Assembly (NCBI RefSeq): GCF_022829685.1
Contig: NZ_JAKSYE010000122.1
Location: 1-64,000 of the forward strand
Direction of reading: 5' to 3'
DNA: 64,000 nt
DNA from: Methylobacterium sp. E-045
GTDB taxonomy: Bacteria > Pseudomonadota > Alphaproteobacteria > Rhizobiales > Beijerinckiaceae
The notes below the pieces were generated by a model. It saw nothing but the letters and a program-made list of their open reading frames with translations, was not told where the DNA came from and searched no databases. The translations under genes and the position numbers were made by a program. Below, piece after piece: positions 1 to 64,000 of this stretch; position 1 is the stretch's first letter, and each line of letters opens with the position of its first letter.

Positions 1-1
1 C

Positions 2-184
2 CGTTGGGGCGACCCGGAGCTGGTGGCGATCAAGCGCGGCGGCCCCGAGGCGCCCGGCGGCTCGGTGTCGAGCCGCCACGCACAGGGCGCACGCCGCATT
101 GCCGAGGCCCAGGCGCGTTACCGGCGCGGCGAGATCATCGAAGGCTCGGCCAGCGACGACGAGGACGACGAGGCGACGGCTTGA
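2..184 (+). CDS. C-terminal end of an unidentified protein (5' truncated by window)
   Basis: An open frame enters from the left edge and ends with TGA at 182-184. The 60 visible residues carry Arg-rich stretches and end in a strongly acidic tail (SASDDEDDEATA). No domain is recognised, so no function is proposed. It converges with a minus-strand frame whose stop lies at 185-187, leaving no gap between the two stops. Confidence 0.5.
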   Translation, partial: RWGDPELVAIKRGGPEAPGGSVSSRHAQGARRIAEAQARYRRGEIIEGSASDDEDDEATA

Positions 185-400
185 TCATCGGACTGAAGCG
201 CCACGCTGTAGGATCGTCACGGCATTGCCGTAGGCATTCATCCCCTCGGCGCCCACCGGAGTGAGGATCTGGCCCGTTCCGTTGCCCGCGAATGTCGGCG
301 CACTTTGACCGGAATACGCACCCACGACCGTCCCCCTCGTCGGCAAGCCGTACGCGGTATCCCCGTCCCGAGCCTCGGCGATACGCGCCGTGCTGTCGAG
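185..400 (-). pseudogene. possible 3' remnant of a small Gly/Ala-rich protein
   Basis: On the minus strand one frame stays open from 400 to the TGA at 185-187. It reads as coherent protein, with phrases such as GTVVGAY, TGQILTPVGAEG and NAYGNAVTILQRG. No ATG exists in the frame; the only start is a GTG at 323-325, giving 46 residues. A stop sits just upstream, and a neighbouring frame continues the plausible reading, so a 5' frameshift or truncation is likely. The composition resembles small secreted proteins, but that is only a guess. Confidence 0.35.
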
Positions 401-440
401 TCAGTCCGCTGGCCAGCATTATCGCTCCGTTCGCGAGGAT

Positions 441-644
441 TAGAGCGAAGGATATTTACATTAAGTAAACCGCTCTCGTTGTTGATTAGAGACCGGCTCT
501 CGCAGACGTCGAGGCGGAAGACGCGATCGAAGCTGTCCAGGATCTTGTCGTATTCGGTCGTGACGGCACGCAACTCTTTGAGTGTCGGCCTGCGTTACCG
601 GACACCGCGCGCTGAACATGTCGATGGCCGATCATGTTGCTCAT
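441..644 (-). pseudogene. possible frameshifted small ORF
   Basis: A minus-strand ATG at 644 is preceded by GAGGAG at good spacing and starts MSNMIGHRHVQ. After about 15-20 codons that frame loses protein-like character, while the next frame takes over with ELRAVTTEYDKILDSFDRVF. This suggests one coding unit broken by a single-base indel near 600. No family is recognised. It could also be chance reading in GC-rich DNA. Confidence 0.3.
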
Positions 645-659
645 CGCCGTCTCCTCAAG

Positions 660-1147
660 TCCGCGCGCGGGGGATGATTGCTTCACGTACGGTCAGGCGC
701 GTCCTGGCGGGCTCCCGCGAGGGCGTGTTCCATCGCCTCGACGCCGCCGGGGCCGGCAAACTCCCGGCCCTTCCGATGGATCGCCGAGCGGTCGGCCGTC
801 CCCCCGGCCGGCAAACCGGCAGGCCCTCACTGGCGACGAGGAGGCCGAGGACCGAGGCAGGTGGACTGGCGACCGGCGGGGAAAACGGGACGGTCGGGGG
901 CGGGCGGCGATCGGTGATGTCGTGTCCTTCGCCCGCGGCCGTGATCCGGCGCCCTGGCTCGGCCTCGTCCCGTGTCGGGGCGCGACGGGCGGACGACCCC
1001 ACCCCCTCGGTATACCAAAGCGCGGCAGCACGGATCTGCGCAGGATGCCGGACCAGGGTGCCGGAGCGGTGCCGATCCGGATCGGGGGCGCCCCGGGGGC
1101 GCGGTCAGTGCGGTTGGGAGGGTTCGAGCTTCCGCCGGTGTAATCCC
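660..1147. other. gene-free GC-rich stretch
   Basis: Several long frames cross this stretch on both strands, but all are Arg/Gly/Pro-rich with no ribosome binding site, domain or coherent composition. I see no gene, tRNA or clear repeat here. Confidence 0.5.
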
Positions 1148-1183
1148 AAACGAAAAACCCGCCGCGGCGTGAGCCGAGCGGGT
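1148..1183 (-). terminator. Rho-independent terminator, copy 1 of a repeated family
   Basis: A GC hairpin (CCCGC/GCGGG outer and CGGC/GCCG inner stem, GTGA loop) has AAAAA on its left side, so on the minus strand it ends in TTTTT. It lies about 70 bases past the stop of the minus-strand lipoprotein gene at 1256. The first 29 bases are identical to 51621-51649, and a near-identical inverted copy is at 53424-53455. Confidence 0.75.
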
Positions 1184-1255
1184 TTGCGCATGTCCGTCTG
1201 GGCGGAGGGTTAGGCGTGGACGTCTCTCACGTGCGCGCGGTTCTCGACAATTATA

Positions 1256-1693
1256 TCAACCTGGATCTTTCAACGAAAGAGCTTCTAATTCAGGGTAAGG
1301 CTCATAGGGTCCTTCACACGCCGGAACTATATCTAGTTCCCTCCGCATCGAAAGTCTGGTGCCAGAAGATGTTTCAAACGTTGTTGCATGGAGATCGACA
1401 GTTGCAGGTCCAAATATACCGACTGACGACACATGCACCTTCGCACAAATAATATTGTTTGCGTAGATGCTTTTTGAAGGAACACTAACTTGGGCATTCT
1501 TATAATACCTGTCGTTGCCGAGCAACGTCTTGGTACCAAAATTTTGGTGTACAGAAATAAGCTTAGCAAACATAATCTTCAAATCTTGCTTGCGGAAATT
1601 TTGTCGCTCAGCGGTCATTGGCTCGATTGGTCGGGCGCCACATCCTGCAACGCCAGTTGAGATCAGGGCTAAAATTACAAATTTCGGGACCAT
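1256..1693 (-). CDS. small low-GC lipoprotein
   Basis: The product (145 aa from the ATG at 1693) begins MVPKFVILALISTGVAGCGA: a hydrophobic signal segment followed by a lipobox-like VAGC. It is therefore probably a lipoprotein anchored in the inner or outer membrane. The frame also opens upstream at a TTG, but the ATG puts the signal peptide at the very N-terminus. The rest has no recognised domain. The gene is much more AT-rich than everything around it, which points to horizontal acquisition. It is followed by the terminator at 1148-1183. Confidence 0.7.
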   Translation of the reverse strand: MVPKFVILALISTGVAGCGARPIEPMTAERQNFRKQDLKIMFAKLISVHQNFGTKTLLGNDRYYKNAQVSVPSKSIYANNIICAKVHVSSVGIFGPATVDLHATTFETSSGTRLSMRRELDIVPACEGPYEPYPELEALSLKDPG

Positions 1694-1714
1694 TGACGCC
1701 AAATCCGTATTCAA

Positions 1715-2020
1715 ACTGGCCAGATCATATTGGGCCCTTGTGGTATCGTGGTTGCATTAGCGCAACGCATACGCATGATCGCTCCACCCCACGGAACGTT
1801 TCAGGATTTGCGTCAGTAGCGGCCTCCCTCGACCCTGCCGGATCGGCGCTTCGCCGTCGCGCGCGTCGCGAAACGGGCCGGGAACGACGTGGGAAACGAG
1901 TAGGAACGACCTGGACACAGTCCAGCGGCTTGGGTCGATTGTGCGTTAAGGCCATGTTAACCCTGAGCCGACGATCGTTCCGCCGAGTGACCAGGGGTCT
2001 GCCGACCCGATGAGGAGCCG
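1715..2020. other. intergenic stretch upstream of two oppositely oriented genes
   Basis: This 306-base gap separates the lipoprotein gene (leftward) from the secreted-protein gene at 2021 (rightward) and should hold both promoters. I could not assign confident -35/-10 boxes and see no gene in it. Confidence 0.4.
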
Positions 2021-2437
2021 ATGGGCCGCACGATCCTCGCTTGTCGGCTCGCCGCTTCCTCTCTCGCCTGCGCCCTTGCGGGATCGCCGGTTCTGGCCCA
2101 GGAACCGCTGCTCCTGAGAATCAGGCCTCCGGACGCCGCTCCGGCCGAGATCGGCGCTGGCGGCGGAATGCCGTCGGCGGAGGAGGTGGCACGGGCCCGG
2201 GCCGCTCGCGAAGCGGTGTGGGAGCGGGCAGACCGCCGCGCCCGCATCGCGATCGCCTCCGTCTGCAGCGGCTGTCTGCAGCCGGAACGTCCGGCGCCGC
2301 GGCTCACTTCTCAACCACGCCCGGAAGACGCCATCGTCCGGGAGCAGACGACACCGCCCGAGCCGCCCGCCGCCGGCGACACGGCTCCGGCCGATATCCT
2401 CGCCCAGACCTCAACCAGCCAGACAGGTACTCCATGA
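2021..2437 (+). CDS. small exported protein of unknown function
   Basis: 138 aa. The first 26 residues form a standard Sec signal peptide with an Ala-x-Ala-type end (SPVLAQE). The mature part contains a charged helix (SAEEVARARAAREAVWERAD), a lone Cys-x2-Cys (CSGC) and a Pro-rich C-terminal third typical of disordered periplasmic proteins. Its TGA overlaps the ATG of the next gene (ATGA), so the two are translationally coupled. No family is recognised. Confidence 0.7.
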   Translation: MGRTILACRLAASSLACALAGSPVLAQEPLLLRIRPPDAAPAEIGAGGGMPSAEEVARARAAREAVWERADRRARIAIASVCSGCLQPERPAPRLTSQPRPEDAIVREQTTPPEPPAAGDTAPADILAQTSTSQTGTP

Positions 2438-2841
2438 CCCAGTCGCACCCCACCAGCGGCGCCGAGCCGGATCCGGCCTGCCCGGTCTCCCTCGATCTCC
2501 TCGGGGCGGTCTATCGCGCCGAGCCCGAGGACCTGCCCGAGATCCTGGCCGAGATCCCTCCCACCACCCGCGCCAACCTCGCCGTCTACCTCTACGGCAA
2601 GAGCCACATGCATCAACTCGGCCTCTCGGTGGCCCGGGCCTGCGAGCGGGACGACCTCGTCCGGGTCGCCGGCGAGATCGGCTCGGTGGTCCACGGACAG
2701 GCGCAGATGAAGTCGGCGCGGCCAGCGGCTCCCAACCCCGCCGCCGCCCCGCCCCCCCGCAAGATCAGCCTCGGCGGCGGTTCGGCTCCGAAGAAGATCA
2801 GCCTCGGTGGATCGTCGGCGAAATCGCGCTCCTTCGATTGA
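2434..2841 (+). CDS. hypothetical protein coupled to the upstream exported protein
   Basis: 135 aa. The start ATG at 2434 overlaps the previous stop by 4 bases and is preferred over the upstream in-frame codons, which lie inside the other gene. The N-terminal ~85 residues look globular and helical (LLGAVYRAEPEDLPEILAEI). The C-terminus has a Pro/Ala linker followed by two copies of the short motif KISLGG (PRKISLGGG, PKKISLGGS). There is no signal peptide, so it is probably cytoplasmic. Function unknown. Confidence 0.7.
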   Translation: MTQSHPTSGAEPDPACPVSLDLLGAVYRAEPEDLPEILAEIPPTTRANLAVYLYGKSHMHQLGLSVARACERDDLVRVAGEIGSVVHGQAQMKSARPAAPNPAAAPPPRKISLGGGSAPKKISLGGSSAKSRSFD

Positions 2842-2975
2842 GCGCCCGCCACTGCGCGCCCGTTCGCGAGATCGTGACGCGCGAGCGGCCTTTCGATCGA
2901 GCCGGCCCTTACCGCGAAGACGGACCGCGTGACATAAGCGCGGCCATTGCGCCCGGCGGCGTGGAGAGGACTGAC

Positions 2976-3236
2976 ATGTTCGGTGCGTGGTGGAAGCTCG
3001 GCATGGATGCGACCCTGCTTGCGATGGAATCGCAGCAGGTGATCGGCCTTCGCCTCGCCAAGCTGTCCCTCGGCGGGCCGGCCGCGCAGGTCGAGGCTCA
3101 ACGCATGGTCAGCGAGAAGATCATGGCCGCCGGCGAGGCGGCCCTGCTGATGGCGACCGGAGGCTCGACCCAGAGCATGGTCACCGGATACCGCCGGAAG
3201 GTCCGCGCCAATGCCAGGCGGCTCTCGCGGGGCTGA
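2976..3236 (+). CDS. small conserved-looking hypothetical protein
   Basis: 86 aa starting MFGAWWKLGMDATLLAMESQ. The ATG at 2976 follows GGAGAGGA at ribosome-binding distance, which decides this start over the longer frame beginning at 2838. It is mostly helical, with a basic C-terminus (YRRKVRANARRLSRG). The sequence resembles the short phasin-like or DUF-type helical proteins common in these bacteria, but I cannot name a family. Confidence 0.6.
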   Translation: MFGAWWKLGMDATLLAMESQQVIGLRLAKLSLGGPAAQVEAQRMVSEKIMAAGEAALLMATGGSTQSMVTGYRRKVRANARRLSRG

Positions 3237-3320
3237 CACGGCCTCGCTGCGGCGCAGCATTAACCAGGGATTAACCAACCTCCGCTTCCATCGGGGCGAC
3301 CACCCACGAGGAGAGCGCGG

Positions 3321-3803
3321 ATGATCCCTTTCGAACAGCAGGTGCGTGAGCGCGCCTATTATATCTGGGAAGGCGAGGGCCGGGTCTTCGGCCGCGCCGA
3401 GGACCATTGGCTGATGGCCGAGGCCGAGCTGGTCTCGACGCGTGATCCGGCCCCGCACTACGTCCAGGCGGCGACCGCCGATCTGAGCCTGTCGCCGAGC
3501 CCGGCCAAGGTTCTGAAGCCCCGTGCCTCGCGCAGCGCCGCCGCCAAGGCCGTCGCAGAAAAGGCCGTCGCCGAGAAGGCCGTCGCCGCTCCGCGCAAGC
3601 CCAGGACGTCGGCGAAGTCGGCGGCGACCCAGTCGGCTTCCGCCAAGGTGGCCGCCCCCAAGGCGCCTGCCGCGAAGGCGCCCGCGACCAAGACGGCGGC
3701 AGCCAAGACGACCGCAGCCAAGGCGACCCCGGCCGCGCGGCCCCGCGCCGTGTCCAAGCCGCGCGCCACCGCTTCGATGGAGTCCGGCGCCACCGTCCAC
3801 TGA
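3321..3803 (+). CDS. DUF2934 protein with Ala/Lys-rich tail
   Basis: 160 aa. The N-terminal ~45 residues match DUF2934: RERAYYIWEGEGRVFGRAED followed by HWLMAEAEL, the usual W-x-EG-x-P/G-x-GRA-x2-HW pattern. After residue ~65 the protein is a low-complexity Ala/Lys/Pro tail of AAKA-like repeats, similar to histone H1-like tails, which could bind nucleic acid (inference). An AGGAGA sequence precedes the ATG. It ends just before a strong hairpin shared with the converging MFS gene. Confidence 0.8.
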   Translation: MIPFEQQVRERAYYIWEGEGRVFGRAEDHWLMAEAELVSTRDPAPHYVQAATADLSLSPSPAKVLKPRASRSAAAKAVAEKAVAEKAVAAPRKPRTSAKSAATQSASAKVAAPKAPAAKAPATKTAAAKTTAAKATPAARPRAVSKPRATASMESGATVH

Positions 3804-3821
3804 CGCCGAACCGCTCCGTTC

Positions 3822-3852
3822 AAGCCCGCCGCCCGTCATGGGCGGCGGGCTT
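3822..3852. terminator. bidirectional terminator hairpin
   Basis: A perfect 13-bp inverted repeat (AAGCCCGCCGCCC / GGGCGGCGGGCTT) with a 5-base loop sits between two converging genes. The A- and T-ends make it usable in both directions. Confidence 0.85.
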
Positions 3853-3854
3853 CT

Positions 3855-5159
3855 TCATGCGCGAGACCCGGTCCCCGGACGCCGCCCCTCGATCCGCCAC
3901 AGGCACAGGGCCACGACCATGGCCACGGCGAGCAGGAGGGCGTTGAACGCCGTCACGGCCGGCCAGGCCCCCGCCGTCCAGAACCATCCGCCGGCCGAGC
4001 CGAGGCAGCTCGAACCGAGGTAATAGGCGAGGAGGTACAGGGACGCCGCATGGCCCTTGGACCCGGCCGCCATCCGGCCGACCCAGCCGCTCGCTACCGA
4101 ATGCGCCACGAAGAACCCGATCGTGACCGCCGCCACACCGGCGATCATGCCGGGAAGCGAGGGCAGCAGCGTGAGGGCGATGCCCGCCGCCATGATCAGA
4201 ATCCCCGAGACGAGGACGGGGCCGCGGCCGAACCGGTCCGCCATCGAACCCGCCGTCGAGGAGGATACCACCCCGAACAGGAACACGGCGAAGACGAGGC
4301 TGATCTGGGCCTGGTCGAGGCCGTAGGGCGGGGCGCTCAGCCGGAACGTCAGGTAGTTGAAGGTCGCGACGAAGACGCCGAGCACGAGAAACCCGGTGGC
4401 GAAGAGCAGCGGCAGGCCGGGATTGCGCAGGTGCGAGGCCCAGGCTCCCACATGATGGGCCGCGTTGATGCCCGAGCGCCGGATGAAGTTGCGCGAGGGC
4501 GGCAGCAGCAGGATGAAGCCGACAGCCGCCAGGAGGTCGACGGCGCCGAGGGTGAACAGGGCGGTCCGCCAGGAGGCGAACTCGGTGAGGGCGCCCATGC
4601 CGAGCCGGCCCATCATCCCGCCGAAGGCCGTGCCGCCGACATAGAGGCCCATGGTCGCCCCGAGGGCACGCGGGTCGATCTCCTCGGCGAGGTAGGCCAT
4701 GGCCACCGCCGGCACGCCGCCCAGCATGAAGCCCTCGGCGGCCCGTAGCGCCAGGATGGCGTACCAGCCCGGCACCAGGGCGCCGGCCATATGGAGGAGG
4801 GCGCCCCCGGCCATGGAGGCGAACATCAGGCCGCGACGGCCCAGAGCCTCGGAGACTGCGCCGGCGCACAGGATCGAGAAGGCCAGGAAGCCGGTGGTGA
4901 GCGACAGCGCCAGGGACGCCTCCGAGGCGCCGATCCCGAATTCCGAGGTGAAGTTCGGCAGGAGCGGCTGCACCGCATAGAGCAGCGAGAACGTGGAGAA
5001 ACCCGCCAGGAACATGGCGAGGCTGGTGCGCCGATAGGCGGTGGTCCCCCGCTCCACGAAGGTGCCGGCGGGGCGCTCGCGCCCTGCGCGCTCCGACCCG
5101 GCGGTAACGGAGGCGGGGATGCCGAAAGCCGTCTCGGCGGCGGAGAAGCGGGTGGTCAT
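3855..5159 (-). CDS. MFS transporter, YnfM-like drug/metabolite exporter
   Basis: 434 aa inner-membrane protein with about 12 hydrophobic segments starting near residue 46, after a longer-than-usual hydrophilic N-terminus. The loop after TM2 carries the MFS signature-like GAVSEALGRRG, and the second half repeats it weakly as GSMADRFGRGP. The order of segments matches the YnfM/arabinose-efflux-like group; the substrate cannot be read from sequence. ATG at 5159 (MTTRFSAAE) is the first ATG in frame; the longer frame begins at a non-ATG codon. It is divergent from the LysR gene at 5261, which is its likely regulator. Confidence 0.85.
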   Translation of the reverse strand: MTTRFSAAETAFGIPASVTAGSERAGRERPAGTFVERGTTAYRRTSLAMFLAGFSTFSLLYAVQPLLPNFTSEFGIGASEASLALSLTTGFLAFSILCAGAVSEALGRRGLMFASMAGGALLHMAGALVPGWYAILALRAAEGFMLGGVPAVAMAYLAEEIDPRALGATMGLYVGGTAFGGMMGRLGMGALTEFASWRTALFTLGAVDLLAAVGFILLLPPSRNFIRRSGINAAHHVGAWASHLRNPGLPLLFATGFLVLGVFVATFNYLTFRLSAPPYGLDQAQISLVFAVFLFGVVSSSTAGSMADRFGRGPVLVSGILIMAAGIALTLLPSLPGMIAGVAAVTIGFFVAHSVASGWVGRMAAGSKGHAASLYLLAYYLGSSCLGSAGGWFWTAGAWPAVTAFNALLLAVAMVVALCLWRIEGRRPGTGSRA

Positions 5160-5207
5160 GGCCTGTCTTTCAGGTGGGGACGGCCATGTCCTAGTCCTCG
5201 CCGAGCT

Positions 5208-5223
5208 ATTGCACCTCAGCAAT
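5208..5223. promoter_or_regulatory. candidate LysR-type operator
   Basis: ATTGC-N6-GCAAT is an inverted repeat lying in the 101-base gap between the divergent MFS and LysR genes. It contains the T-N11-A core typical of LysR binding sites. The assignment is by position and pattern only. Confidence 0.45.
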
Positions 5224-5260
5224 CGAGACGGAACAGTTATCGCGAACGGGCATAGGTGAC

Positions 5261-6205
5261 ATGGACATCTCGCAGCTGCGCACCCTGGTGCACGTCGCCG
5301 AACTCGGCAGCCTCAGCAAGGCGGCGGCGCGCCTGCGCATCGCGCAGCCGGCCCTGAGCCGGCAGGTCCGGCTGCTCGAGGACGAACTCGGCGTGCCGCT
5401 CTTTGCCCGTCACGGGCGCGGGATGGTCATTACCGAACAGGGCCAGGCAGCGCTGCGCCATGCAAAGCGCATCCTGGCCGAGGTGGAAGCCCTGAAGGCC
5501 GGCGTCACCGGTGCCGGTGCGTCCCTGACCGGACACGTCGCCATCGGCCTGCCGCCGACCATCGCGGACATGATCTCGGTTCCCCTGGCCGCGGCGTTCC
5601 GGGCGGCGCATCCGGGCGTGATGGTTCAGCTCGTGAGCGCCTATACCGGCTACCTGCTCGACGGGCTCCATCGCGGCGAGATTGACCTCGCGATCCTGTA
5701 CGACCCGCGGGCGACCCGTTCGCTGCGCTCGCGGCCCCTGATGCGCGAGAGCCTGTTCCTGATCGGACCCGGCGGGGAGGGGCGGGAAGACGGCGCTCCC
5801 ATGTCCGGCAAGCCCGTGCCGTTCGAGGCCCTGGCCGCCGAGCAGCTGCTGCTTCCGAGCGACCGCCACGGCCTGCGCATCATCCTCCAGCACTTCGCCA
5901 CGGAGGCCGGGATCACCCTCGACGTGGCGATCGAGACGGACAGCTACACGGCCCTGAAGGACTTGGTGCGCCACGGCTACGGCTTGACCATCCTGCCGCT
6001 GGCCTCGATCCATGCCGACATCGAGGCCGGACGGCTCACGGCAAGGCCCATCGTCGACCCGGCGCCCACGCGCCGCCTCGTCCTGTCCTATCCGCCGGAC
6101 CGGACACCCTCCCGCGCCGCCAGCTTCGCCGGCGATGCGGTGTTGGCGATCATGACCGATCACGTGGAACGCGGAATCTGGGTCGGGGAGATGCTGCGAG
6201 GGTAA
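5261..6205 (+). CDS. LysR-family transcriptional regulator
   Basis: 314 aa. Residues 1-60 form the classic LysR winged helix-turn-helix (LSKAAARLRIAQPALSRQVR, then LEDELGVPLFARHGRG). Residues ~90-300 form the periplasmic-binding-protein-like effector domain. The N-terminus begins MDISQLRTLVHVAELGS, as in the Nac/CynR-like group. It is divergent from the MFS exporter, the usual regulator/target pair. The effector is unknown. A structured repeat begins one base after its stop codon. Confidence 0.9.
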   Translation: MDISQLRTLVHVAELGSLSKAAARLRIAQPALSRQVRLLEDELGVPLFARHGRGMVITEQGQAALRHAKRILAEVEALKAGVTGAGASLTGHVAIGLPPTIADMISVPLAAAFRAAHPGVMVQLVSAYTGYLLDGLHRGEIDLAILYDPRATRSLRSRPLMRESLFLIGPGGEGREDGAPMSGKPVPFEALAAEQLLLPSDRHGLRIILQHFATEAGITLDVAIETDSYTALKDLVRHGYGLTILPLASIHADIEAGRLTARPIVDPAPTRRLVLSYPPDRTPSRAASFAGDAVLAIMTDHVERGIWVGEMLRG

Positions 6206-6300
6206 GCAGGTTTCGCAAGAGCGGTCGCCGCTCTTGCGTCCTGGAACCTGCGACGCGTCAAAGCCTCAGCGAGGTGAAGCGTCGGCTTGCCGAGGCGAAC
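6206..6300 (+). repeat. structured intergenic repeat, copy 1
   Basis: This ~95-base element aligns along its whole length with 40961-41055. The outer stem GCAGGTT/AACCTGC (6206-6212 with 6245-6251) is identical in both copies. The inner stem here is CGCAAGAGCGG/CCGCTCTTGCG; in the other copy it is CGCAGAA/TTCTGCG, so base changes are paired. The conserved 3' half carries AGGTGAAGCGTCGGCT. It follows the LysR stop codon directly. Confidence 0.75.
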
Positions 6301-6324
6301 TTGCCGAGGCGAACTTGCCGAGGG
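6285..6324 (+). repeat. short tandem repeat, period 14
   Basis: CTTGCCGAGGCGAA occurs about three times in a row at the tail of the structured repeat; the last unit diverges after CTTGCCGAGG. The second genomic copy of the structured repeat has no such expansion. Confidence 0.7.
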
Positions 6325-6417
6325 GATGCCGCCGGCGGGGAACGCCGCGGCAACCTTCGCCGTTATACGCTCACCACATCGACACGCCGATTCCCGGCCC
6401 ATCCCTCCGAGGCCCGC

Positions 6418-6726
6418 ATGAAGACCGCCCTGTCCGCCGTGTTCGCCGTGGCGATGATGGCCGCGCCCCTGGTCGCCGCTCCCTCGGCCGCCGAAGCCGG
6501 CGCGGGTCCGTACCGCGAGCGCCCGGTCGTGCGGGAGGTCGATTCCACCGGCGGCATCAGCGTGGGCGGTCGCGCGCCTTGGAACCAGGCCTGGGAATAC
6601 GATTCGGGCAGCGACAACGACCGCCGGCCGGAACTGCCCTATTACCAGCAGGGACGTGGACAGCAGACCGGTGGGCCGGCGCGCAACCTGCTCCCCGATG
6701 ACGGTCTGCAGATCGTCCCCCGCTGA
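6418..6726 (+). CDS. small exported protein
   Basis: 102 aa. MKTALSAVFAVAMMAAPLVA followed by APSAAEAGA is a Sec signal peptide with an AEA-type cleavage site. The mature ~77 residues are rich in Gly, Arg, Asn and Tyr (NQAWEYDSGSDNDRRPELPY) and probably disordered. The ATG at 6418 is preferred to the upstream frame, which runs through the repeat region and has no signal peptide. Family and role unknown. Confidence 0.7.
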   Translation: MKTALSAVFAVAMMAAPLVAAPSAAEAGAGPYRERPVVREVDSTGGISVGGRAPWNQAWEYDSGSDNDRRPELPYYQQGRGQQTGGPARNLLPDDGLQIVPR

Positions 6727-6857
6727 CGCGCCAGTCTGGAACCGCTCTGCAAGCCACACATGACACAAATGCGTCAGAGCCGGTCGTCGGCTATGAATAG
6801 TCGGCGAAAGGGACTGGCGGAGGCGGACGACTTCGCGTAGCCAACCGCCCGGGGAAA

Positions 6858-7094
6858 ATGATCCCGAGCGACGGAACGCAGACCATGCCGCAGCAGGCCC
6901 AGTCGAGCTTCGATACTCAGCATCCTTACGAGCGGATGGCGCTCCAGGACGAGGTCGAGGCCGCCGTCCAGGACGGCACGACCCCGATCAGCCGGCTGCT
7001 TCGGCTGATGTTCGCGGTCGATGCGGACGCCACGGCCAACGAGAACCTGCGCCTGCGCCTGCGTGCGCGCATCGGCGCGCCGCGCAGCGTCTGA
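6858..7094 (+). CDS. small hypothetical protein
   Basis: 78 aa, or 69 aa if translation starts at the internal ATG at 6885 (MPQQAQSS), which has better spacing from GACGGAACG. Acidic and helical, with a segment LQDEVEAAVQDGTTPISRLL and a basic end. No domain recognised. It converges with the minus-strand gene at 7103. Confidence 0.5.
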   Translation: MIPSDGTQTMPQQAQSSFDTQHPYERMALQDEVEAAVQDGTTPISRLLRLMFAVDADATANENLRLRLRARIGAPRSV

Positions 7095-7102
7095 TCGTCC
7101 GC

Positions 7103-7384
7103 CTATCGCCGCCGACGCGCGGTGCGCGGCTGCGAGCGGGTCATGCAAGCGGTATAGATCTGACGGCCGACGGCGTAGAGTCCGATCCCACCCGGGTCGG
7201 GGGTGACGAACACCTTCGCACGGGCCTCGTTGCGGCAGGCCGCGTCCTGAGGACTCTTGATCGGGGCCTCGGCCCTGGCCGGCAGCGCGATTCCCAATAA
7301 TCCCACAGCGGCCATGCCGACGATCCAGCCCCGTCGACGCACCGCCGAACTCCCACCGCACGATCCGGCCGTCTCGCCCATCAT
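7103..7384 (-). CDS. small exported protein with one conserved-looking Cys pair
   Basis: 93 aa. Residues ~18-39 (GWIVGMAAVGLLGIALPARA) form a signal peptide ending ARA-EA. The mature part holds two Cys (AACRNEARAK and YTACMTRSQ) about 36 residues apart and could form a disulfide in the periplasm. The C-terminus is very basic. No family recognised. Confidence 0.6.
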   Translation of the reverse strand: MMGETAGSCGGSSAVRRRGWIVGMAAVGLLGIALPARAEAPIKSPQDAACRNEARAKVFVTPDPGGIGLYAVGRQIYTACMTRSQPRTARRRR

Positions 7385-7479
7385 TCCCGCCCCCCGTCGT
7401 TACGGCTGAGGTAGGGCGGATCGGCGGAAAAGCGCATCGGTATTTTCCACTGAATCGGCGCTCGGGCAGGAATCCCCGC

Positions 7480-7785
7480 TTACGGCCGAATCCAGAGGCA
7501 GGAGGCCTCCCCCGTCACCGTGAGGCATTCGAACGGGGCTCCGCCGATCATGGCGCGGTGCTCGGGCGCGCCGACGCGATCGTGGGCGATCCTGCGGCAA
7601 CCGGAGTCAGCGGCGGGATCGGCCGACGCCGCGGCAGGGTCGGATTTCATCCCTCCCATCAGGACGCGCAGATGGACCAACGTATCGCAGCCGACGACAT
7701 CGCGCGGCGCGGCATCGTCGGCGGCGGCCGCCTTCGTCGCCGCCATGATGAGCAGGATGGCGATTCCCCAACGAGTTTGCGGCAT
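7480..7785 (-). CDS. small exported Cys-containing protein, paralogue of the next gene upstream
   Basis: 101 aa from the ATG at 7785 (MPQTRWGIAILLIMAATKAA, signal peptide). The mature part contains GCDTLVHLRVLMGG, an internal Cys, a DH/EH-type stretch, FECLTVTG and SCLW. The same order of features occurs in the upstream gene at 7868 (GCPSLANLRLLLRQ, Cys, DHAAL, YDCVGVTG, ICSW), so the two are tandem paralogues with four matching Cys. Periplasmic, probably two disulfides (inference). Function unknown. Confidence 0.7.
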   Translation of the reverse strand: MPQTRWGIAILLIMAATKAAAADDAAPRDVVGCDTLVHLRVLMGGMKSDPAAASADPAADSGCRRIAHDRVGAPEHRAMIGGAPFECLTVTGEASCLWIRP

Positions 7786-7867
7786 CACGGCGTGGCCTCC
7801 TCCGGCTCTGCTCCACCGGCGGGGATATAGGGCGCCCCCGGCGTCAGGGTCCGCGACCGATGAGCCC

Positions 7868-8293
7868 TCAGCGCTTGGCTTTGGCGGGAGGCGCCTTTTT
7901 GGCGGCGCGCGCAGGATCGGCCGGGACGACCGTTCCCGCGATGGTCCAGGAACAGATGCTGGTCCCGGTGACGCCGACGCAATCGTATTCGTTGCCGTTG
8001 AGCGCCGCGTGGTCGGTGATGGCATTGACCGTCTCGCGGCCGAGGAGGTTGCAGCTCAGGTGATCGGCCTTGGGATCCGCCAGGGTCGCCGCCGCGATCT
8101 TCGCGTCCCCGCCCGCTTGCCGCAGGAGAAGGCGCAGGTTGGCGAGCGACGGACAGCCGATCGCGGGCGCCGAGGTCGCTGCGGCGGCCGGGGGCGCGGG
8201 AGGCCTGGCCGGCTGCGCTTCGGCGGGCGGGAATCCGATCGCGGCCGTGAGGATCGCGGCTGTCGGAAGGTGGCGGTAAGACCCGCCGCTCAT
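7868..8293 (-). CDS. small exported Cys-containing protein, translationally coupled to the deformylase-like gene
   Basis: 141 aa. The ATG at 8293 overlaps the TGA of the upstream deformylase-like gene by 4 bases. A signal-like N-terminus (AAILTAAIGFPPAEAQ) is followed by a Pro/Ala linker and a ~80-residue core with four Cys: GCPSLANLRLLLRQ, SCNLLGRETVNAITDH, EYDCVGVTG, ICSW. The C-terminal tail is Ala/Lys-rich. The core matches the paralogue at 7480. The coupling suggests a functional link with the deformylase-like protein, although that one would be cytoplasmic unless exported. Confidence 0.7.
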   Translation of the reverse strand: MSGGSYRHLPTAAILTAAIGFPPAEAQPARPPAPPAAAATSAPAIGCPSLANLRLLLRQAGGDAKIAAATLADPKADHLSCNLLGRETVNAITDHAALNGNEYDCVGVTGTSICSWTIAGTVVPADPARAAKKAPPAKAKR

Positions 8294-8790
8294 GCCGCGC
8301 GCCTCGCCTTGGCATAGCGCTTCACGGCCCGCTCCCGCCGAAGCCGCGACAGGCGCTCGATCCAGAAGATGCCGTCGAGCTGGTCGATCTCGTGCTGGAG
8401 GCAGGCCGCCTCGAACCCCTCCGCCTCGACCTCGTGCTCGGTCCCGTCGAGGTCGGCGTAGCGCAGGCGCACGGTCACCGCCCGCTCCACGACGTCCGAG
8501 ACGCCGGGCATGGAGACGCTGCCCTCGGTCTGGGGTGCGGTCTCCTCCGACGCGAAGCTGATCTCCGGGTTGACGTAGACCGAAGCCGGCGTGCCCGGCT
8601 CCAGGCGCAGGGCCACCACGCGGGCGAGCCAACCCACATGCGGCCCGGCGAGCCCGATGGCGGAGACGCGGGAGAGGGCCTCCACCAGTTCCGCAGCATC
8701 CCGCCGCAGGGCGTCGTCGAACATGGTGACCGGCTCGGCCCGCAAGCGCAGCCGTGGATCGGGATAGAGAATCAGCGACTGGACCGGCAC
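8290..8790 (-). CDS. peptide deformylase-like protein lacking metal ligands
   Basis: 166 aa from the GTG at 8790 (VPVQSLILYPDPRLR, where family members begin); a TTG at 8853 would add 21 residues. The deformylase fold is clear: motif 1 IGLAGPHVG (normally GxGLAAxQ), motif 2 EGSVSMPG (normally EGCLSxP) and motif 3 QHEIDQLDG (normally HExDHLxG). The metal-binding Cys of motif 2 is Ser and the second His of motif 3 is Gln, so only one of the three metal ligands remains. Classical metal-dependent deformylation is therefore unlikely; a binding or regulatory role is possible. Its stop overlaps the next gene's ATG. Confidence 0.8.
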   Translation of the reverse strand: MPVQSLILYPDPRLRLRAEPVTMFDDALRRDAAELVEALSRVSAIGLAGPHVGWLARVVALRLEPGTPASVYVNPEISFASEETAPQTEGSVSMPGVSDVVERAVTVRLRYADLDGTEHEVEAEGFEAACLQHEIDQLDGIFWIERLSRLRRERAVKRYAKARRAA

Positions 8791-8897
8791 GGGGCAGGGC
8801 ACCTCACGGAATGGGCCGTGGCGTGGATACGCGATCGCTCGGGCGGTGTCCAAGGCCGCCCTGCGGATCGGTCACGACCGGGGCGCCCCCCCGTTGG

Positions 8898-9341
8898 TCA
8901 GGGTTCGGCAAAGACCTCGCGCGCGACGGCGACGGCGTTGAGGGCCGAGGGAAATCCGGCATAGGGAATCATCTGCAGGATCGTCTCGATCAATTCCGTC
9001 TGGCTCACCCCCACACGCATGGCGGCCTTCATGTGGACTTTGAGCTGGGGGCGGGCATTGCCCATCGCGGTCAGCGCCGCCACCGTGGCGATCTCGCGGG
9101 TCTTCAGGTCGAGCCCCGGCCGCGCGAAGACGTCGCCGTAGGCGAACTCGACGATGTATCGCCCGAGATCGGGGGCGATGTCGTCGAGGCTTTGAATGAC
9201 GGCCTCGCCATGCGGGCCGCTGACCTTTTCGAGCTGGGCCAGACCGCGAGCATAGCGATCTTCAGGCGCCTGTGCCCCTTCCTCGGCCGGGATCGGCAGT
9301 GCCGCCGCACCCGCCATGATCGTGCATCGATCCAGGGTCAT
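8898..9341 (-). CDS. carboxymuconolactone decarboxylase (CMD) family protein
   Basis: 147 aa. The central part matches the CMD/AhpD fold: FAYGDVFARPGLDLKTREI, ATVAALTAMGNARPQLKVH, then VGVSQTELIETILQM. This is the gamma-carboxymuconolactone decarboxylase-like branch without the CxxC of AhpD peroxidases, so peroxidase activity is not supported. Its first ~80 bases overlap the end of the MerR gene at 9262; a later ATG at 9317 would shorten the overlap. MerR+CMD pairs are usual for stress- or aromatic-responsive regulation. Confidence 0.85.
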   Translation of the reverse strand: MTLDRCTIMAGAAALPIPAEEGAQAPEDRYARGLAQLEKVSGPHGEAVIQSLDDIAPDLGRYIVEFAYGDVFARPGLDLKTREIATVAALTAMGNARPQLKVHMKAAMRVGVSQTELIETILQMIPYAGFPSALNAVAVAREVFAEP

Positions 9342-9699
9342 CGACCATTCCTTCCATGTCTCGATAGTGAGTGATCTTGGCGTCGAGTGCCGCGATCAAT
9401 CCGGCAATGTCCGTCTGCTTCTTGAGAAGGGTGGCCCGGTGCTCTTCGAGCATGTGCCGGCGCTCGCCCAAGGTCGTAGTCCCCATGGATCTCAGACGGC
9501 TATATTCGAGCCTCTTGCGCATCGGCATGTCCATGGCCTGAAGTTTCTGAAGAAACGAAGCCCAGACGAGGTCATCAATGCCATAATCTCTTCGTCCACC
9601 CCGGTCCCGCAATACTCGCGGCATGAGGCCGATACGCTCGTAATAGCGGATCGTATCGATGCTTAATCCGCTCTCTCTGGCAAAGTCGCTGATCCGCAC
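9262..9699 (-). CDS. MerR-family transcriptional regulator
   Basis: 145 aa. It starts at a GTG (9699) preceded by GAGGAGG. Residues 1-70 are the MerR winged helix: MRISDFARESGLSIDTIRYY, ERIGLMPRV, RRDYGIDDL, followed by the dimerisation coiled coil (~residues 75-115). The C-terminal tail is HDHGGCGG, with one Cys and two His, possibly an effector or metal site. It overlaps the downstream CMD gene and most likely controls it. Confidence 0.85.
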   Translation of the reverse strand: MRISDFARESGLSIDTIRYYERIGLMPRVLRDRGGRRDYGIDDLVWASFLQKLQAMDMPMRKRLEYSRLRSMGTTTLGERRHMLEEHRATLLKKQTDIAGLIAALDAKITHYRDMEGMVDDPGSMHDHGGCGGTADPGRGRGTGA

Positions 9700-9915
9700 G
9701 GCGCAACCTCCTCGGCGACCGGTTCTAGTTGTTGGAGCGCACTCCAGGTCAACAGGGAATCGTCAGCCGCTGGCGGGCGGTCTCCGGTGGCGGCGGCCAC
9801 GGCGAGATCGAGGTCGGCGGGCCGGGGCACCGCCATGCCCGTGCCCGCCTCGCCTTCCGCTTCCGCGCTCCATGCCGTAAGGCCGCGGGACACATCTCAG
9901 GACACCGACGCGCGC

Positions 9916-11538
9916 ATGATCCGCCTCGAGAAAATCGGCAAGCAGAACGGACGGCAGATCGTCTTCATCGAGGCGTCGGCCGCGCTCCAGAAGGGCGAGA
10001 AGGTCGGGCTCGTGGGGCCGAACGGGGCCGGCAAGACCACCCTGTTCCGGATGATCACCGGCGAGGAGGAGCCCGACGAGGGCCAGGTCGCCACCGACCG
10101 GGGCATCACCATCGGCTATTTCAGCCAGGATGTCGGCGAGATGGCCGGCTGCTCCGTGGTCTCCGCCGTGATGGACGGGGCCGGTCCGGTGAGCGTGGTC
10201 GCCACCGAACTGAAGCAGATCGAGGCCGGCCTCGCCGATCCCGACCGGATGGACGAGATGGACGCGCTGGTCGAGCGCTACGGCGAGGTCCAGGCCCGGT
10301 TCGAGGAGCTCGACGGCTACGCGCTGGAAGGCCGGGCCTACGAGGTGCTGGCGGGCCTGAGCTTTTCCCAGGAGATGATGGACGGCGACGTCGGCAAGCT
10401 CTCGGGCGGCTGGAAGATGCGCGTGGCGCTGGCCCGCATCCTCCTGATGAACCCGGACGTGATGCTCCTCGACGAGCCCTCCAACCATCTCGACCTCGAG
10501 AGCCTGATCTGGCTGGAGGCCTTCCTCAAGAATTACGAGGGCGCCCTGCTGATGACCTCGCACGACCGCGAGTTCATGAACCGCATCGTCTCCAAGGTCA
10601 TCGAGATCGACGGCGGCACGCTGACCACCTATTCGGGCGACTACGGTTTCTACGAGCACCAGCGGGCCCTCAACGAGACGCACCAGCAGGCGCAGTTCGA
10701 GCGCCAGCAGGCGATGCTCGCCAAGGAGATCAAGTTCATCGAGCGGTTCAAGGCGCGCGCATCCCACGCCGCGCAGGTGCAGAGCCGCGTGAAGAAGCTC
10801 GACAAGATCGAGCGGGTGGAGCCCCCCAAGCGCCGGCAATCGGTGGCGTTCGAGTTCCAGCCGGCACCGCGCTCCGGCGACGACGTCGTCATCATCAAGA
10901 ACGTGCACAAGCGCTACGGCAGCCGCACCATCTACGAGGGGCTCGACTTCTCCATCCGCCGCCGGGAGCGCTGGTGCGTGATGGGCATCAACGGCGCCGG
11001 CAAGTCGACCCTGCTCAAGCTCGTGACCGGCTCGACCCCGCCCGACGACGGCAGCATCGCGGTGGGGGGAAGCGTCAAGCTCGGCTACTTCGCCCAGCAC
11101 GCCATGGACCTCCTCGACGGCGACCTCACCGTCTTCCAGGATCTGGAGCGCTCGTTCCCGCAGGCGGGGCAGGGGAGCTTGCGGGCGCTGGCCGGCTGCT
11201 TCGGCTTCTCGGGCGACGACGTGGAGAAGCGCTGCCGCGTACTCTCGGGCGGCGAGAAGGCCCGCCTCGTCATGGCCAAGATGCTGTTCGACCCGCCGAA
11301 CTTCCTCGTCCTCGACGAGCCCACCAACCACCTCGACATGGGCACCAAGGAGATGCTCATCACGGCGCTCGCCAACTACGAGGGCACGATGCTGTTCGTG
11401 AGCCACGACCGGCACTTCCTCGCCGCCCTGTCGAACCGCGTCCTCGAACTCACCGCCGACGGCATCCATCAATATGGCGGCGGCTACACCGAATATGTCG
11501 CACGCACTGGCCAGGAAGCGCCGGGCTTGCGGAGCTGA
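9916..11538 (+). CDS. ABC-F family ATPase (ribosome-associated type)
   Basis: 540 aa with two ABC ATPase domains and no membrane segment. Domain 1: Walker A GPNGAGKT at residues 34-41, signature LSGGWKMR, Walker B MLLDEPSNHLD. Domain 2: GINGAGKST, LSGGEKAR, LVLDEPTNHLD. Between them lies the charged ABC-F linker (QQAQFERQQAMLAKEIKFIE) that in EttA/Uup/YbiT reaches into the ribosome. ATG at 9916 gives the normal family N-terminus (MIRLEKIGKQ); the longer frame begins in a Ser/Arg-rich unlikely stretch. It acts in translation rather than transport; closest in layout to YbiT. Confidence 0.9.
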   Translation: MIRLEKIGKQNGRQIVFIEASAALQKGEKVGLVGPNGAGKTTLFRMITGEEEPDEGQVATDRGITIGYFSQDVGEMAGCSVVSAVMDGAGPVSVVATELKQIEAGLADPDRMDEMDALVERYGEVQARFEELDGYALEGRAYEVLAGLSFSQEMMDGDVGKLSGGWKMRVALARILLMNPDVMLLDEPSNHLDLESLIWLEAFLKNYEGALLMTSHDREFMNRIVSKVIEIDGGTLTTYSGDYGFYEHQRALNETHQQAQFERQQAMLAKEIKFIERFKARASHAAQVQSRVKKLDKIERVEPPKRRQSVAFEFQPAPRSGDDVVIIKNVHKRYGSRTIYEGLDFSIRRRERWCVMGINGAGKSTLLKLVTGSTPPDDGSIAVGGSVKLGYFAQHAMDLLDGDLTVFQDLERSFPQAGQGSLRALAGCFGFSGDDVEKRCRVLSGGEKARLVMAKMLFDPPNFLVLDEPTNHLDMGTKEMLITALANYEGTMLFVSHDRHFLAALSNRVLELTADGIHQYGGGYTEYVARTGQEAPGLRS

Positions 11539-11628
11539 GCGGCGGGTTTCTCCCTCTCCCCGCGGGCGGGCCGAGGGGATGAATGCCCATGAAAGCGCCG
11601 CGCACCCGATCACCCCAGGAGCCCCACC

Positions 11629-12003
11629 ATGGATGCCAAGCTCGCCGACATCGTCAGGGCGGCGGCGGCGCAGGCCCGGCGCAAGGCCCGCGCGTTCGAC
11701 GCATCGTCGTCGAAGGACGCGCTGCCCTGGGCCGTGGTCGAGGCCTTCGACGCCGAGGTGCGCGGCCATGTGGAGCGCGACCGGCGCATCGAGGAGGAGC
11801 GCGACCGGGTTCTCATCGCCGCGGTCAATTTCGCCGAGACCCCGCCGGACGAGGGGGAAGAGGTCGTCGAGGCGGCGCGCAACGCCCTGATCGACGCCAT
11901 CGACTACCTCGAACAGGCCGTCCTGCGCTTCGGCATCGTCAACCGCCAGGGAGCCAGGCTCGGCTACGGCGAGGCGGGGCAGGCGGTGACGGCGAAGACC
12001 TGA
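11629..12003 (+). CDS. hypothetical charged helical protein
   Basis: 124 aa, no signal peptide or membrane segment. It is strongly helical with alternating charge (VRGHVERDRRIEEERDRVLI; EEVVEAARNALIDAIDYLEQ), suggesting a helical bundle or dimer. A GGAG sequence lies before the ATG. No domain recognised. It converges with the Pit transporter gene, with only 7 bases between the stops. Confidence 0.6.
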   Translation: MDAKLADIVRAAAAQARRKARAFDASSSKDALPWAVVEAFDAEVRGHVERDRRIEEERDRVLIAAVNFAETPPDEGEEVVEAARNALIDAIDYLEQAVLRFGIVNRQGARLGYGEAGQAVTAKT

Positions 12004-12010
12004 TGCGGGA

Positions 12011-13027
12011 TCAGCCGAACCAGCCGGTGACCCAGTAGCATCCGGCCGCGATGAGGGCGGCGGCGGGCAGGGTCAGCACCCAGGCGACGACGATGTTGCC
12101 GGCGATGCCCCAGCGCACGGCCGATGTCCGGCGGGCGGCACCCACGCCGACGATGGCGCCGGTGATGGTGTGCGTGGTCGAGACCGGAACCCCGAGCCAG
12201 GTCGCCAGGAACAGGGTGATGGCGCCCCCGGTCTCGGCGCAGAAGCCCTGCATCGGATTGAGGCGAGTGATCTTCGAGCCCATCGTATGGACGATACGCC
12301 AGCCGCCGAATAGGGTGCCGAGCGCCATCGCCGACTGGCAGGCCAGGACCACCCAGAGCGGGACGTGGAAGCTGCTGCCGAGATGCCCCTGCGAGTAGAG
12401 CAGCACCGCGATGATCCCCATGGTCTTCTGGGCGTCGTTGCCGCCATGGCCGAGGGAATAGAGCGAGGCCGAGACGAATTGCAGGAGCCGGAAGCTCCGG
12501 TCGACTCCGAAGGGCGTGGCGCGCCGGCAGGCCCAGGACACGATCAGGACGAGGAGGAGGGCGAGCAGGAACCCCACGAGCGGCGAGAGCACGATGGCCG
12601 CGATCGTCTTCGACAGGCCGGACCAGACCACCACGTCGAGGCCGGCCTTGGTGACGCCCGCCCCGACGAGGCCGCCGACCAGGGCGTGCGAACTGCTCGA
12701 CGGGATGCCGAGCACCCAGGTGGCGATGTTCCAGGCGATGGCGCCGACCAGGGCACTCAGGATCACGCGCGGATCGACGATCCCGGCATCGACGATCCCG
12801 GTCCCCAGGGTCTGTGCCACGTGAAGGCCGAAGAACAGAAACGCGATGAAGTTGAAGAACGCTGCCCACAGCACCGCATATTGCGGGCGCAGCACCCGGG
12901 TCGAGACGATGGTGGCGATGGAATTGGCCGCGTCGTGCAGGCCGTTGAGGAAGTCGAAGAACAGGGCGACGGCGATGAGGCCGGCCAGGGCCGGCAGCGC
13001 GAGGGAGGCGGCGTCCATGCCCGTCAC
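12011..13027 (-). CDS. Pit-family inorganic phosphate transporter
   Basis: 338 aa inner-membrane protein with about 10 membrane segments. It shows both copies of the PHO4/Pit signature: DFLNGLHDAANSIATIVSTR near the N-terminus and GGNDAQKTMG in the second half, with the conserved GIPSSSSHALVGGLVG and VPVSTTHTITGAIVG motifs. These predict proton- or sodium-coupled phosphate (metal-phosphate) uptake of low affinity. Its ATG overlaps the stop of the upstream DUF47 gene by 4 bases, the classic Pit/DUF47 pair. Confidence 0.93.
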   Translation of the reverse strand: MTGMDAASLALPALAGLIAVALFFDFLNGLHDAANSIATIVSTRVLRPQYAVLWAAFFNFIAFLFFGLHVAQTLGTGIVDAGIVDPRVILSALVGAIAWNIATWVLGIPSSSSHALVGGLVGAGVTKAGLDVVVWSGLSKTIAAIVLSPLVGFLLALLLVLIVSWACRRATPFGVDRSFRLLQFVSASLYSLGHGGNDAQKTMGIIAVLLYSQGHLGSSFHVPLWVVLACQSAMALGTLFGGWRIVHTMGSKITRLNPMQGFCAETGGAITLFLATWLGVPVSTTHTITGAIVGVGAARRTSAVRWGIAGNIVVAWVLTLPAAALIAAGCYWVTGWFG

Positions 13028-13680
13028 ACGTTCTCGATCACGATGCCGCTGATCTCGTTGGCGACGTCCTCGAACCGGTCGACCACATCCTCCAGGTGCC
13101 CGTAGATCTCGGCGCCGATGATGTAGGCCATGGTGTCGCCGTCGCCGCCATCCTTGCGATGGGCCTGGTAGAGGGCCTTGAGGCCGCGCTCCTGCAACTC
13201 GTCCGACCGCCCCTCGACGCGGGTGATCCGCTCGGTGAGGGTGTTGATCCGCGCCGCATGGGTCCCGACCGCGTTGAGAAGGGGGATCGTCTCGGCCGTG
13301 AGCCGCGCCGCCTCGATCACGGTGTCGCCCATCTCCCGCATGAGAGGCTCGAAGGAGCGGATCTCGTAGAGGGCGATGGTCTTCACCGTCTTGTTCATCT
13401 GGTCGATGGCATCGTCCATCGACTGGATCAGGTCCTTGATGTCGCCCCGGTCGAACGGGGTGATGAAGCTGCGACGGACCGCGAGCAGAACCTCGGCCGT
13501 GATCGCGTCGGCCTCATGTTCGCGGTCGACGATCGCCTGGCAGTAGCCGGGCACGGCGTCGCCGCCCTTCAGGACGCCCTGGAGCGCCTCCGCCCCCGCC
13601 ACGAGGGTCTGGGAATGGCGCTCGAACAGGTCGAAGAAGCGATCCTCCCGCGGCATCAAGGCCCGAAACCAGCCCATCAT
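13024..13680 (-). CDS. DUF47 (PhoU-like) Pit accessory protein
   Basis: 218 aa, all-helical, in the DUF47/YkaA PhoU-like family: MPREDRFFDLFERHSQ at the start, then EHEADAITAEVLL and FDRGDIKDLIQSMDDAID, the usual family motifs. It probably regulates the Pit transporter encoded immediately downstream, with which it is translationally coupled. Length is normal for the family. Confidence 0.92.
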   Translation of the reverse strand: MMGWFRALMPREDRFFDLFERHSQTLVAGAEALQGVLKGGDAVPGYCQAIVDREHEADAITAEVLLAVRRSFITPFDRGDIKDLIQSMDDAIDQMNKTVKTIALYEIRSFEPLMREMGDTVIEAARLTAETIPLLNAVGTHAARINTLTERITRVEGRSDELQERGLKALYQAHRKDGGDGDTMAYIIGAEIYGHLEDVVDRFEDVANEISGIVIENV

Positions 13681-13827
13681 TCGGCGCGCTCCTTCCCCAT
13701 CGTGGCAGCCATTCCCCGTACCGGGCCGGAGGCTACCTCAGCCGTCGCTCCGCCCTAACCGTGCGGACGCTGCCGGACGGCAACGTCGTCGCGGCCGGTC
13801 TCGTGCCCGGCGAGCGTCCCGGACCTG

Positions 13828-16800
13828 TCAATATTCCCATTCGGCGCCCACCCCCACGGCGGTGCGGCCGTCGCTGCCGGCCTCGCCCTGGATCTTGATG
13901 CGGCGGGTCACGTCGTAATCCACCGTGGCGGCGGTATCCTGGGGCTTGGCGCCGGCCTTCACACCGACGCTGAGTCGGTCGCTGAGGTAGCGCGAGGCAC
14001 CCAGCGCCGGACCGCCGCTGGCGCCGGTGGAGACGTCGAGGCTGTCGAGTCCGAGCCCCTTGCGCGCCTGTTCGAACACGTCCGGACCGCCGGCCCCGCC
14101 CGAGAGCTGCGACACCGCCTGAGCGAGTTGCAGTGCCTGGAACGGCGAGAGGCCGCCGGCCGCCTTCTTGAACAGCAGCCGCGACAGGACCTCGTCCTGC
14201 GGCAGGGACGGGTCGGAGGTGAGGACGAAGTCGGGCTGGTTGGCAGGGCCGGTCACGGCGACGCGGGCGGTGACCTCGGCGGCCTTGGTCTCCGCCTGGA
14301 AGTCGAGATCGGGGATCGCGAGTTCGCCGTTGAAGGCGAGGCGGCCACGGGTGAAATCGAGGCGCTGGCCGATGATGCTGAGGCGGCCCCGACGCATGGC
14401 GAAGTCGCCCACCGCCACCGGGTCGCGGGAGGTGCCGGTGAGACGCAGGTCGCCGCCGAGTTCCGCGTCGATGCCGCGCCCGCGTACGAAGATGCGGTTC
14501 GGCGCGTGGACGGCCACGTCCAGCGTCGCGTCGAAGGGCGGGGGCGCCTTCCTGCGCTTGCCCAATGCCGCGACCTTCGCCTTGCGGTCGGCCTTGGCAT
14601 CGAGGCGCGCCCGCACGTCGGCGGGCGTATTGACCCGGCGCACGCCGGGCAGGGGCTGCACCGTGGCGGGCAGCCGATCGGGGACGGTCACGTCGACCGA
14701 GACGAGGTCGACCCGCCCCGACACTTTCGGCGTCCGCGCCAACGGACCGCTCAAGGCGAGGTTGAGGCTCGCGGTGGCGGTGACGATGGGGCTGGAGACG
14801 AGTTCGGCCCGCTCGGCGGTGATCTTGAACGTGCCGGGGAACCCGCCATTCGGATCCAGGGCCACACGGCCGCTGGCCTGGAGGCCGCCGCCGTTCCGGG
14901 TCTGCGCGGTGAGGCGCTCCACCACGAGGGTATCGCCGCGCCCGGTGACGCGGCCCTCGATCTGCTTGAGGGCAATGCCCTGGAGCGGATCGGTGAAGCT
15001 GCCGCCGGAAAGGGTGGCGCCCCCCTCGGCACGGGGCGCGTCGAGGGTGCCCGATACGCCTCCGTCGAGGGCGATGCGGCCGGCGACCCGCTGGCCGCCG
15101 ACGCTGAGCAGGCTGTTGGCCATGGCCGCGTCGAGGGTGCCGCGCAGTTTCAGGGCGATGGGCCCGCCCGCCGAGACGGGCAGGAAGCCGGCGAGGGTCA
15201 GCTCGGCGCCGCGACCGGCCGAGACCCGCCCCTCGATTCCGGCTCGTCCGTCGCTCAGGGTGCCGCTGGCCTTGGCGTCGATGGGCGGGAGGCCGGCCTT
15301 GCGCGTCTCCGGCGTCACCAGTTTCGCCACCGACAGGGCATAGCGCCCTTCCGGCCGCGCCGCCGTGCCGCGGAGATCGGCGTCGCCGTCGAGGGTGCCG
15401 GTGAGGGCGAGGCTCGGCGAGGCGATGCGGGCGAGCGCCAGGGGCAGCGCCCGGATGCCGAGCTTCAGGTCGAGATTCGATCCGGCCCGTCCGGCGAGGC
15501 TGACCCGCCCGGTGCCGGCGGCGATGACGAGGCCGTCGATGACGGCCGAGCCCCGGTCGAGGGTGACGGTCGCCGGACCGGCCAGCGCCAGGCGGTCCTT
15601 GCCGCGTGACGCGGAAAAGCGCGACAGCTCGATCCGCGTGGCCTCGGCCGGAACCAGCCGGGCGGCACCGTCGAGGTCGAAGCCGCGCGCCTTGGCGGTA
15701 AGGGTGATGTCGCTGGCACTGGGCGATCCCACGGCCAGGAGGCGCACGGTGTCGATGGACTCGCCGGCGGCGATGACCCGGTCGGCATTGACCCGGCCAT
15801 CCACGACGGGATGGGCGAGGAGATCGCGGCCGGTGAGGTCGGCGTCGAGTTGCGCGAGGCCGATCTCGCCCGAGCGCAGGGAGGCGCCCTTGGCCTTCAC
15901 CGAAGCGTCCTGATGTCCTTCCTCGCGCGAGAGGGCGATGGTCGCGTCGAGGCTGCCGGCCAGCGGCGTGAGGGCGAGTGGCGACAGGTCGTCGAGATTG
16001 GCCGCCGAGAGCGTGACGCTGCCCTGCGTCAGGAGGGTCGCCGCATCGACGGCCGCCTTGCCGCCGAGGGTGGCGGAGCCGAGATTCACGGCGAGCCGGT
16101 CGAGGGACCAATCCGCGCCCGTGCGGGCGAGATGCACGTCGCCGCGCAGGGTCTTGCCGCCGATCTCGCCGCCGAGCGCCAGGGTTCCATCGAGCGCCCC
16201 GGTGAGGTCCTTGAGGGCCGCCGCCACGCGGACATCCCGGATCGGGCGGCCGAGGGCGCGTCCGTCGGCGGCGGTGAGGGTGGCGGTGAGATCCGGCTTC
16301 TCCAGGGTTCCGGAGAGGCGCCCGTCGAGAAGGGCGCGGCCGGCAAGGCGCGGATCGACGGCCGAGAGGCTCTTCACGTCCACCAGGAGCTTGGCGTCGG
16401 CGAGACGTGCCGTGGCCTTGCCGTCCAGCCGGGCCACCATGTCGGCGCCGTCGAGCTTCACGCCGTCGAAACTGTATCCGTCGAAGACCTGCGAGAGCCT
16501 GCCCGAGACATGCGGCTCGCGGCCGAGGAGCCGGTCGAGGGCCGGCAGGCCGAGGACGAGCCCCTGGGTCGTCGCATCCACATCGGCGGTCACCGCCTTG
16601 CGGGCGGGGTCGCCGCTCAGGGCGGCTTTCACGGCGACGCTGCCGGCCAGGGTCCGGTCGGCCACATCGGAGAAGGCGGAGAGGTCGGCGAGACCCGCCT
16701 TCAGCGTGCCGGTGAGCGTGTTCTGGCCGACGCGGCCGGCATAGGACAGCGTGGCGGTGGGCGCGTCGAGATCGAACGCCGCCACATCGACCACGCCGTC

Positions 16801-18297
16801 GGGCTGGAGCGTGCCGCGGAAAGTGAAGGCACCGCGCGATCCGACCGCACGGCGCAGGGCCGGGTCGGCGAGCCTCAACCCCTCCACATTGGCATCGGCA
16901 CGGAGCGCGAAGCGGGTGGCATTGGGATCGCCGCCCGTGGGTTCCATGGCGAGGCTGGCGGCGACCCGCTCGAGGACGTTGCCGTCCGCCCGCAGGCCCG
17001 CCGCCTTGAGGTCGCCGTTCACCCGTGGCCGGGCGATCGGCCCCTTCACGGTCCCGTCGAAGACGAGGGTGTCGAGCTCGGCATTGGCCGCCTTGGTGAC
17101 GCTGCCATCGGTGGGGACGGCGCGGGCGGAGATCGTGAAATCGGCGACCCGCTCCGGCGTGAGGCCGCCCGAGGCATCGAGGCGGGCGGTACGGGAGGCG
17201 AGGGCGAGGCGGTCGATGCCGAAGGCGCCGTTATCGGCAAAACGCAGGGCCCCGTCGAGCTTGGTGGTTCCGGAGAAGATCGCCGCCGCCGGGCCGGGCA
17301 GCAGCCCCTCGATCCGCGAGGACAGGTCGAGGGTGAGGGACCGGTCGGTGCCGGCGCGGGCGATGCGGGCCGTGCCCTTGGCGCCGAGATCGGGGCCGGC
17401 ATCGAAATCCAGACGGGCGTTCCAGGCGTCGAGGGTGCCGCGTCCGTCGAGGTCGAGGTTGATCGGCGGCTCGCCGGGGAGGTTGGCGAACTTCGACAGC
17501 AGCCCGCCGGCGGCCTCCACCAGGGTGGTCTTCACCTCGAGCTTCTCGCCCTTGGGCACGAAGAGCAGGCGGGCGACGAACTGCCCGGTGGCATCAAGGC
17601 GGCGCACCGACAGGTCGAGGTCGAGCCCCTCGGCCGGGGCGCCGAGCTTGGCCTTTCCCTCGGCGGAGAGGCGGGCCGGCTGACCGGCGACGGTCTCGCC
17701 GAGGACGAGTTCGGCGAGCTTGAAGGCGGTGATCTCCACCTTCACGGGCAACTCGGGCAGCAGCGAGCCGTCGGGCTCCGGCGTCGCCGAGATCGGGGCG
17801 GGGAGGGGACGGCGCAGCACTTCGAGGCGACCGATCTCGAGGCTGTCCACCTGCAACCGGCCGGAGAGGAGGGCGAGGCGGCTCCAGACGAGGCGCGCCT
17901 TGTCGAGCTTCAGCCAGGCCCCGTTGCGATCGCTGATCACCACGTCGCGGATCGTGGCATTGGACGAGAGCGCCCCATCGACGGCGCCGATGGAGACCTG
18001 CGAGCCGGGGGTGGAGAGCGCCTTCGACAGGAGGCCGCCGAGGACGGTCTTCTCGCCGTCGTCGGCGCGCGGCAGGGCCGGCACCGCCACCAGAACGGTA
18101 AGACCGAAGACCGCCGCGATGGCGCGCGCTTTTCCTCCCCCCCTTGCGGGGGAGGGTGGCCCGCGAAGCGGGTCGGGAGAGGGCAGCGACGCATCCGGAA
18201 AGGTCGTCCCCTCTTCCGCCTGCTCCGCAGGCACCCTCCCCCGCAGAGGGAGGAGGGTCGGTGCGCGCCGACCGGAAGCCCGTGCGAAAGACCTCAT
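13828..18297 (-). CDS. tamB: TamB-like translocation and assembly protein
   Basis: 1489 aa. An N-terminal membrane anchor (AIAAVFGLTVLVAVPAL, near residues 59-75) is followed by a very long, low-complexity beta-repeat region of the AsmA/TamB type, ending in the conserved C-terminal DUF490/TamB domain (FVRGRGIDAELGGDL, RRGRLSIIGQRLDFTRGRL, GRTAVGVGAEWEY at the end). It spans the periplasm and works with TamA in outer-membrane protein or lipid transfer. Its ATG overlaps the tamA stop. Residues ~12-53 are encoded by a palindromic repeat inserted in frame before the anchor. Confidence 0.92.
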   Translation of the reverse strand: MRSFARASGRRAPTLLPLRGRVPAEQAEEGTTFPDASLPSPDPLRGPPSPARGGGKARAIAAVFGLTVLVAVPALPRADDGEKTVLGGLLSKALSTPGSQVSIGAVDGALSSNATIRDVVISDRNGAWLKLDKARLVWSRLALLSGRLQVDSLEIGRLEVLRRPLPAPISATPEPDGSLLPELPVKVEITAFKLAELVLGETVAGQPARLSAEGKAKLGAPAEGLDLDLSVRRLDATGQFVARLLFVPKGEKLEVKTTLVEAAGGLLSKFANLPGEPPINLDLDGRGTLDAWNARLDFDAGPDLGAKGTARIARAGTDRSLTLDLSSRIEGLLPGPAAAIFSGTTKLDGALRFADNGAFGIDRLALASRTARLDASGGLTPERVADFTISARAVPTDGSVTKAANAELDTLVFDGTVKGPIARPRVNGDLKAAGLRADGNVLERVAASLAMEPTGGDPNATRFALRADANVEGLRLADPALRRAVGSRGAFTFRGTLQPDGVVDVAAFDLDAPTATLSYAGRVGQNTLTGTLKAGLADLSAFSDVADRTLAGSVAVKAALSGDPARKAVTADVDATTQGLVLGLPALDRLLGREPHVSGRLSQVFDGYSFDGVKLDGADMVARLDGKATARLADAKLLVDVKSLSAVDPRLAGRALLDGRLSGTLEKPDLTATLTAADGRALGRPIRDVRVAAALKDLTGALDGTLALGGEIGGKTLRGDVHLARTGADWSLDRLAVNLGSATLGGKAAVDAATLLTQGSVTLSAANLDDLSPLALTPLAGSLDATIALSREEGHQDASVKAKGASLRSGEIGLAQLDADLTGRDLLAHPVVDGRVNADRVIAAGESIDTVRLLAVGSPSASDITLTAKARGFDLDGAARLVPAEATRIELSRFSASRGKDRLALAGPATVTLDRGSAVIDGLVIAAGTGRVSLAGRAGSNLDLKLGIRALPLALARIASPSLALTGTLDGDADLRGTAARPEGRYALSVAKLVTPETRKAGLPPIDAKASGTLSDGRAGIEGRVSAGRGAELTLAGFLPVSAGGPIALKLRGTLDAAMANSLLSVGGQRVAGRIALDGGVSGTLDAPRAEGGATLSGGSFTDPLQGIALKQIEGRVTGRGDTLVVERLTAQTRNGGGLQASGRVALDPNGGFPGTFKITAERAELVSSPIVTATASLNLALSGPLARTPKVSGRVDLVSVDVTVPDRLPATVQPLPGVRRVNTPADVRARLDAKADRKAKVAALGKRRKAPPPFDATLDVAVHAPNRIFVRGRGIDAELGGDLRLTGTSRDPVAVGDFAMRRGRLSIIGQRLDFTRGRLAFNGELAIPDLDFQAETKAAEVTARVAVTGPANQPDFVLTSDPSLPQDEVLSRLLFKKAAGGLSPFQALQLAQAVSQLSGGAGGPDVFEQARKGLGLDSLDVSTGASGGPALGASRYLSDRLSVGVKAGAKPQDTAATVDYDVTRRIKIQGEAGSDGRTAVGVGAEWEY
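18134..18256 (-). repeat. palindromic intergenic-type repeat inside tamB coding sequence
   Basis: This ~123-base segment holds four hairpins: CCCTCCCCCGCAGAGGGAGG, CCTGCTCCGCAGG, CCCGCGAAGCGGG and CCTCCCCCCCTTGCGGGGGAGG. Such elements normally sit between genes in alphaproteobacteria. Here it is translated in frame, adding about 41 residues (Pro/Arg/Gly-rich) between the TamB start and its membrane anchor without a stop codon. Confidence 0.75.
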
Positions 18298-20297
18298 CAG
18301 AACGACTGCCCCAGGCTGATGTACAGGGCCACGGGACGTTCGCGGTTCCCCTTGATGCGGTCGAGGGGGAACGCCACGTCGACGCGGATCGGGCCGATGC
18401 CGGTATAGTAGCGAAGGCCGAGGCCCGCCGCGTAGCGGATGCGCTCCTCGAAATCCGGCAGGCTGCCCTCGAAGGCGGTGCCGGCATCGAAGAACGGCAC
18501 GATCCCGATCGTGTCGGTGATCTTCACGCGTGCCTCCACCGAGGCTTCGAGCAGGCTGCGCCCGCCCACGGGCAGGTTGAACGGCCCGCGCGGCCCCAGG
18601 GTCCGGTAGGGGAAGCCGCGCACCGAGCCGCCGCCGCCGGCGAAGAAGCGGATATTGGCCGGGATGTCCTCCAGGCTCGCGCCGGAGATCGAGCCGAAGC
18701 CGACGCGGCCGGCGAGGATGTAGCGGGCCTCGTCGTCGATGGCGTAATAGGTCGAGCCCTGCGCCTTGGCGACGAAGATCGACGGGTCCGAACCGAGGAA
18801 CCCGGCATAGGGGGTCACCGAGGCGGTGGCCCGGAACCCCTGCGTCGGATCGAGCAGGTTGTCGGTGGAATCGTAGGCCACCGACAGCGGCACGCCGACG
18901 AGGCGGTAATCGACCTTGCCGAGGGCGTCCTGCGAGCGGCCGGCCTGACCGTCGATGCCGATCTGCGCGTAGAACGTGTCGGAGAACCGGTGCCGGATGC
19001 CGATCGTGCCGCCGGCCGCGTCCGAGACGTAGGATTGCTGGGCCTCGCGGCCCGCGAAGATGTTGGCGACCAGATCGTTGCGCGTGCCCCACAGGGCCGG
19101 CTTGACGAAAGTCGCCGAGATCCGGCCGCCCAGCCCGTTCGAATCGATCCCGGCGGCCTTGCGCTGCGCGGCGTAGAGGTCGTTGCCGAGATAGTAGATA
19201 TCGGCGTCGAGCCGCAGGGTCTCGCCGCCGCCGAACAGGTTGCGGTTGGCGTAGTAGGCGCGGATGCCCGGGCCATCGACCGTGGAGAAGCGGGCCGCGA
19301 CCCCGATCAGGTTACGGTCGCGCTCGGTCACGTCCACGAAGATCGGCAGGTTGCCCTGCGCGTCGAGGGCCTCGCCCTCGCGCACCCGGACGGAGCCCAG
19401 GGCTTCGACCTTGGCGACGGACCGGCGGATGTCGGCCACGGCCTTGGGCGAATAGGGATCGCCCGGCTCGCTGTAGATGAAGGAGCGTACCACGGCGGGG
19501 TCGATGCCGGTGGTGCCGCGCACGGCGACCTCGCCGAGCCCCGCGATGGGACCCGGATCGATGGTGAAGCGCACGTCCATGACATGGGCCGCATCGTCCA
19601 CCACCGGATCGCGGGAGATCGCCTTGGCGAAGGGATGGCCCAGCGCCCGGAAGCGGTCGACGATCTTCGCCTCGCGGGCGAGCACGGTGGCCGAGCGGGC
19701 GGGGACGTCGTCGCCGACCCGGGTGAAACGCTCGGGCAGCACCTCGGACGGGAAATCGGCGCCGCGCGGATCGGAGGCCGCCACCGTGCGCAGCTTGTAG
19801 AGCGGGCCGGCATCGACGACGATCTTCACGGGCACCAGAGCCCGGTTCCGGCCGGCCTCGGCGGCCCGCGCCGCAGCCGCCACCGAGGCCTCGCCCGACA
19901 ACTCGACCTCGTCGATGCGGATGGCGACCTTGCCCTGATAATAACCGTAGCCGGAGAGCACGTCGGAGAGGCGGCGAAGGTCCGCCTCCGCCCGCCGCAC
20001 GATGCCCTCGCCATCGGGCGGCGCGTCCTGGCGCAAGCGATAAAGCGTCGAGGTGTCCTGCAGGGCCTGCAGGACGTCGTCGTCCTCGAGTCCCTGGAAC
20101 TTGACCGAATAGGGCACCGCCTCGCGGCTCGGCGCCGGGGGCTCCTCCTCGGAACCGAACAGACCGAACAGATCGAAGGCGACGGCCGGGGAGCAGGCGA
20201 GGGCCGTCATCGACACGCCGCCGAGGACGGCCATGGCCACGCCGGCGCAGCCGTGTCTGATGCCCCTGCCCTTGGAAGTCCGCGTGCTCGACGTCAC
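18297..20297 (-). CDS. tamA: TamA-like outer-membrane protein (BamA/Omp85 superfamily)
   Basis: 666 aa from a GTG at 20297. It has a signal peptide (AVLGGVSMTALACSPAVAFD), POTRA repeats over roughly residues 60-330 (YSVKFQGLEDDDVLQALQD; LSGYGYYQGKVAIRID; YIYSEPGDPYS-like segment), then a C-terminal 16-strand Omp85 barrel ending in aromatic-rich ALYISLGQSF. The barrel contains GGGGSVRGFPYRTLGPRG, the substrate-contacting VRGF loop of the superfamily. It forms the outer-membrane half of the TAM complex with the coupled tamB. The exact start is uncertain. Confidence 0.92.
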   Translation of the reverse strand: MTSSTRTSKGRGIRHGCAGVAMAVLGGVSMTALACSPAVAFDLFGLFGSEEEPPAPSREAVPYSVKFQGLEDDDVLQALQDTSTLYRLRQDAPPDGEGIVRRAEADLRRLSDVLSGYGYYQGKVAIRIDEVELSGEASVAAAARAAEAGRNRALVPVKIVVDAGPLYKLRTVAASDPRGADFPSEVLPERFTRVGDDVPARSATVLAREAKIVDRFRALGHPFAKAISRDPVVDDAAHVMDVRFTIDPGPIAGLGEVAVRGTTGIDPAVVRSFIYSEPGDPYSPKAVADIRRSVAKVEALGSVRVREGEALDAQGNLPIFVDVTERDRNLIGVAARFSTVDGPGIRAYYANRNLFGGGETLRLDADIYYLGNDLYAAQRKAAGIDSNGLGGRISATFVKPALWGTRNDLVANIFAGREAQQSYVSDAAGGTIGIRHRFSDTFYAQIGIDGQAGRSQDALGKVDYRLVGVPLSVAYDSTDNLLDPTQGFRATASVTPYAGFLGSDPSIFVAKAQGSTYYAIDDEARYILAGRVGFGSISGASLEDIPANIRFFAGGGGSVRGFPYRTLGPRGPFNLPVGGRSLLEASVEARVKITDTIGIVPFFDAGTAFEGSLPDFEERIRYAAGLGLRYYTGIGPIRVDVAFPLDRIKGNRERPVALYISLGQSF

Positions 20298-20901
20298 GAA
20301 GCGCGACCCGCCCGCGATCCCGACAGGCCCGCTCTCAGCATCCGCGACGGCGCAACCCCGAAGGTTCGTCCGTCCGCTTTCGACTCCGTCATCCCGCCCC
20401 CGCTTCGATGCCGGTCAACCTTCCGTGACGACCCCTCACCGGGTCGTTAAGGTCGTTCCTCGCCTCATGTCGCAGAGTGGCAAGCCTAGCCGTCGCACCC
20501 GGCGGGGGCAACCTCGGGCAGTGCCGCAGCCCGGCACGGACCGGCCGCGGAGGGGGAACGGCCCGTCATTCAGTCGGCTTGCTTTGCCGACGGAAATCGC
20601 AGGCTCCGTCGGGAACCCGGAACGGCCGGGAGCCTTGTCTGAGCATCGCAGGCACCCTAACTTTCACCTATCGGACCTTGTCTTCCACGATCCCCCGCCG
20701 GTTCATTCCGGGTCGCACGCCCAGCAGTCGCTGCAGAACTGCCGCGGGCCGTCGCTTCGATCCCACCGCATCTCCGAGACCCTGCGCCCTGTCGGCCGCG
20801 CGTAGCGTTACCGCGGCCCGAGAGGCCCCTCCACACACCATTCGAGACGAGGGCGCGACCCCTGCAATCGCGTCTCTCCCGACGGCGAGAAGGATATTTC
20901 C
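20298..20901. other. 604-base gap upstream of the cold-shock gene
   Basis: No supported gene. Frames crossing it are basic, Pro/Arg-rich shadows without domains. It should contain the leftward promoter of tamA and, at its right end, the promoter and 5' leader of the cold-shock gene; long structured leaders are usual for csp genes. No confident boxes were found. Confidence 0.5.
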
Positions 20902-21111
20902 ATGAGCACGGGCACCGTGAAGTGGTTCAACGAGACCAAGGGCTACGGCTTCATTCAACCGGATGACGGCGGCAAGGACGTGTTCGTCCATATCTCGGCC
21001 GTGGAGCGCGCCGGCATGCGCAACCTCATCGAGGGGCAGAAGCTCTCCTACGAGATCGAGAACGACCGCCGCACCGGCAAGCAATCCGCCGGCAATCTCC
21101 AGGCGGCCTGA
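20902..21111 (+). CDS. CspA-family cold-shock protein
   Basis: 69 aa single cold-shock domain. RNP1 is KGYGFIQ and RNP2 is VFVHISAV, both intact; it starts [20 protein letters not shown]. It binds single-stranded RNA/DNA and acts as an RNA chaperone. GAAGGATAT precedes the ATG. A terminator hairpin follows at 21166. Confidence 0.95.
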
Positions 21112-21165
21112 GGCCGGTTCGAGCGGGGGCCGTCCGTGTGAGGCCTTTGTTCAACACATGCGTAG

Positions 21166-21191
21166 GAAGCCGCCCTGCCATGGGCGGCTTC
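21166..21191 (+). terminator. terminator hairpin after the cold-shock gene
   Basis: A perfect 10-bp stem GAAGCCGCCC/GGGCGGCTTC with a 6-base loop lies 55 bases past the csp stop. The T-run that follows is short (CTGTTGATT), so it may be weak. Confidence 0.65.
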
Positions 21192-21325
21192 TGTTGATTC
21201 CAGGCGAATCGTGAGGCATTGGGCTTTCCGATTCGATCCCGTCTCTCGATGATTCACAGCAAGGCTCAGCGCCGCGCGCTTCCGCTCGCGGAACGGGCCG
21301 AGACGCACCACCCGAGAAAGGTCAG

Positions 21326-21700
21326 ATGAGCGCCTTCGACTACAGGAATTTCGACGACCGCCGTAAGAACTCCGCCAGCGCCAAGCAGATGCTGCTGGAA
21401 AAATTCAAGGCCCGTCCCCCGGCGGATGACCCGGACATGATTGCCAAGGCCCAGGCCCGCGCCGCGGTCGCCCGTGCCCGGGACGAAAGGGCTCGCGAAC
21501 GCGAGGCCGCCCGCATCGCCGCCGAAAAGAAGGCCGCCGAGGAGAAGCGCGCTCGCGAAGAGGCGGAGCTCGCCGCCCAGATCGCCCGCGAAGAGGAAGA
21601 GGCGCGTCTCGCCGCCGAACGCAAGGCGATCGACCTCGCCGAGAAAAAGGCCCAGCGCGATGCGCGCTATGCCGCGCGCAAGGCCAAGGCCCGTCGCTGA
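21326..21700 (+). CDS. DUF6481 family protein
   Basis: 124 aa, nearly all one long charged helix: KAQARAAVARARDERARERE, EEKRAREEAELAAQIAREEE, ending in a basic tail (YAARKAKARR). The N-terminus (MSAFDYRNFDDRRKNSASAK) fits the DUF6481 pattern. A coiled coil is likely. Members are cytoplasmic with no known function. AAGGTCAG precedes the ATG. Confidence 0.7.
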   Translation: MSAFDYRNFDDRRKNSASAKQMLLEKFKARPPADDPDMIAKAQARAAVARARDERAREREAARIAAEKKAAEEKRAREEAELAAQIAREEEEARLAAERKAIDLAEKKAQRDARYAARKAKARR

Positions 21701-21856
21701 AGGCCTGAATGGGCCGTCCCCCGCAGGGGAGGCCTCATCGTCATGACACCCGCAAGGGCTCGGATCGTGGTACCGGATCTCGCATCCGGTGCCCCGATCC
21801 GGGCCCTTTCGCGTCGTCGCCTCGGCTCACGCCGACGGCGAACGGGAGCGCTGGCG

Positions 21857-22096
21857 TCAGGCCTCGTTCTCGGCTTCGCCCTCGTCCTTCTCGGACGTCG
21901 TCTCGACCTCGCCCTTCGGCTCGGTATCCGCCTCGGGGCGGGGGCCGGCCTTGAACGAGCGACGCGGAGCGTTGCCGCGCTTCATCTGCGCCGGCTTCTC
22001 GATGGCGCCGAGACGCTCGGAGAGCTGCTTGGCCCGTTCGTTGAAATCGTTGGTGGTGCGCGACTGAGACGCACCACTCTTGAACGCATTCGCCAC
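21857..22096 (-). CDS. small hypothetical protein, acidic C-terminus
   Basis: 79 aa from a GTG at 22096, which has GAGG eight bases upstream; the longer frame to 22156 begins in implausible sequence. VANAFKSGASQSRTTNDFNE, then AKQLSERLGAI, a basic middle (KRGNAPRRSFK) and an acidic end (EKDEGEAENEA). No family recognised. It converges with the DUF6481 gene. Confidence 0.55.
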   Translation of the reverse strand: MANAFKSGASQSRTTNDFNERAKQLSERLGAIEKPAQMKRGNAPRRSFKAGPRPEADTEPKGEVETTSEKDEGEAENEA

Positions 22097-22248
22097 TTGG
22101 GCCTCATGGAGTTGCCCAGGGCACGGGTTCGTGCGGGGTTGGCCGTGTTCTAGCACGGTTTGCCGTCGTGCGGGCAGTTAACTGTCCGACACGGCGTGGG
22201 ACGGTGCGGTGCGAGACCATCCCGGTCCCCGGCGGGAACGGTCGGGCT

Positions 22249-24402
22249 TCAGAACCTCGCCGTCAGGAACAGCCGGACGTTGCGGCCGGGCAGCAGGATT
22301 TCGTCCTTCTTGAACGAGGCCGAGTTGCGGATGTCGTCGTCGAGGAGGTTGCGTCCCTGGAGCCCCACCGTGACCTCACTGGCCCCGTAGATCACCGGAT
22401 CGAGGGACTGCGTGTACGCCAGTTCGGCGCGCAGATCGTTCCAGCCCCGCGTGAGGGTCTCGAACGGAGCGATCTCGGTATGGTCGAAGGCGTGGAGCAG
22501 GTTCACGCGGCCGAACCAGCCGTTCGCCCGCAGGAAGGCACCGCCGCCCAGGCGATGGGGGGGAATGCGGGGAACGTAGGAACCGTCGTCGAACTGCGCC
22601 CGCACGAAATCGTATTGCGCCTCGAGTCCGGCCCAGCCGTCACCGACGGGAAGGATGTCGAGCTGTGCGCCGATCTCGGCGCCGTAGAAGGTCGAGTTGG
22701 CCTGCGAATAGACGATCTGGCGCAACTCGTCGCCGCTGCCGCAGGAGGCGAAATCGTCGTCGCAGCGGTTGCCGGTATCCCGGCGGTAGATGAAGCCGGT
22801 ATAGCGGGTGACGTATCCGGTGGCGTCCAGGCGCAGGGGGCCGTCGGCCCGGCGCACGCTGAGCTCGATCGTGCGGGCACGCTCCAGCTTCAGGGTCGGG
22901 TCACCGATCTCGAAGGTCGCGGTGGCATCGTGCGGCCCCTGCGAGAACAGCTCGTAGCTGGTGGGCGCGCGCTCCACATAGGAGCCGTTGACGCTCGCCA
23001 CGAACCCGTAGGGCAAGTCCTGCAGCGCGCCGAAGCTGAGGCTCTTGGGGGCGAAGCGGCGCGTCAGCGCAAAGCTCGACGGATCGGTACCGTTGGGCAG
23101 GTAATCGGCAGGGAACAGCGTGGCGGTGCTGTTGAGCCGGTCGTTCCCGATCCGGCCCGCCGCCTGGAAGCGCAGGCCGCCTCCGACCGCCAGTTCCTCG
23201 AACAGGTAGGTGGCGAGGGAACGCGATTCCGTGGGCGGCAGGAAGCTTTCGAGCTGCGAATTGAGGACGCGCCGGCCGGTCTGCAGGCCGACCGCGCCGG
23301 TCAGGGTGCCGAGCGCGGTGACGACCGGCACGTGCTGCGCCTCGAACCGGGCCTCGACCTCGCGGTTCTTGAAGATCGCCTGCACGCCCTCGAGGCCGCC
23401 CGCTCCTCCGGACTCCTGATGCGCGAGACCGATCTCCTCATGGCGGTAGACCGACCCGCCGGCCCAGAACCGGAGGACCTCGAACGGTCCCTGGAGCGGC
23501 CGGTACTCGCCGCGGGCGAGCACGCGGTCCTGATTCGGAGTCAGTCGCGTGCGGGACTCCTCCGCTTCGCCTCCGGGGATCTGGTACATCGCCTCGTAAT
23601 GGCTGAACGACACGCCGAGGAAGCCGCGGTCGCCGATGGCCGAGATCCCGATCGAGCCGCCCTGCGTCTCGGTGGCCGAGTTGCGCTGGATGCCGCCGGG
23701 AATGGCGTAGGAATCGGTGGCCGTCTTGAAACCGTCGGCATGGACCGCGATGCCGTTGGCCCCGGCATCGACACTCGCCGCGCCGAGCCGTCCGTTATCG
23801 ACGCTGGAATAGCCGGTGGTGACCTGGCCGGAGACGCCCCGGGCCGGGATGAAGGTGGGCACCTGGTTGTTCTCGGACGAGACCACCCCGCCGATGGCGC
23901 GCGAGCCGTAGCGCAGGGTCGCGGGGCCCCGGATCACCTCGATCCGGTCGGCGGTGAGCGGATTGACCGGCACCGCATGGTCCTCGCCGAGATCGGACAC
24001 GCCGCCATTGACGATGCCGTTCTCCTGGATCCGCACCCTGGCATTGTCCAGACCGCGAATGATCGGCCGCGAAGCCGCTCCGGGCGCATAGGTCGAGGAC
24101 GAGATGCCGGGGCGGTCGGAGAGGGCGTCGCCGAGGGTGCGGGGCTGGCTGCGCTGGATCTCCGAGCGGGTGACCACCGTGACGGGGGAGAGGCTGTCGC
24201 CGACGACCGGCAGCACGCCGGCGGAAAAGCCCCCTGCGGCGGAAGGGCCGGGGGCGGGGAGGATCGGGCTCGCGGAGGTCACGCTCAGCTCGGAGAGCGT
24301 CGCCTCGGCCTGCTGGGCCGCCGCGGGGGCGATCATCGCACCGGATGTGAGGCCCGCGCCGGACAGCATGGTCCCGGCCAGCCAGATCCTCGATCGTCTC
24401 AT
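22249..24402 (-). CDS. TonB-dependent receptor, ZnuD-like
   Basis: 717 aa. Signal peptide (SGAMIAPAAAQQ), TonB-box region, plug domain (TVVTRSEIQRSQPRTLGDAL, RPIIRGLDNARVRIQENG, EVIRGPATLRYGSRAIGG) and a 22-strand barrel ending LFLTARF. The plug motif EDHAVPVNPLTADRIEVIRG is close to that of the zinc receptor ZnuD. A Zur-box-like element lies just upstream, so zinc (or another divalent metal) uptake is the best guess. ATG at 24402 has GGGGCG upstream; a GTG three codons earlier is an alternative. Confidence 0.88.
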   Translation of the reverse strand: MRRSRIWLAGTMLSGAGLTSGAMIAPAAAQQAEATLSELSVTSASPILPAPGPSAAGGFSAGVLPVVGDSLSPVTVVTRSEIQRSQPRTLGDALSDRPGISSSTYAPGAASRPIIRGLDNARVRIQENGIVNGGVSDLGEDHAVPVNPLTADRIEVIRGPATLRYGSRAIGGVVSSENNQVPTFIPARGVSGQVTTGYSSVDNGRLGAASVDAGANGIAVHADGFKTATDSYAIPGGIQRNSATETQGGSIGISAIGDRGFLGVSFSHYEAMYQIPGGEAEESRTRLTPNQDRVLARGEYRPLQGPFEVLRFWAGGSVYRHEEIGLAHQESGGAGGLEGVQAIFKNREVEARFEAQHVPVVTALGTLTGAVGLQTGRRVLNSQLESFLPPTESRSLATYLFEELAVGGGLRFQAAGRIGNDRLNSTATLFPADYLPNGTDPSSFALTRRFAPKSLSFGALQDLPYGFVASVNGSYVERAPTSYELFSQGPHDATATFEIGDPTLKLERARTIELSVRRADGPLRLDATGYVTRYTGFIYRRDTGNRCDDDFASCGSGDELRQIVYSQANSTFYGAEIGAQLDILPVGDGWAGLEAQYDFVRAQFDDGSYVPRIPPHRLGGGAFLRANGWFGRVNLLHAFDHTEIAPFETLTRGWNDLRAELAYTQSLDPVIYGASEVTVGLQGRNLLDDDIRNSASFKKDEILLPGRNVRLFLTARF

Positions 24403-24427
24403 CCGCGTCACGCCCCGAAACCACTAC

Positions 24428-24445
24428 GTTATAATGTTTCATTAC
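24428..24445. promoter_or_regulatory. candidate Zur-type operator
   Basis: GTTATAATGTTTCATTAC matches its own reverse complement at 12 of 18 positions and resembles the AT-rich Zur-box half site (GTTATA...). It is an AT island in GC-rich DNA, 26 bases upstream of the ZnuD-like receptor start, and may overlap the -10 region. Confidence 0.4.
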
Positions 24446-24547
24446 TGAGCCTGTCTCACGCGGCAAGGGGGGATGTCAGCCGCGCCGCGGTTGAGCCCCG
24501 ACTGTGGCCGATGCGCATCATCGCCGGAACGCCGGGTGGCGGGCGCG

Positions 24548-25375
24548 ATGACCGTGGCTGCGACGAAGGCGGCGCTTGCGCGAGGCCACGCGCGGGCAAA
24601 GATCCCTGTCGTGATCTCCCTCTCCCTCCTCGGCGCGAGCCTCCGCGTCCTCGGCCTCCTCCTGCTCGGCCTGTTCCTTCTGCCGCTCGGCAGCCATGCC
24701 CTGTGGTGGATGGCGCGGGGCGGTGGCGCGGCGGACTGGTCCGTGGCCGACTGGTCGAGCGCCGGGCTGCTGCGCCCGCCCCGTGCGTCGGACCCGGCCC
24801 TCGTCCGGGTCTATGCGGCTCGGGTCGGGCGCTGGCGCGGGATCTTCGCCCATCACAGCTGGATCGTGGTGAAGGCGGACGGTGCCGCCCGCTACACGCG
24901 CTACGACGTGGTCGGCTGGGGGATGCCGGTCCGCACGGACGGCTGGGCCGCGGACGGACGCTGGTTCGGCAACGATCCGCAGACCGTCCTCGCCCTCGAC
25001 GGTGACGACGCGGCCCGCGCCATCCCGGCGATCCGGGCGGCGGTGGCCGATTATCCCTACCGGGCGCTCGGCACCTATCAGGCCTGGCCCGGGCCGAACT
25101 CCAACAGCTTCACCGCCCATGTGCTTGCCCGCCTGCCGGAGCCATGGGTGACCCTGCCGCCGACGGCCCTGGGCAAGGACTGGGCGCCGCCGGGTCGCAT
25201 CGTCGAGCGCACGCCGAGCGGCACCGGCATCCGGTTGACCTTGGGTGGCTATGCCGGGCTCACCGTCGGCTGGGTCGAGGGCATCGAGGTGAACCTCCTC
25301 GGTCTCGTCGCGGGGCTCGACCTGCGCCGCCCGGCGATCAAACTCCCAGGCTGGGGGAGGATCGGAACGGTATGA
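24548..25375 (+). CDS. DUF3750 family membrane-anchored protein
   Basis: 275 aa from the ATG at 24548 (a GTG at 24612 is possible). One membrane segment (residues ~27-51, SLRVLGLLLLGLFLLPLGSH) is followed by the DUF3750 domain: VYAARVGRWRGIFAHHSWIV, YDVVGWGMPV, YQAWPGPNSNSFTAHVLARL. The conserved His and the GPNSN motif are present; the domain has a papain-like/NlpC-type look, but its activity is not established. Its TGA overlaps the ATG of the acetyltransferase gene. Confidence 0.8.
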   Translation: MTVAATKAALARGHARAKIPVVISLSLLGASLRVLGLLLLGLFLLPLGSHALWWMARGGGAADWSVADWSSAGLLRPPRASDPALVRVYAARVGRWRGIFAHHSWIVVKADGAARYTRYDVVGWGMPVRTDGWAADGRWFGNDPQTVLALDGDDAARAIPAIRAAVADYPYRALGTYQAWPGPNSNSFTAHVLARLPEPWVTLPPTALGKDWAPPGRIVERTPSGTGIRLTLGGYAGLTVGWVEGIEVNLLGLVAGLDLRRPAIKLPGWGRIGTV

Positions 25376-25884
25376 CGACACACTTCCTCATCCGCCCGGC
25401 GGAACCCGGCGACGCCGATGCGATCTGGTCCATCCTCGAGCCGGTGATCCGGGCGGGCGAGACCTATGCGCTGCCCCGCGACGGCTCGCGCGAGGCCATG
25501 CTGGCCTACTGGTTCGCCCCGGCAAACCAGGTCTTCGTCGCCGTGGACGGGGGCAGGGTGCTCGGCACCTCCATGCTGAAGGCGAACCAGCAGGGCGGCG
25601 GAGCCCATGTGGCCAATGCCGGGTTCATGACCCATCCCGATGCGGTGGGTCGCGGGATCGCCCGCGCCATGGGACAGCACGCGATCGACACTGCCACCGG
25701 CCAGGGCTTCCTCGCCATGCAGTTCAACTTCGTCGTCGCCAGCAACACCCGCGCGGTGGCCCTGTGGGAGAGCCTCGGCTTCTCGCAGATCGCCCGCCTG
25801 CCCGAGGCGTTCCGGCACCCGAGCCTCGGGCTGGTCGATGCCCTGGTGATGCACCGGACGCTCGGGGCGCACCGGGATTCGTAG
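25372..25884 (+). CDS. GNAT-family N-acetyltransferase
   Basis: 170 aa. GNAT motif A is seen as GFMTHPDAVGRGIARAMGQH (the R-x2-G-x-A acetyl-CoA loop), followed by motif B with FNFVVASNTRAVALWESLGF. The substrate cannot be read. Its start overlaps the stop of the DUF3750 gene by 4 bases, so they are translationally coupled. Confidence 0.88.
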   Translation: MTTHFLIRPAEPGDADAIWSILEPVIRAGETYALPRDGSREAMLAYWFAPANQVFVAVDGGRVLGTSMLKANQQGGGAHVANAGFMTHPDAVGRGIARAMGQHAIDTATGQGFLAMQFNFVVASNTRAVALWESLGFSQIARLPEAFRHPSLGLVDALVMHRTLGAHRDS

Positions 25885-25965
25885 GGGTCGGACGCCACGC
25901 CACGGTGCCCGGACGGAACATCGGCAGCCCGAGCGCCTTGTCGCGCAACGTCTTCAGCGAGCCCC

Positions 25966-26208
25966 ATGCCCGATCTCCCACCGCCGCCGACCGGCTCGCC
26001 CCTGCGCGTCACCGTCGATCTCAACCGATGCCAGGCCTATGCCCAGTGCTGCTACGCGGCGCCGGAGCATTTCGTGCTGCATGGGCGCGAGGCCTTGTTC
26101 TACGACCCCGCACCCTCGGCATCCGACCGTCTCGCCATCGAGCGGGCGCGGGTGTCCTGCCCGGTCCAGGCGATCCGCGTCGAGGATCCGGAGCGGCAAG
26201 GCCGATGA
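25966..26208 (+). CDS. ferredoxin of the P450-partner [3Fe-4S] type
   Basis: 80 aa. Cluster ligands Cys22 and Cys28 (CQAYAQC) and Cys65 (CPVQAI) fit the C-x5-C...CP pattern of [3Fe-4S] ferredoxins that feed bacterial P450s; Cys29 is extra. It should carry electrons from the reductase encoded next to the P450 encoded after it. Its stop overlaps the reductase ATG. Confidence 0.9.
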   Translation: MPDLPPPPTGSPLRVTVDLNRCQAYAQCCYAAPEHFVLHGREALFYDPAPSASDRLAIERARVSCPVQAIRVEDPERQGR

Positions 26209-27500
26209 CGGGCATCCCTGCCGAAGGGCATGCGGTGGTGGTCGGCGCGTCCCTCGCCGGCCTGCGCGGAGCCGAAGCCCTGCGCCGCGCGGGCTTTGCG
26301 GGCCGCCTCACCCTGATCGGCGATGAGCCGCATCGTCCCTACGACCGGCCGCCGCTCTCGAAAGCCGTCCTCACCGGGGACATCGCGCCCGAGGCGACGT
26401 CTCTGCCGAACCTCCATGCCCTGGATGCCGAATGGCGGCTCGGTGTCGCCGCCATCGGCCTCGACCGGGAGGCCCGCGAGGTCCGCCTCGCCGACGGTGC
26501 CAGCCTGTCCTACGACCGGCTTCTCATCGCCACCGGTTCACGCGCCCGATCTTGGCCGAATCCGGCCGAGGCGGGCCTTGCCGGGATCCATACCCTGCGC
26601 GGGCGCGACGATGCCGCCGCCCTGCGACGGGCTCTCGACGCCGGCCCGAAACGCGTCCTGATCATCGGCGCGGGTTTCATCGGCTGCGAGGTCGCGGCCT
26701 CCTGCCGGGCCCTCGACCGCGCCGTCACCCTGATCGACCCGGGACCGGCGCCCCTCGCCCGGATCCTCGGACAGCCGGTGGGCGAGATCGTCGCCGCCCT
26801 GCACCGGGCCCTCGGCGTCGACCTGCGCAGCCGGACCAAGGTCGCGCGGCTCGAGGGCGATGCGTCGGGCCGGGTGGTCCGCGCCATCCTCGAGGACGGC
26901 GGTACCGTGGAGACCGACCTCGTGGTGGTGGCCTTGGGTGCCGTGCGCAACACCAAATGGCTCAGCGGCTCCGGTCTCGATGCCGGTCCCGACGGCGTGC
27001 TCTGCGACGGGGCCGGCTATGTCCTCGACGCGGAGGGACGCCCCGACAGGGCCATCGCCGCCGCCGGCGACGTGGCGCGCTTTCCCCATCCGCTCTACGA
27101 CGGCCGCCCGGTCGCCCTCGAACATTGGGGTCACGCCGTGGCGCAGGGCGACCATGCGGGGCGTCTGCTGGCCGGAGCGGAGACGGGGGCGGCCTATGCC
27201 GAGATGCCCGCCTTCTGGTCCTCGCAGGGCGGTGTCACGATCAAGTCGGTGGGTCTCACCGAAGGGGCGGATGCCATGGTCTTCGCGCAGGGGACCCCGA
27301 AGGAAGGCCGCTTCGTCGTGGTCTACGGCGCCAAGGGCCGCTGCATCGCCGCATTGTCCTTCGATTCAGGGCGCTGGCTCCCCGCCTATGCGGAGCAGAT
27401 CGCAGCCCGCGCCCCATTTCCGCCGATCCGCGTCGGGGTCGACCTGCACGGTCTCGCGGTGCTGCCGCCCGGTTTTCCAGAGGAACGGACATCGTCATGA
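26205..27500 (+). CDS. FAD/NAD-dependent ferredoxin reductase
   Basis: 431 aa. The FAD-binding Rossmann motif VVVGASLAGLRGAEAL (from residue 11) and NAD-binding motif VLIIGAGFIGCEVAAS (near residue 150) are both present, with PYDRPPLSK, YDRLLIATGS and the second FAD contact AAGDVARF. This is the putidaredoxin-reductase/rubredoxin-reductase type with a C-terminal reductase domain. It passes electrons from NAD(P)H to the coupled ferredoxin. It overlaps both neighbouring genes by 4 bases. Confidence 0.92.
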   Translation: MTGIPAEGHAVVVGASLAGLRGAEALRRAGFAGRLTLIGDEPHRPYDRPPLSKAVLTGDIAPEATSLPNLHALDAEWRLGVAAIGLDREAREVRLADGASLSYDRLLIATGSRARSWPNPAEAGLAGIHTLRGRDDAAALRRALDAGPKRVLIIGAGFIGCEVAASCRALDRAVTLIDPGPAPLARILGQPVGEIVAALHRALGVDLRSRTKVARLEGDASGRVVRAILEDGGTVETDLVVVALGAVRNTKWLSGSGLDAGPDGVLCDGAGYVLDAEGRPDRAIAAAGDVARFPHPLYDGRPVALEHWGHAVAQGDHAGRLLAGAETGAAYAEMPAFWSSQGGVTIKSVGLTEGADAMVFAQGTPKEGRFVVVYGAKGRCIAALSFDSGRWLPAYAEQIAARAPFPPIRVGVDLHGLAVLPPGFPEERTSS

Positions 27501-28750
27501 AGGCCGGACGCCTGTTCGAGGCGGTCAAGGACGAGGCCAACCGGGCCGATCCCTATCCGCTCTACGCCCGCCTGCGCGAGACGCCGGTCTCGCGCCAGGA
27601 CGACGGCACTTATGTGGTCTCGACCCATGCGGCGATCACGAGCCTGCTCCACGATCCGCGGATCAGTTCGGAGACCCTGCCGCCGAGCGAGCGCCCGCGG
27701 ACCGGCAACCCGCTCTCGGACTGGATCGTCAATCCGGTCAAGGACCACCTCACCAACACCCACCGCCCGTTCATCTTCCGCGATCCGCCGGACCATGACC
27801 GGCTGCGGATGGCGGTGATGGGGCAGTTCACCCATCAGCGGGTCCACGCCATGCGCGGTCGCTCGCATGACCTCGTGGCCGATCTCCTGGACAAACAAAG
27901 GGATGCCTCGCGCCTCGATCTCGTCTGCGACGTCGCCTATCCGCTCCCCGTCACGGTGATCTGCGAGATGCTCGGCGTGCCGCCGGAGGACGAACCGCAA
28001 TTCCACGGCTGGGCGACGCAGCTCGCCTCGGCCCTCGAACCGGACAATCTCGGCAACGCGGAGGCACGCGCCAAGAACATCACCACCTTCGACGAGATCT
28101 CCACCTACATGCGCGGCCTGATCAAGGAGAAGCGCCGGCATCCGCAGGACGACATGCTGTCCGGCATGAGCGGCGAATCGGGCAAGAACGGCGGAGCGGG
28201 GATGGGCGAGGTCGACCTCATCGCCACCGCCATCCTGCTGCTGGTGGCCGGCCATGAGACCACCGTGAATCTCATTGCCAACAGCATGCTGGCGCTGGTG
28301 CGCCATCCCGACATCCTGGCGCGACTCGCCGGCGAGTCGGACCTCGCCCCGCGTCTCATCGAGGAGATGCTGCGCTACGACCCGCCGGTGCATTTCCGGA
28401 CACGGACAGCATTGAGCGCCATCGACATCGCCGGCACCACCATCCCGGAGGGCGCCGACATCGTGCTCCTCCTCGCCTCCGGCAATCGCGACCCGGCGGT
28501 GTTCCGGGACCCCGACCGGTTCGATCCGGACCGCCCCAACATCCGCCATTTCGGCTTCGGCGGCGGGCTGCATTACTGCGCGGGCGCGCCGCTCGCCAGA
28601 TTCGAAGCCGAAGCGGCCCTGGTGGCGCTGGCGCAGCGCCTCGTCCATCCGCGACTCATCGACGATCCGCCGCCCTATCGCTCGGGGGCGGCCCTGCGCG
28701 GCCCCATGCATCTCCGGCTCGCCATCGACGGGGTCGCGCCCCGGCGCTGA
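27497..28750 (+). CDS. cytochrome P450
   Basis: 417 aa soluble bacterial P450. I-helix oxygen motif AGHETT (251-256), K-helix E-x2-R (Glu290, Arg293 in EEMLRYDPP), and heme loop FGFGGGLHYCAGAPLARFE with the axial thiolate Cys361. The N-terminal half resembles CYP107/CYP109-like enzymes, but the substrate is unknown. It is the last gene of a three-gene electron-transfer operon (ferredoxin, reductase, P450), each overlapping the next by ATGA, making a self-contained class I monooxygenase. Confidence 0.95.
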   Translation: MKAGRLFEAVKDEANRADPYPLYARLRETPVSRQDDGTYVVSTHAAITSLLHDPRISSETLPPSERPRTGNPLSDWIVNPVKDHLTNTHRPFIFRDPPDHDRLRMAVMGQFTHQRVHAMRGRSHDLVADLLDKQRDASRLDLVCDVAYPLPVTVICEMLGVPPEDEPQFHGWATQLASALEPDNLGNAEARAKNITTFDEISTYMRGLIKEKRRHPQDDMLSGMSGESGKNGGAGMGEVDLIATAILLLVAGHETTVNLIANSMLALVRHPDILARLAGESDLAPRLIEEMLRYDPPVHFRTRTALSAIDIAGTTIPEGADIVLLLASGNRDPAVFRDPDRFDPDRPNIRHFGFGGGLHYCAGAPLARFEAEAALVALAQRLVHPRLIDDPPPYRSGAALRGPMHLRLAIDGVAPRR

Positions 28751-28909
28751 GGTCGCGCGGACGCGATTGAGGCCTTGCCGCCACACCGTGTCCGAAAAGC
28801 CAGGGCGATACGTCTTTCCCCTCTCGGGCCTTCCGCATTGCCTTGCCGTCAGCGCAATTGGCGGTGACGCAACGGCCATTGCCGAAGTCCCCGCCGGGAA
28901 GAGAGATCG

Positions 28910-29503
28910 ATGCCGCGTCAGTTCCTGTCGACCGTTGCCCTCGTCGCCCTTGCCGCAGGCCTCGGAGCCTGCAGCTCGTCGCGCCTCGACGGGCCGAGCC
29001 GCGGCAGCCGCGCCGGCCTCGGCGCCCAGGCCGCCCTCGAGCCGGTCGCCCCGGCCATGCCCGCCGGCCCGGTGACCTCCGCTCCCCTCGCGCCCCCGCC
29101 CGGCGCCAGCGCCGCTCCCGTGGATGCCCCGCCTCCGGTGGGTGCGGACGTGGCCGCCGCGCCCGCCCCGGTCGTCGCCGAACCGGTCTACGTGCCGCCG
29201 CCGGCTCCGCCGGTCGTGTCGAGCGGACGCTCCTCGGTGGTGGGAAGCTGGAACGCCAGGGACGCCACGGGCGCGACCTGCAAGGTCTCCCTGTCGAGCG
29301 CCCCGGCCCTCGACCTCTACAAGGCCAACGCCTCCGGCTGCGCCAACAAGGATCTGGCGAAGGTCACCGCCTGGGATTATCGCGACGGCGAGGTCTATCT
29401 CTACCAGCCCGGCGGCACCGTGACGGCCCGCCTGCGCCAGGGGGGCGGCGCGCTGGACGGAGCGCTCTCCAAGTCCGGAGCCTCCCTGGCCCTGGCGCGG
29501 TAA
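28910..29503 (+). CDS. Omp19-like lipoprotein, AprI/Inh protease-inhibitor family
   Basis: 197 aa. A lipobox (LGAC, lipidated Cys21) follows a signal peptide. A Pro/Ala-rich spacer (residues ~40-100) leads to the C-terminal Inh domain (~residues 107-197): VVGSWNARDATGATCKVSLS, SGCANKDLAKVTAWD, VYLYQPGG. The two Cys match the disulfide of the AprI/Inh fold. Brucella Omp19 of this family inhibits proteases; here that role is inferred. Confidence 0.85.
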   Translation: MPRQFLSTVALVALAAGLGACSSSRLDGPSRGSRAGLGAQAALEPVAPAMPAGPVTSAPLAPPPGASAAPVDAPPPVGADVAAAPAPVVAEPVYVPPPAPPVVSSGRSSVVGSWNARDATGATCKVSLSSAPALDLYKANASGCANKDLAKVTAWDYRDGEVYLYQPGGTVTARLRQGGGALDGALSKSGASLALAR

Positions 29504-29590
29504 ACGCCTACGGCGTCACATCGCGAAGCCCGCTCAAAGGCCTGCCGTTGCTGAATTTCAGGGAGCGACCGCACACTCCGGCCCGGCCCG

Positions 29591-31345
29591 TCAGGGCGTG
29601 ACCCGCAGCCCCAGCAGCCAGGTATTGGCGCTGAAACTCGACCCGGCGGAGGTGCTGTCGATCTGCTGGTAGATGTAGCTGCCGCGCAGGGAGAGCCAGC
29701 GGTTGAAGCGGTAATCGAGCCGGGCGGTGGCCGAGAAGCCGCGCTCGGTGATGTTGACCCGATCGTAGTCGCTGGCGAGATAGCCGCCGCCCAGCGTGAT
29801 CGACAGGTTGCGCAACAGGTCGTGCTGCACCTCGAGCGTCACCGCCTGGGTCAGCACGCCGCTCGATCCCGGGACGGCGGTCTCGATGATGCCGGTGGCC
29901 GCGTTGAGCCGCACGGTGGTGAGCGGGCTCGCCGTCCAGATCAGGGCCGCGTTGACGATCGGGGCGGTGAGGTCCTTCAGGCCCGGATCGACATAGGTCC
30001 GGTGCTGGAGGCCCGCCGAGACCTCGCCGCTGACGAAGCGGGTGAGCGCCACGCGGGCACCGCCCGTGACCGTGATGCCGTCGGAATTCCGGCGGATGCC
30101 GTTGGAATCGGTGCGCAGGTCGTAGACGCGGGTATCGGCCAGGACATCGACGAAGGGCGAGATGACGGGCGAGATCTCGTAGGAGGCGCGCAGCCTCAGG
30201 CCGTACTGGTTCAGGTTGCGGTCGCTCTGGTTCAGGATCGCCCCGTTGGAGAGCGTCGCGTTCTCGAACTCCGACCGGTCGATGAGGCCGCGCAGGGAGA
30301 CCTGCAGCCGGTTGAACGTCTCGGTGACGCCGATCGTCGTGCCGTAGCTCGCCACGATCGGGCGGTTCGACAGCGTGGCGTTGATGTCCGGCGAGCCCGG
30401 CCGCTGCGTCTCGACGAGGAAGCGGGTCTCCACGTCGAGGGTGGTGCTGCGGTTTGCGTCGAGGCGCAGGCGAACGGTGCCCGCGCCGTTGGGCCGGCTG
30501 GCGGCTTGGTTGTCGGGAAAATCGAGATAGCCGCCGCGGAGTTCGCCCGCGAGTTCATGCGAGGACCAGTCGCTGCGGAAGGCGAGTTCGCCCTCGGTGC
30601 GCAGGGCGAGCGACCCCTTGGCGCGGTTGGCGGTGATCTGGTCCGGATTGGTGTCGTAGCCGACGCTCTGCTGGAACACCGGCAGGAAGGTGAAGGTCCC
30701 GAGCTTGATGCCGAGGGGGGCATAGGCCTCGTCCACCACGAGCGGCCTGCGCAGGGCCGCGCCGAGGAAGGCGCCCGGCGTGCCGATCCCGGCCAGCGGC
30801 AGCAGGGTCAGGGACGGCGCAGAGGGCGGGACGGGCGAGGGGGTCGGAAGCGGCGCACCGACGACGGCGTTGCGGATCACCGGGGTGAGGCGAAGGTCCG
30901 GCGGCGGCGTCTGCACGATGGAGCGGACGGGCCGCGCCGTCGACAAGCCGAAGCGGCGCGGCGGGATCGCGCGCAGGCGCAGGAGATCGGTGGGATTGCT
31001 GTTGTTGCCGGCGCTCGTGGCCGGACGCGCGACGGGAGCGAGGGAGCGCCGCGGGGCGGGGGTGCCGGCCGAACCGTCATCGGTCTGCGAAAAAGCGCCG
31101 TCGCTCGGGGAGGCGGCGCCGGTGGATGCGTCGCCGGAGGCCCCGCTGCCCCGCAGGGTCGGGCCGCCCGTACTCCCGGCCCCCGTGGCCGAGGACGGAT
31201 TCGTGCTGCCGAAGGTCGATGCGGCGGGCCGCGGCGCCGGGCTCGACTGAGCCTCGGCCCGGCTTCCGGGCAGGGCGACGGCGGCCGTCAGGATCAGGCC
31301 GTGAAGCCCCCTCCTGCGCCATCCTGCGATCGGCCCTGCACGCAT
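29591..31345 (-). CDS. outer-membrane beta-barrel protein
   Basis: 584 aa from the ATG at 31345 (MRAGPIAGW), which places the signal peptide (GLILTAAVALPGSRAEAQ) at the N-terminus; the longer frame to 31438 would bury it. Residues ~35-200 are Pro/Ser/Ala-rich and likely disordered. The remainder alternates hydrophobic and polar residues in ~20 strands (LRLRASYEISPVISPFVDVL, SLRGSYIYQQI) of the OMP_b-brl_2 type. This family occurs with surface-polysaccharide genes, which follow here within 1 kb. Confidence 0.75.
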   Translation of the reverse strand: MRAGPIAGWRRRGLHGLILTAAVALPGSRAEAQSSPAPRPAASTFGSTNPSSATGAGSTGGPTLRGSGASGDASTGAASPSDGAFSQTDDGSAGTPAPRRSLAPVARPATSAGNNSNPTDLLRLRAIPPRRFGLSTARPVRSIVQTPPPDLRLTPVIRNAVVGAPLPTPSPVPPSAPSLTLLPLAGIGTPGAFLGAALRRPLVVDEAYAPLGIKLGTFTFLPVFQQSVGYDTNPDQITANRAKGSLALRTEGELAFRSDWSSHELAGELRGGYLDFPDNQAASRPNGAGTVRLRLDANRSTTLDVETRFLVETQRPGSPDINATLSNRPIVASYGTTIGVTETFNRLQVSLRGLIDRSEFENATLSNGAILNQSDRNLNQYGLRLRASYEISPVISPFVDVLADTRVYDLRTDSNGIRRNSDGITVTGGARVALTRFVSGEVSAGLQHRTYVDPGLKDLTAPIVNAALIWTASPLTTVRLNAATGIIETAVPGSSGVLTQAVTLEVQHDLLRNLSITLGGGYLASDYDRVNITERGFSATARLDYRFNRWLSLRGSYIYQQIDSTSAGSSFSANTWLLGLRVTP

Positions 31346-31753
31346 CACGGACGGGTGTCTCTCCGCGGGTCCCCGCCTCGAGCGGTGTGCGCGACAGGAC
31401 CGCTGCCCGGGATGTTTCACGGACGTCCCTTCGCGCATCCCGGACCGGCGCGACGGACGCGGCGGCCGAAGATCGCCCCAGGGGATCGCATACGTTCACC
31501 ACGCACCGCCATCACATCGGGACGGCTCCTCGCCGACCTCAACGTGGTAAAAGAACAGGGTTAGCGTTGTCTTAAGACGGCGGCATCGAGAGGGTGAAGG
31601 CCACGCCCAGCGACCGACGACGCGGAGAGGCCGGCGCCAGGCGACGGTGGCGGCCGGCCTCCGCCCAGGCCGGGCCAAGCATCAGGTCTGCCCGAAGCGA
31701 CGAAGTGGTATCAGACCGCCGCCAGGGCGAAACCGGTAGGTAGGGCGAGCGGT
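31346..31753. other. gap upstream of the beta-barrel gene
   Basis: No supported gene. It contains a short palindrome GTCTTAAGAC near 31568 in a locally AT-richer patch (31545-31575), a plausible promoter area for the leftward barrel gene. Confidence 0.4.
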
Positions 31754-31996
31754 TCACACGGAGGCGAAGAGCGGCCCACTCGGACGGTCCGACCACGTCA
31801 CCGACGATCCCGGTGCCGCGCGTTCCATGGCGTTCAACGTGTCGACGAGGGCGTCGGCCTCCGCGAAGGCAAGCCCGGCCTGTCGCAGACCCTTCACCCA
31901 TGCCGGCCGACCGGTCTTGGTGTCGAAGACGGTCCACCTGTCGGGGCTCCGGTCATCGGAACGGAGATCGTCGGTGATACGGCAATCGACGAACAT
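31754..31996 (-). CDS. small hypothetical protein
   Basis: 80 aa. GGGGAACGGAG precedes the ATG at 31996. Sequence MFVDCRITDDLRSDDRSPDR, then WTVFDTKTGRPAWVKGLRQA and a helix of ADALVDTLNAMER. The composition is balanced and protein-like; no family is recognised. Cytoplasmic. Confidence 0.6.
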   Translation of the reverse strand: MFVDCRITDDLRSDDRSPDRWTVFDTKTGRPAWVKGLRQAGLAFAEADALVDTLNAMERAAPGSSVTWSDRPSGPLFASV

Positions 31997-32144
31997 CTCC
32001 GTTCCCCATGGTGCTGGGCGAGAGCGCGGCCCGGGATCACGGAAACACTACCGTCCCGCTCCGTCCTGCCATCCCCCATATGGGGGAGGGCGACCGTCCC
32101 GCCGCGGATCGGCGCCTCGGCGGAAGCTGGCCGCCCGGGTCGCG

Positions 32145-33146
32145 TCAGTCGAGCCGGTGATAGGCCCTGAACCAGCGCACGAAGGCCGGGATGCCGACCT
32201 CGATCGGCGTCGTCGGGGCATAGCCGAGGTCGCGGGCGATGGCGCCGAGATCGGCATAGGTCTCCCTCACGTCGCCGGGCTGCATCGGCTCGGACCGGCG
32301 GATCGCCGGGCGCCCGCAGGCCTCCTCCAGCACGTCGATCATGCGCGGGAGCGGCACGGACGTGTTGTTGCCGATGTTGTAGAGCCGGTGCGGCGCATGG
32401 CTCCCGCCGGCCTTCTCCGCGCCGTCATCGGGGGGCGGCGTGTCGAGGCAGGCGAGGACGCCGGCGACGATGTCGTCGATATAGGTGAAGTCGCGGCGCA
32501 TCGCGCCGTCGTTGAACACGCGGATCGGCTCACCCGCGAAGATGGCCTTGGTGAACAGCCACAGGGCCATGTCGGGCCGTCCCCAGGGCCCGTAGACGGT
32601 GAAGAAGCGCAGGCCCGTCTGGGGCAGGCGATAGAGATGGGCGTAGGTCTCGCTCATCAGCTCGTCCGCCTTCTTGGTGGCGGCATAGAGCGAGACCGGA
32701 TGGTCGACCCGATCTTCGACCCGGAAGGGCAGGGAGGTATTGCCGCCATAGACCGAGGAGGACGAGGCATAGGCGAGGTGCGCCACGCCCCGGTGGCGCG
32801 CGAATTCCAGGATGTTGAGGTGTCCCACCACGTTGGCCTGGACGTAGGCGCGCGGGTTCTCGATGGAGTAGCGCACCCCGGCCTGGGCGCCGAGATGGAC
32901 GATCCGATCGATCCCATGCCCCTCCAGGCCCCTGTCCAGGGCCTCGTGATCGGAGAAGTCGACGGGCAGGAAGCGGAACGCCTCGCCCCGGCGCGTCGCG
33001 ATATCGGCGATCCGGTCACGCTTGAGCGCGACGGAATAGTAGTCGTTGAGATTGTCGATGCCGATGACCGTCTCGCCACGCGCGAGCAGCCGATCGGCCA
33101 CATGGTAGCCGATGAAGCCCGCGGCTCCGGTCACGAGAATCGCCAT
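32145..33146 (-). CDS. UDP-glucuronate 4-epimerase-like NAD-dependent epimerase
   Basis: 333 aa extended SDR enzyme. NAD motif TGAAGFIG (residues 6-13), catalytic Ser/Tyr-x3-Lys with YAATK at 154-158, and substrate-loop motifs YGPWGRPDMAL and RRDFTYIDDIV typical of the LspL/CapI/WcaG-like UDP-GlcA 4-epimerases. It would supply UDP-galacturonate for surface polysaccharide. Just downstream of a glycosyltransferase gene, same strand, 71 bases apart. Confidence 0.9.
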   Translation of the reverse strand: MAILVTGAAGFIGYHVADRLLARGETVIGIDNLNDYYSVALKRDRIADIATRRGEAFRFLPVDFSDHEALDRGLEGHGIDRIVHLGAQAGVRYSIENPRAYVQANVVGHLNILEFARHRGVAHLAYASSSSVYGGNTSLPFRVEDRVDHPVSLYAATKKADELMSETYAHLYRLPQTGLRFFTVYGPWGRPDMALWLFTKAIFAGEPIRVFNDGAMRRDFTYIDDIVAGVLACLDTPPPDDGAEKAGGSHAPHRLYNIGNNTSVPLPRMIDVLEEACGRPAIRRSEPMQPGDVRETYADLGAIARDLGYAPTTPIEVGIPAFVRWFRAYHRLD

Positions 33147-33217
33147 GGTCGGGTCGAGGCCTCACCGTCGCCCGGACCGCCTGCCGACGAGGCCGGCGGC
33201 GATCCGGAAAGGTCCGT

Positions 33218-34531
33218 TCAGAGTCGCTCGTAGAGCTCCTTGAGGCGCCCGCGATAGATCTCGGGGCTGTATTTTGCCGCCTGGACCTTGCCCATCTCGG
33301 AGAGGCGCCCGCGCAGGTCCGCATCCGAATCCACCGCGCGGATCGCGTCGGCGATGTCGCGGGCGTCGTAGGGGTTGATCAGCAGGGCGGCGTCGCCGGC
33401 GACCTCCGGCGTCGAGCCCTCCTTGGAGGTGATGACCGGGGTGCCGAGCAGCATGCTCTCCAGCACGGGCAGGCCGAAGCCTTCGTAGAGGGAGGGGAAC
33501 ACCACGCCCTTGGCGCCGCGGATGAGGCTGACGAGGAGCGAGAACGGCGCGTAGTCGAACCGCCGGATGCGGTCGCGCTGGTAGGTCATGTTGTCGATCT
33601 GCTCGAGATACGAGTTCGTCGCCGGATTGATGAACTTGAACTCGATATCCGATTTCCAGGCCGCGCCGCCGACGATGACGAGAGGCGCCGAGACCTGGCT
33701 CGCGAGATAGGCCTCGACGAGGCGGCCGACATTCTTCTTCGGCTCGATGGCACCGAAGAACAGGAAGTAGCCCTTGTAGGGCAGGCCGAACGCGCCCTCG
33801 ATCTCGCGGCGGACCACGTCTTCGGGCTTCTCGGCGAACTTCTTCGGGATTTCCACCGACTGGTAGGTGTTGGTGATCCGATGCTCGGGGCAACCGAGCA
33901 GGTTGATGATGTCGCGGCGCGAGGTCTCGGACACGGTGACGATGTGGTCGGCATCCTTCACGATGCGCCGCATCAGGCGCAGGTAGCGCCGCTTGATGTC
34001 GCCGGTGGTGAAGGGCAGGCGCAGGGGAACGAGGTCGTGCAGGGTGTAGATGTTCTTGGCGCCCGGGATCCGGATCGGCAGAGGATAGGTCCAGTGCATG
34101 ATGTCGGGCGTGCGCAGGCCGCTGACGCGCAGGGTGCGGTTGTAGGTCTTGAAGTAGGAGAGCGCGACGTCGAACAGGTTCACGCTGTTCCAGATCTGGT
34201 CGAAATACGGCATCCGCGCTTCGAACGTCTTGCTGATGACGGTGCCGGTGATCGGCACCTTCACCGCGCGCCGCCCGAGGGGCGAGGTGAGCTGGTCGCG
34301 GAGATAGCGCAGGATCACGAGCCATTGGGGCGGGATGCCCACCGCCGGATCGAAGAACGAGATCTCGCGCAGGAGGGGGTCGAGGCCCGGCGAGGCGCGG
34401 GTCCCGTACAGGACGTCGGTCCGGTAGCCGAGCTCGTGCAGCTCGTAGCTCAGGTTGCGGGCGTAGGTGGCGACGCCGGTCCCCTTCTCCAGGCCGAGAT
34501 TGTACCCATCCAACATCACACTTTTCGGCAT
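33218..34531 (-). CDS. family 4-type glycosyltransferase (GT-B)
   Basis: 437 aa from the ATG at 34531 (MPKSVMLDGYNLGLEKGTGV); the upstream extension lacks support. The N-terminal acceptor domain shows GTGVATYARNLSYEL; the C-terminal donor domain shows FFGAIEPKKNVGRLVEAYL, VFPSLYEGFGLPVLESMLLG (E-x7-E motif) and TSKEGSTPEVAGDAALL. It probably adds a sugar from a nucleotide donor during surface-polysaccharide synthesis; donor and acceptor unknown. Confidence 0.9.
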   Translation of the reverse strand: MPKSVMLDGYNLGLEKGTGVATYARNLSYELHELGYRTDVLYGTRASPGLDPLLREISFFDPAVGIPPQWLVILRYLRDQLTSPLGRRAVKVPITGTVISKTFEARMPYFDQIWNSVNLFDVALSYFKTYNRTLRVSGLRTPDIMHWTYPLPIRIPGAKNIYTLHDLVPLRLPFTTGDIKRRYLRLMRRIVKDADHIVTVSETSRRDIINLLGCPEHRITNTYQSVEIPKKFAEKPEDVVRREIEGAFGLPYKGYFLFFGAIEPKKNVGRLVEAYLASQVSAPLVIVGGAAWKSDIEFKFINPATNSYLEQIDNMTYQRDRIRRFDYAPFSLLVSLIRGAKGVVFPSLYEGFGLPVLESMLLGTPVITSKEGSTPEVAGDAALLINPYDARDIADAIRAVDSDADLRGRLSEMGKVQAAKYSPEIYRGRLKELYERL

Positions 34532-34742
34532 TCCGGACTTCCTCGGATGGTTCTGCGGTGGGTCGTTGGCGACAGGAATGAAAGACTCGGACCACATGCG
34601 ATCTCACGCGCCGATGGCTCGGCCTCGTGCCGTCCGAACTCCGTTCCTCCTCGAGCGCTGACGCCTGCGGGAGGACGAGGTTCGGCTCTTCTCGATCGCC
34701 GCGTGGCCTCGACGATAGGATGCGTCCCGTGGGGCCGGACGC

Positions 34743-36959
34743 CTAGAACTTGAGCGCCTTGAGCACCTTCGGCTCCACCGGCCAGGGCGTCGCCTCGAAT
34801 TCGACCGCCTTCGGCAGCGGAAAGGCCTCGAACAGCGCCTGGGGCGAGTAGGTCAGGGGCCGCCAGGTGGCCTTGATCCAGTCGAGGGCCTTGTCCCATT
34901 CGGGCTTGGCGCGCCGCTCCAGGCAGAAGGCGTTGAGGCGGGTCACGCCGGCGCCGAGATAGAAATCCCGCACCCGGTGATCGACCTTCTCCTCGTCGTC
35001 GTCGAGCTTGAGCTCACGGCCCTCACCCTGGCCATAGGTGGCGAACCAGGCGCTGGGAATGCCGTAGCATTCCGCGATGACGAGGCCGTGAAGCGAGGTG
35101 GAGAGGATGTGCCGGCAGGACACGATCTCCTCGACCTTGGCGCGCAGGGAGGGCGCGTCGCGTTCGGTGATCGTGTTGATGATCCGGATATCGCCCTTGC
35201 GCTCGGGTGGGATGCCGTAGCGCGTCATCACGTCGAGAACGGTGGCGGCGGGATCCTGGGAGGCGAGCTCGGTCAGGTGGACGATGACGCCGATCTCGTG
35301 GGTCTTCGCCACATGGTCCATGGGCCAGAACTTGGGCAGCAGGTAGACCGGATCGCCGTAGATCTCCGGCACCGCGATGCCCTGCGCCCTCAGCACGGCA
35401 CCGGTCTTGGGGCCGCGCACGGCATGGACGTGGAAGTCGGTTCCCGCCGGGCGCTGGTAGGGCGCCGGGTTCGGGCTGCCCGGGCAGCGCTGGGCATCGA
35501 GACCGGTGCCCCACATGTGCACCGTGCCGTTGCTGATGGCGTGGCCGATGGTTCCGACCGCGACGAGGCGCTCGGACTTGCTGTCGAAGGCCGCATGCCG
35601 CACGACGCGCCCGGAGATGGCGGCGACCATGACGGCACTGAGCGCGTCACCGAAATTGGCGTAGGGAAACTTCTGCGAACTGGCCGCCCAGGCCAGGGGC
35701 ACCGAGCCGGGCGGCAGGGTCGATTTAATGCGCTTCAGGAGAGCGACGGAGCTCTTTTTTTTTTCTAGCTTCGCCCCGGCGGCCAGGGCAGCATCTTCGC
35801 CAGACGGCTCGGAGACAGTCTTGTCGGCCACAGCTCTCGCAGCGGCTTTGGAAGCGCCTTTGGGAGATTCGTCAGGAAATCGGGCGGCGGCCGCCTTGGC
35901 ACCTCCCGGGAATTCCTTGCGGTCGAGGCGGTTCAGCTCGCCGACATCGTGGCGGAGCTTCAGGTCGGTGAGCGCCTTGTGCTCCCAGATCGTCTCGCCG
36001 GGCGCAGCGGAAATCGGGCTCAGGTCGACGGGGAAGGCATTGATCAGGGCATCGCCGTCGAAGCTCTTCGGGGACCAGCTCTGGTCGATGGCCTTCATGA
36101 TCGCGGGCCAGTCGCTCGGCTTGGGCCGCGGCTGGTTGTAGACGTCGATCTTCGGCAGGCCGAGGCCGGTATAGAGATCGACGATGCGCAGGTCGACGTC
36201 GCCACCGGGGGTGAGCTCCACCGACTGCAGCCCGTCCTTGCTCAGGCTCGGCGCGAAATACAGGCAGGGAATGCCGTAGGATTCCGCGATCACCATCCCG
36301 TGGAGGCTGGTGGAGACGATGCGCTCGCAGGACAGGATCTCGTCGATCTTCGACTGAAGCGCGCCCACATGCAGCTCGGTGACGGTCGTGATGAGATGGA
36401 TGTCGTCGGCGAGTTCGGCGGGAATCCTGAACCGCGCGATCTCCTTGCGTGGCACCGCCTCCATCTCGCGGTTGGCGAGTTCCGACAGGTGGAGGATGAC
36501 GCCGAGCTTGTAGCGCTTCTTGACGGTCGGCTTGTAGAAACGGGGCAGCAGCCAGACCGGGTCGCCGTAGGGGACGGCATGCGAGAGGGTCTTGGCCGAG
36601 AGCAGCGATTCCGAGACCGGACCACGGGTGGCGGTCACGGTGAAATGCGACTCCGCGGACGGGACGAAGGGCTTCTTCTCGGCTGCCGGAGCGGAAGGGT
36701 TGGCCCAGTTCGAGCAGCCCGTGCCCCAGAACCAGACCTCGCCGTTGGCGAAACCATGACCGATCGTACCGACGCAGGACAGGCGAGGCGCGAACGACTT
36801 CATCGGCGCCCTGCGGATCGGCTTGCCGGAGAGCAGCGCGATCATCACCGGGCTCAGAGCGTCGCCGAAGTTGAGATAGTTCATGTCCAGGGTCGAACCG
36901 GCCCAGGCCAGCGGAATCTCGCCTTTCTCACGCACGTACCGGGTGATGGATGTCGCCAT
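34743..36959 (-). CDS. double-domain polysaccharide pyruvyltransferase-like protein
   Basis: 738 aa made of two related domains. Domain 1 (~residues 12-300) and domain 2 (~420-730) each start with IPLAWA/VPLAWA, then NFGDALSPVM / NFGDALSAVM, VGTIGHGFANG / VGTIGHAISNG, a VYLLPKF-like segment and STSLHGMVIAESYGIP / STSLHGLVIAECYGIP. This is the pyruvyltransferase (WcaK/CsaB-like) pattern, predicting transfer of pyruvate from PEP to a polysaccharide sugar. The linker (~360-415) is Ala/Lys-rich and encoded in part by a run of ten A residues. Confidence 0.82.
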   Translation of the reverse strand: MATSITRYVREKGEIPLAWAGSTLDMNYLNFGDALSPVMIALLSGKPIRRAPMKSFAPRLSCVGTIGHGFANGEVWFWGTGCSNWANPSAPAAEKKPFVPSAESHFTVTATRGPVSESLLSAKTLSHAVPYGDPVWLLPRFYKPTVKKRYKLGVILHLSELANREMEAVPRKEIARFRIPAELADDIHLITTVTELHVGALQSKIDEILSCERIVSTSLHGMVIAESYGIPCLYFAPSLSKDGLQSVELTPGGDVDLRIVDLYTGLGLPKIDVYNQPRPKPSDWPAIMKAIDQSWSPKSFDGDALINAFPVDLSPISAAPGETIWEHKALTDLKLRHDVGELNRLDRKEFPGGAKAAAARFPDESPKGASKAAARAVADKTVSEPSGEDAALAAGAKLEKKKSSVALLKRIKSTLPPGSVPLAWAASSQKFPYANFGDALSAVMVAAISGRVVRHAAFDSKSERLVAVGTIGHAISNGTVHMWGTGLDAQRCPGSPNPAPYQRPAGTDFHVHAVRGPKTGAVLRAQGIAVPEIYGDPVYLLPKFWPMDHVAKTHEIGVIVHLTELASQDPAATVLDVMTRYGIPPERKGDIRIINTITERDAPSLRAKVEEIVSCRHILSTSLHGLVIAECYGIPSAWFATYGQGEGRELKLDDDEEKVDHRVRDFYLGAGVTRLNAFCLERRAKPEWDKALDWIKATWRPLTYSPQALFEAFPLPKAVEFEATPWPVEPKVLKALKF
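35755..35764 (-). repeat. A10 homopolymer (coding strand) in the pyruvyltransferase linker
   Basis: Ten T on the plus strand, read as ten A in the mRNA (codons for E-K-K-K), between the two domains. Such a run stands out in GC-rich DNA and is a known context for slippage by polymerase or RNA polymerase. Confidence 0.9.
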
Positions 36960-37357
36960 AGATCACGTCCTTGGTTCTTGGATTCTCTAAAACGAAAACA
37001 ATGATCGTATCGTGATGGTACGATTCAAATCCGCCGGCATCGCCACGACCGACGCTCGCGGATTCGTCCCACCGCAGCCGTGAACAAGGGCTGCGCACAA
37101 AATGCCATCGACGCTCGAGTGATTATATCTTCAGCAGCCCGACGCAATCGCCGAGCCCGTCCCGCCGGCGGACACCGCGGCCATCCTGCATGCGATGGCC
37201 CGGATGCCAAGTCCGCCAATCCTCCCAAGTCATTGGTGCGCCTGATTAAGGCGGATTCCGCGGGGTGTCCAGGGCGGGATGTCGCGGCATCGACGAAACC
37301 GCGGGGTGCCGTCGGTCTCGCTCTGGCCGGTGACAGGCCGGGCGGCGACGAGCGCCG
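36960..37357. other. 398-base gap upstream of the pyruvyltransferase-like gene
   Basis: No supported gene. It contains the inverted repeat ATCGTA-N9-TACGAT (37004-37024) about 45 bases upstream of the start at 36959, in an AT-richer patch. This is a candidate operator or promoter element for the leftward polysaccharide gene. Confidence 0.45.
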
Positions 37358-38680
37358 TCACGGCATGGTTTGTGGGACGCGCTGCCTCGCCGCGCCCGAA
37401 GGGGAGACGACGCGGCGGGGCGGGGCGGGGCGATTGGCGACTCGGGCGGTCTTTGCCCCCTCGTCCACCCGATTTAGGGCCGCAATGATCTGCCGGCCGG
37501 TCTCCGTCCAGGTGGCGGGCCGGTAGTTCCTGTCGATCTCGCGCTCCTTCTCCCTCAGCAACTCGGGATCGGTGGCGTAGGTCCTGATCTTGGCGGCCCA
37601 TTCGCTCGGCATGTGAGAGGGGGCGTAATCGACGAAATGCTGACCGACCTCGGGCAGGGAGGTGGTCTTCGAGACGATGCCGAACTTGCCGAAGCTCAGG
37701 GCCTCGGCCACCGGAAGGCCCCAGCCCTCGTATCGCGAGGGAAACACGAACATCTGGCAGTTCTTGTAGAGGGTCCGCAGCGCCAGATCGTCGACCTTGG
37801 CGAGAAAGTGGAGCTTCCGCGCCAACGGCGTCCGCCTGACGATGGCGCGCAGCAACATGCGCTTCTTGCGCTTGCTGTGCCCGACGCAGACGAGGCTCGG
37901 GGCAGCCTGCTCGTTGCCCTTGAAGGCCAGCGACCAAGCCTTGATGGCGACGCGGTGATTCTTTCGCGGATGCACCGACGAGACGTAGAGGATGTAGGGT
38001 TCCTTCACCTTCAACGGCTTCGGTGGGGTGTTGTCGCCGATCTGGGACACACCGAAGTCGAGCGTCACGATCCGCCCGCAATCGAACCCCTGATAGGCGA
38101 TGAGGGCCTCCGCGGTGGCGCGGGACGGCGTGAAGATCACATCCGCGGTCTCGAGCACGAGGTCGATCCAGCGCTTGAACGTCGCGTGGGCCGAGCGGAA
38201 CGTGAGCTTCGGGCGCTCGATCGGCAGCATGTCGTGGACGAGAACCGCCTTGCGACAGGAGATGTCGGCGCTTTTCAGCGCGCTGACGATGCCGGCATAG
38301 TTCGAGCGCGACCAGCTCGCCCCGAGCATGACCAGCCACGGAGCCGACCGGGGCATGGAACTGTCGGCCGCCGCCGCCGGCTGGTTCTTGAAGATGCGGA
38401 CATAGCTCAGCTCCTCCACCGCCTTGGCGACGAGAGAGCGGCCCTGGACGGTGTTGGTTCGGCCATACGCCTCGATCAGCTCCAGCATCCGAGCACTGAT
38501 GGGTGCGAGCCGCCGCTTGAAGGGCGTGATGCCGATGGGGGTGATGACGCAGTCGAGATCGTCTGCCTGGATCGCGCTGGTGATCTCGTAGACGACGCGC
38601 TGAATCCCCGTGATCGGTAGCCCTCTTTTGAAGAAGGACACCAGATCCGTATAGTCCATCAGAATGTTCGAAACTGTCAT
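37358..38680 (-). CDS. family 4-type glycosyltransferase (GT-B)
   Basis: 440 aa from the ATG at 38680 (MTVSNILMDYTDLVSFFKRG). The N-terminal half has GLPITGIQRVVYEITSAIQ; the donor domain has YILYVSSVHPRKNHRVAIKA, FVFPSRYEGWGLPVAEALSF (E-x7-E) and SKTTSLPEVGQHFVDYAP. It is likely part of the same polysaccharide region as the genes at 32145-36959. The C-terminal ~30 residues are basic and probably disordered. Confidence 0.9.
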   Translation of the reverse strand: MTVSNILMDYTDLVSFFKRGLPITGIQRVVYEITSAIQADDLDCVITPIGITPFKRRLAPISARMLELIEAYGRTNTVQGRSLVAKAVEELSYVRIFKNQPAAAADSSMPRSAPWLVMLGASWSRSNYAGIVSALKSADISCRKAVLVHDMLPIERPKLTFRSAHATFKRWIDLVLETADVIFTPSRATAEALIAYQGFDCGRIVTLDFGVSQIGDNTPPKPLKVKEPYILYVSSVHPRKNHRVAIKAWSLAFKGNEQAAPSLVCVGHSKRKKRMLLRAIVRRTPLARKLHFLAKVDDLALRTLYKNCQMFVFPSRYEGWGLPVAEALSFGKFGIVSKTTSLPEVGQHFVDYAPSHMPSEWAAKIRTYATDPELLREKEREIDRNYRPATWTETGRQIIAALNRVDEGAKTARVANRPAPPRRVVSPSGAARQRVPQTMP

Positions 38681-39026
38681 GGAACCTGCATTTTGGTTCC
38701 AACGATGGCCAAGCATCGCCGCATGACATGCATCTTTCTCTGACCGCCCCCGGAGTCAGCGATTCTTGCCATCGTTCGGAACGCCTCGCCATTCAAAAAC
38801 GCTGCGGCCAAGTGCGTGCACGACGCGTCGAAACTATGACCGTATCCCACTGCTGGTCGACGCTAATGCATCGCACCGACCGCGCATAGCCGATCAGGCG
38901 AAATCCAAACGCCCGATCCATCCCGATGGCAGGCCTTCCGGCGGGCGCGGTGGTGCTTGATACGAAGAGGTCCGTGACCCTCATCCCACGTCTCGTCCGG
39001 CACAGCCGGGGACCGGAGAAGGTATT
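38681..39026. other. gap between glycosyltransferase and tRNA-Asn
   Basis: No supported gene. It holds the upstream region of the leftward glycosyltransferase and the 3' flank of tRNA-Asn. No clear terminator was seen. Confidence 0.4.
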
Positions 39027-39102
39027 TGGCTCCCCGAGTAGGACTCGAACCTACGACAAAGCGATTAACAGTCGCTTGCTCTACCAACTGAGCTATCGGG
39101 GA
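39027..39102 (-). tRNA. tRNA-Asn (anticodon GTT)
   Basis: Full cloverleaf on the minus strand: acceptor TCCCCGA/TCGGGGA, anticodon loop CTGTTAA (GTT), T-loop GTTCGAGTC, discriminator G and an encoded CCA (39027-39029). Confidence 0.97.
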
Positions 39103-39308
39103 CCACGGCGGGGTCTCTACACACGGCTTTGGCGGGACGCAAGGCCTGTTCGCAGATTTGTCGGCTTTGTTTACGGCCTCGCCCCGCTTTGGCCTCGTGG
39201 CGCGGAATCCCCGTTGCGGACGAGGCCAGGGCTCTGTAAGAGACCGGTCACCCCGGATCGACCGCCCGACCCGGAGGCGCCATTCCTTCCTCGATGGGAT
39301 GTGGCAGA

Positions 39309-39382
39309 GGCCTCGTGGCGGAGTGGTTACGCAGAGGACTGCAAATCCTTGCACCCCGGTTCGATTCCGGGCGAGGCCTCCA
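39309..39382 (+). tRNA. tRNA-Cys (anticodon GCA)
   Basis: Full cloverleaf: acceptor GGCCTCG/CGAGGCC, anticodon loop CTGCAAA (GCA), T-arm CCCGGTTCGATTCCGGG, U at the discriminator position (a Cys identity element) and an encoded CCA. Confidence 0.97.
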
Positions 39383-39438
39383 AATCTTTCCCGATCCCCG
39401 ACCTTGAGGAGCGCGTGCCCGGTCATGGCCGGTGCGCC

Positions 39439-40944
39439 TTATCCCGTCGGCTCGGTCCATCCGAACGAGCGCGTCACCGCCTTGCCCCAGGCGGCATAGA
39501 GCCGGTTGCGCCGGTCCTCGTCCATCCGCGGGTGCCAGCGATGGTCGACGCCCCAATTGGCCACGAGGTCGCCGGGGCCGGCCCAGTATCCCGTAGCGAG
39601 GCCCGCCGCGTAGGCGGCGCCCAGCGCCGTGGTCTCCGTCACCTTCGGCCGCAGCACCGGCACGGCGAGGAGATCCGCCTGGAACTGCATCAGGAGGTCG
39701 TTGCCGACCATGCCGCCATCGGCCCGCAGTTCCGTGATCGCAATTCCCGAATCCGTCTCCATCGCCTCGATGACCTCACGGGTCTGGTAGGCGGTGGCCT
39801 CCAGGGCGGCCCGGGCGATGTGGCCCCTGTTGGCGTAGCGGGTGAGGCCGGCGATGATGCCGCGCGCGCTCTCCCGCCAATGCGGCGCGTAGAGACCCGA
39901 GAAGGCCGGCACGAAATAGACGTCGCCATTGTCCTCCACCGTGCGGGCGAGGGGCTCGATCTCGGCGCTGTCCCGGATGAGACCGAGATTGTCGCGCAGC
40001 CACTGAACCAGGGCGCCGGTGATGGCGATGGAGCCTTCGAGCGCGTAGACCGGTGCCGCGTCGCCGAGACGGTAGGCGAGGGTGGTGACGAGGCCGCAGG
40101 TAGAGGGCACCGGAACCGTCCCGGTATTCATCAGCACGAAGCAGCCGGTGCCGTAGGTGTTCTTGGCCTCGCCGGGCGAGAAGCAGGCCTGACCGAACAG
40201 GGCCGCCTGCTGGTCCCCGAGGATGCCGGCGATCGTCACCCCAGAGAGGGCACCCCGCGTCTCGCCGTAGACCGCGCTCGACGAGACGATCCCCGGCAGC
40301 ATCGCCCGTGGAATGCCGAAGGCCGAGATCATGGCGGCATCCCAGTCGAGGGTGTCGAGGGCCATGAGCTGGGTGCGGCTGGCATTGGTCGCGTCGGTGA
40401 CGTGCAGGCCGCCCTGCGGGCCGCCGGTGAGGTTCCAGACGAGCCAGGTGTCGATGGTGCCGAACAGGACATCCCCGGCCTCGGCCGCCGCGCGGGCACC
40501 GGGCACCCGGTCGAGGAGCCAGGCGAGCTTGAGACCGGAGAAGTAGCTCGCGAGCGGCAGCCCGGTGACCGCGCGGAACCGATCCTTGCCGCCGTCGCGG
40601 GCGAACTCGGCCACGAGCCCGTCCACCCGCGTATCCTGCCAGACCAGGGCGTTGTGGAGCGGGCGCCCGGTGGCCCGATCCCAGATCAGCGTGGTCTCGC
40701 GCTGATTGGTGATGCCGATGGAGACGAGGTCCGAAGGCTGCAGCCCCGCCGTCTCCAGGGCCTCGCGCATCACGGTCCGGGTGTTGCGCCAGATCTCGTT
40801 GGCGTCGTGCTCCACATGGCCGGGGCAGGGATAGATCTGCTCGTGCTCGCGCTGGGCCACCGCGATGATCGCGCCGCCGCGATCGAAGACGATGAAGCGC
40901 GTGCTGGTCGTGCCCTGATCGATCGCCCCGACATAGCGCGACAT
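39439..40944 (-). CDS. glpK: glycerol kinase
   Basis: 501 aa, the usual length. FGGY kinase family: [20 protein letters not shown] (ATP-binding), [59 protein letters not shown], and the C-terminal [19 protein letters not shown] signature. It phosphorylates glycerol to glycerol 3-phosphate with ATP; the product is oxidised by GlpD, encoded just upstream on the same strand. The start ATG follows GGGGGAGA. Confidence 0.96.
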
Positions 40945-40960
40945 GGCCGTCTCCCCCTGA

Positions 40961-41055
40961 GCAGGTTTCGCAGAAGTGGCCCCCGGTTCTGCGATAAAAA
41001 CCTGCGACACAGCAAAGAGCGAAGCAAGGTGAAGCGTCGGCTCGCCAACGCGAAC
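40961..41055 (+). repeat. structured intergenic repeat, copy 2
   Basis: Second copy of the element at 6206-6300, in the glpD-glpK gap. Outer stem GCAGGTT (40961-40967)/AACCTGC (40999-41005); inner stem CGCAGAA/TTCTGCG; conserved AGGTGAAGCGTCGGCT in the 3' half. It lies just upstream of the glpK start, on the opposite strand sense to the genes. Confidence 0.75.
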
Positions 41056-41080
41056 CCGCTTCGCTGGTGCGCGTCCCCGG

Positions 41081-42589
41081 TCAGGCCGCCTCGGGCTTGG
41101 CTTCCATATAGGCGTCGAGCCGCGCCCGTCCCTCGGGCGGCAGGTGCAGGCCAAGCTTCGAGCGGCGCCAGAGGATGTCGGGCGCGCTGCGCGCCCATTC
41201 CCGTTCGATCAGATACTCCACCTCGGCCTCGGTGAGCCCTTCCCCGAAAGCCGTCCCGAGATCGGCGAAGGTCCGGGCCGTGCCGAGCAGCTCGTCCGTC
41301 CGGGTGCCGTAGGCCCGGGCCAGGCGCCGCGCCACCGTCGGCGGCAGGAAGGGCCGCCGCGCCAGGAGGTCGGCGAGGAACCGCTCGAAATCGGCACCCG
41401 GCATGTCGCCGCCCGGCAGGACCGCGTCGCCGGTCCAGGCGGGCTTCATCCCGGACCGATAGGGAGCGAGCTTCCCCAGAGCGTGTTCGGCCAGGCGCCG
41501 GTAGGTGGTGATCTTGCCGCCGAAGACCGAGAGCACGGGCAGGCGGCCATCCCGGTCGGAGACGTCGAGGACGTAGTCGCGGGTGACGGCGGAGGCGTTC
41601 GCGGCGGCATCGTCGAAGAGCGGGCGCACGCCCGAGAAGCTCCAGACCACGTCGTCGGGGCCGATCCGGGCCCGGAACGACCGGTTGATACAGTCGCAGA
41701 GGTAGCGGGTCTCGTCCTCGGTGATGCGGACCGGGCCCGGTTCCCCGGCATGGGGCACGTCGGTGGTGCCGATGAGGGTGAAGGCGCCCTCGTAGGGAAT
41801 CGCGAAGACGATGCGCCCGTCGGGCTGCTGCAGGATGTAGGCGTGCGCGCCGTCGTAGAGCTTGCCGACGACGATGTGGCTTCCCTTGACGAGCCTGACC
41901 GCCGACCGGCTGGCGAGGCCGAGGGTGAGGCCCAGGGTCTCGCTCACCCAGGGGCCCGCCGCATTGACGATCATCCCCGCCCGCACGGTCTCCCGGCGTC
42001 CGGTCGCGACGTCGCGGATCGTGGCGGCCCAGGATGTCCCGTGGCGATGAGCCAATTCGACGGCCGTCCGCGTCCGGATCTCGGCCCCGCGCTCGCGCGC
42101 ATCCATGGCGTTGAGCACCACGAGGCGGCTGTCCTCGACCCAGCAATCCGAATAGGCGAAGCCCCGCGTCAGACGCGGCTGCAGCGGCAGGCCGACATCC
42201 GAGCGTCGCAGGGCCACCGACGCGGAGCCGGGCAGGGCGCGCAGGCGGGCGAGGTGGTCGTAGAGGAACAGCCCGAGCCGCAGCATCCAGGCGGGGCGCA
42301 GGCCCTCGTCATGCGGCAGGACGAAACGCAGCGGCCAGATGATGTGGGGCGCCAGCCGCAGCAGGCGCCCGCGCTCGGCCAAAGCCTCCCGCACCAGCCG
42401 GAACTCGTAATGCTCGAGGTAGCGCAGGCCGCCGTGGATCAGCTTGGTGGAGGAGGACGAGGTGAACTCGCCAAGATCCCCGCGCTCGCAGAGCAGGACC
42501 CGAAGACCGCGCCCGGCCGCATCGCGCGCGATGCCCGCGCCGTTGATGCCGCCGCCGATGACGAGGAGATCGTAATCGCTCGCGTCCAA
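41081..42589 (-). CDS. glpD: glycerol-3-phosphate dehydrogenase, FAD-dependent
   Basis: 502 aa from a TTG at 42589 that has GGGAGG seven bases upstream; no ATG or GTG lies nearby in frame. FAD motif [20 protein letters not shown] at the N-terminus, then [20 protein letters not shown] (family signature), NAAGPWVSE and [18 protein letters not shown]. Membrane-associated aerobic enzyme oxidising glycerol 3-phosphate to dihydroxyacetone phosphate. It is upstream of glpK on the same strand, 136 bases apart. Confidence 0.95.
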
Positions 42590-43199
42590 TCCGTGACCTC
42601 CCTCACGCGTCCCCAAAACCCTCCCGACGAAGGGAGAAGACCGGCCGCCGCCGTCGCGATGCCCGCGCCGGAGAAACGCGGGATCGAAGAGGTCCGGCGA
42701 CCGGCCCGGATCGAGACGACACGAGAAGTCGTCGGGCCTCAAGCGGTTTTCGCGTCCGGCGGAACGGCACGCGCGTGTCGCCGGGCCGACGTTGCGGCAC
42801 GATCCCTTATCCCTTCGACCGGCAGCCGATCGGCCGCCATGCATCCGGTCCACGCGCGCGCCGGACGACCCGCACGTCTGCCTCGACCTCGATCTCGCGC
42901 GCTTCGGCAGGCCGGCGCGCCGCAGCGTGCGCATGCGTCGCCCGGACGCGCAGACCGCAGGCCGCTCCGACGTGACGGGCACTCCCTGAATCCTGCCAAA
43001 GAATCCTGCCAAACGAATCCTGCCAAACGCACCACCGGGATCCATGCCCTTCGCGCGATCGCTCCGTTTGGCATCATCCGGGTGGTTGACCGGACAGGAA
43101 CAGTGCCTTATGCGAACAACCTCGTTCGGAAGCGCTCACTACGCTTCCGGCCCAGTTCGAAGAACGGCGGCACAAACGCCGTGTCTTTCATGGGTTCGT
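42590..43199. other. 610-base gap between glpD and tRNA-Gln
   Basis: No supported gene; the frames crossing it are Arg/Pro-rich shadows. It contains the glpD upstream region and a short tandem repeat (42987-43028). Confidence 0.5.
42987..43028 (+). repeat. short tandem repeat, period 14
   Basis: GAATCCTGCCAAAC is repeated about three times in a row with minor changes. It lies 170 bases left of tRNA-Gln. Confidence 0.8.
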
Positions 43200-43273
43200 T
43201 GGGGGATAGTTTAACGGTAGAACAGTGGACTCTGACTCCTCTAGTCGAGGTTCGAATCCTCGTCCCCCAGCCA
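43200..43273 (+). tRNA. tRNA-Gln (anticodon CTG)
   Basis: Acceptor TGGGGGA/TCCCCCA, anticodon loop CTCTGAC (CTG), T-arm CGAGGTTCGAATCCTCG, discriminator G and encoded CCA. The anticodon stem (GTGGA/TCCTC) has a T-T mismatch at positions 28-42. It stands at the border between core chromosome and accessory DNA and is a likely integration site. Confidence 0.93.
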
Positions 43274-43283
43274 CTGCTTTTAG

Positions 43284-43314
43284 CCCGCTCGGTCAATGAC
43301 TTAGCGGGTTTTTT
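43284..43314 (+). terminator. Rho-independent terminator of tRNA-Gln
   Basis: Stem CCCGCT/AGCGGG followed by TTTTTT, starting 11 bases after the tRNA CCA. Confidence 0.85.
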
Positions 43315-43337
43315 GCTGCCTGTTTTATCCCAATAAG

Positions 43338-43359
43338 GTGTTGCAACCCGCTGCAACAC
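43338..43359. repeat. inverted repeat next to tRNA-Gln
   Basis: GTGTTGCA-N6-TGCAACAC, a perfect 8-bp inverted repeat; a further TGCAACAC is at 43406-43413. Three copies within 80 bases beside a tRNA resemble integrase arm-type sites (inference). Confidence 0.5.
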
Positions 43360-43504
43360 GATGTGTGATATTACAATGAGTTACGGTCTGCCGCTGGCTG
43401 GTCCGTGCAACACAGATCGAACACGGGACGGATAGCGAACGGCCAACCTGGCTGATCTTAAAACCGCCGTTGCAGCTGCTGGAATGCTCGCTCCCATGAG
43501 AGGC

Positions 43505-43816
43505 CTACGGGATAGGTCTTTCATCGATGAGATGCGAGCTGGGCTGAGAGCTCAGGCCGGCAAGGGCTTTCGGCCTAAGGAGTTTTTTCGTGACTGAGGT
43601 GTGATGAGGCGAGGAGGCCATTCTCAAGGCTCCCTGTGGCGCTCCTTGGATGTCACCGTTGCGATTGATGTCAGCATCACCGTCCACCTCATCCAGCAGT
43701 GAGATAACCCGCTCAACGATATCCAGAGCGAGGTCAGCCAGCTTCTCGAACTCATGGCGAGAAATGGCCGAGGCGGGGACCGAGCGGCGGGTTGGGAAGA
43801 GCACGACATTGCTCAT
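43505..43816 (-). CDS. hypothetical protein, last gene of a four-gene operon
   Basis: 103 aa from the ATG at 43816 (MSNVVLFPTRRSVPASAISR). The N-terminal VVLFPTR is a short strand-and-basic motif seen in small accessory proteins. A helix (HEFEKLADLALDIVERVISL) and an acidic turn DEVDGDADIN follow. It starts 2 bases after the stop of the previous gene. No family recognised. Confidence 0.6.
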   Translation of the reverse strand: MSNVVLFPTRRSVPASAISRHEFEKLADLALDIVERVISLLDEVDGDADINRNGDIQGAPQGALRMASSPHHTSVTKKLLRPKALAGLSSQPSSHLIDERPIP

Positions 43817-43818
43817 GA

Positions 43819-44622
43819 TCAGCCCCAAGCCTTCACGGCATCGAGGAGGAGATCGCGATCCAGGATCCGCCCCTCGCATAGGATCTCATCCTTGATTCGA
43901 ATGCTCAGCAGCGTGTCGCGCTCCGATGGGTCTCGAGGGGTACGCTTTCTGATTTCGTCAGCGATCCGGTCGCGAGCATTCGCTACCCGGCTCGCTTCGA
44001 TATCCACGAGCGAAGGAGGAAAGCCCGCCTGATTGCCGCTTCTGACAAAGATCGGCTGGCACGACACCGCGAGCCATTGCGAATGCATCATCTCAAAAAG
44101 ATCGAACAGGTAGGCGAGTGCGTTGCTGTCGATGTTCGTCAGATCGCTAGCTTGACGCGACGCTCTAAAGGCGACTTCGCCCCCCTGCGAAGCCACGAGC
44201 CCCTCTATGCCTTCACAGACCGCCAGGACGGCTTGATGCGCCAGTCCGGAGTCCAGGCTGCTCACGCCGATGTTTGTACGGAGCACCTCGGTCTTGAGAG
44301 CCAAATCTCGGAGATTGGTCACAGGGGCCGATAGCAGCGCTTCTTCCGCTTCGGTGGCAGCCTCACAGAGATGCCGCCTCTCAGGGTCCTGCTTCCAGCT
44401 TTGCCCATGTGCGCTCGCAGCTTCAGTCGCCACCCGCCAGCGCTGATGAAGCAGCTGGGTTCTTGATAGCTCCTCCGTAGAGGAGTCACTCGACACGGTA
44501 TGCATCGGCTCTTTCGCGGCCGATCTGCGCAGGCGAGCTGCTGTGGCGCCGAGCGTCGCGGCGCGTTCACGTAGTGAGGGCTCGTCCGACCGGGAAGCAG
44601 GCTTTGATTTAGGGGATACCAT
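43819..44622 (-). CDS. hypothetical helical protein in the four-gene operon
   Basis: 267 aa from the ATG at 44622, which has GAGAGGAG upstream and lies 14 bases after the previous stop; the longer frame overlaps that gene. The N-terminus is Ser/Lys/Arg-rich; the middle has a helix-rich segment (HQRWRVATEAASAHGQSWKQ ... AATEAEEALLSAP) whose layout resembles part of the product of 44637. No catalytic motif or membrane segment is visible. Function unknown. Confidence 0.65.
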   Translation of the reverse strand: MVSPKSKPASRSDEPSLRERAATLGATAARLRRSAAKEPMHTVSSDSSTEELSRTQLLHQRWRVATEAASAHGQSWKQDPERRHLCEAATEAEEALLSAPVTNLRDLALKTEVLRTNIGVSSLDSGLAHQAVLAVCEGIEGLVASQGGEVAFRASRQASDLTNIDSNALAYLFDLFEMMHSQWLAVSCQPIFVRSGNQAGFPPSLVDIEASRVANARDRIADEIRKRTPRDPSERDTLLSIRIKDEILCEGRILDRDLLLDAVKAWG

Positions 44623-44636
44623 TGATGCGGCTCCTC

Positions 44637-45278
44637 TCAAGCAAGCGATGCGAGAGCGGTAAGCAAGGTACCGCCCCCGATGATGACTGCAGTGGCGAGA
44701 AAATCGCCTGCAGCATCCATGACCCTCAGTGCTCTCACGAAGGCTGTGTCCGGGCGGACGGCCGCGACTGCCTGCCAAGGCTCGATCTCACCCGGAAGCA
44801 CCTCGTTCTCTGGGCGCATTGGCGCGCGCCGGCGATAGATCGACGAAGATGGCACCGACCGAGACGATGACGGAGACTTAAAGCGCCCCATCGGTGTTGC
44901 CGTGGGTATGGCGACCGGTGGAAGGTTCGTGCCGAGGAAGAGTGTGAGATCTGCGGCACGAGCCTCGGCGATGCCATAACTAGGCTGATGGGCAGCAGCG
45001 AACTCGGCCTCCTCGGCAAGCCACCAGCGCAGGTGTGCCAGAAGCGCCAACGCTCCGAATCGAGACGCGCATGAGGTCACGACAAGAGCCTCTGTCGCCG
45101 CCTCGTACTCATCATTGGCAATGACGGAGGCCTGGCCCTCTGGCGCGGTTTGATAGGCGTCGTATGCGCTCCGATGTCGGACGATAGCTGCTTGGATCGG
45201 GTCAGAGGCGTGAGGGACGTGTTCGATCGTCCGAGTTGGAACGGGCTGGCTGAAATCGGGAAAGCGGGCGTGCGTCAT
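44637..45278 (-). CDS. hypothetical protein in the four-gene operon
   Basis: 213 aa. The N-terminal half contains DPIQAAIVRHRSAYDAYQTA and NDEYEAATEALVVTSC, a helical layout resembling the next gene's middle part. A Ser/Arg-rich linker follows, and the C-terminus ends in a hydrophobic stretch ATAVIIGGGTLLTALASL that could be a membrane anchor. Same strand as its neighbours, 77 bases downstream of the gene at 45356. No family named. Confidence 0.65.
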   Translation of the reverse strand: MTHARFPDFSQPVPTRTIEHVPHASDPIQAAIVRHRSAYDAYQTAPEGQASVIANDEYEAATEALVVTSCASRFGALALLAHLRWWLAEEAEFAAAHQPSYGIAEARAADLTLFLGTNLPPVAIPTATPMGRFKSPSSSRSVPSSSIYRRRAPMRPENEVLPGEIEPWQAVAAVRPDTAFVRALRVMDAAGDFLATAVIIGGGTLLTALASLA

Positions 45279-45355
45279 TGTTCGGGCTCCTAAAGGGCTC
45301 GTGGCGGTGGGATCGGGGAGGAGGGCCGGCTACCCGCCGGCAGGGATCGGGGCTG

Positions 45356-46015
45356 CTAGGCGGTCGCGTAGGCCATGGCAGCGACGCGAAGGCGGGCCGC
45401 GTTGTTGCGGGCGGCGACCTCGTGGATGCTGTCCGTGTAGGAGGTCGAGAGGCCGACGCGGACACGGGGCTCGATAGCGTCAGCGGCCTTCAATGCCTCG
45501 ACACCGAGAGCAGCAAGGCGAGCCGTCTCGCGGGCCTCGGCCCAAGCTTTCTTGAGTGCCCAGGTGAAGCAGCCCCAGCCGAGCGAGCGGAACGGCACGC
45601 GGGGATAGTTGTAGGACTCGCGGAAGAGGGCCCAGGCGCTGGCCAGGACGCCACGACGGAGGGCGGCAGGCATCGGAGCCACAGGGGCGGCGGCCAGGAC
45701 CACGAGGCGGCGAGCGGCGTGGGCGCAGGCCCAGAAGAACCGGAGAGCGCGGGAGAGGGCAGCGCCCCAGGTCAGGGTCGGATCGTTCCGGCGGTGCTTG
45801 CGAGCCTCGACGATGGCGCAGGACATGATCGTCGGGACGTTGAAGGTCGAACCGGTGACGAGGCCATGCTTCGCCGCAATCTGAACGCGGCCGGCATCGC
45901 GCTTGGCGGCGCTCTCGGCCAGCATGGCGGCGTTGAACTCGGCCTTTGACGGGCCAGAGCTACGAATGCCGCTCAGGACCATGGACCAAGAGATGGTGCG
46001 GGAGTGAAAGGTCAT
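45356..46015 (-). CDS. hypothetical protein with an internally repeated helical motif
   Basis: 219 aa, first gene of the four-gene operon. Two segments of ~40 residues share the pattern W-G-x2-x-x-AL-x3-WA-x-A-x2-AR: TWGAALSRALRFFWACAHAA in the middle and GWGCFTWALKKAWAEARETA later. This looks like a duplicated helical hairpin. Many short basic proteins of alphaproteobacterial mobile elements have one such motif, but no function is established. Divergent from the XRE gene, across a symmetric operator-like region. Confidence 0.65.
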   Translation of the reverse strand: MTFHSRTISWSMVLSGIRSSGPSKAEFNAAMLAESAAKRDAGRVQIAAKHGLVTGSTFNVPTIMSCAIVEARKHRRNDPTLTWGAALSRALRFFWACAHAARRLVVLAAAPVAPMPAALRRGVLASAWALFRESYNYPRVPFRSLGWGCFTWALKKAWAEARETARLAALGVEALKAADAIEPRVRVGLSTSYTDSIHEVAARNNAARLRVAAMAYATA

Positions 46016-46025
46016 TGCGATTGCC

Positions 46026-46080
46026 GTTGACTAAGTAGCTCGTTGCGATACTTATGGATCACAACGCGCTATAGGTCAAC
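46026..46080. promoter_or_regulatory. divergent promoters with nested inverted repeats
   Basis: GTTGAC-N9-CGTTG-N16-CAACG-N8-GTCAAC is a two-level palindrome centred between the XRE gene and the four-gene operon. TTGACT (46027) with TACTTA 16 bases on fits a rightward promoter. TTGACC on the other strand with CATAAG 17 bases on fits a leftward one. The symmetry suggests a shared operator, probably for the XRE protein. Confidence 0.5.
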
Positions 46081-46094
46081 ACTTAAAGATCGAT

Positions 46095-46373
46095 ATGAGC
46101 CAAAAAGATCATGCTACGGTATCGGGCAGACAGATTGCGGCGGCTCGCGCCCTGACGGGAATGGGGCAAACCGATCTAGCAAGCGCTGCATCGATTTCCG
46201 TCCCCACCCTTAAGAGGATGGAGGCCAGCGACGGCCCAGCTGCGGGCATGGCGAACAACGTCAGGGCGGTGATTTCTGTACTGGAAACCGCGGGTATCGA
46301 GTTCATCCCCGAGAACGGGGGAGGGGCCGGCATCCGATTTCGGGAGCGGAAGGTGCCATGGGCCGAAGGTTAA
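46095..46373 (+). CDS. XRE-family helix-turn-helix regulator
   Basis: 92 aa. The HTH spans about residues 10-60: SGRQIAAARALTGMGQTDLA, SAASISVPTLKRMEAS, then ISVLETAGIEFIPENGG, a C-terminal motif typical of small phage/plasmid-type XRE proteins. It stands 12 bases before the DUF2441-like gene and is divergent from the four-gene operon. It probably represses from the palindrome at 46026-46080 and could be an antitoxin (inference). Confidence 0.85.
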   Translation: MSQKDHATVSGRQIAAARALTGMGQTDLASAASISVPTLKRMEASDGPAAGMANNVRAVISVLETAGIEFIPENGGGAGIRFRERKVPWAEG

Positions 46374-46385
46374 GGAGCAGGGCCT

Positions 46386-46871
46386 ATGACGCGCCGCCTC
46401 TATCACGTCGCGCCGGACGGCTACGGCCCTGGCGGCCACTTCACGCGGGGGCGATACGGCTCGGCCGCGCGGCAGTTTGGTCCTAGCACCGCAAGGATTG
46501 AGAGCCCGCAACTTGGCGCCGTGATGTGGGAAATGGCTCTGGAGGCAGCCCGGCTGGCGCTCGCCCCTGATGCAGTCTCGCGGCTCGACTGCCTGTTCAC
46601 GTGGGAGAGCCTGGAGCTCGCCCGGGCCTTCCGAGATAGGTTCCGGCGAGGGTCAGCGATCTACGAGGTCGAGCCTTTGTCCGATGCGCGGTTTTACCGT
46701 GGGGATTTTGGCCTCATCAGCAACAACGTGCCTAGCGGCGCCTTCGTGGATTTCATGCCGCCGATCGCCGTCCGGTATTGGACTGAGCCGCCGGGCGATC
46801 AGGTCGAGGTGCTCGTGGGCGGACCTGTTGACGTACGTGCCGTCCTTGAGCCGCCAATCGCTGGCGCCTAG
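46386..46871 (+). CDS. DUF2441-like protein, possible ADP-ribosyltransferase fold
   Basis: 161 aa. It starts MTRRLYHVAPDGYGPGGHFT, then a helix with ESPQLGAVMWEMALEAARLA, SRLDCLFTWESLELARAFRD and IYEVEPL. The YHVAPD opening and the LFTW-S-LELA-F order fit DUF2441. The (L/I)YHV-like start strand and spaced Glu recall RES/Arr ADP-ribosyltransferase-like folds, but I cannot confirm catalytic residues. It directly follows an XRE gene, like RES-Xre toxin-antitoxin pairs, with the regulator first. Confidence 0.6.
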   Translation: MTRRLYHVAPDGYGPGGHFTRGRYGSAARQFGPSTARIESPQLGAVMWEMALEAARLALAPDAVSRLDCLFTWESLELARAFRDRFRRGSAIYEVEPLSDARFYRGDFGLISNNVPSGAFVDFMPPIAVRYWTEPPGDQVEVLVGGPVDVRAVLEPPIAGA

Positions 46872-47106
46872 TCCTGATCTGAGCCAAGAGCCGATGCCTG
46901 ACTTTTCTTCCTGCTAACCGCCCCGCCCGCATCCTCTCGTAGAGCCAGGTTGCGTACCGGCTCAGTGTGAGATGGACGATCCACCCCGCCGGCCCCGTGA
47001 GCAGATCGGGGCGGCGGGAGTGCTGCGGACAGCCTTCCAGTCCACACCTTGGCGCAATCCGCGTATATATCTTGCATGCTCGCCCAACTTTCGAGGAGGG
47101 CTGTCG

Positions 47107-47322
47107 GTGCCGGAGCCACTCACGCGCTTCTACGCTTACGTGCTGTACCGCCTCGCCAAGCGCGATGTCGTTTCGGCGGACCGTGCTGCGGCCAGCGGTG
47201 ACGGCGATCGATCTGCTCAACTCGTCGCCAGAGCCGATGCACGGCTCAAGCGGGCCTGCGGATTGAATGGGTGGCCGTCTCATCGACGCGCAACGTCGCC
47301 AGCGAGCCATCCCTCGACCTGA
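47107..47322 (+). CDS. small hypothetical protein
   Basis: 71 aa from a GTG at 47107 with GAGGAGGG eight bases upstream, the best ribosome site in this gap. VPEPLTRFYAYVLYRLAKRD then a charged helix (ADARLKRACGL). Twenty-seven bases separate its stop from the earliest start of the ligase gene. No family recognised. Confidence 0.45.
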   Translation: MPEPLTRFYAYVLYRLAKRDVVSADRAAASGDGDRSAQLVARADARLKRACGLNGWPSHRRATSPASHPST

Positions 47323-47379
47323 GCAGCGGCACGAACGGGCAAGGCCTTAGTGGTCTCGAATCCAGAGAGAACAGTTCGA

Positions 47380-48510
47380 ATGGCGCATGCGTTCAAGTTC
47401 GGCATCGAGGAGGAGATGTTCCTCGCCAGCGCACGGTCGCGCGGCGCGCCGACTCGCTCCGTCGAGCGCTTCCACAAGGATGTGGCCAAGCGGCTTGATA
47501 GCGTCGAGCGCGAACTGCTTCAGAACCAGGTCGAAATTTGCACCAAGCCCTCGGAAAGTTTTGAGGAAGCACGTAGCGTTCTGTCAGGGCTGCGGACCGG
47601 CCTGACGGAGATAGGTCGAAAGCACGGACTGCTCGTCTTCGCCGCCGGCACGCACCCGACTGCCTTATGGCCGGCGCAACAAGCGACCGAGAAATCGCGC
47701 TACGTCGATATGATGGACGACCTCCAGATCGTGGGGCGCCGCTCGGTAGTGTGCGGCCTGCATATCCACGTCGAGGTTCCCCGTCCGGAGGCGCGGGTGG
47801 ACCTGATGAATCGGCTGATGCCCTTCCTGCCGGTTCTGCTGGCCCTTTCCACCTCCTCGCCGTTCTGGGAGAAGCGACGGACAGGCCTCGCCGGCTATCG
47901 CATGCGGGCCTATGCCGAACTCCCACGCACCGGCCTGCCCGAACTCTTTGAGGATGCGGCTGATTACGACCGCTACGTCGAGGGTATGACGAATTCGGGC
48001 GCGGTGAAGGATGCCACCTATTTCTGGTGGCACATCCGTCCCTCGATCCGGTTTCCAACCCTGGAACTGCGCGTGGCCGACAGCTGCACCCGGCTTGCGG
48101 ACACACTCGCCATTGCCGCGCTTTACCGTTGCCTCGTGCGCCTCGTCGATCGCCGCCCCGACATCCACGCGGGACTCACTGGTGCGTCGCGGGGATTCGT
48201 CATGGAGAACTTGTGGCGCGCCGAGCGCTCGGGCATCCACGCCACGCTGATCGATGAGACAACGCTGAAGGGCGTCCGCCTGCCAAAGCTTGTCGACGCC
48301 CTCCTCGACCTCGTAGCTGAGGACGCCGCCGTCCTCGGCTGTGAGGCCGAATGCCACCACGCTCGCACCATCGCTCGTAAGGGGTCTAGCGCTGACGGAC
48401 AGATCGATGCGTACGAGGCCGCTCAAAAGGCTGGAGGTAGCGAACGGCAGGCATTGAGTGCGGTTATAGACTGGCTTGCGGCTGAAACTGTTGGGCCTTC
48501 CGCTGTCTAG
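47380..48510 (+). CDS. YbdK-type carboxylate-amine ligase (GCS2 family)
   Basis: 376 aa from the ATG at 47380 (MAHAFKFGIEEEMFLAS). The GIEEE motif binds ATP-Mg in glutamate-cysteine ligase type 2 enzymes; further matches are LLQNQVEICTKPSESFEEAR, FAAGTHPTALW, VCGLHIHVEVP (metal/substrate His) and LELRVADSCT. YbdK has weak gamma-glutamylcysteine ligase activity; the natural substrate here is unknown. It sits alone in accessory DNA rather than in a glutathione locus. Confidence 0.88.
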   Translation: MAHAFKFGIEEEMFLASARSRGAPTRSVERFHKDVAKRLDSVERELLQNQVEICTKPSESFEEARSVLSGLRTGLTEIGRKHGLLVFAAGTHPTALWPAQQATEKSRYVDMMDDLQIVGRRSVVCGLHIHVEVPRPEARVDLMNRLMPFLPVLLALSTSSPFWEKRRTGLAGYRMRAYAELPRTGLPELFEDAADYDRYVEGMTNSGAVKDATYFWWHIRPSIRFPTLELRVADSCTRLADTLAIAALYRCLVRLVDRRPDIHAGLTGASRGFVMENLWRAERSGIHATLIDETTLKGVRLPKLVDALLDLVAEDAAVLGCEAECHHARTIARKGSSADGQIDAYEAAQKAGGSERQALSAVIDWLAAETVGPSAV

Positions 48511-48681
48511 GTCCGTTCGGACCAGCATTCAGGATCTGAGGGCAACCCTCTGGATCGTATTGGAGGGGAGGAGGGATACTGCCCGATGACGTTCTTTCTT
48601 AGAAAATAATTTGGAGACCCACTCTGCCAGCCCGCGAATAGATTCGCTGGGTATTGGCACCAGTCGATCGGAGCGAGGGGG

Positions 48682-48813
48682 CTACTTCTCGCCGCATTCC
48701 CTCTGGAGATCCGGCTTTTGCGGGGCTTCCCGCCAGCACTCGAGCGTGGCATCGGCAGAGGCATGCCCAAGAAGCCTGCTCACTTCGCCTATCTTATTGC
48801 AGTCCGTCAGCCT
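48682..48813 (-). pseudogene. possible tyrosine-recombinase C-terminal remnant
   Basis: The minus frame reads NKIGEVSRLLGHASADATLE then CW, like the conserved (I)-x2-V-S-x2-LGH-(S/A)-x3-T-x2-Y region of tyrosine integrases, but with Cys-Trp at the Tyr position and no upstream Arg box. It overlaps the start of the plus-strand gene at 48763. It could be a decayed integrase tail or coincidence. Confidence 0.3.
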
Positions 48814-48981
48814 GACGGGTCCGATCATGTCTATGCGATCCTGGCGCAATCGGTGGACGAGGCGGTCAAAGTAGCCGCAGCACGAGAGCCCGAAGGGCCT
48901 GCACCACGTCACGTCGGCTCGCTAGGCTCCCACACCGTCGAGCGGATCAAGCTGCAGATCGGCGAGGCACGGATCATCTGA
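48763..48981 (+). CDS. small hypothetical protein
   Basis: 72 aa from the ATG at 48763 (MPKKPAHFAYLIAVRQPDGS), with GCAGAGG upstream. DHVYAILAQSVDEAVKVAAA, then a basic region ending IKLQIGEARII. Strand-helix-strand layout. No family recognised. Confidence 0.6.
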   Translation: MPKKPAHFAYLIAVRQPDGSDHVYAILAQSVDEAVKVAAAREPEGPAPRHVGSLGSHTVERIKLQIGEARII

Positions 48982-49057
48982 CGCAACTTCGCGCATCCGT
49001 CTCTCACCGGGCCTACGGCTTGCATTTGCTGGATGCCAAGCAGGAGGGGAGGGGCTG

Positions 49058-49285
49058 ATGCGGGAGCTCTATACCAGCTCAAACGGTGACCGATGGCATC
49101 TCGTGATCGAGGCAGCCACAGGACACACGTTTATTCGACACGCTGCCAACGAGGCCTCTGGCGGGCATACCGTAGACATGGCCTTGCCCATCTTCCTAAG
49201 TCTCGACGGCGGCGGCCCAGAGCATCAAGCGCTCTGGGCTATGATCCGTACCCTTGTCAGCAGTAGCGGCTCAGGGCAGGGCTGA
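49058..49285 (+). CDS. small conserved-type hypothetical protein
   Basis: 75 aa: MRELYTSSNGDRWHLVIEAA, HTFIRHAANEASGGHTVDM, LSLDGGGPEHQALWAMIRTL. The NGDRW...GG...GPEHQAL pattern recurs in short alphaproteobacterial proteins of unknown function, as far as I recall. GGAGGGGAGGGG precedes the ATG. Confidence 0.7.
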   Translation: MRELYTSSNGDRWHLVIEAATGHTFIRHAANEASGGHTVDMALPIFLSLDGGGPEHQALWAMIRTLVSSSGSGQG

Positions 49286-49335
49286 ACCCGCCACTGCATG
49301 GGTCGTAGTCGGGCAGGGAGGCCGCTCGACGCCCA

Positions 49336-49869
49336 TCAGACGGCGACGGCAGTCTTACGAGGCCGACCAGCCTTCTTTGGCTTCTCAGGAGCCGAAGCGG
49401 CCTCTTCTGCGACGGCCTCTTCCGGAACGGCTGCCTTCGCCTTGGCCACACCCTTTCGCACCTGCCCAAGGCCAAGAGCCCGGGCAAGCTCCGAGCGCTG
49501 CGCCGAGTAGCTCGCAGCCGTCATTGGGTAGTCAGCATGCAGGCCATGCTTCGCACGATAGGCTTCAGCGGTCAGACCCCGAAGTGTCAGGTGCCGGCGC
49601 AGCGTCTTGTAGGGCTTGCCGTCCTCAAAACTGATCAGCGCATCCGGTGTGATCGACTTCTTGATCTGAGCCGGCGTCGCTTTCTCGATCTTGTCAGCTT
49701 CCAGCGTGGCAGATCCCCCGTTGGCAAGGCCGCTGATGGCGGCGTGCACATTGCTCAGCAGGTCGTGCAATGCACTTACCGGAACGGAGTTGTTGGAGAC
49801 GTAGGCGGCGACGATGTCGGCTGTGAGTTCGATGTGGCTGGTCTGAAATTCGGAGGTCTGATCGGTCAT
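49336..49869 (-). CDS. MucR/Ros-family regulator lacking zinc cysteines (copy 1)
   Basis: 177 aa. The N-terminal helical domain ELTADIVAAYVSNNSVPVSA and the DNA-binding part ALISFEDGKPYKTLRRHLTL, RGLTAEAYRAKHGL, DYPMTAASYSAQRSELAR match MucR/Ros. The usual zinc-finger Cys (C-L-E-D-G) is replaced by Ser-Phe here, as in zinc-free Ros homologues. The tail is Ala/Glu-rich and ends KKAGRPRKTAVAV, an AT-hook-like GRPRK. Paralogue at 52599. It likely controls accessory or surface genes. Confidence 0.9.
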   Translation of the reverse strand: MTDQTSEFQTSHIELTADIVAAYVSNNSVPVSALHDLLSNVHAAISGLANGGSATLEADKIEKATPAQIKKSITPDALISFEDGKPYKTLRRHLTLRGLTAEAYRAKHGLHADYPMTAASYSAQRSELARALGLGQVRKGVAKAKAAVPEEAVAEEAASAPEKPKKAGRPRKTAVAV

Positions 49870-50020
49870 AACGTCTTTCTCTGAGGCCCAGTGGGTACCC
49901 CATAGAGCATCTTTAGCCACAGTCTCAATCAATTCGGGAACAGATAACAAAATAGAATGATTTTGGACCCTTGCACGAAGTAAGCGGTGCCGATCCAGAC
50001 TATGAAGCGATAGGCTGCAG

Positions 50021-50353
50021 GTGACTGACGAACCGCCGCCTTGGCGCGAGATCACGACGGACGAGTATGCGCCCCGCATTTTTATGGATCTGGGGTCTTC
50101 GGAAGCATGGATCGCTTCTTCGGAAACCCTCAGGCTCTTATTGGTCCGCCAGCATGAGGGGGAGTTCCGCCTTCGTCTGATCCTTCGGGAGGGCGTCGAT
50201 CTGAGGTGGGGTCCAACCGCAGACCCGAACTGGCGGTGGGATTACGCCCACGGTCCAGAGTTCGCCCTCGACGCCGCTGAAATCTGGATCGAGCGGGCTG
50301 ATGGCCGACGCAAGCGGGTGGATCAGATGGAGACGCGGCCGCAGCCTTGGTGA
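50021..50353 (+). CDS. hypothetical protein
   Basis: 110 aa from a GTG at 50021. MTDEPPPWREITTDEYAPRI, then beta-rich sequence (LLLVRQHEGEFRLRLILREG) and acidic helix AEIWIERADGRRK. A truncated relative of its N-terminus is found at 51189. No domain recognised. Confidence 0.6.
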   Translation: MTDEPPPWREITTDEYAPRIFMDLGSSEAWIASSETLRLLLVRQHEGEFRLRLILREGVDLRWGPTADPNWRWDYAHGPEFALDAAEIWIERADGRRKRVDQMETRPQPW

Positions 50354-50473
50354 AGTTCACGAGGCTGGAGCCCGGGGCTGGCGATGAAGGGGACGGCATG
50401 CGCCATGCCCAACCTCGAACCTCTCCTGACCGCTTGAAGGCCCATCACCGGCTTCGTACTCGCACGGCTCCGC

Positions 50474-50779
50474 TTACCAACTCGACTTGACCAAGCCAGG
50501 TATCAGACCCCGGTTGCCAAGTTCCCGAAGCGCAATGCGCGAGACGCCCATTTTGCGGTAGAAGGCCCGCGGACGACCGGTCATTCCGCAACGGTTGCGG
50601 ACCCGGGTCGCCGAGGAGTTGCTGGGCAGTTCCGCGAGCTTGAGGCGAGCCTCGAAGCGCTCCTCCATCTCAAGGCCTTCGTTGTTGGCAGTCGCGAGGA
50701 GCGCCTTTCGCTTTCCGGCGTACTTCGCAACCAACTCCTTGCGATGATTGTTTTTTTCAATCGAACTTTTCTTCGCCAT
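50474..50779 (-). CDS. rpsN: 30S ribosomal protein S14 (C-minus form)
   Basis: 101 aa, full length. [60 protein letters not shown] (the S14 signature) and [11 protein letters not shown] at the end. It is the zinc-free type. It stands alone in accessory DNA, far from a ribosomal operon, so it is probably a second copy used under particular conditions, such as metal stress (inference). Confidence 0.93.
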
Positions 50780-50837
50780 GCCGATCTCTCCGTACCAGCC
50801 TGCAGAGGCTCAACGTGGCGACGGCTCGGGCATTTGT

Positions 50838-50940
50838 CCACGCGGCGGAAAGCTTCATCCTGTCCCAGCTGAAAATTGACTTCCGAAACACGCCCGGCAA
50901 GCCGAAGGGGGCCGTGCCGATCTGGGCGGTGAAGCGGTAG
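50838..50940 (+). pseudogene. 3' fragment related to the gene at 60889
   Basis: The frame ending in TAG at 50938-50940 reads ...FRNTPGKPKGAVPIWAVKR, closely matching the C-terminus FRDVPGRSKGAVPIWAARR of the 60889-61275 product. The 5' part is missing. The DNA following it also matches the gap after that gene. Confidence 0.75.
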
Positions 50941-50992
50941 GCGACCGGGAAGCCTGCCCTACCTCCTCGCGGTCGCCGCCGGGAACCCGAGC

Positions 50993-51202
50993 ATGAGCAC
51001 CGAACGCGTAGAGGGATATCGTGAGGCTTTGTCTAACGTCAGAAGCACGATCTAGCGCAGATTAAGCGAGGGCAGCGTGCCGGAGGATGGGAAGCTCGAG
51101 CTGTCGAACCTCCTGATCATGCTCGACGACATGCTGCAGCCCACCCGTAAGGTTCCCGAAGCTGGAAGCGATGCGCCGGAGCCGCTGAGTGGAAGCTTCT
51201 GA
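50993..51202 (+). pseudogene. degenerate copy of the gene at 60648, internal stop
   Basis: MSTERVEGYREALSNVRSTI, then TAG at 51053-51055, then RRLSEG and DGKLELSNLLIMLDDMLQP. It aligns with the 60648-60836 product (MSTERADGYIEALAGMRATI, QRR, DGKLELLDLLSLLDDMLKG); the Gln codon there is a stop here. Confidence 0.8.
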
Positions 51203-51314
51203 CGACGGGCCGCCTTGGCGGGATCTGACGTCCGCCGAGTATGGACCGGAGAACTTCCCCGCCCTGACGGCGGCCGGGCTTGAGGAGAAGCTATCAGCCC
51301 ATCCCGCGAGCTGA
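51189..51314 (+). pseudogene. truncated relative of the gene at 50021
   Basis: A GTG-started frame of 41 residues reads SDDGPPWRDLTSAEYGPENF, matching TDEPPPWREITTDEYAPRIF at the start of the 50021 product, and then stops early. It overlaps the end of the preceding pseudogene in another frame. Confidence 0.6.
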
Positions 51315-51533
51315 GCGCCAATCTGCGAGCGCCCTCTCGCGGTGGTCGTATAGAGCGCGAAGCCTCGAACCTTCTGCGCCTCTGCCCTTTAGGTGGACAG
51401 CCATTGCGTCAACGCGGTCTGCACCAAATTTAGCAGCCAGCTCCTCGACCCATGCTGCATCTGCTTCGGTGAGACGTGCTGCGGTGGACGCGAGTAGATG
51501 GGCGCCAAATGGCTTGACGTTCGGTTCGATCAT
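51294..51533 (-). CDS. small hypothetical protein
   Basis: 79 aa from the ATG at 51533 (MIEPNVKPFGAHLLASTAAR), preceded by GGGGGG. Helical: EADAAWVEELAAKFGADRVD, ending ALADWRSARGMG. No family recognised. Confidence 0.55.
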   Translation of the reverse strand: MIEPNVKPFGAHLLASTAARLTEADAAWVEELAAKFGADRVDAMAVHLKGRGAEGSRLRALYDHRERALADWRSARGMG

Positions 51534-51620
51534 TCGCCCCCCCAACGAGGAGCTGTCGATCTGAGTTTCAGGTTGGGCGCCAAGAACCGCCCGCTTGGTA
51601 CGGGCTAAACTACGCAGACA

Positions 51621-51656
51621 AAACGAAAAACCCGCCGCGGCGTGAGCCGGGCGGGA
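51621..51656 (-). terminator. Rho-independent terminator, copy 2 of the repeated family
   Basis: Same hairpin as at 1148 (29 identical bases) with AAAAA on the left, so it acts on the minus strand. It lies 43 bases past the stop of the exported-protein gene at 51699. Confidence 0.8.
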
Positions 51657-51698
51657 CTGAGATGGGCAAGCTTCAGAGTATACCCGAGATTGGAATGT

Positions 51699-51974
51699 CT
51701 ATCGCCCGCCTGTTCCGCCACCTGCGCTTCCATTCGGAAACGCCTGCTCTGGGCGACTAGCGTTTCCGCCGGCTGCGGAGTTTGTAGTTACCGTGTCTGC
51801 GCCGGTCGCTCCATAAGATATGACCCTGTCGCGGCTGTTGCCGGTGGTGTTCGGTTGGTTCTGAATGACGACGCCGCGCTCGCCGTTGGGTGGGAACACC
51901 CCCTGCGCCATAGCCGGTAGGATCATCAACATTGCGAGTGCTGAAGCGCTCGCGAGGATTGGTAGGCGCATCAT
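51699..51974 (-). CDS. small exported protein
   Basis: 91 aa. MMRLPILASASALAMLMILP then AMAQG is a Sec signal peptide. The mature part is Gly/Asn/Thr-rich (NGERGVVIQNQPNTTGNSRD; GATGADTVTTNS) and ends in a Gly run; probably disordered. A second ATG lies one codon on. Followed by the terminator at 51621. Confidence 0.7.
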   Translation of the reverse strand: MMRLPILASASALAMLMILPAMAQGVFPPNGERGVVIQNQPNTTGNSRDRVISYGATGADTVTTNSAAGGNASRPEQAFPNGSAGGGTGGR

Positions 51975-52101
51975 GGCACGTCCTTGATCTTTGGGGAGAC
52001 GTGTCAATCCGTTCGACCTATGCCTGTTCCCGCGGCGAAAAACCCCCGCCCCCGCTCTCGCCGGGGCAGTGACGTAGAGGGTTTGGACTGCAGCTATCCT
52101 A

Positions 52102-52476
52102 TCAATCCGCCTTCTCGGCCGCGGAGCCTACCAACGGAGGCGTCTGCTGGTGCTGAACGACGCTCCATTTATCATGTGAGAGTCGGCGGTACGTTGAGGT
52201 GCAGTGAGCCTCATAGGTCTCACCGTCCCGGGCAGCCTTGGCGTGGTATGCGATGACGATCAGCCCTTCCTGAGGCCGCGCGATCTGCCCTTCGGAAATC
52301 TCCACTTCCGACCATCGAGGCGTATTCGCCACCGCCTCGATCGCCTGCGATCCGCTCAGGACGAAGGGCGGCTGCGGCAGCACCATCAGGCATTCGTCGT
52401 CGACCAACTCGCGGTAGTGATCGGCACCACCGGTCCAGAGACTTTTCTCGAAGGACCAAACGCGATCGTCGTCCAT
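52102..52476 (-). CDS. NTF2-like (DUF4440/SnoaL-type) protein
   Basis: 124 aa. The layout FEKSLWTGGADHYRELVDDE, CLMVLPQPPFVLSGSQAIEA, VANTPRWSEVEI, YHAKAARDGETYEAHCTSTY, WSVVQHQQTPP is that of the DUF4440 NTF2-like fold (a cone-shaped pocket). Ligand or reaction unknown. ATG at 52476. The region left of its stop (52036-52070) has a CCCC/GGGG hairpin that may terminate it. Confidence 0.75.
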   Translation of the reverse strand: MDDDRVWSFEKSLWTGGADHYRELVDDECLMVLPQPPFVLSGSQAIEAVANTPRWSEVEISEGQIARPQEGLIVIAYHAKAARDGETYEAHCTSTYRRLSHDKWSVVQHQQTPPLVGSAAEKAD

Positions 52477-52598
52477 GATGCTCTCCCGTGGTCTCTTATC
52501 TGTCAGAGAAGATTCCAGGGCGGGGATCGTTCCTGCCGTGTTGCAGCACCCGAAATGGGAGCCGGCTCAGTCTGAGCGCGGCTCGCCGCCGAACTGGC

Positions 52599-53126
52599 CT
52601 AAGCGGCGACAGCCTTGCGCGGACGACCGGTGCGCTTCTTCTCAGGAGCGGGCGCCTCCGACACTACCTCTTCCCGCGGTGTTGAAGCAGCGGCAGCCTT
52701 CGAGGCACCATTCCGCTGCTGCCCAAGACCGAGCTGCTTAGCCAGGGCGGACCGTGCAGCCGAATAGTTGGCCGACGTCATGGGGTAGTCGGCGGGCAGG
52801 CTATACTTCGCCCGATAGGCCTCAGGGCTAAGGCCCCGGATCGTCAGATGTCGACGGAGCGTTTTGTAGGGCTTGCCGTCCTCAAAGCTGATCAGTCCAT
52901 CTGGCGTGATTGACTTCTTGATCTGCGAGGGGGTCGGCTTCTCGATATCATCCGTGGGAGCAGAGGCCGATCCACCGGCGGCAAGGCCGCTGATCGCGGC
53001 ATGCACGCTGTTAAGGATGTTCGGAAGCTCAGAGGCGGGGAGGGAATTATTCGAGACATATGCAGAAACAATGTCGGCCGCGATCTCGATATAATCGCTC
53101 GCGAAATTCTGCGGGGTATCAGTCAT
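52599..53126 (-). CDS. MucR/Ros-family regulator lacking zinc cysteines (copy 2)
   Basis: 175 aa and clearly a paralogue of the 49336 product: EIAADIVSAYVSNNSLPASE, GLISFEDGKPYKTLRRHLTI, RGLSPEAYRAKYSLPADYPM, ending KKRTGRPRKAVAA. As in copy 1, the family's zinc Cys is Ser. Upstream lies an AT-richer stretch, the kind MucR proteins bind. Two paralogues 2.7 kb apart may cross-regulate. Confidence 0.9.
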   Translation of the reverse strand: MTDTPQNFASDYIEIAADIVSAYVSNNSLPASELPNILNSVHAAISGLAAGGSASAPTDDIEKPTPSQIKKSITPDGLISFEDGKPYKTLRRHLTIRGLSPEAYRAKYSLPADYPMTSANYSAARSALAKQLGLGQQRNGASKAAAASTPREEVVSEAPAPEKKRTGRPRKAVAA

Positions 53127-53433
53127 TTGGTGTTCTCTCCGTGATCAATCATCAGCTCCTAAATCACCGAAAGAAACAAAATCAACAGCCCGGATGTGTT
53201 ATCAGGCATATAGATCGGTAAAATCCACAATGAGTAACAATCTTTTGACGCCGGGGTCAGATACACCTCCCCAGGCTGGCGATTTTCCCTGACTTCGCTT
53301 CGAACGATCAGGGAATGCCTTATTCCCCGAAGTCAGCAGCTCCGCTTGCCCGACGCACTCCTGAGGAGACGATCGCAGAGGTAGCCGTCCCTGCACTCCA
53401 CAGCCTTGTATAGTCGCCCCCGCCGCGCCCGGC
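53127..53433. other. 307-base gap upstream of the second MucR gene
   Basis: No supported gene. The right half holds a long hairpin (53289-53336) and a terminator-like repeat copy at its right end; the left half is AT-rich upstream DNA of the MucR gene. Confidence 0.5.
53289..53336. repeat. two-part hairpin, possible structured RNA
   Basis: Outer stem CTGACTTCG/CGAAGTCAG (9 bp) encloses GGGAAT-N5-ATTCCC (6 bp), with a 13-base bulge on one side only. No gene overlaps it. Confidence 0.55.
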
Positions 53434-53455
53434 TCACGCGGCGGCGGGTTTTTCG
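53424..53455 (+). terminator. terminator hairpin, copy 3 (inverted) of the repeated family
   Basis: The reverse complement matches copies 1 and 2 over ~24 bases with one or two changes. Here the T-run (TTTTT) follows on the plus strand. No plus-strand gene was found just upstream, and it overlaps the last codons of the minus-strand gene at 53434. Confidence 0.6.
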
Positions 53456-53658
53456 AATTCTGGATTGGGTTCCAGGCTGCGAAAGATCCAGCGTATCCCC
53501 AGCCAGCCAAGCGCGGTCGCTGCGATCCAGCTCAAAGCGCTATCGCGGGCTAGATACGCTATCAGCTCGAACCAGATCTCGTAGCTCAACCATAAGAGAC
53601 CGAGTCCCGCAATTCCCTTGAGCGGTCTCAGCACATATCGAGATTGCGTTGGCACCAT
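53434..53658 (-). CDS. small membrane protein
   Basis: 74 aa with two hydrophobic segments (GLGLLWLSYEIWFELIAYLA and WIAATALGWLGIRWIF) separated by a short polar turn; a hairpin in the inner membrane is likely. No family recognised. Its 3' end overlaps the terminator-like repeat at 53424. Confidence 0.55.
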   Translation of the reverse strand: MVPTQSRYVLRPLKGIAGLGLLWLSYEIWFELIAYLARDSALSWIAATALGWLGIRWIFRSLEPNPEFEKPAAA

Positions 53659-53806
53659 CGTTTTTTCCCTTGGTCGCGCCCAGCGAAAGCAGTTCGAGCT
53701 TCTCCATTGAAACCTGCGCGCCCGCGCAAATGACGTGAGACAAGCCTTGGCTCGAACATCCGTCTCGCCCAGCAGTTGGTCTCATTCAAGAGTCATCGAG
53801 GAAACC

Positions 53807-54001
53807 ATGACCGAGAAGAAAACGTCCCAAACCGACGAGGCAGGCCCGTCGACCGCGCCGGATACACAGGATCCGCTGAACGTGCCGATGGATCAGGTAA
53901 TCACCAAGACCCCGAAGATCGAAGGTAGCCATACGCAAGAGACCATTGATCCGGCAGAGCGGCTGTCTGATGATCCCGAGGATCAGAACGATCTCGTATA
54001 A
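53807..54001 (+). CDS. small acidic protein
   Basis: 64 aa from the ATG at 53807 with CGAGGAAA upstream. MTEKKTSQTDEAGPSTAPDT, DPLNVPMDQVITKTPKIEGS, ending DDPEDQNDLV. Low complexity, likely disordered. A hairpin terminator follows at 54024. Confidence 0.6.
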   Translation: MTEKKTSQTDEAGPSTAPDTQDPLNVPMDQVITKTPKIEGSHTQETIDPAERLSDDPEDQNDLV

Positions 54002-54023
54002 GCCTCCAAGTAACGCCGCCCCT

Positions 54024-54054
54024 GCCCCGCATGGCTCCGGCCGCGCGGGGCCTT
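54024..54054 (+). terminator. terminator hairpin
   Basis: Stem GCCCCGC/GCGGGGC followed by CTTT, 22 bases after the acidic-protein stop. Confidence 0.6.
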
Positions 54055-54285
54055 TCGCTCATCACTGAAAGCTCAAGCAAGCACGATCTCGAATTCCATT
54101 CCCCTGCCCGGTCCCTGATCGGCATAGTCGACCAGCGCATACCCGCGCTCGCCCAAGCAGACATCGAGGATGTTACGGTGCTTGCGGACCATCTGGCCAA
54201 TCGCGAGCGGCGTCAGGCGGGGGTTGCCTCGCCGGAGTTGATCGACGCCAATGCTGACCGGAGCGCCTTCGCGGTCAGCAAAGGC

Positions 54286-54759
54286 TCAGCGGCGAAGTTC
54301 GTTATAGCGCGCAACAAACTGGCGGATCTGACACGTAACCATCTCGAGGTCTCCACCATTGCCGCCGCCCATGCTCACCTCCTCAAGCGCGAAGCCACAA
54401 TCTGCATTGACGTAGGCATCCCATGCGGACTGCGTGCGCTTTAGCCCCGCCTTCAGCTTCTTCGCCCGCTCCGCGCCAGTAAGACCGCCTATTTCACCAT
54501 CGGCCGCCTCTGCCTCTGCCTCTGCCATACGCTTCTTAAGTTCCGAATTGACCCGAATGCGGAGGGCCGCCACCTGATCTGCATAGCAGCTGCTCTTCTC
54601 GACATGCGAAAGATCGTTTCGGCATCGCTTTAGGTAGCTCTCTGTGCGCTCCTGGTACGGACGCAACGTCGGATCATCGGTCGTGAGACCTTCAGCTGCC
54701 GCACGCCCTGGGGCCAAGACGACAACACCCAGCAGTGCAACCGGCAGAAGAAAGCGCAT
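54286..54759 (-). CDS. LprI/DUF1311-like secreted protein
   Basis: 157 aa from the ATG at 54759 (MRFLLPVALLGVVVLAPGRA, signal peptide). The mature part has the DUF1311/LprI spacing of Cys and helices: YLKRCRNDL, SSCYADQVAALRIRVNSELK, LKRTQSAWDAYVNADC, MVTCQIRQFVARYNEL. LprI of mycobacteria inhibits lysozyme; that role is only suggested here. Confidence 0.8.
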   Translation of the reverse strand: MRFLLPVALLGVVVLAPGRAAAEGLTTDDPTLRPYQERTESYLKRCRNDLSHVEKSSCYADQVAALRIRVNSELKKRMAEAEAEAADGEIGGLTGAERAKKLKAGLKRTQSAWDAYVNADCGFALEEVSMGGGNGGDLEMVTCQIRQFVARYNELRR

Positions 54760-54876
54760 CGAGAGTCCTACGATCATGTATGGAGCCGAAGAAAGTGCCC
54801 TGTGAGCAGTGACGTGACGCCTCGTTCTTCCTCTATACCCCGATCCGCATACCACAGCGACCTATTGCGCTTAGTC

Positions 54877-55254
54877 TCCACGATGATCACCCCGCCTGTG
54901 GCAGCGAACGACGCGCTACCGCTCAACAAGGCGGCCCGTGAAGGCGTCGCACACACCTACCGTGAGGCGCCTGACGATCGGCCGTAGCGCTACAGCAAGG
55001 CGGGCGTCATCACCACTGACCTCAAGCTGCTGGAGGAGACCCAGCGCGCCCTGATCGACCAGCTCGACCGCGAGCGCAGCGTTCCGCTGATAGCGGCAAT
55101 GGACAGGTGTATTCGGCGCTTCGGACGCGGTGCCGTCGTGCCGGCTCGGGTGGGCCTGGAGAAGAAGCGCACGTGGTCGACGAAGTTCGAGATGCGCAGC
55201 CCACGATACACGACGCAGGTCAGCGAACTGCCGACGGCCCTCGTCCTGTCGTGA
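54877..55254 (+). pseudogene. umuC 3' remnant (DNA polymerase V subunit) with internal stop
   Basis: The frame reads ANDALPLNKAAREGVAHTYR, then TAG at 54985-54987, then RYSKAGVITTDLKLLEETQR, RCIRRFGRGAVVPARVGLEK, SPRYTTQVSELP and TGA at 55252-55254. This is the C-terminal UmuC/DUF4113 region (RYxKAGVxLxxL; RFGRGxV; SPxYTTxxxELP). The polymerase and finger domains are gone, so it is not functional. Confidence 0.85.
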
Positions 55255-55280
55255 TAAAGTCCGATCCCTGCCAAGGGGCC

Positions 55281-55505
55281 TACAGGCCGGGATACCGGTC
55301 AGCGCCCGTCACCCTGACTTGTCGCCCCTCACGTCGCGCTATCTCGACCGCGACACGCCCCCAGTACCGGGCTTGGCCATCTCGATTGATCCGGGCCAGC
55401 TTGCGGGCCTCGGCGTAGGCCAGCGGCCCATGAGCGGCGATGAGAGATGTCGCCTTGGCATCGACCTCGCGGCGGAAGCGGCCAGGTCGCAGCCGGTCCG
55501 TGAGC
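55281..55505 (-). CDS. small basic protein, possibly truncated or frameshifted at its start
   Basis: An open frame of 74 codons without ATG, GTG or TTG near its 5' end. It reads RREVDAKATSLIAAHGPLAY, AEARKLARINRDGQARYWGR, VAVEIARREGR, coherent helical protein. A neighbouring frame supplies an ATG ([13 protein letters not shown]) that stops exactly where this frame opens, so a single-base shift may separate start from body. Confidence 0.5.
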
Positions 55506-55542
55506 TAGCGCGGAACGGATGCCAATCGGTCACCGAGCCAGC

Positions 55543-56268
55543 TCATCCCCGCGGCGCCCGCCACCCGGCCGCCTTCGCCTCGCCCTCCGAGCAGAACATG
55601 CGCTCGCCGTCCTTCTCGCTGATCCGGGTCCGGTTGTAATCGCGCGATCCGGGGACGTGGAAGACCTTCTCGCCCTTCCGGCTGATGTTGCCCTTGATCG
55701 CGCAGCCGCCGGCCTTGAGCGCCGGCTGCGGGGGCGGTGGCGAGGGAATGGGACCATCCGGGCCGCCCGGCGCCGAGAACCCCATTGTCATGGCACGCTC
55801 GCCCTTGCGCCAGTCTCCCGGCGCCGTGAAGGAGCCAGCCCATATCCCGAGCTTCCTCGCCTTCGCGGTGTCCTCGTCCGGGACATAGTCCTCCGAGTAC
55901 CGGCGGTACGCGACGGCATGGCCCTGCGCGACCAGCCAGTGGTTCAGATCCTCCGTACCCCTCCGGCAGACCGCGACGGTGCGCCCGTACTTGTCTGTGT
56001 CCCGAGAATCGCAGGAGACGGTCGCGGAGCCGATCCGGTCGGCCAGCGCGAGTGCAGCCGCCTGTCCGCATCGGAGGGCCTTCCCAGCCTTATCCTGGCA
56101 GAGCTGTGCGCTCTCAGGCGCATCGATCCCATGGAGCCGAATGCGGGTGCCGCCGATGTCGAGGGTGTCACCGTCAACCACCGAGGCCCGGCCAGTGATG
56201 GGCTCGGCCGCGAATGCAGGAGCTATGGACAGGACGAGAACAAGAGCGGAAACAAGCATCGATTTCAT
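55543..56268 (-). CDS. secreted thermonuclease-family (SNase) protein
   Basis: 241 aa from the ATG at 56268 ([20 protein letters not shown], signal peptide). SNase domain: [20 protein letters not shown] (active-site Asp and first Arg), [53 protein letters not shown]. The C-terminal ~55 residues ([36 protein letters not shown]) form an extra two-Cys domain seen on other SNases. Predicted periplasmic or secreted nuclease degrading DNA/RNA. Confidence 0.9.
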
Positions 56269-56373
56269 CAATACCGGCTATCGATTTGATCTGTTGGAAT
56301 GATGGTGCACCGCAGCGCATATCCCTCTCATGAAACGGGGTTCAGACCCCGAAACTCTTGAGGGATAAGTACC

Positions 56374-56598
56374 ATGACCGTTCGTAAAATCGTGCTCGCC
56401 GCTCTCGCCGCCGCCACCCTGACCGGTACGGCGATGGCTGAAGATCGCGTCAACATCACGCCGACGCTCTACCGTGAACAGGCTCGCGTTACGGCATCTG
56501 TGCGTCCGGCTTCCGAGCTGACGACCACGCCGTCCCTGACCCCGCGTGCCCCCGCGACCCGCCGCCTTGTTGCCGACGCGGAAGCCTCGGCCCGGTAA
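56374..56598 (+). CDS. small exported protein
   Basis: 74 aa. MTVRKIVLAALAAATLTGTA then MAEDRV is a signal peptide. The mature ~50 residues are Thr/Pro/Arg-rich and probably disordered. Followed by an 11-bp hairpin at 56610-56639. Confidence 0.7.
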   Translation: MTVRKIVLAALAAATLTGTAMAEDRVNITPTLYREQARVTASVRPASELTTTPSLTPRAPATRRLVADAEASAR

Positions 56599-56609
56599 GA
56601 CGGCTTCCC

Positions 56610-56639
56610 GGCCGGTCTGGTCCTAGCACCAGGCCGGCC
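56610..56639 (+). terminator. terminator-like hairpin without T-run
   Basis: GGCCGGTCTGG/CCAGGCCGGCC, 11 bp with one G-T pair and an 8-base loop, between converging genes. Confidence 0.45.
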
Positions 56640-56651
56640 GCGATGCGATCC

Positions 56652-57305
56652 TCACTCTGCCGGATCGCGCCGCGCGCCTGTCGCCACTACCTTCATCATG
56701 GCGTCGGGCAGCGGGCGCTGGAGCTCAAGAGCGATTTCGGTCGGCGCTTCGAGCCACGTCCGCCACTCCTCCGGCGTCGTCAGTAGGACGGGCATTGCCT
56801 TCGGGTGGACCGGGCCAACGATTCCATTGGCGTCACAGGTGAGGAACGAGAACAGCCGGTGCTCGGCCTCCTCGCGGTCGGGGTTCTCGGCCTTGGTGCC
56901 GCGCACGCCGGTCCAGGGCCGCCAGATGCCGGCGAAGGCGAAGAGCGGCCGGTCGTCATCGAGGGCGAACCATGTGAGCGTCTTCTTCGGCTTGGTGTCC
57001 GCGTACTCGCTGAAGGAGGACACCGGGACGAGGCAGCGGTATTCCGGCTTGAGCCAAGGTCGCCAGTGCGGGCTCTTCACGTTGCGGACGTTGGTGACGG
57101 GATGCTCACCGTACTGCTTCGGTCCGGTGATGCCCCATCGGAACATCTCAAGGGTCCGCCTGCCGCCCTCGATCCGCACGATGGGCGCCATCTGGTCGGG
57201 GAAGATGCCGGGTATCCTCGGCAGGTTGCCGGCGCGGTCCTCCCCCACGCCGAACGCCTCACGGATCTCCGCTTGTGAGGTGACCAAACTGTAGAGGTTG
57301 CACAT
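56652..57305 (-). CDS. SOS response-associated peptidase (SRAP, YedK/HMCES family)
   Basis: 217 aa. The catalytic Cys2 (MCNLYS), the TNVRNVKSPHWRPWL segment, RCLVPVSSFSEYAD with the conserved Glu, LFAFAGIWRPW, FSFLTCDANGIVGPVHPKAM (conserved His) and MPVLLTTPEEWRTWL are all present. SRAP proteins cross-link to abasic sites in single-stranded DNA through Cys2, protecting them. Such genes are frequent on mobile DNA. Divergent from the small gene at 57338. Confidence 0.93.
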   Translation of the reverse strand: MCNLYSLVTSQAEIREAFGVGEDRAGNLPRIPGIFPDQMAPIVRIEGGRRTLEMFRWGITGPKQYGEHPVTNVRNVKSPHWRPWLKPEYRCLVPVSSFSEYADTKPKKTLTWFALDDDRPLFAFAGIWRPWTGVRGTKAENPDREEAEHRLFSFLTCDANGIVGPVHPKAMPVLLTTPEEWRTWLEAPTEIALELQRPLPDAMMKVVATGARRDPAE

Positions 57306-57337
57306 CGCTCGCGTCCGTGGCTGCCTAAAATGGCACT

Positions 57338-57532
57338 GTGACCTTCCAAGCAGTTCCGCGCACCCCGGAAACCAAACTCGCGAGGTGGTATGACCGCATG
57401 GAAGGCTGTCGGATTGAACAGGGTGCGCGGATCATCCGCGAGGAGTCAAAGAAGCACACGCACCTGCTCGCTGCCATTGAGCGGGAACAGGCCACCGAGA
57501 ACCGAACGCACGGATGCGACGCGCATGCTTAG
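57338..57532 (+). CDS. small hypothetical protein
   Basis: 64 aa from a GTG. MTFQAVPRTPETKLARWYDR, then a helical GARIIREESKKHTHLLAAIE. Divergent from the SRAP gene with a 32-base gap. No family recognised. Confidence 0.45.
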   Translation: MTFQAVPRTPETKLARWYDRMEGCRIEQGARIIREESKKHTHLLAAIEREQATENRTHGCDAHA

Positions 57533-57784
57533 CCTTTCGCCCTATCCCCACCCGACGCGCTTCATCGCCTGTCGGTCATCCTGAGAGAGCGATATGACCC
57601 CGCACGGCTCACACCCGTTCGGCATCCGCTTGCTTGATTCGAATACCGCGAAGGCCCTGAAGGGTAAAGACTGATCCCGCATATGAAGCAAAGAGCTTGG
57701 CAGCATCGGGGGCAAGGGTACTGTTCAGCACCAGAATTCTAAAATTGACGCAGCAATAGTAGATATTTGACTCAAATTCATAGT

Positions 57785-58408
57785 TTATTTCTTTTGCGCG
57801 ATCAGATTGTAGAATTTCCTGATGAGCCTATGAACATCTGTAGCTGGGTTGGCGAGTCCCTGTTGAGCGAGCCAATCAGCATGAAGACATGCATCTCGCG
57901 TTTTGCCGAAAAGAACTTCGAACGGAACCTCTTTGCTTTTTCCGCTATAGGCTGAGTGGTGTTGCGACACCAAATTAATCGCTTCCTGTTCGGTTTGTAG
58001 TGAAGCAAGTGAAATTCGGCACCAATGCAGAGCTAGCCAGACCTCAAAACAGCGTGAAGAGAGACAAAGATTGATGCTTTCACGGCTAGCTAAAGCTTTC
58101 GCCTTTTGAACGTCACCAGATTTCGTGTCGTCCACATCACATACACACCAGATTTCATCGAATGGTCCGTCGGACTTAGACTGAACTAAGCAGGCCTCAA
58201 CAGCTTTCAGCGCATTTCCACCACTTCTCACGTAGAATGGCGCCAAGACCATTCCTATAGTTCCAAGTTTCCGCTGCCATCCGCGGAAGTACTCGGCCTC
58301 GGTCCTTCTGCCGTCATATGCAACAGCAGTGACTTTTCGCGGATTTCTAACTTTTAACGCTCGACGTTCAAGATCGCGTTGAACGAAACGCTTTGACCGC
58401 TCAGCCAT
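57785..58408 (-). CDS. RloB-family protein (Toprim-like nuclease), partner of the ATPase
   Basis: 207 aa from the ATG at 58408, whose ATGGCTGA overlaps the ATPase stop by 8 bases; two ATGs slightly upstream (58426, 58429) are alternatives. RloB pattern: AYDGRRTEAEYFRGWQRKLG (acidic residue with TE), FDEIWCVCDVDD (acidic metal site), SSRCFEVWLALHW (usually S-N-P-x-FE-W-x3-H). A Toprim-like nuclease fold is expected. With the AAA ATPase it forms an AbiL/RloAB-type anti-phage module. GC is far below the surrounding DNA. Confidence 0.88.
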   Translation of the reverse strand: MAERSKRFVQRDLERRALKVRNPRKVTAVAYDGRRTEAEYFRGWQRKLGTIGMVLAPFYVRSGGNALKAVEACLVQSKSDGPFDEIWCVCDVDDTKSGDVQKAKALASRESINLCLSSRCFEVWLALHWCRISLASLQTEQEAINLVSQHHSAYSGKSKEVPFEVLFGKTRDACLHADWLAQQGLANPATDVHRLIRKFYNLIAQKK

Positions 58409-59795
58409 CGAGCGCTTGCTCTTCATCATTGGGCAAGGGCTCAAGCTCGTGCTGTATGTTTTGTGAACCTAGCCAATTTGCGCTTAAACCCAGCGCTGGG
58501 ATGGCACCATACCTTCCTCTGAGATATCCTTTTTCAAGATTCTCGTCCTTTCGTGGGCTAAATTCGAGCAGCGAGTAAAGCTCAGAGCAACATTTGTCCT
58601 TCTCGACGAACCACACTTGATCTCGACGCAATAGAGATTGATCTAGCATATTAGTATCGTGTGTTGTGAAAATCAGCTGAGACTTTCCGACATTTACTTC
58701 GGGATTTTGAAATAGATCGACAATAAATCTCGCAAGATGTGGGTGTATGCTGGACTCTAATTCATCAACAACAAATAGTCCGCCTTTTCTTAACGCAGAC
58801 ATGACGCGGGCGCTTAAGGCAAAAAGCTTTTGGAAGCCTCTTGACTGCGCTTCAAGTGGAAGATTGAGTTTCTTGGATCCATCGAGCACCGTAAAGTGAA
58901 CTTTGTAACGAAAATCGCGAAAATATCTCTCGCGGAACCTTGCGCCCACGTCTTCCAGAAAATCCGGTGGAGATGATGATACATCAGATTTTTGAACCCG
59001 TATATCCACCAGGTTGGGATCTGCGGCTTTCATAACAGTGAGTATAGAAGATTTGGACTGCGGATCGCTTGCAATAAGCTCTGCGGCCGACATGGCAAAA
59101 GAGCGATCCGTTGAAATCGATATATTATCGACTTGTATGCTTCTAAACCATTGATAGATCTTTAGGCAAATTGGATGGTTGTCTTGAGCGGCCACGGACA
59201 AAAACAAGCTGTTTTGCCTACATCGAGTGACTGCGCCATCCAGATACTCGAGGTCTTTAGTGAAATGTTCGCTTGCGTTAACCTTTATCTGACCTTCAAT
59301 TTCGCTGCCGGGCTTCAATTTGTAAAAGTCGGGGCTAACGCTGGAGATGCGTTGAAATAACGGCCTTTCTCTGCCGAGAGGGAATGACTTAAGCCACTCC
59401 TCTGCGAAAAAACCCGGATGTGCTACAATACCATAGACGTATCGAACGTCTTCAAGTATGAACTCAACCTCGATCGAGGTGAGGTCGTTTCGACCGTGCT
59501 TGTCGCCAAAAGGCCTTACCCGAGTTCCGCCGTCTGGCTCCCATTTCGATTGTGAATGTAGGACTGCTGATCTAAGATAATCAACAGACTTCAGTAGGTT
59601 CGTTTTTCCAGAGGAGTTTGCTCCATAAATTGCTACTACCGGAAGCAGATCGACGGTTTTCCTTGCTGCAACTTTCGCCTTGATTAGGCTGCTGCGCAGA
59701 GTTTTATCCGCTTTGTGGGCAATCAAGGAAATTTCTGCCTCGTCTCTAAACGAGAGGAAATTCCTGATTCTGAGAGCGAGAAGCATTTGGTCCAT
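58401..59795 (-). CDS. AAA ATPase of the RloA/AbiLi type
   Basis: 464 aa. The N-terminus is LLALRIRNFLSFRDEAEISL, the SMC/ABC-like start of the AAA15/OLD-like ATPases. Walker A GANSSGKT (58-65), Walker B GGLFVVDELESSIHPHLARF (Asp344-Glu345), and the switch His in FTTHD (378-380). The insertion between Walker A and B is long (~270 residues), as in this family. It would sense or gate the RloB effector. The gene is low-GC and preceded by an AT-rich upstream region. Confidence 0.9.
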   Translation of the reverse strand: MDQMLLALRIRNFLSFRDEAEISLIAHKADKTLRSSLIKAKVAARKTVDLLPVVAIYGANSSGKTNLLKSVDYLRSAVLHSQSKWEPDGGTRVRPFGDKHGRNDLTSIEVEFILEDVRYVYGIVAHPGFFAEEWLKSFPLGRERPLFQRISSVSPDFYKLKPGSEIEGQIKVNASEHFTKDLEYLDGAVTRCRQNSLFLSVAAQDNHPICLKIYQWFRSIQVDNISISTDRSFAMSAAELIASDPQSKSSILTVMKAADPNLVDIRVQKSDVSSSPPDFLEDVGARFRERYFRDFRYKVHFTVLDGSKKLNLPLEAQSRGFQKLFALSARVMSALRKGGLFVVDELESSIHPHLARFIVDLFQNPEVNVGKSQLIFTTHDTNMLDQSLLRRDQVWFVEKDKCCSELYSLLEFSPRKDENLEKGYLRGRYGAIPALGLSANWLGSQNIQHELEPLPNDEEQALDG

Positions 59796-59984
59796 ACGCT
59801 ACGAGCTACAAGCTACTGCCTTAGAGGCAAATTCGTGAAAAGTCCACGAATTTTGCGGTTTTTGGCGTTAGCTTGGAGATCGGCCACAAATTTGAGGCAC
59901 TTAGGCACCCCTGAGGTTCTTCCCAGTCAGACCAGCAGATTGTCTCAAGCGTAGGAATGGAGATGGAGCAATTGCTTGCGATAG

Positions 59985-60134
59985 GCCGCCCTATCCCCCA
60001 CTGATGCGCTCCAGCGGACGCTGCCCGATCATCGCTACCATGAGCTTGCCCGCGTAACCAACGCCGACGATCTCGCTGACGCTTTAAACGCCGTAAAGCG
60101 GGGGGAGCCGGAGTCTTCGGTCACTTGGGCTTGA
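59985..60134 (+). pseudogene. decayed gene 3' fragment
   Basis: A frame without a start codon reads TDALQRTLPDHRYHELARVT, NADDLADALNAVKRGEPESS and ends in TGA. It is protein-like and acidic-helical, but preceded at once by TAG. No family named. Confidence 0.45.
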
Positions 60135-60200
60135 CGGCTCGCATTAACCCGCCATCAGCCATAGTCATGCGATTTTGGGGGGCTCTCCGAACCTCCGGCC

Positions 60201-60410
60201 ATGCCTCTGAGCCTTTACCGCATCGGGCCTGACGAGCATCACCTGATCCAGGGTGGCGAGGTCGTCGGCAATCTGGCGCGTGAGGAAGGCAAGACGAGCT
60301 GGCGGGTGTCGCTCGTGGAAGAAGCCGGGACGATCAGAGAGCGGCTATTCCGATCCTTCGACGCCGCGTTGGACTGGCTGGGTCTGCCGGCTGTGGCTGA
60401 GCCGGTTTAG
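60201..60410 (+). CDS. small hypothetical protein
   Basis: 69 aa: MPLSLYRIGPDEHHLIQGGE, REEGKTSWRVSLVEEAGTIR, RLFRSFDAALDWLGLPAVAE. Beta-rich then helical, a complete small fold. Converges with and overlaps by 4 bases the gene at 60407. Confidence 0.6.
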   Translation: MPLSLYRIGPDEHHLIQGGEVVGNLAREEGKTSWRVSLVEEAGTIRERLFRSFDAALDWLGLPAVAEPV

Positions 60411-60640
60411 GGCTCACCAAACTCCGCCGTCAGCGCCCGCGCGATCACCGTCGCCATCTCCACCGCCTCGGCCTCGGCCTCGGCCTTCGTGACCCGCTTG
60501 GCGCTGGATCGGCGGATCGGTTCGTCCTCATGGTAGACATACGCACAGTGCGTTTCCAACGCGTCCAGCATGGCGATGGCCTCGCCTACCTCGGTGATGC
60601 GAAGGGGAAAGCGGATCGTGGGGTGCTCAGAAGCTGCCAC
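60407..60640 (-). CDS. small hypothetical protein
   Basis: 77 aa from a GTG. FPLRITEVGEAIAMLDALET, HEDEPIRRSSAKRVTKAEAE, helical end. First downstream neighbour of the 60648/60889 module on the same strand. No family recognised. Confidence 0.55.
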   Translation of the reverse strand: MAASEHPTIRFPLRITEVGEAIAMLDALETHCAYVYHEDEPIRRSSAKRVTKAEAEAEAVEMATVIARALTAEFGEP

Positions 60641-60647
60641 TCAGCGG

Positions 60648-60836
60648 CTACGGCGCGTCATTGTCGTGGTCCTTAGGAGGCGTCCCGCCCTTCAGCATGT
60701 CGTCCAACAGCGAGAGCAGATCGAGGAGTTCGAGCTTGCCGTCATTCGTGATGTCGGGCTCGTAGATCCGGCGTTGGATCGTCGCTCTCATGCCGGCCAA
60801 AGCCTCGATGTATCCGTCGGCGCGTTCGGTGCTCAT
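60648..60836 (-). CDS. small hypothetical protein (module gene B)
   Basis: 62 aa: MSTERADGYIEALAGMRATI, DITNDGKLELLDLLSLLDDM, acidic end. A degenerate copy with an internal stop is at 50993-51202, preceded there by a fragment of the same upstream gene. That repeated arrangement supports it as a real gene. Function unknown. Confidence 0.65.
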   Translation of the reverse strand: MSTERADGYIEALAGMRATIQRRIYEPDITNDGKLELLDLLSLLDDMLKGGTPPKDHDNDAP

Positions 60837-60888
60837 GGTCGGGTTCCTGGCGGTGCCCGCGAGGACATAGGGTACACGGCCAAGCCGC

Positions 60889-61275
60889 CTACCGCCTCGC
60901 AGCCCAGATCGGCACTGCGCCCTTCGACCGGCCTGGCACGTCTCGAAAGTATCGCGTCCGCTCGAACCGGATGAAGTCCGCCTGAACCTCGGAAACGAGA
61001 TCACCGCTCAGAACCATGGCTCTGCAGAAGTCGGAGCGGATCACGCCGAGGTCGGGATGGACGCCGAAGAGCCGCAGCGTCGTCCAGCCGAGCCGGCCAG
61101 CCTCGTCGGCGTGCTTGTTGAGGAAATCCAGCGAGGCGGTGTGAATGGCTTGCCAGCTGGCTGGCGTCAGTCCAGAGCTCGGCACCACGCTTGGCTTCAT
61201 GTAGAGGAATGCCTCACGCCAAGCCTGCGGGCTGCCGGGTTCGATCTTGAAGGCTGGTGATGCTGACGTCGCCAC
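60889..61275 (-). CDS. hypothetical protein (module gene A)
   Basis: 128 aa: AFKIEPGSPQAWREAFLYMK, LTPASWQAIHTASLDFLNKH, GWTTLRLFGVHPDLGVIRSD, YFRDVPGRSKGAVPIWAARR. Composition is balanced with conserved-looking Trp and His; no named domain. A fragment of a relative survives at 50838-50940. Confidence 0.7.
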   Translation of the reverse strand: MATSASPAFKIEPGSPQAWREAFLYMKPSVVPSSGLTPASWQAIHTASLDFLNKHADEAGRLGWTTLRLFGVHPDLGVIRSDFCRAMVLSGDLVSEVQADFIRFERTRYFRDVPGRSKGAVPIWAARR

Positions 61276-61332
61276 CGGATAGGGGAGGGTGAGCTCGGTC
61301 GCTATGCCTGGGATGCCACATGCGTCGAAGGG

Positions 61333-61419
61333 CTACTTCCCCTCCCTATCCCGCTTCTCGGTCAGCACACGCAACGCCTCGGCGTAGAGGCCGGTGCGAT
61401 GCTTCTCGATTAAGGCGCC
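61333..61419 (-). pseudogene. 3' fragment of an unknown gene
   Basis: A short frame ending in TAG (61333-61335) reads GALIEKHRTGLYAEALRVLT then EKRDREGK. It is protein-like, but a stop lies upstream at once and no start is available. Probably a leftover of a gene in the phage-tail-like string. Confidence 0.35.
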
Positions 61420-61455
61420 CCTGAAGCATCATCGGGGCAGGGAACTCTTCAGCTT

Positions 61456-61668
61456 TCAGAGATCGCCGATACCTGCCTTGCGTGCCAATTGCTCGATCCT
61501 GACTAAGGCCCGTGAGTGCCGAGAGTGGCGCATCCGTATGAGCCTGTCGGGGCTCTGCATGTCGAGTTCAGACAGGGCGCTGCGGTGAAGCCTCAGCAGC
61601 AGGCGAAGGCTTGGGTCTCGATCCCCCGGCGGCTGACGCAAGATGGCCACGGCATGGGCGCGGTTCAT
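61456..61668 (-). CDS. small basic protein coupled to the DUF6950 gene
   Basis: 70 aa: MNRAHAVAILRQPPGDRDPS, LRLLLRLHRSALSELDMQSP, then RMRHSRHSRALVRIEQLARK. Its ATG overlaps the DUF6950 stop by 4 bases. Strongly basic and helical; possible nucleic-acid or structural role. No family named. Confidence 0.6.
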   Translation of the reverse strand: MNRAHAVAILRQPPGDRDPSLRLLLRLHRSALSELDMQSPDRLIRMRHSRHSRALVRIEQLARKAGIGDL

Positions 61669-62066
61669 TGGGGCTGCGCCTTCGATGGGATAGTCCAAGC
61701 GACCACATGGCGGAACGGCCCGCATCCGAGGCCCGAGAGGGACTTGCTGGCCCATCCGACGCGCGTCCGGATCGCGAAAGCAAAGCCGTCGCCAAGATGG
61801 ATCACTCCCACGTCACCGGGTTGCGGGTCGTCGGTCTCCAAGAAACCGGCGGCGGCCATAAGGTCCGAGACCATGCGGACGAAGCCGCCGCGGCGCTTGA
61901 TGTGTCGGGCTGCCCCAACGGGCGTCCGATATCGGCCTCGAAGCGGTGCGGCCGCGTCGATGCCTGTCTGGGTCAGGATCCAGTCCGAAGGGAACAGGCA
62001 GCAATCCGCGACACCCCACACGAAGGGCTCCGAAGCGCCTGTGCGAAGGTGCTCGGCTAGGGTCAT
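61665..62066 (-). CDS. DUF6950 family protein (NlpC/P60-like, phage-tail associated)
   Basis: 133 aa. FVWGVADCCLFPSDWILTQT holds the Cys expected as nucleophile, AAPLRGRYRTPVGAARHIKR, DDPQPGDVGVIHLGDGFAFA and GPFRHVVAWTIPSK with the His expected late in the fold. The layout is that of NlpC/P60-like peptidases near phage/GTA tail genes. It overlaps both neighbours by 4 bases. Confidence 0.75.
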   Translation of the reverse strand: MTLAEHLRTGASEPFVWGVADCCLFPSDWILTQTGIDAAAPLRGRYRTPVGAARHIKRRGGFVRMVSDLMAAAGFLETDDPQPGDVGVIHLGDGFAFAIRTRVGWASKSLSGLGCGPFRHVVAWTIPSKAQPQ

Positions 62067-62779
62067 GCGAAGGCGGGGATTCCCGATGCCGTGATGCGGA
62101 AGGGATCGCTTACGGAGCCCTGGGCCTTGATCGGGCCGGCAATTGGCTCCCCGATCTTGTCGGGCCAGCGCCGGACGATGGAGGTAGTGATGCCTTCGCG
62201 GGTGATGTGGGTCCGCTGGCAGAAGCCCCCGACGACATAGCCGGGCACGCCGGCCGGATCGGTGTTAAGGATGCGCCGCTGCCGGTCCATAACCGCGCCA
62301 GCTTCGCTGGCACCGGGGTCGCCATGCATTGGCTCGACATGGGCAACGAGGTCTGGCGAAAGAGGGGTCAGGAGGCGAACGAATGGTTCTGTCTTCCAAC
62401 CCGGCTCCCCGTATTCAATGGTGCCTTGCATGAAAGCGCCAGCGAACTGCCCGACGTGCTCAGAGTAGCCCAGCAACATAAGCTGCCAACCATTAAAGCT
62501 CTTGGGGCCCATAGCGGCCCGGAGGTTAGGCGGCGGATTAAGGATCAGAGGACCGACATCGCGCACAGCTTGGTCAAACGAGGTGAAAAGGGACGGCAAG
62601 TGGCTTTGCAGAACGTGAATCGTCTGTGAGTTTCCACGCACCACCATGCAGGCGTTCATGTGCGGAAGCGGGACCACCTTAGGGGCGATCCAGAGGAGCC
62701 TACCGTCATCTCCAATCCAGGCCCCATCCGTGTAGACGGTCGCCGAATCCTTTGCGGCCCATGCGTTGATCGCTGTCAT
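62063..62779 (-). CDS. hypothetical protein in the phage-tail-like string
   Basis: 238 aa from the ATG at 62779 (MTAINAWAAKDSATVYTDGA). The start recalls Ntn-hydrolase-like proteins, VYTDGAWIGDDGRLLWIAPK, with a possible nucleophile Thr; this is uncertain. Later: NGWQLMLLGYSEHVGQFAGA and PGYVVGGFCQRTHI. Overlaps the small membrane-protein gene upstream and the DUF6950 gene downstream, each by 4 bases, so it belongs to one transcript with them. Confidence 0.6.
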   Translation of the reverse strand: MTAINAWAAKDSATVYTDGAWIGDDGRLLWIAPKVVPLPHMNACMVVRGNSQTIHVLQSHLPSLFTSFDQAVRDVGPLILNPPPNLRAAMGPKSFNGWQLMLLGYSEHVGQFAGAFMQGTIEYGEPGWKTEPFVRLLTPLSPDLVAHVEPMHGDPGASEAGAVMDRQRRILNTDPAGVPGYVVGGFCQRTHITREGITTSIVRRWPDKIGEPIAGPIKAQGSVSDPFRITASGIPAFA

Positions 62780-62979
62780 CTGGGTGCCTTGAGCGAATAG
62801 GGGGCGATGGACGCATAGGTTACTGAGGCGGCTCCGATGGTGAAGGCTGTACCGGCGAGGGCCGTTCCACTGAGAGAGGCAGCGATAAGCGGCGTCAGGA
62901 TCGGATCGGCTTTGGCACCGGTCGCACCGATGCTGAGGAACAGGAAGGCCGCGAGGCCAAGGGCTGTACGAGATCGCAT
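62776..62979 (-). CDS. small exported or membrane protein
   Basis: 67 aa with AGGAG before the ATG at 62979. A signal-like N-terminus (TALGLAAFLFLSIGATGAKA) and a second hydrophobic Ala/Thr/Gly-rich segment (PLIAASLSGTALAGTAFTIG). First gene of the four-gene ATGA-coupled string. Confidence 0.65.
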   Translation of the reverse strand: MRSRTALGLAAFLFLSIGATGAKADPILTPLIAASLSGTALAGTAFTIGAASVTYASIAPYSLKAPR

Positions 62980-63029
62980 AGGGTACTCCTTGCATAGTAT
63001 GCCACTGGTAATAGGATATGCCTATCGGA

Positions 63030-63407
63030 ATGAAATTTCACCACCGTAATTTTCCTGGGGCTGGCGCTTTCCGACGAGCTAGTTCGGTCGCGTCCCTGGC
63101 TGGCGAAACACATCGCAAAAGAACGCCTCGGGTTCGATTTCTGACGCCGCCGGAGATAACCCCACCGGTAGAGAGACCGGTCGCAGAGCATAAGCCGGCA
63201 GATCAATCGAATCGTCCGGCCACCCGACGTAGGCGGACCTATGCCGTCGAGATGGAACGCGATCTGCACATTCGGCTTCGGCTCCTCGCCCGAAAGAGCG
63301 GCATGCCCAGCGAAAAGATCATTGCAGCAGCCGTCAGGTGGTTCGTGATGGAGGAGAAGCCGCCGTTGCCCGGCCGAAACGAAGAAAGCCGCCCAGCGGG
63401 CTGCTGA
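63030..63407 (+). CDS. ribbon-helix-helix-like DNA-binding protein
   Basis: 125 aa from the ATG at 63030 (12 bases upstream another ATG exists). The first ~70 residues are Arg/Pro-rich and disordered. The C-terminal part RRTYAVEMERDLHIRLRLLA, RKSGMPSEKIIAAAVRWFVM has the strand-helix-helix order of RHH regulators. Divergent from the phage-tail-like string, so it may control it. Confidence 0.6.
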   Translation: MKFHHRNFPGAGAFRRASSVASLAGETHRKRTPRVRFLTPPEITPPVERPVAEHKPADQSNRPATRRRRTYAVEMERDLHIRLRLLARKSGMPSEKIIAAAVRWFVMEEKPPLPGRNEESRPAGC

Positions 63408-63442
63408 GCGGCCTATCGGGGCAATGAAGCGATGATGCGGCC

Positions 63443-63655
63443 TTAGCCGCCACTGGTGATCGTACCGGCAGGGGCTGAAGCCATATCTGCGCCCCGCCTC
63501 CCGATCTCATCCTCAATGAACTCGATCGCCCGATCGTGTACGGCTTTCCGAGCAGCAAACTCCTCGTCGTTGTTCGGAAGCTTTGCGCGCTCCGCCACGT
63601 GCCATTTCTTCATATCCTTGAGGGCATCAATTGCGCCCTTCTCGAATTCGCTCAT
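63443..63655 (-). CDS. small hypothetical protein
   Basis: 70 aa: MSEFEKGAIDALKDMKKWHV, NDEEFAARKAVHDRAIEFIE, ending in a Gly/Ser tail. Mostly one helix; AAATATG start region with GGAGG upstream. Overlaps the stop of the gene at 63652 by 4 bases. Confidence 0.6.
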   Translation of the reverse strand: MSEFEKGAIDALKDMKKWHVAERAKLPNNDEEFAARKAVHDRAIEFIEDEIGRRGADMASAPAGTITSGG

Positions 63656-63978
63656 ATTTCCTCCTTCAGCGCGAGCAGCGCTTTGCCCTTATCTGTCAGC
63701 CAGCCGCTGCGCATGGTGACGCCGAATTCGATCAGCCCGTGATCGTAGGCACGTTCGATCGCGGCATCCACCACCTTCCATGGCGCTCCAGTATTGCGAA
63801 CGAGGATCTCGTCCACAAATTCGAATTCGAAAGCCGGTTCAATTCCAGGCGTCGTGAAGGAATGCTGGGCCATCTCCATCGGCGGAATGGCATCTCGCAA
63901 CGCTCCCATCTCGACATAAGCCCGGCAGACCATTTCGTCGGTGATGTCGGATCGGCGCCAACGGCAAGTGGCGGTCAT
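63652..63978 (-). CDS. hypothetical protein
   Basis: 108 aa from the ATG at 63978, which has AGGAG six bases upstream (an ATG at 63984 is too close to it). TDEMVCRAYVEMGALRDAIP, VVDAAIERAYDHGLIEFGVT, GWLTDKGKALLALKEE: a winged-helix-like C-terminal half is possible. Coupled to the gene at 63443. Confidence 0.6.
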   Translation of the reverse strand: MTATCRWRRSDITDEMVCRAYVEMGALRDAIPPMEMAQHSFTTPGIEPAFEFEFVDEILVRNTGAPWKVVDAAIERAYDHGLIEFGVTMRSGWLTDKGKALLALKEEI

Positions 63979-64000
63979 TGCCATCTCCTGAATTGGAAAA

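Follow-up and report, generated by a model that had tools for sequence, protein, structure and literature searches.

A peptide deformylase paralogue of Alphaproteobacteria with a fixed His50/Ser90/Gln136 site, probably kept for a role other than ordinary deformylation

The window analysed here is a 64,000-nucleotide stretch of DNA from Methylobacterium sp. E-045, and it encodes an intact homologue of peptide deformylase (PDF) in which the catalytic Gln50 and the metal ligands Cys90 and His136 are exchanged for His, Ser and Gln (H/S/Q hereafter). Comparison with its relatives suggests that this is probably a long-kept protein with a role other than ordinary deformylation and not a decaying copy. 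Most likely it is a PDF paralogue that sits on the ribosome and has a rewired site, and it would either carry out an altered chemistry on blocked nascent N-termini or bind formyl-Met without hydrolysing it. The original prediction that the gene is kept for a non-classical role stands as the best reading of the data, given that Ser and Gln are fixed, that the gene is under purifying selection, that a normal def gene lies elsewhere in the genome and that the ribosome contacts are kept.

The minus-strand frame 8290-8796 is open throughout. Its probable start is the GTG at 8790, with GAGG eleven bases upstream, so that the limits first given for the gene (8290-8790) are correct; an alternative GTG at 8802 is possible. 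The window protein matches the Pfam family Pep_deformylase (PF01327) at 134.7 bits against a cut-off of 22.8 and, with the open frame and a complete predicted fold, agrees with the earlier view of an unbroken gene and an intact fold. Searches of 7000-9800 gave no sigma-70-like promoter or terminator, a result that is little informative in such a genome. Upstream of the gene, at 8898-9699 on the minus strand, a small carboxymuconolactone-decarboxylase-like ORF overlaps a MerR-like regulator (both as judged by eye).

Table 1. Positions of the features discussed, numbered along the window; residues follow E. coli PDF numbering
Feature	Positions	Strand	Remarks
PDF-like gene with predicted rewired active site	8290..8790	(-)	166 aa, probable GTG start
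His50 codon (canonical: catalytic Gln50, motif I)	8638..8640	(-)	His in 114/114 of the clade, Gln in 49/49 canonical PDFs
Ser90 codon (canonical: metal ligand Cys90, motif II EGSVS)	8518..8520	(-)	Ser in 114/114, Cys in 49/49 canonical PDFs
Gln136 codon (canonical: metal ligand His136, motif III HEIDQ)	8380..8382	(-)	Gln in 114/114, His in 49/49 canonical PDFs
Retained His132 and Glu133	8389..8394	(-)	Invariant in 114/114 of the clade and 49/49 canonical PDFs
C-terminal helix, residues 148-164, with Leu149, Lys/Arg150, Arg153, Arg/Lys157 and Lys160	8296..8346	(-)	Model helix and conservation; contact list from a portion of PMC12690207
Small protein with four Cys, signal peptide by eye, predicted exported	7868..8293	(-)	ATGA overlap; neighbour within the genus only

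Motif I of the protein reads AIGLAGPH, motif II EGSVS and motif III HEIDQ, and the canonical Gln50 (GxGLAAxQ), Cys90 (EGCLS) and HExxH are thus all absent. In PDF, His132 is a metal ligand and Glu133 the general base. The translation bears out the predicted exchanges of Cys for Ser and of His for Gln, which replace two of the three metal ligands, and the three motifs fall outside even the relaxed motif definition found in the portions of PMC12690207 consulted. Motif I had been described as altered, which is right but understates the change, as it is the invariant catalytic Gln50 that has become His. Since Gln50 holds the formyl carbonyl (a passage of PMC13131673), this exchange is as important as those of the two metal ligands.

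In order to follow these residues across relatives, sequences were gathered by whole-protein or profile score and not by motif. The search of 298 family genomes gave 100 rows at or above 140 bits, of which 98 carried His50/Ser90/Gln136, two were canonical and none was intermediate; the 31 weaker rows that were read (20, a further 10 and the def gene of the window's own genome) were all canonical Gln/Cys/His, and the remaining weaker rows were left out of the residue counts. A clade profile built from alignment A1 (37 members) gave 14 matches at or above 224 bits in 385 genomes sampled across the class, followed by a gap to 197. All 14 were H/S/Q, as was a fifteenth genome (G555) in which a loop insert had split the match, while 16 further loci at 178 to 189 bits were Q/C/H and other weaker rows fell outside the count. 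A sample of 398 genomes across the phylum (E <= 1e-50) yielded 24 matches at or above 226 bits, again followed by a gap to 197; all of these lay within the window's own order, and the residues were read for 12 of the 24.

The pooled set comprises 117 rows (98 + 14 + 5 loci), of which 114 are distinct and in which a few genomes are counted twice. His50, Ser90 and Gln136 are each present in 114 of 114 distinct clade members, against Gln, Cys and His in all 49 canonical PDFs, and no intermediate set was found among the sequences read. The orthologues therefore keep Ser and Gln, and the restored Cys or His that had been named in advance as refuting the prediction occurs in none of the clade members read. 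Thirteen positions among residues 4-163 are invariant in the clade (L13, G45, H50, E88, G89, S90, R102, H132, E133, D135, Q136, F141 and W142), and nine of these lie in motifs I-III (G45, H50, E88, G89, S90, H132, E133, D135 and Q136). Sequencing error or chance is excluded as the cause of the exchanges because the same residues recur in independent genomes. A further 80 named loci were found partly through the pattern CLQHEIDQ, which biases them towards Gln136, and they were excluded from the fixation counts. We also discarded a search of the 385 genomes with the DNA pattern HE-x-DQ-L as too short, 127 genomes having matched, many of them apparently through one unrelated conserved word.

All 25 of the family genomes that belong to the window's genus carry the H/S/Q paralogue. 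It occurs in at least 98 of the 298 family genomes altogether and in 15 of the 385 sampled across the class, with a patchy distribution outside the genus. Named carriers, from the motif-biased set, include Methylobacterium, Methylorubrum, Microvirga, Bradyrhizobium, Sinorhizobium and Phyllobacterium, together with Bosea, Elstera, Ferrovibrio, Vineibacter and Acetobacter. The normal def gene that was expected elsewhere in the window genome was found on contig C97 (C97:262573-263067), where it adjoins an fmt-like ORF and has all motifs intact (GVGLAAIQ, EGCLS and HEIDH). Another PDF match is present in 96 of the 98 family carriers, the two exceptions (G173 and G238) being fragmented assemblies.

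A plasmid collection gave 23 matching records, seven of which were read. Intact H/S/Q genes annotated as 'peptide deformylase' lie on four plasmids, from Acuticoccus (beside a convergent efflux-pump gene), Mesorhizobium, Aminobacter and Tistrella; in the last of these (T. mobilis pTM2, L254, gene at 2504-3088) a loop carries an in-frame insert of around 24 residues built from AEAGD repeats. The Methylobacterium bullatum record holds a canonical def. Sinorhizobium meliloti record CP090106.1 (L250) also carries an H/S/Q gene; this record, labelled plasmid pSymB, is 3.72 Mb long with two PDF places and is probably a mislabelled chromosome. On Mesorhizobium huakuii plasmid p_1 (L256) the copy around 1355-1842 is frameshifted and unannotated, so the clade can decay on plasmids. 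The PDF-like gene is dispensable, as its patchy occurrence beyond the genus and the frameshift in one plasmid copy show. The idea that the window gene is itself a plasmid-borne copy was set aside, as genome G275 has a 98%-identical relative on a contig of 4.97 Mb.

In a tree of 67 PDFs (35 H/S/Q and 32 canonical) all H/S/Q proteins fall on one side of a branch with SH-aLRT support of 100, and this branch retains support of 97/98 (bootstrap/SH-aLRT) when 12 diagnostic columns are removed. Rooting on E. coli places it among alphaproteobacterial PDFs, with many weak forks in the backbone. The branch lies closest to two canonical PDFs on long branches (support 93), and the tree does not fix the sister group. 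By this phylogeny the H/S/Q proteins are one clade among alphaproteobacterial PDFs, best explained as an old alphaproteobacterial side-branch of the enzyme.

Across 45 genome pairs, dN/dS ranged from 0.11 to 0.48 for the paralogue and from 0.015 to 0.42 for def, with large dS in the distant pairs, and the paralogue exceeded canonical def in 43 of the 45. By this measure the paralogue is under purifying selection and less tightly constrained than def. The higher ratios, the replaced key residues, the patchiness outside the genus and the frameshifted plasmid copy would all suit a decaying, functionless duplicate of def. However, decay would be expected to vary the exchanged sites, whereas all 114 distinct members carry the identical replacement set and form one clade, and dN/dS stays below 0.5 in all 45 pairs; we regard such a duplicate as very improbable.

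The AlphaFold2 model computed on A1 has a complete fold (pLDDT 95.9, pTM 0.90). Its best 50 structural matches are all PDFs, and it superimposes on E. coli Fe-PDF (1xen) with Z 26.4 and an rmsd of 1.4 Å over 164 aligned residues (model 1-165 on chain 1-165). The protein is thus like canonical type 1B PDF (E. coli Def, EC 3.5.1.88, PF01327) in its fold, in the C-terminal α-helix (148-164 in the model) with its ribosome contacts, as expected of type 1B, and in His132, Glu133, Gly45, Glu88 and Gly89. It is unlike that enzyme in Gln50 to His, Cys90 to Ser, His136 to Gln, Leu141 to Phe and Phe142 to Trp, each in 114 of 114 clade members, and in the Gly that the clade has at position 95 (113/114). 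Part of the cleft, including the S1' pocket, is changed as well, with Arg for Ile86 in 67 of 114 and Val for Leu91 in 104; Arg97 is unconserved in the clade and likewise in the 49 canonical PDFs.

The ribosome-contact residues of E. coli PDF are listed in the portion of PMC12690207 seen. At the corresponding positions the clade has Leu149 in 112 of 114 members and a basic residue at 150 (114/114), 153 (114/114), 157 (110/114), 160 (113/114) and 163 (92/112). For the first five contacts the commonest residue has a mean frequency of 0.895, compared with 0.694 over the remaining helix positions, and the same five in the 49 canonical PDFs give 0.910 against 0.662. Because the C-terminal helix is kept, we infer that the H/S/Q protein binds where PDF does, at the exit tunnel next to uL22.

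Could such a protein still be an ordinary deformylase? The activity of Salmonella PDF requires Cys90, and a C90S variant fails to rescue a zinc-stressed efflux mutant that PDF itself rescues (sections of PMC7683392), while def could not be deleted from wild-type M. extorquens (PMC8153426, as excerpted). Since that gene is undeletable and all 25 genomes of the genus carry the paralogue, carriage by M. extorquens being taken from the genus, the paralogue seems unable to stand in for def. By analogy with these two systems, and because of what they show, it probably does not work as an ordinary deformylase.

A related suggestion is that a different metal or geometry makes the protein a deformylase resistant to nitric oxide, peroxide, zinc or hydroxamate inhibitors, serving as a back-up to def. 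Cys90 is the S-nitrosylation site in Salmonella PDF (PMC7683392, in part), resistance to inhibitors is conferred by some accessory PDFs and type 3 PDFs have been suggested to use alternative metals (both in the accessible parts of PMC12690207), and the gene occurs on some plasmids, once with the efflux-pump neighbour of Acuticoccus. Against this, the Cys90 to Ser exchange alone stops the Salmonella rescue, no back-up of def is evident in M. extorquens under laboratory conditions, and all three motifs lie beyond the relaxed definition; we consider a resistant deformylase improbable.

A third possibility leaves hydrolysis out altogether: the protein would dock at the ribosomal site of PDF, bind the formyl-Met ends of nascent chains in its retained cleft and so delay or tune the real PDF. 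Its ribosome contacts and Gly45, Glu88 and Gly89 are kept and two of its three metal ligands are lost, and M. extorquens becomes more resistant to formaldehyde when its PDF activity is lowered (PMC13131673, from the part available), so a natural brake could be useful. Yet His132 and Glu133 are invariant and the new residues are conserved as strictly as catalytic residues, and formaldehyde biology is special to methylotrophs whereas the clade includes Sinorhizobium, Bradyrhizobium, Acetobacter and Elstera. We hold this non-hydrolysing reader of formyl-Met to be somewhat unlikely.

The reading that we tentatively prefer, at somewhat less than an even chance, is a ribosome-docked side-branch of PDF that is no ordinary deformylase and whose rewired site still performs chemistry on a blocked nascent N-terminus. 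On this view the protein keeps its fold, the helix for docking on the ribosome and some of the substrate cleft, while the Cys90/His132/His136 metal site and the oxyanion residue Gln50 would have given way to the fixed set His50, Ser90, His132, Glu133 and Gln136. Sitting at the exit tunnel beside uL22, the pocket might hold a metal through His50 and His132 plus Gln136 or Ser90, or might form a Ser90-His-Glu133 acyl-transfer site; in either case the blocked nascent N-terminus would be its target. Continued chemistry in the pocket is suggested by the gain of a His at 50 alongside the loss of one at 136, and by the strict conservation of His132 and Glu133. Had the protein been reduced to binding, absolute retention of these two residues would be unexpected, so from the conservation pattern a rewired and still reactive site appears somewhat likelier than a protein that merely binds.

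The stronger form of the preferred reading, a PDF-fold enzyme with a new catalytic site (either a metal site with two His, created by the swap between positions 50 and 136, or a Ser90-His-Glu133 site that needs no metal) working from the ribosome on blocked nascent N-termini in many alphaproteobacteria, is doubtful on the sequences at hand. We know of no such chemistry elsewhere in the PDF fold. The weaker constraint than in def, the partly changed S1' pocket, the patchiness and the narrow pass of TIGR00079 (below) all count against the preferred reading, as does the activity of some type 3 PDFs with altered motifs (PMC12690207, portions). Both the reactive-site and the binder readings predict an effect on N-terminal processing.

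The original prediction had also drawn attention to a translational coupling with a gene for an exported four-Cys protein. The stop of the PDF-like gene does overlap the ATG of that gene, as ATGA at 8290-8293, but a meaningful partnership is not borne out, for the overlap is present in only seven of 110 loci, all in the closest clade, and 74 of the 110 show no such gene in the stretch covered. A four-Cys homologue lies downstream of the PDF-like gene in 36 of the 110 loci, those with a name being from Methylobacterium or Methylorubrum and the others from the window's genus, and a homologue is present in 58 of 59 genomes of the genus. Clustering of 80 loci gave no neighbour common beyond single clades and neighbours that differ from clade to clade; in Sinorhizobium the PDF-like gene is divergent from mgtE. 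As far as these loci go, the coupling is local to the genus. A functional pair, with the PDF-like protein acting for instance as a maturation factor for the four-Cys protein, would fit the overlap in the window and in six other loci of the closest clade (some possibly the same gene twice) and the adjacency in 11 of the 15 genus genomes for which both places are known. It is hardly probable, however, given the loci that lack a partner (some on short stretches), the four of 15 genus genomes in which the partner family lies elsewhere and the unrelated neighbours outside the genus.

At the thresholds used, the four-Cys product itself matches no family of Pfam, NCBIfam or PHROG, and a paralogue of it lies downstream at 7480-7785. 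Three small ORFs stand in a row at 7103-8293 on the minus strand, with N-termini of exported type (by eye) and 4, 4 and 3 Cys; the first two are paralogues, 29-38% identical, and searches placed them in no known family.

Current annotation gives H/S/Q proteins the NCBI name 'peptide deformylase'. The NCBIfam equivalog of that name, NF009484 (PRK12846.1-5), matches all 37 members of A1 (E <= 1e-10). It scores the window protein at 234.5 against a cut-off of 190 and also passes the canonical def of the same genome at 199 bits; it does not separate H/S/Q from canonical def, and its name implies an activity for which the motifs give no support. The general deformylase equivalog TIGR00079 is passed narrowly (107.6 against 103.95), and a phage family search returned only the general PDF family phrog_2890. 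In Swiss-Prot/HAMAP, certain rhizobial PDF homologues are flagged as lacking active-site residues under the name 'Peptide deformylase-like'.

Other variant PDFs differ from the clade. The type 3 PDFs (of trypanosomatid mitochondria and Archaea, with the inactive accessory PDFs of S. aureus and S. pneumoniae) share with it substituted motifs and often weak or no activity (PMC12690207 and PMC5591237, both in part). As described there, however, they are diverse and unconserved in C-terminal length, whereas the clade has one fixed motif set and a conserved helix. The accessory PDFs, Def2 of Vibrio and those of integrons, are likewise second genes beside a normal one and sometimes plasmid-borne, but Def2 and the three integron PDFs tested are active, with changes in inhibitor-binding residues or at Ala48 (PMC12690207, excerpts). 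That survey of accessory PDFs, from 2025, finds its updated motifs in around 80% of PDFs and discusses type 3; the portions examined do not single out the H/S/Q clade, and its main text has no word beginning 'rhizobi'. The parts seen of PMC3382624 and PMC3024229, on other deformylases, hold nothing on the clade, and a search by title, abstract start or passage, covering few subscription journals, found no literature on it.

Proteins of methylotrophs, rhizobia and plasmids are thus annotated as an essential drug target although they lack its metal site. If the H/S/Q protein docks at the exit tunnel, it would take part, so far unrecognised, in the first step by which nascent proteins are processed. 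The clade also offers a natural experiment on how the site of a metal hydrolase can be rebuilt when His and Gln trade places. A natural competitor of PDF would matter physiologically in Methylobacterium, in which formaldehyde resistance changes when PDF activity is lowered (PMC13131673, in the portion consulted).
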